Under the pieces are notes generated by a model that was not told where the DNA came from, searched no databases, and saw only the letters and a program-made list of their open reading frames with translations. From Micavibrio sp. UBA2020 (lineage in GTDB: Bacteria; Pseudomonadota; Alphaproteobacteria; Micavibrionales; UBA2020), in the NCBI GenBank assembly GCA_002334985.1, contig DDBY01000063.1:1-15096 (forward strand): 15,096 nucleotides of DNA. Reading direction: 5' to 3'. Position numbers and translations under genes: made by a program. Shown here piece by piece: positions 1-15,096 of the stretch (position 1 is the first letter of the stretch; each line of letters opens with the position of its first letter).

Positions 1-234
1 GTGGTCATGGTGCTGAACGGGCAATTGCCCAAGGACAGCCCCATCCATTTCCGCATCGGTGCGAATACAATCGACCTTTTGATGGAAGATACGCTGATTT
101 ACTCCGAACAGGGGCTGAGCCCCCATGCCTGCCAGAAATTGAAGCAAACCAGTGAAATCGGGCTGATGGAGGTGATGGACACCGCCAACCCGCCCAAGCA
201 CCTGACCAATGTGGCCTATCGCCACAGCGCATAA
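1..234 (+). CDS. Hypothetical protein, C-terminal part (5' end outside window)
   Basis: An open frame runs from the first base of the window to a TAA at 232-234 and gives 77 residues. It begins on a GTG, but no ribosome binding site can be seen because the window starts there, so this is most likely the 3' end of a longer gene. The visible part has no membrane segment and no motif I recognise. It alternates short hydrophobic strands (around residues 22-32) with polar stretches and ends in a histidine/serine/alanine tail. A 60-base gap separates it from the next gene on the same strand, and no terminator is evident between them, so the two may be co-transcribed. Function unknown. Confidence 0.55.
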   Translation: MVMVLNGQLPKDSPIHFRIGANTIDLLMEDTLIYSEQGLSPHACQKLKQTSEIGLMEVMDTANPPKHLTNVAYRHSA

Positions 235-294
235 ATATAAAAAAAAGACATCACGAAGAAGCACAGATAATAAAAACGGGATAAGGGGATTTGG

Positions 295-639
295 ATGAGC
301 GTATCACCGGGCAAAGACATCATGGAAATCACCGGCGGCAGCGGCGAAATCGTCGCGCGTGAAGGCAGCTCGCTTTTGGCCGGATTGACGAACAGCGGCT
401 TCAAGGTCGATGGCTTTCAACCCCTGATGCACCAAAACGGCAACAAAATGAAACCGGGCGACCCCGTGGCCGATGTGTTCAAAGGCCAGCATGTCGAGGT
501 TGAAGCCAAACCCACCAGTCCGCTGCTGGACATTCTGGGCGGTGTTGCGGCATCCGTATCCGTCAACAACTTCAAAGAGCCCGATTTCAAACAACGCCCC
601 CAAGCGCCGCAAGTTTCCGCGCCGAAAAGCAGTTTTTGA
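295..639 (+). CDS. Hypothetical 114-aa protein
   Basis: The ATG at 295 has a good Shine-Dalgarno (AAGGGG, about 7 bases upstream), which decides the start. The 114-residue product is rich in Gly, Pro and Ser, has no signal peptide or convincing membrane helix, and ends in a low-complexity Pro/Gln/Lys tail (about residues 95-114). A middle stretch (residues 75-92) is mildly hydrophobic. I do not recognise the family. It follows the partial gene by 60 bases and is followed by a strong intrinsic terminator, so it is the last gene of its transcription unit. Its reality rests on the start signal, the terminator placement and codon use like its neighbours. Confidence 0.6.
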   Translation: MSVSPGKDIMEITGGSGEIVAREGSSLLAGLTNSGFKVDGFQPLMHQNGNKMKPGDPVADVFKGQHVEVEAKPTSPLLDILGGVAASVSVNNFKEPDFKQRPQAPQVSAPKSSF

Positions 640-662
640 TATTACTGTTAAATAGATGCGAT

Positions 663-696
663 AAAAATTAAGCCTGCATAAGGCTTAATTTTTTTT
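663..696 (+). terminator. Rho-independent terminator
   Basis: The stem 663-675 pairs with 681-693 around a five-base loop (676-680). The core is AATTAAGCCT against AGGCTTAATT, followed by an uninterrupted T run through 696. It lies 24 bases after the stop of the 114-aa gene and 43 bases before the PDZ gene, so it separates the two transcription units. Confidence 0.85.
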
Positions 697-738
697 ATAA
701 TACTTACTTTTTAGATATTCTTTTTAGCGGAGCTTCGC

Positions 739-1296
739 ATGATTTTGTTTTTTCGCCTGATGGCGGGTGTATTTATCGCCGCATTGAGCGGCTTTAGCCT
801 TTACGCATTTTTTGAAATTCAAACCTTGCAAAAAAGTCTGCAAAGCCACTCACAGCAAATCGACGTTTTAAGTCAAAAAATGCTATCCGTCGAAACCCGC
901 ACCGAGCTGCTGGATGTGCGTAATGAGGAAGCCTACATCAAAACGAGTTTTGGAGGGATAGGACTCCAGTTCAACCTCGTAGGCGTAGATGCAATCTCTG
1001 AAAAAGGCCTCAGGATAGAAAGCGCCGTCAAAGACAAGCCCGCATGGCGTGCAGGCCTGCGTAGCGGTGACTTCATCTTGACAATTGATGAGCAAAATAC
1101 AGCAGGTATGAAAATCGGGGACGCCCTCAATAAAATGCGCGGACAAGCGGGGACCTTAGTGTCAATTACATATAAATCTCTGGCAAGCGAGGAGCCAAAG
1201 TCTGTAGCCATTGTAAGAGAAAACATAAAAATAAGAACGCTGCGCCCAAAAAAGAATGACGACAAAATTGACGCGCTATGGGAAATTGTGGAGTAG
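739..1296 (+). CDS. Membrane-anchored PDZ-domain protein
   Basis: The 185-residue product has one N-terminal hydrophobic helix (about residues 2-25) that should act as an uncleaved anchor. A Gln/Ser-rich helical, probably coiled-coil, segment follows (about 26-60), then a PDZ domain (about 70-150). The PDZ part resembles the one in CtpA/S41 processing proteases: it starts with FGGIGLQF, has the PAWRAGLRSGD carboxylate-loop region, and ends in a KMRGQAGTLVSITY strand. No serine-protease domain follows; the chain stops about 35 residues after the PDZ. It probably binds C-termini or presents substrates in the periplasm, but that is inference. GGAG about 6 bases before the ATG at 739 supports the start. 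It converges with the methyltransferase gene, with six bases between the stops. Confidence 0.8.
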   Translation: MILFFRLMAGVFIAALSGFSLYAFFEIQTLQKSLQSHSQQIDVLSQKMLSVETRTELLDVRNEEAYIKTSFGGIGLQFNLVGVDAISEKGLRIESAVKDKPAWRAGLRSGDFILTIDEQNTAGMKIGDALNKMRGQAGTLVSITYKSLASEEPKSVAIVRENIKIRTLRPKKNDDKIDALWEIVE

Positions 1297-1302
1297 CCGT
1301 CG

Positions 1303-2073
1303 TTACCCCATATCTATGGGAGCCCCATCGCTCAGCACCGCCTCGGCTTCCGGTGTGTACTGGCCGTTTTTCTGGTGGATGACCATGCCGGATTTTAGCT
1401 TGAGGGCGGCGTAGCGTTCTTTGCGTGCTTGCACGATGACGCGGCGGGCGTCTTCGCCGGCGTGGGGGTAGAGCGGATAGACAACGAAGCTGCCGAACCA
1501 CCGTTTTTTACCCAGCGCCATCAAAACATCATCCAGACGGTCGGCGCGGTGAATAACGGTCAGGTATCCACCATTTTTTAGTTTAGAATGTGCATATTTA
1601 GACCAGTTTTCTAAAGTAGCGCCTGAAGCGTCTTCGCCATGCGCAAAAGCCTTGATGCTACTGGGCGAGGGGGTATGCGTGCCGCCTTCTTGATAAGGTG
1701 GGTTCATAAGAACGGAGTTGAAATAATTGTTTTCAATTGCTTTTTCAGACAATAAAGAGCCCTGAAAAAACCGGCTGCGGCCTGCCACATCGTTCAAAAC
1801 AGCGTTTTGCAGCGCAAGGTCGGTCAATTCCCGCTGAATATCTATTCCAGTCAGATGTATATTTTTGTTTCTTGAAGCAACGCATAACCCTGCGGAGCCA
1901 ACGCCGCAGCCGACATCGAGCACTTGCCAGCGCTCTTTCACCGGCACGGCGGCAGCGAGGAACACGGTATCGAGCGAGGCATGAAACCCCACCTTCGGCT
2001 GCAAAAGCTTTACCCGCCCGCGCAGCAGCGTGGTCTCTATAACGGGTAATTCCTGCTCGGGTGTGCTGGTCAT
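1303..2073 (-). CDS. TrmN6-like SAM-dependent methyltransferase
   Basis: The 256-residue protein has the Rossmann SAM-binding motif DVGCGVGSAG (from residue 53), an acidic residue after the second strand (GIDIQ, about 76-80), and NPPY at 124-127. NPPY is the catalytic signature of N6-adenine or glutamine-amide methyltransferases. The N-terminal stretch before motif I (LLRGRVKLLQPKVGFHASLD) matches the form seen in tRNA1(Val) A37 N6-methyltransferases (TrmN6/YfiC family), so tRNA adenine methylation is the likely role. The exact substrate is inferred from family resemblance. The start ATG (2071-2073) overlaps the stop of the upstream DUF2007 gene as ATGA, indicating translational coupling. The pair is divergent from the polyprenyl synthase gene. 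Confidence 0.85.
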   Translation of the reverse strand: MTSTPEQELPVIETTLLRGRVKLLQPKVGFHASLDTVFLAAAVPVKERWQVLDVGCGVGSAGLCVASRNKNIHLTGIDIQRELTDLALQNAVLNDVAGRSRFFQGSLLSEKAIENNYFNSVLMNPPYQEGGTHTPSPSSIKAFAHGEDASGATLENWSKYAHSKLKNGGYLTVIHRADRLDDVLMALGKKRWFGSFVVYPLYPHAGEDARRVIVQARKERYAALKLKSGMVIHQKNGQYTPEAEAVLSDGAPIDMG

Positions 2074-2297
2074 GAACGGTACTCCGCTTCGCTCGGCTCC
2101 AGCCCTGCGTCGAACAGCAGGTCGTATGCCGCTTCGTAATCATTATCGTCGAGTAGCATAATACGGCAATCGGCAAAGCCGCCGAACAGGCCGGAGGTAT
2201 GCTCGTCGAAAACCACATACTCCATGGACGCACTCTGTAAAAGGGATTTTACAAATGCAATTTCGCCCATGTCGCTGGCCGTATAGATTTCTATCAT
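2070..2297 (-). CDS. DUF2007 family (putative signal-transducing) protein
   Basis: The small protein (75 residues from the ATG at 2297) has the layout of the DUF2007 domain. An N-terminal strand (MIEIYTASD) is followed by a helix (about 9-22), then EYVVFDEHTSGLFGG, a strand of RIMLLDDND, and a closing helix ending in LFDAGLEP. A TTG at 2315 would add six residues; I prefer the ATG because the family begins with this strand and an AGG lies at a usable distance. Its stop overlaps the methyltransferase start by four bases. The biochemical role of the family is not established. In many alphaproteobacteria this gene sits beside the methyltransferase and opposite a polyprenyl synthase (from memory). 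Confidence 0.8.
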   Translation of the reverse strand: MIEIYTASDMGEIAFVKSLLQSASMEYVVFDEHTSGLFGGFADCRIMLLDDNDYEAAYDLLFDAGLEPSEAEYRS

Positions 2298-2383
2298 CCG
2301 CTGCCTGCCGCCCAAAAATTCACTGATATCCGCCGCGAAATTTTGTTATAAGAGTGCAGTTTCAACCATGCCGGAAGACGGAC

Positions 2384-3415
2384 ATGACGCCTGCGCATAC
2401 CGCACATGATAATACGCCCGCCGCCGCCGCGACAACCGCAAACCCGCTGCAAAGGCTGGCCGACGCGCTGAAGCCGGATATGGCCGCGGTGAACGCGCTT
2501 ATCCTTGATCGTATGCAGTCCGACATTCCGCTTATCCCGCAGCTGGCCGGACATTTGATAGCGGGGGGCGGCAAACGTATCCGCCCGCTTTTGACGCTCG
2601 CCTCTGCCGCACTGTTCGACTACAAAGGCACGCGCCAATACAAACTGGCCGCCTGCGTCGAATTCATCCATACCGCCACGCTGCTGCATGATGACGTGGT
2701 GGACGAAAGCGACCAGCGCCGCGGCAAGGCTTCGGCTAATGCCGTTTTCGGCAACGAAGCGGCCGTACTGGTGGGTGATTTCCTGTTCAGCCGCTCGTTC
2801 CAGTTGATGGTGGAAGACGGCTCGCTCGAAGTTTTGCGCATCCTCTCGAACGCCTCCGCCGTGATTGCGGAGGGGGAGGTGCTGCAGCTCTCCACCGCCA
2901 ACAACATCGACACCACCGAAGCGGATTACATGAAAGTCATCGGTGCCAAAACGGCCGAGCTTTTCGCCGCTGCCTGCGAGGTTGGCGCCATCGTGGCCGA
3001 CCGCCCCGCCAGCGAATGTCAGGCGCTGCGCGACTACGGCATGTACCTCGGCCTTGCGTTCCAGATTTCGGATGACGTGCTGGATTACGCCGCCTCCGAA
3101 GAGCGCCTTGGCAAATCCATCGGCGATGATTTCAAAGAAGGCAAGATGACCCTGCCTGTGCTCAAAGCCATGGCCAAATCGAGCGCGGCGGAAAAACAAT
3201 TCTGGCAGCGCACGATGTGCGACCTCGACCAGAAAGACGGCGACCTTGCCGAAGCGCAGGCGCTGATTAAAAAGCACAAGGGGCTCGAGCTTTCCCTCGC
3301 GCAGGCGCGGGATTTTGCAGCCAAGGGGCGCAAATGCCTTGAAAACCTGCCCGGCAACGGCATCCGCCGTGATTTGGCCGAACTCATTGATTTTGCAGTA
3401 GAACGGGATTACTAA
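2384..3415 (+). CDS. ispB: Octaprenyl-type (long-chain) polyprenyl diphosphate synthase
   Basis: This trans-prenyltransferase adds isopentenyl diphosphate units to an allylic primer to make the all-trans side chain of ubiquinone. From the chosen ATG the protein is 343 residues, normal for the family. Visible motifs are GGGKRIRP (61-68, IPP binding), the first aspartate-rich motif DDVVD (103-107), GAKTAELF (187-194), QISDDVLDY with the second aspartate-rich motif (230-234), and GDDFKEGKMTLP (247-258). A GTG at 2354 would add ten residues, but GGAAG ahead of the ATG at 2384 marks the better start. The first ~20 residues are low-complexity Ala/Thr. The chain length (C40 versus C45/C50) cannot be read from the sequence. 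It stands alone on its strand, upstream of tRNA-Pro. Confidence 0.92.
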   Translation: MTPAHTAHDNTPAAAATTANPLQRLADALKPDMAAVNALILDRMQSDIPLIPQLAGHLIAGGGKRIRPLLTLASAALFDYKGTRQYKLAACVEFIHTATLLHDDVVDESDQRRGKASANAVFGNEAAVLVGDFLFSRSFQLMVEDGSLEVLRILSNASAVIAEGEVLQLSTANNIDTTEADYMKVIGAKTAELFAAACEVGAIVADRPASECQALRDYGMYLGLAFQISDDVLDYAASEERLGKSIGDDFKEGKMTLPVLKAMAKSSAAEKQFWQRTMCDLDQKDGDLAEAQALIKKHKGLELSLAQARDFAAKGRKCLENLPGNGIRRDLAELIDFAVERDY

Positions 3416-3477
3416 CCCCGCAAAATTCCCGCAAATACCCCTTGCACCGCGCGGGGGAATATGCGACATAACTGCTC

Positions 3478-3483
3478 TATAAC
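3478..3483 (+). promoter_or_regulatory. Possible -10 element for tRNA-Pro
   Basis: TATAAC matches the -10 consensus at five of six positions and ends 15 bases before the first base of the tRNA, a normal distance for a stable-RNA promoter. No good -35 hexamer lies at the expected spacing, so the call is weak. Read-through from the polyprenyl synthase gene is the alternative. Confidence 0.3.
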
Positions 3484-3498
3484 TTGTTCCCGCCGCGT

Positions 3499-3575
3499 CG
3501 GAGTGTAGCTCAGCCTGGTAGAGTGCTTGCTTCGGGAGCAAGAGGCCCGGGGTTCGAATCCCCGCACTCCGACCA
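3499..3575 (+). tRNA. tRNA-Pro (anticodon CGG)
   Basis: A complete cloverleaf is visible. The acceptor stem is CGGAGTG (3499-3505) with CACTCCG (3565-3571), discriminator A3572 and an encoded CCA (3573-3575). The D arm is GCTC/GAGT with one G-U pair and the AGCCTGGTA loop. The anticodon stem CTTGC/GCAAG encloses TTCGGGA, giving anticodon CGG at 3533-3535, which reads CCG. The variable loop is AGGCC. The T arm is CGGGG/CCCCG around TTCGAAT. The C1-G72 pair with A73 is characteristic of bacterial proline tRNAs. The AT-rich unknown genes begin immediately beyond its 3' end. Confidence 0.97.
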
Positions 3576-3592
3576 TTTTTGCAGATAAATAG

Positions 3593-4033
3593 TTAATCAG
3601 GCTTATTAGGTATGTCGCCCTCTATAGAGCTGGGGACGATTACTTCTTCAGGCTCTTTCGAAGCGCCCAGTTGTTTTTGCTCAACCTTGTAATCTTTAGC
3701 CATTGAATAAGATAACTGAGCAGATTGGGCTGCTTTATTGTCTATTATAGAGTTAATAATAGGGGGGAGACCCGCAATAGCAACAACCGTCAATACTACT
3801 GTGGTGACTAATACAAAAGTACTTGGGAGCTGTTTCGTTCTCTCATCAAGCCTTATCAATAAACCTTGTAAATCAGCAAGGACACTTTTTACGGCTTGTA
3901 AATCTGTTTCAACTTTTATTAGTCTAGCTAACATATCTTCACCGTCGCCGCCTCCACTAGAAGTAGAAAACACACGCGGTTCCTCGGAGCGTGTATGTAC
4001 AGGGAACTGAAGAAGTTTTTTATCTTCACTCAC
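3593..4033 (-). CDS. Unknown coiled-coil protein with one membrane segment
   Basis: The 146-residue protein starts at a GTG (4031-4033), five bases after the upstream gene's stop. The layout is clear though the family is not. There is a polar N-terminus with a Ser/Gly linker (about 1-31), an amphipathic, probably coiled-coil helix (about 34-68), one hydrophobic membrane helix (about 71-95), and a polar, acidic C-terminal tail ending in Pro-rich residues. A short coiled coil followed by a membrane helix resembles phage XhlA-type or other small membrane-anchoring proteins, but I see no specific signature and do not assign that. With the gene at 4039-4341 it forms a likely two-gene operon. An internal ATG around residue 34 is a less attractive alternative start. 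Confidence 0.6.
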   Translation of the reverse strand: MSEDKKLLQFPVHTRSEEPRVFSTSSGGGDGEDMLARLIKVETDLQAVKSVLADLQGLLIRLDERTKQLPSTFVLVTTVVLTVVAIAGLPPIINSIIDNKAAQSAQLSYSMAKDYKVEQKQLGASKEPEEVIVPSSIEGDIPNKPD

Positions 4034-4038
4034 CGCGC

Positions 4039-4341
4039 TTAATTCTCTTTATTTTTTGAATGGATTTCTATCGGCAGGGATTTCTTAATCTCATCAAGGG
4101 TATCAACAAAAGAGATAAAAGAAGCAATTGGGATACATAATCTTTTGACAATGTGTCGACTAACTTTTTCCGTTGTGGGGTCGTATTTGTCTTCGTGTAA
4201 ATTAATACGAACAATTCCATTATTCATGCTGACGCCTTGAAACCCGTCAATAAATAAACTTTCTATTGGCTCGATTAGAATAATATCAGGATTATTATTC
4301 TCTTTTTCTTTGATTTCTATTTTCTTCTTTTCTTCAGCCAT
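4039..4341 (-). CDS. Unknown 100-aa soluble protein
   Basis: The ATG at 4341 is preceded by a strong Shine-Dalgarno (GGGAGAGG, five bases away), so I use it in preference to an ATG 45 bases further upstream that has no such signal. The protein begins with a highly charged Lys/Glu segment (residues 1-16). A compact region follows: a strand-like ILIEPIESLF, a GFQGVSMNNGIVRINL block (33-48), and a helix rich in Ile/Phe (about 66-88). The alternating strand-then-helix pattern is loosely like small DUF3467-type proteins; this is an impression, not an assignment. It is the first gene of the AT-rich pair and probably co-transcribed with the membrane protein after it. Confidence 0.62.
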   Translation of the reverse strand: MAEEKKKIEIKEKENNNPDIILIEPIESLFIDGFQGVSMNNGIVRINLHEDKYDPTTEKVSRHIVKRLCIPIASFISFVDTLDEIKKSLPIEIHSKNKEN

Positions 4342-4474
4342 TTTTGCCTCTCCCGAGAACAACGAAAACAATAAGAATTCTAACATTAATTAGTTAAAAA
4401 ATGAGCGTTCTTTTAACCCGTCCCCCATCACGTTTATCGCCTCTTAAAAAGTAATCTTTTGATATTAAAGGCTT

Positions 4475-5428
4475 TTAATAGTTCGTAGCATCCAAAACCT
4501 TCACATCCTCCGCCGTCAGTTTGACCTCTGCCGCTGCCATTAAATCTTCCAGCTGTGCAATCGTGGTTGCGCTGGCGATGGGGGCGGTGATGGCGGGGCG
4601 TTGCATCAGCCATGCGAGGGCGATGCGCGCGGCGTTACTGTTATGCGCGGATGCGATGCTGTCGAGCGCGTCCAGAATGCGAAAACCGCGCGGGTTGAAA
4701 TAGACTTCTGCCACGCGTGCGCCGCGCACCGATTTGCCAAGGTCGGCTTCGCTGCGATACTTGCCGCTGAGGAAACCACGGGCGAGGGAGTAGTAGCTGA
4801 TAACCCCTACGTTTTCCTTCACGCAAAGCGGCATCAATTCCGCCTCGAACCCTGCGCGGTCATAAAGGTTATATTCGGGCTGCAAGCTGCAATACCTCGG
4901 CAGCCCCGCATCCTTCGCCGTTTGCAGCGAGAGGGCGAGGCGCTCCGCTGTAAAATTCGATGCGCCAATCGCGCGGACTTTTCCCTGTTCAATCAATTTT
5001 TGATAGGCGCGCAGCGTTTCATCCGGCGCCACGCTCAAATCATCTTTATGCGACTGGTACAGGTCGATGTAATCGGTTTGCAGACGCTTGAGACTTTCAT
5101 CGACCGAGCGCAGGATATGCGCGGCCGACAATCCTTTTTTCTCCGGCGTCATTTCATGGCCGACTTTGCTGGCCAGAACCACCTTGTCCCGCTTGCCGGA
5201 TTTTTTGAACCACGCGCCGATGATAGTTTCGGACTCGCCGCCATTGTTGTCCGGCCCGCCCCATGTCGAATAGACATCTGCCGTATCCACAAAATTGAAC
5301 CCGCGTTCGACAAAGGCGTCGAGCAGGGGGAAGGACTGCGCTTCGTCAATCGTCCAGCCAAAAACATTTCCGCCGAAACATAGCGGCGCCACCATCAAAC
5401 CGGAATCGCCCAGCGTGCGTTTTTGCAT
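4475..5428 (-). CDS. Aldo/keto reductase
   Basis: The 317-residue protein is a full-length NADPH-dependent aldo/keto reductase with a TIM-barrel fold. The catalytic tetrad is in place: Asp48 and Tyr53 in DTADVY, Lys88 in ASKVG, and His127 in YQSHKDD. GASNF (155-159) and the C-terminal LAWLMQRP segment (about 272-279) also fit, as does the LQPEYNLYDR substrate-side loop. It belongs to the group containing general stress/YajO- or YghZ-like reductases acting on small aldehydes and ketones; the substrate cannot be read from sequence. GGGAG about seven bases before the ATG at 5428 supports the start. It is divergent from the nicotianamine-synthase operon and shares its 240-base intergenic region, but the Fur-like box lies about 160 bases from its start codon, so joint control is doubtful. 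Confidence 0.9.
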   Translation of the reverse strand: MQKRTLGDSGLMVAPLCFGGNVFGWTIDEAQSFPLLDAFVERGFNFVDTADVYSTWGGPDNNGGESETIIGAWFKKSGKRDKVVLASKVGHEMTPEKKGLSAAHILRSVDESLKRLQTDYIDLYQSHKDDLSVAPDETLRAYQKLIEQGKVRAIGASNFTAERLALSLQTAKDAGLPRYCSLQPEYNLYDRAGFEAELMPLCVKENVGVISYYSLARGFLSGKYRSEADLGKSVRGARVAEVYFNPRGFRILDALDSIASAHNSNAARIALAWLMQRPAITAPIASATTIAQLEDLMAAAEVKLTAEDVKVLDATNY

Positions 5429-5552
5429 GTCCTATCTCCCTGTTTTTAAAAAACTTATGCTCTATTACCTAGCGCAGCAGACGGCGGCGGGCAAGATGCA
5501 ATTCGTACCTGCCAAGGCCTATATATTTGATAAATAATGCTTATTTTCTAAT

Positions 5553-5580
5553 TTGACAAAGTTATAGCCGGGTGTATATT
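5553..5580 (+). promoter_or_regulatory. Sigma70-type promoter of the metallophore-like operon
   Basis: A perfect -35 TTGACA (5553-5558) is followed after 16 bases by TATATT (5575-5580, five of six matches). The predicted start of transcription, near 5587, falls at the edge of the palindrome at 5586-5606. The DNA just upstream is very AT-rich and contains an AAATAA/TTATTT inverted repeat (5532-5537 with 5541-5546), which could be an UP-like element. The leader before the first gene would be about 80 bases. Confidence 0.75.
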
Positions 5581-5585
5581 TCTGC

Positions 5586-5606
5586 GAATGAGAATGATTT
5601 GCATTC
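5586..5606 (+). promoter_or_regulatory. Fur-like operator (imperfect 21-bp palindrome)
   Basis: GAATG at 5586-5590 mirrors CATTC at 5602-5606, and AAT (5593-5595) mirrors ATT (5597-5599) around G5596. Against the 7-1-7 Fur consensus (TGATAAT-n-ATTATCA), the stretch 5589-5603 matches at 11 of 14 half-site positions; against the 19-bp Fur box it matches at 13 of 19. It overlaps the predicted start of transcription, a position suited to repression. A Fur-family regulator for iron is the simplest reading; Zur, Mur or Irr cannot be excluded. Confidence 0.65.
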
Positions 5607-5668
5607 ACAGCAAAAACGAATTATAAAAAATATACCCCAGCGGACAAACGAGGGAAAGCAGGTCACCA

Positions 5669-6487
5669 ATGCCGACAAACATGCTCAAGCAAGAAGCCAT
5701 CAACGCCATCCGCGCCAGCTATCAGCTGCTGCGCACCGAGAAAAATCTCTCGCCCATGAACCACCGCGTGACGGATTCCCTGACGCATCTGGTGCGCACC
5801 CTGACGCGTTGCCAGTCGCCGGAACTGGCGAAGTTTTTGCTGGATGCGCCGGAGCTGGCGGTCGAGCGTGAAAACCTGCCCGTGCTTTGCGGCATCGCGG
5901 AGTGCGAGATGGAAAAATTCTGGGCGAAACATCTGATTGGCCGCCCCGTCTGCGACCTCGCCGAATTCTGGTACTTCCCTGAATATACCGAACTGTGTCA
6001 GGCAGAACTTGACCTGTTCAAAACCCGCAAGTTTGACCGCATCAGCTTTCTGGGGGCAGGGGCTTTGCCGCTCACGGCCTTCCTGCTGGCGCGCCATTGC
6101 CCGCAATCGAAAGTCATCTGCGTCGATTTCGACGAAGAAGCCTGCGCACTGGCCGAACAGCTCAGCCGCAAAATCGGCCTGAAAGAGCAAGTCAGCGTCG
6201 AGCGTATGGACGCGCTGCAATACATGCCCGGCGAAAACGAACTGGTTATCTGCGCAAGTCTGCTGCAGGGTCGCGAACAGGTTTACAAAAACCTGCAAAG
6301 CCACAACTGCGCGCTTCTGGTGCGCGACGCAGAAGGGCCGTATCAATATCTGTACAAAGCGGCCGAACTGCCCGCCGTGACGTCTTTCCGCGAAATCGCG
6401 AAAACGCAGGTAGATGCACGCCGCATCAACACCAGCCGCTATTTCGAGCGCGCCGCCGAATGGATGGAGAACGCGCGTGCCGCATAA
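5669..6487 (+). CDS. Nicotianamine synthase-like / CntL-like aminobutyrate transferase
   Basis: The 272-residue protein has the two-part build of nicotianamine synthases. A helical N-terminal domain (about 1-118) includes LPVLCGIAECEMEKF (70-84) and FWYFPEYTELCQAELDLF (100-117), which parallels the plant motif around FPYYxNYxxL. A Rossmann domain follows, with FLGAGALPLT (127-136, cf. GSGPLPLT), VDFDEEACALAEQL (152-165), ERMDA (178-182) and INTSRYFE (253-260). Glu80 and Tyr106 sit where the archaeal enzyme is recalled to have its catalytic Glu and Tyr. Such enzymes transfer the aminobutyrate group of S-adenosylmethionine to an amine or amino acid in metallophore synthesis; the length matches bacterial CntL. 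It is the first gene after the Fur-like promoter and overlaps the next by 11 bases. Substrate and number of transfers are unknown. Confidence 0.82.
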   Translation: MPTNMLKQEAINAIRASYQLLRTEKNLSPMNHRVTDSLTHLVRTLTRCQSPELAKFLLDAPELAVERENLPVLCGIAECEMEKFWAKHLIGRPVCDLAEFWYFPEYTELCQAELDLFKTRKFDRISFLGAGALPLTAFLLARHCPQSKVICVDFDEEACALAEQLSRKIGLKEQVSVERMDALQYMPGENELVICASLLQGREQVYKNLQSHNCALLVRDAEGPYQYLYKAAELPAVTSFREIAKTQVDARRINTSRYFERAAEWMENARAA

Positions 6488-7913
6488 GCATACACATCAC
6501 GACATCGACGCTGCGGGTGACGCAACGGTCAAACTGGCGCGTGAACTGGTAAAAATCCCCAGCATCACCGCCGTGAATCCGGCCGACAAGCCGGCTTCCG
6601 CCTGCAGTATCGATGCCATTGCCGATTATGCCGCCAAATCAGGCGCGCGGGTTGAGCGCAGCGAATACAGCGGCGGTCATCACAAATGGGATTACCCCGT
6701 CGAAAACGTTTATCTGGAATGGACATTCGGCAGTGATAAATCCGGCAATGATAACGGCCAGCCTGCCAAGCATATTTGCTACATCGGGCATCTCGACGTC
6801 GTGCCCGTGGGCGACGAAGCGAAATGGACGACCAAGCCTTTCGATGGTGAAGTGAAAGACGGTTATCTCTATGGCCGCGGCGTGACGGATATGAAAGGCA
6901 GCGTCGCCGCCTTCATCACCGCCGTAGAAGACGCCATGAAAGATTTGAAAGCGCAGGGCAACGTACGCGTGAGCATGATTTTGACCACCGACGAAGAATG
7001 GGCGGCCGTCAACGGCACGCGCAAGGTTCTGGAGTGGCTGAAAAAAGAGGGGCAGGCGCCTGACGCCTTTATCGTGGGCGAGCCCAGCTCGCAGGATGAC
7101 CTCGGCTCCCACATCAAAATCGGCCGCCGTGGCAGCCTTGTCGGCACGTTCAACGTTGCGGGCGTGCAGGGGCATGCCGCCTATCAGGAGCTTTTCGAAA
7201 ACCCGAACCGCGCGCTGGCGCTGGCGGTGTCTATCTTGTCGTCCAAGGAATGGAAAGACGGCAACGAAAACTTCCCCAATACCAATTTCGAAACCGTTGC
7301 GCTGAAATCCGGCGATTTCGGCGCCAGCGCGGTTATTCCGGGCAAGGCAGAAGCGCTTTGGAACATCCGCTTCACACCGTCGCAAACGCCGGACAGTCTT
7401 GAGGCGTGGATTAAAGACGCGCTCGCCAATCCGCCCGAATGGGCAAAGGCGCATCCGGACGCGGACAAGCTGAAAAACATCACGGTTGTCGCCAACAAAG
7501 ACACCGCATCGCAACCCTATTACAGCCAGCCCGCAGGACTTGCCAAATCCGCGCAAGATGCCGTGCAGACCGTGCTGGGTACGCCTGCGAAGCTTGATGG
7601 CAGCGGCGGCACCACCGACGGCCGCTTCGTATCGAACTATTTCCCCGATGCGGAAATCATCGAGCTTGGCCTGCCGGAGCGCGGCGGCATTGCCTGCAAG
7701 CACCACAAGCCTGATGATTATCTGGCCAAGGGCGGCATGCATCAGGTGGACGAACGCGCGGCGGTTGCCGACCTTGTCAACCTGCGTCATATTTTCAAAC
7801 AGACTCTGGTGAATTACGCGGCCGCAAATGACGACAAGCCGGCGGCGGAGAAGGGGGCTGATACCCATGCAAACGCAAAACAACGTCATTCTGCGCCCCG
7901 TCACGGAAACTGA
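6477..7913 (+). CDS. M20-family metallopeptidase, DapE-like
   Basis: The frame opens at a GTG (6477) with GGAG seven bases upstream, inside the last codons of the preceding gene, and gives 478 residues. The di-zinc site is intact: GHLDVVP with His105 and Asp107, YGRGVTDMKG with bridging Asp138, TDEEW with Glu173/Glu174, GEPSS with Glu202, and MHQVDE with His422 near the end. The dimerisation-domain motif QGHAAYQELFENPNRA (231-246) is DapE-like. DapE hydrolyses N-succinyl-L,L-diaminopimelate; relatives remove other N-acyl groups. It is about 100 residues longer than a usual DapE, with an insertion before the zinc-site His (about 66-98), an extended segment before MHQVDE (about 400-420), and a polar C-terminal tail (450-478). 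Overlap on both sides ties it to the operon. Housekeeping DapE is possible; a pathway-specific acylase is my inference. Confidence 0.85.
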   Translation: MPHKHTHHDIDAAGDATVKLARELVKIPSITAVNPADKPASACSIDAIADYAAKSGARVERSEYSGGHHKWDYPVENVYLEWTFGSDKSGNDNGQPAKHICYIGHLDVVPVGDEAKWTTKPFDGEVKDGYLYGRGVTDMKGSVAAFITAVEDAMKDLKAQGNVRVSMILTTDEEWAAVNGTRKVLEWLKKEGQAPDAFIVGEPSSQDDLGSHIKIGRRGSLVGTFNVAGVQGHAAYQELFENPNRALALAVSILSSKEWKDGNENFPNTNFETVALKSGDFGASAVIPGKAEALWNIRFTPSQTPDSLEAWIKDALANPPEWAKAHPDADKLKNITVVANKDTASQPYYSQPAGLAKSAQDAVQTVLGTPAKLDGSGGTTDGRFVSNYFPDAEIIELGLPERGGIACKHHKPDDYLAKGGMHQVDERAAVADLVNLRHIFKQTLVNYAAANDDKPAAEKGADTHANAKQRHSAPRHGN

Positions 7914-8364
7914 CGCGGAACAGCTGCGCGCGCTTTACCGTTTTTCACTTCAGAAAAATGCGGAAGGCTTTGTGCAGAATCCGGATTTCCACGGCGATAT
8001 TCACGCGCGCGCCAGCGATTACCAAAATAATAACGGCACGATGCTCGGCCTGTTTGCCGATGACGACCGCACGCTTTTCGGCTTCGGCGGGTTGAAGCAA
8101 AAAGAAAACAACCGCGTAGAGCTTTGCAACCTGCATGTGCATCCGCACCAGCACGGCAAAGGATACGGCAAGCATATCGCGCTGACGCTTATCGACGATG
8201 CGCGCGAGCTTGGCTATGACACGCTCGAGCTGCATGTCACGGCGACGCAAAGCGCCGCCATAGGGCTTTACCGCAAACTTGGTTTTTCAGAAACGGGACG
8301 TCAGGTTTATTCCGTCGAAGGCGGCAATTATGATACGATTTTCATGGAACTGTCCCTGACATAA
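7867..8364 (+). CDS. GNAT-family N-acetyltransferase
   Basis: From the ATG at 7867 the protein is 165 residues, the normal length for a single-domain GNAT. The fold's order is visible: strand NVILRPVTETD (6-16), helices, strand LFGFGGLKQ, motif A with ELCNLHVHP (85-93) leading into the acetyl-CoA pyrophosphate loop HQHGKGYGKH (94-103), then motif B with ELHVTATQSAAIGLYRKLGF (121-140). A G-rich Shine-Dalgarno precedes this ATG; an upstream ATG at 7828 would add an Arg-rich leader and is less likely. It overlaps the M20 gene by 47 bases, so the three genes are one translation-coupled operon. The acyl acceptor is unknown; a small amine or amino acid made or used by the operon is a reasonable inference. 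Confidence 0.85.
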   Translation: MQTQNNVILRPVTETDAEQLRALYRFSLQKNAEGFVQNPDFHGDIHARASDYQNNNGTMLGLFADDDRTLFGFGGLKQKENNRVELCNLHVHPHQHGKGYGKHIALTLIDDARELGYDTLELHVTATQSAAIGLYRKLGFSETGRQVYSVEGGNYDTIFMELSLT

Positions 8365-8407
8365 AAGCCCCGCGGAATCCGGCGGAGCCCATTGAAAGCG
8401 CCGCGCC

Positions 8408-9058
8408 ATGGAATTCCTGCAAAAAATTGCCGACAAGATTCAATCCATGAACAAAACCCGCGACCCGTCGGAATTCAACGACGAGATTGCGATGCGTACC
8501 GAATGGGAATCTTTCAACAAAGGCAGCAGCAATTTCAATACCCACAGGCTGACAGAAGAAACCGGATACGGCCTGCGCTATAAACCGACCAAGAGTTTGT
8601 ATTTTCTTTGCGGCATGTTTATGGCGCTGGGCGGCGGCACGGCCATTGCCACGGTTGCATCTGCGCTAAATCAAGGCAAAGACATCAATCGGGATGTGAT
8701 TTATCCGGCTTTATTCGGGCTTGTGTTTTTCGCTATCGGTTATGGCCTGTTTATCGGGCTGCGGCGTCCGGTGTTTTTTGACCAGACGGAGCGCTGCATG
8801 GTTATCAAGGACGCCAGGACATATTTCAGCGATATTCACGCGCTTCAGCTGGTTGTGCAACGTGGCGGCAAGCACAGGAACTATCAATTGAATCTGGTGC
8901 TGCGCGATACGGCGCGAGTCTATGTCATGAACTATGCCGATAGCCGCACGGCCAGAGCGGACGCCGCGCGCGTTGCGCAAGTTATCGGTCTTGCATCAAA
9001 CCGGATATGGGATGCCATGCCGGGCTATGATGTGCAGATACCGCATGGCAGTTTTTAA
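8408..9058 (+). CDS. Unknown membrane protein with two helices and a C-terminal soluble domain
   Basis: The 216-residue protein has a polar N-terminus (1-62), two hydrophobic helices (about 64-86 and 97-118) forming a hairpin, and a C-terminal cytoplasmic-type domain (about 121-205). Alternating strands there (PVFFDQTERCMVI, LQLVV, YQLNLVLRD, VYVMNYAD) followed by a helix of ADAARVAQVIG give the look of a small PH-like beta domain. I do not recognise a named family. It begins 43 bases after the GNAT stop on the same strand with no clear terminator between, so it could belong to the metallophore-like operon. Its Shine-Dalgarno is weak and it does not resemble any known metallophore exporter. 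Confidence 0.68.
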   Translation: MEFLQKIADKIQSMNKTRDPSEFNDEIAMRTEWESFNKGSSNFNTHRLTEETGYGLRYKPTKSLYFLCGMFMALGGGTAIATVASALNQGKDINRDVIYPALFGLVFFAIGYGLFIGLRRPVFFDQTERCMVIKDARTYFSDIHALQLVVQRGGKHRNYQLNLVLRDTARVYVMNYADSRTARADAARVAQVIGLASNRIWDAMPGYDVQIPHGSF

Positions 9059-9073
9059 ACGCCTGGATTCCTG

Positions 9074-9159
9074 CGGCTTCGGCCGTTATAAAGATACCTG
9101 TTGTGATGCGTCTATTAATTTCCATAATATACATTATCACATCATTAGATAGATACGCA
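9074..9159. other. Hairpin-rich intergenic DNA between convergent genes
   Basis: A CGGC/GCCG stem closed by a TTCG tetraloop (9074-9085) lies 15 bases after the stop at 9058; it could end transcription but has no T run. Further on, TGCGT-CTAT-TAAT (9107-9119) pairs with 9144-9159, with two small bulges, enclosing ATAAT/ATTAT (9124-9128 with 9133-9137). The long hairpin would form in RNA from either strand and lies where the two convergent transcripts meet. Its role as a bidirectional terminator or stabiliser is inferred only. Confidence 0.35.
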
Positions 9160-9214
9160 GCAGGGGAAAACCGGCCTTAGCCGCAACCTTCTTACGCAAG
9201 CCCTCTCGCTTCTT

Positions 9215-10225
9215 TTACGCAGGATGCGCAGCTGGCGCATAAGCCGCGCTGCGGCACATGGCCCAGTTTATCAACCCGCAAATGCCGAGCGTCAGCGCCG
9301 CCGTAGCCGCGACCCTTGGCGACATTGGTATCACGGCCAGCGTGCTGACGAATTCGATGGCAATCAGGCCTATCAGCACGTTCGCTATCGTCCGGCGTGA
9401 CAGCACCGAACACAAATAAGCCCCGACCGGTGCCCCCACGACCACCACAGGCACAGCGGCCAGCCAATACCCTTGCACCGTGGGCGTAAAGGTATCCAGC
9501 ACCATGCCGTGCAGCGCAAAGCCAACCAGTGTATTTGACGTCATCAACAGAACGGTTGTCGGCGTTGCGACTTTTTCATCAAGGCGGAATAGCAGAACCA
9601 TGGTCATGAATGTGATGATATCAATGCCGCTGCCGACAAGCCCGCTCATGATGCCACCGATGAATCCGGTAAACATCAGAATGCAGATTTCCTTCCTGCC
9701 GACGAAAGGCAAAGCGCTATGGCGCTGTATTTTTTCGCTGCGGTTCATGAAAATCAGCGCAATCGCCAAGCTGGAAACCATAATGGTAAAAGCGATTTTC
9801 ACCAGCGGCGGCGATACCAGCGGCAAAACGTAAAACGTGCTGCACAGCAAACCGAAAATACCGCCAAGCCCCGGCCAGAGCACCGCACGCCATTCCACGC
9901 GCACGCGCAGAAAGATAATACCGATGGACGCCGCTGTCATGCCTATGCTTTGTATCGCCAGAGCAAAAACGCGTGCTTCGTGCGGCGGAATCCCGAGCAC
10001 TTTTGTGAATACCGGAAACGCAACCGCACCGCCGCCTTCGCTTGTGGCGCCTGCGACCAGCGAGCCGAAAATCATCGTCACTGTAATCTGCCAGTTGTCT
10101 ATCACGCTTTGCACGGCATGCGCCCCGCCAAACCCGTACCAGCAAACCCAGACCAAAACGGCCAGCGCGAGGTTTACCTTCAATGCGCGTTTGTATTGAA
10201 CGTTGGCGTCAATCGACACAACCAT
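9215..10225 (-). CDS. TauE/SafE (TSUP) family permease
   Basis: The 336-residue protein is almost entirely hydrophobic, with about eight to nine predicted membrane helices arranged as two similar halves. Each half begins with the family's Gly-rich turn: GATSEGGGAVAFPVF in the first (about 58-72) and GGIMSGLVGSGIDIITF in the second. A short charged loop in the middle (around NRSEKIQRH) separates them. TSUP proteins move sulfur-containing anions such as sulfite, sulfoacetate or taurine-derived products, or other organic anions; the substrate here is unknown. The ATG at 10225 has AGGG about nine bases upstream. It is monocistronic, divergent from mazG with a promoter in the shared region. Proximity to the metallophore-like operon does not show a link, since it is on the other strand. 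Confidence 0.88.
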   Translation of the reverse strand: MVVSIDANVQYKRALKVNLALAVLVWVCWYGFGGAHAVQSVIDNWQITVTMIFGSLVAGATSEGGGAVAFPVFTKVLGIPPHEARVFALAIQSIGMTAASIGIIFLRVRVEWRAVLWPGLGGIFGLLCSTFYVLPLVSPPLVKIAFTIMVSSLAIALIFMNRSEKIQRHSALPFVGRKEICILMFTGFIGGIMSGLVGSGIDIITFMTMVLLFRLDEKVATPTTVLLMTSNTLVGFALHGMVLDTFTPTVQGYWLAAVPVVVVGAPVGAYLCSVLSRRTIANVLIGLIAIEFVSTLAVIPMSPRVAATAALTLGICGLINWAMCRSAAYAPAAHPA

Positions 10226-10272
10226 GGAGACACACCCTTATTTTTTGATTTTTTTGCTTATACCGCTGTGGA

Positions 10273-10302
10273 ATTATTAACAAATATGTAAAATATTGAC
10301 AA
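10273..10302 (-). promoter_or_regulatory. Predicted promoter of the TauE/SafE permease gene
   Basis: On the minus strand TTGTCA (10302-10297, five of six) is followed after 18 bases by AATAAT (10278-10273, five of six). Transcription would start about 40 bases before the permease start codon. The region is AT-rich and otherwise empty. Confidence 0.5.
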
Positions 10303-10309
10303 GGCTTTT

Positions 10310-10338
10310 TTCGCAAAAAACCGCATCCATGCTATAAA
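10310..10338 (+). promoter_or_regulatory. Predicted promoter of mazG
   Basis: TTCGCA (10310-10315, four of six) and TATAAA (10333-10338, five of six) are separated by 17 bases. The predicted start leaves a short leader ending in AGGAGA just before the mazG ATG. A perfect TTGACA at 10296-10301 has no -10 at a usable distance on this strand. Confidence 0.5.
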
Positions 10339-10364
10339 TCCGCCAGAAAAACAGGAGAAATGCC

Positions 10365-11231
10365 ATGTCCACCCCCACACAGCCTCAGAAAAAGCGTCAG
10401 GTCACCACGGCGGAGCGCCCCATAGACCGCCTTTTGGACATCATGGCCTACCTGCGCACCCATGCCGAGGGCTGCCCGTGGACGAAAGAACAAACGCACC
10501 AGTCGCTGGTGCCGTACCTGATTGAAGAGTCTTACGAAACTGCCGACATGATTGACCAAGGCCAGATTGACGGCCAGCTGCGCGACGAACTGGGCGATGT
10601 TCTTTTGCAAATCGCCTTTCATGCTGAAATCGCGCGCGAGCGTGGCGGCTTCACCTTCGACGATGTCGCGCAAGCAATCGTCGATAAGCTGGAACGCCGT
10701 TATCCGACCATCCTCGGCGACGAGCCGAATACGCTGACCACGCCCGAGGAAATCGACCGCCGCTGGGAAGAAATAAAAGCGGAAGAGCGTGCGCGCAAAG
10801 GCATAAAAAAAGACGCCAGCATACTTGATGAAATATCGACAGGACTGCCCGCCCTGCTCCGCTCCGCCAAGCTGAAGGGCCGTGCGGCCAAAGCCGGATG
10901 GGAATGGCCGAACGTCGATATGCTGCTGGACAAAATTTCAGAAGAAGTTGGCGAACTGAAAGAAGAAATTCACGCCGAAAAGCCGGACATGGAACGTGTC
11001 ATGGCCGAATTCGGCGATTTGATGTTCATGATGGTCGATTTCGCGCGCTATCACGGTTTCGATGCCGAAGACGCGCTGCGCATCACCAACAGCCGCTTTG
11101 AAAAACGCTTCCGCCACATGGAACAATTTCTGAAACAAAAAGGCCATGCAGACATCAAATCCGCCCCGCGCGAAGACCGTCTGGCCGGCTGGAATGACGC
11201 CAAAGCTGTTGAAAAAGCGGCGAAAAAATAA
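10365..11231 (+). CDS. mazG: Nucleoside triphosphate pyrophosphohydrolase MazG
   Basis: The 288-residue protein has two tandem MazG domains, as in full-length MazG. The first carries GCPWTKEQTHQSL (36-48), IEESYE (53-58) and DELGD (74-78). The second carries SEEVGELKEE (192-201) and EFGDLMF (215-221), ending in NSRFEKRF. The acidic residues are the Mg-binding positions of the all-alpha NTP pyrophosphatase fold. The enzyme hydrolyses NTPs and dNTPs to the monophosphate and pyrophosphate, cleaning the pool of non-canonical nucleotides. AGGAG seven bases before the ATG decides the start. A Lys/Ala tail and a ~15-residue N-terminal leader extend slightly beyond the core. An all-AT hairpin (11225-11232 with 11237-11244) straddles the stop and is too weak to call a terminator. 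Confidence 0.95.
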   Translation: MSTPTQPQKKRQVTTAERPIDRLLDIMAYLRTHAEGCPWTKEQTHQSLVPYLIEESYETADMIDQGQIDGQLRDELGDVLLQIAFHAEIARERGGFTFDDVAQAIVDKLERRYPTILGDEPNTLTTPEEIDRRWEEIKAEERARKGIKKDASILDEISTGLPALLRSAKLKGRAAKAGWEWPNVDMLLDKISEEVGELKEEIHAEKPDMERVMAEFGDLMFMMVDFARYHGFDAEDALRITNSRFEKRFRHMEQFLKQKGHADIKSAPREDRLAGWNDAKAVEKAAKK

Positions 11232-11248
11232 AGCCTTTTATTTTCATA

Positions 11249-11278
11249 TTGCAATCGTTATTGTAGCGGCCATGTAAT
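11249..11278 (+). promoter_or_regulatory. Predicted promoter of the 143-aa gene
   Basis: TTGCAA (11249-11254, four of six) is followed after 18 bases by TGTAAT (11273-11278, five of six). It is placed about 30 bases before the Shine-Dalgarno of the next gene. Co-transcription with mazG is also possible, because no firm terminator intervenes. Confidence 0.4.
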
Positions 11279-11315
11279 AACAGCGCTGTTTTCGCGCGCT
11301 ACAGGAGAGATTTTC

Positions 11316-11747
11316 ATGGCCACCTATGATGAATACGGCCCCAGCCGCAGCGATATTCGCGCTGCTTTCGATAAGGCCGCCGCCGAAAAATCGCGCGGCT
11401 ATCTGACGATTATCGAACAAGTTCTGGAAGACAAATACGCCATCACTTCATTTTCAACTATGCGCGTCCTCGACCACCCGTGCGAAATTGTGCCGCTGCT
11501 GCGCGAAGAAGATGCACGCGCATCTTACGCGACGCACCGCCTGTCGCATGTACTGGACTTGAAAAAGGATTTTGATGCGCAAATGGCGCTTTGGGGTAAA
11601 TCGCTCGATGCCGTCCTTCCCGCATTTGTGGTCAAAGACCTTGCCGAATATCAGGCGGATAAAGATTTTGCGCGCAAACAGGCCGAATGGCAAAGCCAGC
11701 CTTGGCTGACGCGCATGATGACTACGCCGCCGATGCGCAAAAAATAA
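11316..11747 (+). CDS. Hypothetical 143-aa protein
   Basis: A strong Shine-Dalgarno (AGGAGA) before the ATG at 11316 and codon use like the neighbours support a real gene. The product is soluble, largely helical and charged, with no membrane segment or signal peptide. Possible landmarks are an N-terminal amphipathic helix (about 11-25), a short strand/turn region with DHPCEIVPLLREEDA (53-67), one His-rich turn (ATHRLSHVL, about 72-80), and a basic C-terminus with two Trp residues (WQSQPWLTRMM). I do not recognise the family. It lies between mazG and a small membrane-protein gene, 16 bases ahead of the latter, so the two are probably expressed together. Confidence 0.62.
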   Translation: MATYDEYGPSRSDIRAAFDKAAAEKSRGYLTIIEQVLEDKYAITSFSTMRVLDHPCEIVPLLREEDARASYATHRLSHVLDLKKDFDAQMALWGKSLDAVLPAFVVKDLAEYQADKDFARKQAEWQSQPWLTRMMTTPPMRKK

Positions 11748-11763
11748 TATCGCGATTCATAAA

Positions 11764-12222
11764 ATGAAAATCATCGAACGCCTTGCTAAAAAATACGACC
11801 CGTCCCTCACCGGCGCTATCGGTATGATTGGCGGAATGGTTGTTATGGGCGCTGCGGTGGCTGCACCTGTGGCTGCGGCAATCGGTGGTGCAGGCATGGC
11901 CGCGCTGTCGGGTGTTTCCGCCCTCGCAGGCGCGCTCTGGGCCGGCGGAATCGTCGCGGGCGGCGCGGCGGCCATTGTCGGCTGGATTGCCATTCCGCAA
12001 ATGGTTTGCGCGCTGTGCTACAAGCACCTATTGAAAAAACATGTCGCGCATGGCGGCACGACAAACGGCATGAAATGGGTGCCTGGAATCGAAAACATGC
12101 GCGCTGGAACTAACCTTGCGCAAAAACGCGGCCTTTCAGGCATTTTCGCGCGGGGCAAGAAAAGCGCACGAAAAAAGCCGCCGCAAAATCAGCCTAAACC
12201 GCCGGAACCGCCCAAGCCCTGA
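11764..12222 (+). CDS. Gly/Ala-rich membrane protein with basic, Pro-rich tail
   Basis: The 152-residue protein has a short basic N-terminus and two to three Gly/Ala-rich hydrophobic stretches (about 15-46, 47-62 and 63-80) with many small residues, which favour close helix packing. A cytoplasmic-type basic region follows (about 86-135), ending in a run of Lys/Arg and then Pro/Lys/Gln repeats (PQNQPKPPEPPKP). I do not recognise a family; Gly-zipper helices of this kind occur in small pore- or scaffold-like membrane proteins, but nothing here proves that. The start follows the previous stop by 16 bases and has no strong Shine-Dalgarno. It converges with the inositol-monophosphatase-family gene, with five bases between stops. 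Confidence 0.6.
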   Translation: MKIIERLAKKYDPSLTGAIGMIGGMVVMGAAVAAPVAAAIGGAGMAALSGVSALAGALWAGGIVAGGAAAIVGWIAIPQMVCALCYKHLLKKHVAHGGTTNGMKWVPGIENMRAGTNLAQKRGLSGIFARGKKSARKKPPQNQPKPPEPPKP

Positions 12223-12227
12223 TTGTT

Positions 12228-13043
12228 TCAGGCGGCCTTCACCAAACGCGGATACAAAACATCTTCCAGCATTTTCCAGCGGGCTTCGTCCGGCGCTGCA
12301 ATCAGCATGCAATGGCGCAGCATATCGGGCGCGAAGGGAATATTTTCATGCGCAAGGCGGACGTACCCGCCCGCTTCTTGCGCCAGCAAAACGGTGGCAG
12401 AGTGGTCCCAAGGCGTAACTTTGTTGATATGCACAACAAAATCGGCATCGCCGGCAGCAAGACTGAGGAAATCATGCAAAGAGCTGCGCACATTGATAAG
12501 CCCTTTGATATGTCCGTTGATAGATTCAAAATGCCATGCTTGACCGCCGCCGCCCATGCCTGTCATTTCCGCAGGCGTCTGTGCGCTTTGGCGCACCTGC
12601 GCAGGTTTACCGTTGATAGTGGCGCCTTTGCCCTTGATGGCAATCGCCATACGTTCTTGCGGCGCGTCGTAAACCCAGCCGTACTGCGTCACGCCATTTT
12701 GCACAAGCGCAACCAGAATGCCAAAATGACTGCGCCCATGGGCAAAATTATAAGTGCCATCAATCGGGTCGATGACCCAGATGGGGTTTTCGGATTTAAA
12801 GCGCTCCAGCACCGTTTCGTCTTTTGAAACCGCCTCTTCGCCAACAACAATAGAGCCGGGCAGATAGGCCATCAGCGCCGCGCTGAGAGCTTTTTCCGAA
12901 GCTTCATCCGCAATGGTCACGAAATCACCGGGATTTTTCTCCCGCACTTCGCCATCGGCAAGGTTTTTAAAACGGGGCATGACTTCGGTGGCCGCGACTG
13001 CGCGCAGAATGTCCGCCACTTTTTCAACATCGATATCAATCAC
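12228..13043 (-). CDS. Inositol monophosphatase family phosphatase
   Basis: The 271-residue protein has all metal-binding motifs of the Mg-dependent, lithium-sensitive phosphatase superfamily: Asp46 in TIADEAS, Glu69 in GEEAV, WVIDPIDGTYNF with Asp92 and Asp95 (89-100), and TPWDHSATVLLAQEAGG with Asp213 (210-226). Substrates in the family include inositol-1-phosphate, 3'-phosphoadenosine phosphates and histidinol phosphate; sequence alone does not separate these here, so no symbol is given. It starts at a GTG whose first base pair set overlaps the HflX stop (GTGA), with AGGA about eight bases upstream inside hflX, so it is translationally coupled to hflX. That coupling makes it the last gene of the hfq-hflX transcription unit. 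Confidence 0.88.
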   Translation of the reverse strand: MIDIDVEKVADILRAVAATEVMPRFKNLADGEVREKNPGDFVTIADEASEKALSAALMAYLPGSIVVGEEAVSKDETVLERFKSENPIWVIDPIDGTYNFAHGRSHFGILVALVQNGVTQYGWVYDAPQERMAIAIKGKGATINGKPAQVRQSAQTPAEMTGMGGGGQAWHFESINGHIKGLINVRSSLHDFLSLAAGDADFVVHINKVTPWDHSATVLLAQEAGGYVRLAHENIPFAPDMLRHCMLIAAPDEARWKMLEDVLYPRLVKAA

Positions 13044-14443
13044 GTCGCGCTTCCTTTTTTCTTTACGGTTGTTTTCTTGGTTGCCGTCTTTTTCTTCGGC
13101 TTGGTCGCCGCTGCTTTTTTCGCCTTTTTCGCCTTCTGCGCGGCGCTGAATTTATATCCGAATTTATCGGTAAAACGCGCAACGTCTTCCGGGTCAAGAC
13201 GCACAGAAATTATCGCCGTTTCATCGCCGTCTTCGCGCGCGGTAACCTCGCCGCGGGCATAAAGCCATGCCATAGCCTTACCGTCCGTCAGCGGGATGTC
13301 GGCCTGCAGCGTCATACGGTCTTTGCCAAGACGCGCACCAATCAGCGACAACAACCGCTCAATCCCCTCGCCCGTCAGCGCGGATACGGCGGCCAGATTG
13401 TCCTGCGACTGGCTGCGCGCGGTGGCATAATTTCGGTCTTCGGCCGGCAGGTTGTCGATTTTGTTCATCACTTCGATGACACGCGCATCGTCCGCGGCGA
13501 TACCGAGGTCTTTGAGAATATTCAGCACATCCTCTTTCTCCGCCTCGGTATTCTCCTGCGAAATGTCGCGCACATGCAAAATGACGGCGGCTTCCTGCAC
13601 TTCTTCCAGCGTCGCACGGAAGGCGGCGACAAGATGGGTGGGCAGGTCGGAAATGAAACCGACGGTATCGGACAAAATCGCCTTTTGCCCTGTCGGCAAT
13701 TCTATGCCGCGCATGGTGGTGTCCAGTGTTGCGAACAAGAGGTCTTTGGCAAAAACCTCCGCCCCCGTGATGCGGTTGAACAGCGTCGATTTACCTGCGT
13801 TGGTGTAGCCCACCAGCGCGACAATCGGATACGGTTCTTTCTTGCGCGATTCACGTTGCAGGCGGCGGTTTTTCTTGACCAGTTCCAAATCAACTTTCAA
13901 GCGTTTGATTTTTTCGTCCAGCATACGGCGGTCGAGTTCTTTTTGCGTCTCGCCGGGGCCGCCGGTTTTGCCAAGGCCGCCACGCTGGCGTTCAAGGTGG
14001 CTCCACGCCTTGACAAGGCGTGAACGTTGATAAGACAGCGCGGCCAGTTCGACCTGCAAAATACCTTCTTTGGTGCGGGCGCGGGCGCCGAAAATCTCTA
14101 GGATAAGTCCGGTGCGGTCGATGACTTTGCAGGATAGCTCCTGCTCCAGGTTACGCTGCTGCACGGGCGTGACGGCGGCATCAACATAGACAAGCCCCAC
14201 CTCGGCTTCTTTTGCCATGGAGGCGATACGCTGCACCACACCGCCGCCAATCAGCGTTGCGGGTTTTATCTGCTTCACCACAACGACTTCGGCGTGAATA
14301 ACTTCAAGGTCGATGGCGCGCGCAAGGCCGATGGCTTCTTCAAGCGCAACATCGGGTGCGCGCACATGGGTGCGTTGCCCGCCTTCTTCCGCACGCGCAG
14401 AGGGCGGCAGGTCGGGATGCAGTACGATGATTTTTTCAGTCAT
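13040..14443 (-). CDS. hflX: Ribosome-associated GTPase HflX
   Basis: The 467-residue protein shows the HflX order. An N-terminal nucleotide-binding-like domain (about 1-130) is followed by a long helical linker with the family signature GGPGETQ (161-167), then an Obg-type GTPase domain. The latter has Walker A GYTNAGKS (212-219), a switch I Thr region, DTVGF (259-263), NKID (327-330) and SAL (354-356). HflX splits stalled or heat-damaged 70S ribosomes in a nucleotide-dependent way. The C-terminal domain (about 375-435) is followed by an unusual ~30-residue tail of Lys/Ala/Thr (437-465) that probably contacts rRNA (inference). It lies 44 bases after hfq, as in many proteobacteria, and its stop overlaps the phosphatase start. 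Confidence 0.95.
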   Translation of the reverse strand: MTEKIIVLHPDLPPSARAEEGGQRTHVRAPDVALEEAIGLARAIDLEVIHAEVVVVKQIKPATLIGGGVVQRIASMAKEAEVGLVYVDAAVTPVQQRNLEQELSCKVIDRTGLILEIFGARARTKEGILQVELAALSYQRSRLVKAWSHLERQRGGLGKTGGPGETQKELDRRMLDEKIKRLKVDLELVKKNRRLQRESRKKEPYPIVALVGYTNAGKSTLFNRITGAEVFAKDLLFATLDTTMRGIELPTGQKAILSDTVGFISDLPTHLVAAFRATLEEVQEAAVILHVRDISQENTEAEKEDVLNILKDLGIAADDARVIEVMNKIDNLPAEDRNYATARSQSQDNLAAVSALTGEGIERLLSLIGARLGKDRMTLQADIPLTDGKAMAWLYARGEVTAREDGDETAIISVRLDPEDVARFTDKFGYKFSAAQKAKKAKKAAATKPKKKTATKKTTVKKKGSAT

Positions 14444-14487
14444 AGGATTTTCTGGTTTCCGCCTGCATCATGCGCAGGCGCCTGAGC

Positions 14488-14748
14488 TTACGCGTCGCTG
14501 CCGTCGTTGCCGTCCGTACCGTCTTCGTCATTCAGACGCACAGGCGATGCAGGCATGATGGTCGAAATCGCGTGTTTGTAGATAAGCTGCGAATGAGAGT
14601 CACGACGCAGCAGCATGGAGAAATTGTCAAACCAGGTGATGATGCCCTGCAACTTCACGCCGTTCACCAGAAACACGGTGACGGACATTTTTTCCTTGCG
14701 GATTTTATTGAGGAATTTGTCCTGCAGGTTTTGGCTTTTTTCGGACAT
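14488..14748 (-). CDS. hfq: RNA chaperone Hfq
   Basis: The 86-residue protein has both Sm motifs of Hfq. Gln8 and the LQDKFLN start align with the proximal uridine-binding face, and Arg17 with the neighbouring basic residues forms the lateral rim. [23 protein letters not shown] (25-47) is Sm1, and YKHAIST (57-63) is the Sm2 motif with the conserved Lys and His. It forms a ring-shaped hexamer that pairs small RNAs with their mRNA targets. The C-terminal tail (about 70-86) is short, acidic and Gly-rich, common outside the gammaproteobacteria. AAGGA lies about eleven bases before the ATG. It heads the hfq-hflX-phosphatase run. Confidence 0.96.
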
Positions 14749-14881
14749 CTTAATTTTTATCCTTCACAAAAATTTGTGTGTTTTAAAAGGCCTTGAGCCC
14801 TTTATACCCCTCTTGACCATATTTATTTCTAAAGCCGAAACCGCTGAATCACAAGGGGGATGCGGCCGCTTTAGCCATGAA

Positions 14882-15096
14882 CTAATGGAAATATTCTTCA
14901 ATAAATTCCATAAAGTGACCGTGAGTGGCAAAACGGCGCGCCGGCTGATTTTTGAGCAGCAGATCTTCCGGCGGCGGTTTGGTTTCAATCAGGATACCGC
15001 TGCAACCGGTGCGGTGCGCACACATCATGTCGGTGTGGCTGTCGCCGACAAACCAGACATCCGCCGCAGGGGCAATGCCGCTGCCCTCAAGCGCCA
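14882..15096 (-). CDS. HAD-superfamily phosphatase, C-terminal part
   Basis: An open minus-strand frame enters from the right edge and stops at TAG (14884-14882), giving the last 70 residues of a protein. The segment ADVWFVGDSHTDMMCAHRTGC (about 11-31) is motif IV of HAD phosphatases, with GDSHTDM carrying the acidic Mg ligands, followed by the usual strand ILIET. This resembles phosphoglycolate phosphatase (Gph)-type enzymes, but the nucleophile motif DxDxT is outside the window, so the substrate cannot be named. It ends 133 bases upstream of hfq on the same strand. The gap has a short AAAGG/CCTTT hairpin with no T run, so read-through into hfq is possible. Confidence 0.8.
   Translation of the reverse strand, partial: ALEGSGIAPAADVWFVGDSHTDMMCAHRTGCSGILIETKPPPEDLLLKNQPARRFATHGHFMEFIEEYFH

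What the first reader, a model, noticed from the sequence alone, without database searches (positions are those of the whole stretch)
5553..8364. Candidate metal-regulated metallophore operon: NAS/CntL-like synthase with an M20 hydrolase and a GNAT
Seen: a strong promoter with a Fur-like palindrome at its start site, then three overlapping genes (NAS-like, M20, GNAT). Known: NAS/CntL enzymes build nicotianamine-type metallophores; described bacterial loci pair CntL with an opine dehydrogenase, often a histidine racemase, and a transporter. Neither partner enzyme nor a dedicated transporter is in this window. Inference: an acyltransferase and a de-acylase replace or supplement the opine step, perhaps as an N-protection/deprotection route or to make an acylated nicotianamine-like product. 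This is the best candidate here for an undescribed system.
Basis: partly seen in the sequence, partly recalled or inferred. Interest (0 to 1): 0.85.

Follow-up and report, generated by a model that had tools for sequence, protein, structure and literature searches.

The report
Iron-linked nicotianamine-type chelator gene cluster
A small bacterial gene cluster, apparently switched on by iron shortage, pairs a nicotianamine-synthase-type enzyme with a re-purposed amino-acid deacylase and an acetyltransferase, and so probably makes a metal-binding molecule by a route not yet described.

Summary
A promoter (5553-5580) with a Fur-type palindrome at its start precedes three overlapping genes: NAS (5669-6487), M20 (GTG 6477-7913), GNAT (7864-8364). 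NAS is a true PF03059 member nearest archaeal MtNAS in fold, not a CntL equivalog. The M20 is a DapE paralogue (the genome has a separate canonical DapE): metal ligands, catalytic Glu and most checked pocket residues are kept, but the substrate residue Asn245 is lost throughout and an insertion flanks the last metal ligand. The pairing is not chance. NAS and M20 are adjacent in 10 of 11 NAS+ genomes of the family, and again in two unrelated families, once beside a very different NAS. All 13 of 138 genomes of the order with this M20 also have NAS. The Fur-type box precedes the first operon gene in 10 of 10 family loci, and moves with it where cupredoxin and FTR1 iron-permease genes lead the operon. 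I read it as an iron-repressed, CntM-independent pathway to a nicotianamine-like chelator, in which the M20 removes an N-acyl group from the NAS acceptor or product and GNAT acylates. Product and substrates are inferred, not shown. New variant of a known kind.

The parts
5553..5580 (+). sigma-70-type promoter TTGACA-16-TATATT
   Evidence: 11 of 12 matches, best of 5 in the region
5586..5606 (+). Fur-type palindrome GAATGAGAATGATTTGCATTC, beginning 6 nt after the -10 hexamer
   Evidence: expected 0.04; 12-mer TGAGAATGATTT upstream of the first operon gene in 10 of 10 family NAS-M20 loci (9, G138)
5669..6487 (+). nicotianamine-synthase-family enzyme (272 aa); Glu82 and Tyr106 conserved
6477..7913 (+). 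M20 metallohydrolase, DapE paralogue (GTG start, 478 aa); residue equivalent to DapE Asn245 is Ala (codon 7329-7331); insertion before the last metal ligand His (codon 7740-7742)
7864..8364 (+). GNAT N-acyltransferase (166 aa)
   Evidence: third gene in 6 of 10 family NAS-M20 loci, in G320, and directly after M20 in G003 and G005
4475..5428 (-). aldo/keto reductase, divergent from NAS across the Fur-type box; possible fourth component in this family
   Evidence: PF00248 241.8 bits; 64-100% identical match in 10 of 10 NAS-M20 genomes of the family (own included), none above 42% in the 8 others

Best explanation
The operon makes a nicotianamine-like metal chelator and is switched off by iron-loaded Fur. 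Step 1 (family membership and catalytic residues shown, reaction inferred): the NAS-family enzyme moves one or more 3-amino-3-carboxypropyl groups from S-adenosylmethionine onto the amine of an amino-acid acceptor. Step 2 (enzyme class shown, substrate inferred): the DapE-derived di-metal M20 enzyme hydrolyses an amide on that acceptor or product. It keeps the DapE residues that hold the succinyl chain but has lost the Asn of the partner subunit that touches the ligand, so it most likely strips a succinyl-type (or acetyl) group from a larger, N-substituted amino acid. Step 3 (inferred): the GNAT adds an acyl group, either to protect one amine before the NAS step or to cap the product; it is accessory. 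Step 4 (inferred from relatives): the chelator serves iron (perhaps manganese) supply, with FTR1/cupredoxin or MntP encoded in the same operon in some relatives. No opine dehydrogenase is used.
Against: No product, substrate or expression data exist. No exporter or receptor gene is in the operon, so secretion is open. GNAT does not follow M20 in G124, G125, G127 and G128. In G003, G004 and G005 M20 lies away from NAS. G129 has NAS without this M20. 11 of the 14 NAS+ genomes of the class lack window-type M20. Other perfect matches to the loose box pattern in this genome are not beside obvious iron genes, so Fur binding is not independently supported. No Fur-type box was found upstream of NAS in G320, G191 or G338 (best scores 11, 11, 12 of 19), nor upstream of MntP in G320 (9 of 19), nor of M20 in G003 and G005 (11). 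S290 of DapE was not mapped; N244, another DapE contact, is Ser or Thr in 34 of 34, but differs among DapEs too (Glu in this genome's own).
Confidence: 0.55

Rival explanations
1. Intracellular metal buffering rather than a secreted metallophore: the cluster makes a nicotianamine-like molecule that stays in the cell and hands iron or manganese to sites, and M20 recycles or degrades it.
For: No exporter or outer-membrane receptor is in the operon. Associated transporters in relatives are an inner-membrane importer type (FTR1), a putative manganese efflux pump (MntP), and RND/ECF-sigma/Metal_resist genes before M20-GNAT in G005, which point to metal balance.
Against: Iron-starvation-type control fits acquisition as well. 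Unlinked TonB receptors and exporters were not looked for.
Confidence: 0.3
2. M20 prepares the NAS acceptor: it frees an unusual amino acid from an N-acyl or peptide precursor before the NAS step, and GNAT acts on the finished product or detoxifies an intermediate.
For: M20 folds of DapE, ArgE, carnosinase and carboxypeptidase type are all among the close matches. NAS-like enzymes are known to use varied starter amino acids (PMC10248798, passages).
Against: Nothing tells the order of steps. The DapE succinyl-side pocket residues are kept, which fits an acyl group better than a peptide.
Confidence: 0.25
3. M20 is only a second, iron-regulated copy of DapE feeding lysine and diaminopimelate synthesis; its link with NAS is incidental.
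For: Entries that show a name are called succinyl-diaminopimelate desuccinylase, and it passes the NF009557 cut-off (335.1 against 284).
Against: It fails TIGR01246 (273.9 against 361.8), lacks Asn245 in 34 of 34 aligned members, a canonical DapE exists, and in the genomes searched it occurs only where NAS occurs (3 of 3 in the class sample, 13 of 13 in the order).
Confidence: 0.08

Closest known systems
Opine-type metallophore clusters (staphylopine, pseudopaline, yersinopine, bacillopaline; CntKLM)
   Same: A NAS-family aminobutyrate transferase in a metal-related cluster; acetyltransferases occur as accessory genes in some of those clusters (PMC7438024, passages).
   Different: No opine dehydrogenase among the scanned genes of the locus. 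The NAS is not a CntL equivalog. An M20 hydrolase is the usual partner. Fur-type box and FTR1 instead of the zinc link. That survey started from CntM and says it would miss CntM-independent compounds (PMC7438024, passages).
Archaeal nicotianamine synthase MtNAS (thermonicotianamine)
   Different: The dedicated M20 and GNAT partners and the Fur-type control seen here; the MtNAS locus itself was not examined.
DapE (succinyl-diaminopimelate desuccinylase) and ArgE
   Same: Fold (TMt 0.72-0.91 to complete DapE chains), metal ligands, catalytic Glu, succinyl-side pocket.
   Different: Asn245 lost, an insertion before the last metal ligand, and a tie to NAS.
Plant nicotianamine / mugineic acid pathway
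   Same: NAS enzyme; an aldo/keto reductase gene next door (in plants deoxymugineic acid synthase is an aldo/keto reductase: recalled, no call).
   Different: No aminotransferase gene was seen in the operon, and the reductase is not shown to act on the product.

Membership tests
Nicotianamine synthase family (PF03059) | score over the curated Pfam cut-off | tested here: met
   78.7 bits against 27.1
Nicotianamine synthase family (PF03059) | catalytic Glu and Tyr (AtNAS1 E77/Y106 and their MtNAS counterparts) | tested here: met
   E82 and Y106 invariant in 36 of 36 rows. HMMER places MtNAS E81 at position 80 (Glu in 32 of 36), while the CntL alignment points to 82
Nicotianamine synthase family (PF03059) | aminobutyrate transfer from SAM | not testable with these tools
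   needs enzymology
Opine-type (Cnt) metallophore system | CntL equivalog score | tested here: not met
   NF033601 25.7 bits against 350
Opine-type (Cnt) metallophore system | opine dehydrogenase CntM (PF10100) | tested here: inconclusive
   not among the genes scanned with Pfam; 0 of 138 genomes, but the control was silent
Opine-type (Cnt) metallophore system | histidine racemase CntK (where D-His is used) | not tested
   no search made
Opine-type (Cnt) metallophore system | dedicated exporter and importer in the cluster | tested here: not met
   none among the operon genes of the window; unlinked genes not searched
DapE | TIGR01246 proteobacterial DapE cut-off | tested here: not met
   273.9 against 361.8; NF009557 is passed, 335.1 against 284
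DapE | substrate residue Asn245 | tested here: not met
   Ala in the window; A 28, S 5, G 1 of 34 aligned
DapE | di-metal ligands and catalytic Glu | tested here: met
   H67, D100, E134, E135, E163, H349 kept in 34 of 34
Fur-regulated promoter | 7-1-7 box over the promoter | tested here: met
Fur-regulated promoter | Fur binding and iron response | not testable with these tools
   needs footprint and transcripts

The most novel reading that the evidence does not exclude
The NAS enzyme acts on N-succinyl-LL-diaminopimelate, the normal DapE substrate. Its succinyl group blocks one amine so that the aminobutyrate group goes onto the other, and the NAS-linked DapE paralogue, with a pocket widened by loss of Asn245, then removes the succinyl group. 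The result would be a diaminopimelate-based, nicotianamine-like hexadentate chelator, drawn from cell-wall precursor under iron starvation: a third way of building NAS metallophores beside the plant and opine routes.
Probability: 0.1. Interest if true: 0.85.

Novelty: new variant of a known kind. Interest (0 to 1): 0.68.

Why it matters
In the papers read here, bacterial nicotianamine-type metallophores are described through CntM-containing, zinc-linked clusters, and the survey of these says that it would miss others (PMC7438024, passages). A recurring, apparently iron-controlled NAS+M20 cluster without CntM would widen the chemistry. It would give a function to an M20 subfamily of which 120 clusters were listed here (113 of them without Asn245 by pattern, 7 not classified) and whose named entries are called DapE, and it could be tested with three enzymes.

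Tried and rejected
Rejected: CntL-type identity. Rejected: M20 as the genome's only DapE (a canonical one found). Rejected as weak: a genome-wide Fur regulon from TGANAATNATTNNCA: 5 distinct sites, backwards-pattern control 0, only the NAS site lies in a clear promoter beside a metal-type gene. Led nowhere: PF10100 in the order (control silent); relatives of G320 and G191 (their orders hold 6 and 1 genomes); plasmids for M20 (no match); plasmids for NAS (2 Halocatena marina records); literature searches aimed at this gene pair or its carriers. Tree of 32 NAS rows: the family's NAS-M20 rows form one group, but G191 and G338 are long branches and their place is unsure. The hypergeometric values (3e-11 order, 0.001 class without the own genome) ignore relatedness, and the order value treats two samples of 142 and 138 genomes as one; they are a guide only.

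Rows dropped: 93 of 182 listed NAS clusters and 102 of 120 listed M20 clusters were compared by longest-contig length (the others, mostly on short contigs, left out by hand); 21 lengths were shared. Equal length suggests, but does not prove, the same contig. In one search, 7 of 120 M20 sequences did not match the signature pattern and were not classified. The 36 NAS and 34 M20 rows were picked by hand for spread.

Full report
What is there. The window lies in a draft genome of 2.35 Mb in 243 contigs. Relatives found in the named collection are mostly metagenome-assembled Alphaproteobacteria, one titled Micavibrio sp.. The likely M20 start is GTG 6477, which agrees with the starts of relatives.

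M20. It is DapE-like in sequence and fold but is not the housekeeping enzyme. The genome holds 6 PF01546 matches, and one, at L048:3748-4914, passes both DapE cut-offs (521.1 and 436.9 bits). The operon enzyme and its relatives share a signature. The residue at DapE Asn245 is Ala (28), Ser (5) or Gly (1) of 34 aligned; of 120 listed homologues 107 show [ST]A at the pair 244/245, 6 show [ST]S or SG, and 7 did not match the search pattern. An insertion of the form LG..E.GG...MHQ.DE lies before the last metal ligand in 106 of 120, with 0 to 36, usually about 15, residues in between. Metal ligands, the catalytic Glu, R178, S181, H194, Y197, R258 and G324 are kept in 34 of 34 and T325 in 33 of 34; N244 is Ser or Thr in 34 of 34, but is Glu in this genome's canonical DapE, so it is not diagnostic; S290 was not mapped. 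In PMC11270798 (section 29 part 1) R178, Y197 and G324 hold the part of the succinyl group that ArgE's substrate lacks; S181, N244 and S290 hold the extra carboxyl of diaminopimelate; N245 from the other subunit touches the ligand in both enzymes. So the acyl side looks DapE-like and the other side altered. That reading is inference.

The link between the genes. In the window's family (18 genomes) 11 have NAS. In 10 of these 11 M20 follows NAS; the exception is G129. GNAT follows M20 in 6 of the 10 (G000, G137, G138, G139, G123, G126) and not in G124, G125, G127, G128. In the order, NAS is in 27 of 142 genomes and window-type M20 (E <= 1e-70) in 13 of 138; all 13 are in the NAS+ list. Three of the 13 (G003, G004, G005) keep M20 away from NAS; in G003 and G005 GNAT follows M20 (in G004 the contig ends there), and in G005 the pair comes after OEP, HlyD, RND pump, ECF sigma factor, an unknown and a Metal_resist gene. 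In the class sample NAS is in 14 of 385, 11 over the Pfam cut-off, and window-type M20 in 3 of 385: the own genome, G191 and G320, and in all 3 M20 is next to NAS. G320 has MntP, NAS (43%), M20 (55%) and GNAT (45%) in that order on one strand. G191 has M20 (53%) divergent from a NAS only 25% identical to the window's. G338, with a NAS scoring 177 bits to Pfam, has M20, GNAT, M20 on the facing strand, but these M20s are only 30-32% identical and stay under the DapE cut-off. One hydrolase subfamily beside two very unlike NAS proteins argues for a functional tie.

Iron. The 12-mer TGAGAATGATTT lies upstream of the first operon gene in all 10 NAS-M20 loci of the family: 9, within 300 nt, and G138, at -82. 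The box was located by that 12-mer, so its own columns are identical by choice; the free columns beside it are 68% (5 left) and 78% (7 right) identical among six less-alike genomes, against 30-35% in the outer flanks. In G123 and G126 cupredoxin and FTR1 genes precede NAS, and the box stands before cupredoxin, not before NAS. Outside the family no box of this kind was seen: not upstream of NAS in G320, G191 or G338, nor of M20 in G003 and G005, nor of MntP in G320. In this genome other matches of the loose pattern are not near iron genes. Control by Fur is therefore well supported as a conserved element of this family, not shown as binding, and not shown for the other families.

Aldo/keto reductase. 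The divergent gene at 4475-5428 has a 64-100% identical match in all 10 NAS-M20 genomes of the family (own included), next to the operon in 9 (in G138 the two lie on different contigs). The 8 other family genomes have at best a 42% match, 3 of them none at E <= 1e-30. Outside the family G191 has a 50% match on another contig, and G320 and G338 none. It may belong to the system in this family; its role is unknown.

Mechanism and rivals. Best reading: iron-repressed synthesis of a nicotianamine-like chelator, with the M20 removing an acyl group and the GNAT adding one. Shown: families, catalytic residues, linkage, conserved box. Inferred: substrates, order of steps, product, secretion. Rivals are an internal metal buffer, M20 as maker of the NAS acceptor, and a plain second DapE. 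The bold version is a diaminopimelate-based chelator.

Known or new. The survey of opine-like zincophores started from CntM and says that CntM-independent compounds would be missed (PMC7438024, passages and section 4 part 1). Ten searches of the paper library were made, seven of them aimed at this gene pair or its carriers. None of the papers listed is described there as treating a NAS-M20 cluster; several searches matched far more papers than they listed (for example 5,418 matched and 10 listed). Of the papers I saw passages of four (PMC10248798, PMC7438024, PMC11270798, PMC4012986) and single sections, in part, of two of these (PMC7438024, PMC11270798); the rest only as listings. Subscription papers are mostly not held. 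Print novelty is likely but not proven.

Noticed in passing
L044, L041 (G047, G049): In another family of the order NAS is followed by a Glu/Leu/Phe/Val-dehydrogenase-type gene, a different possible partner enzyme.
   Followed up: partly
L046 (G042); L101 (G358), L104 (G205), L107 (G324): Two NAS-family matches in tandem or near tandem; in G042 a Cys/Met PLP enzyme gene lies between two NAS-like genes.
   Followed up: no
L070 (G129): NAS without this M20, followed by an ABC transporter gene.
   Followed up: no
window 8408-9058 +: Unknown 216-aa protein just after GNAT, no Pfam family over its cut-off; among the 27 loci a match outside the own genome was seen only in G138 (60%).
   Followed up: partly
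L056 (G095): NAS with a SCO1/SenC copper-chaperone-type gene three genes downstream.
   Followed up: no
NZ_CP109980.1, NZ_CP110250.1: Halocatena marina plasmids carry a gene annotated as nicotianamine synthase family.
   Followed up: no
P0121-P0240: Entries of this M20 subfamily that show a name are called succinyl-diaminopimelate desuccinylase, although 113 of 120 lack DapE Asn245 by pattern (7 not classified).
   Followed up: yes
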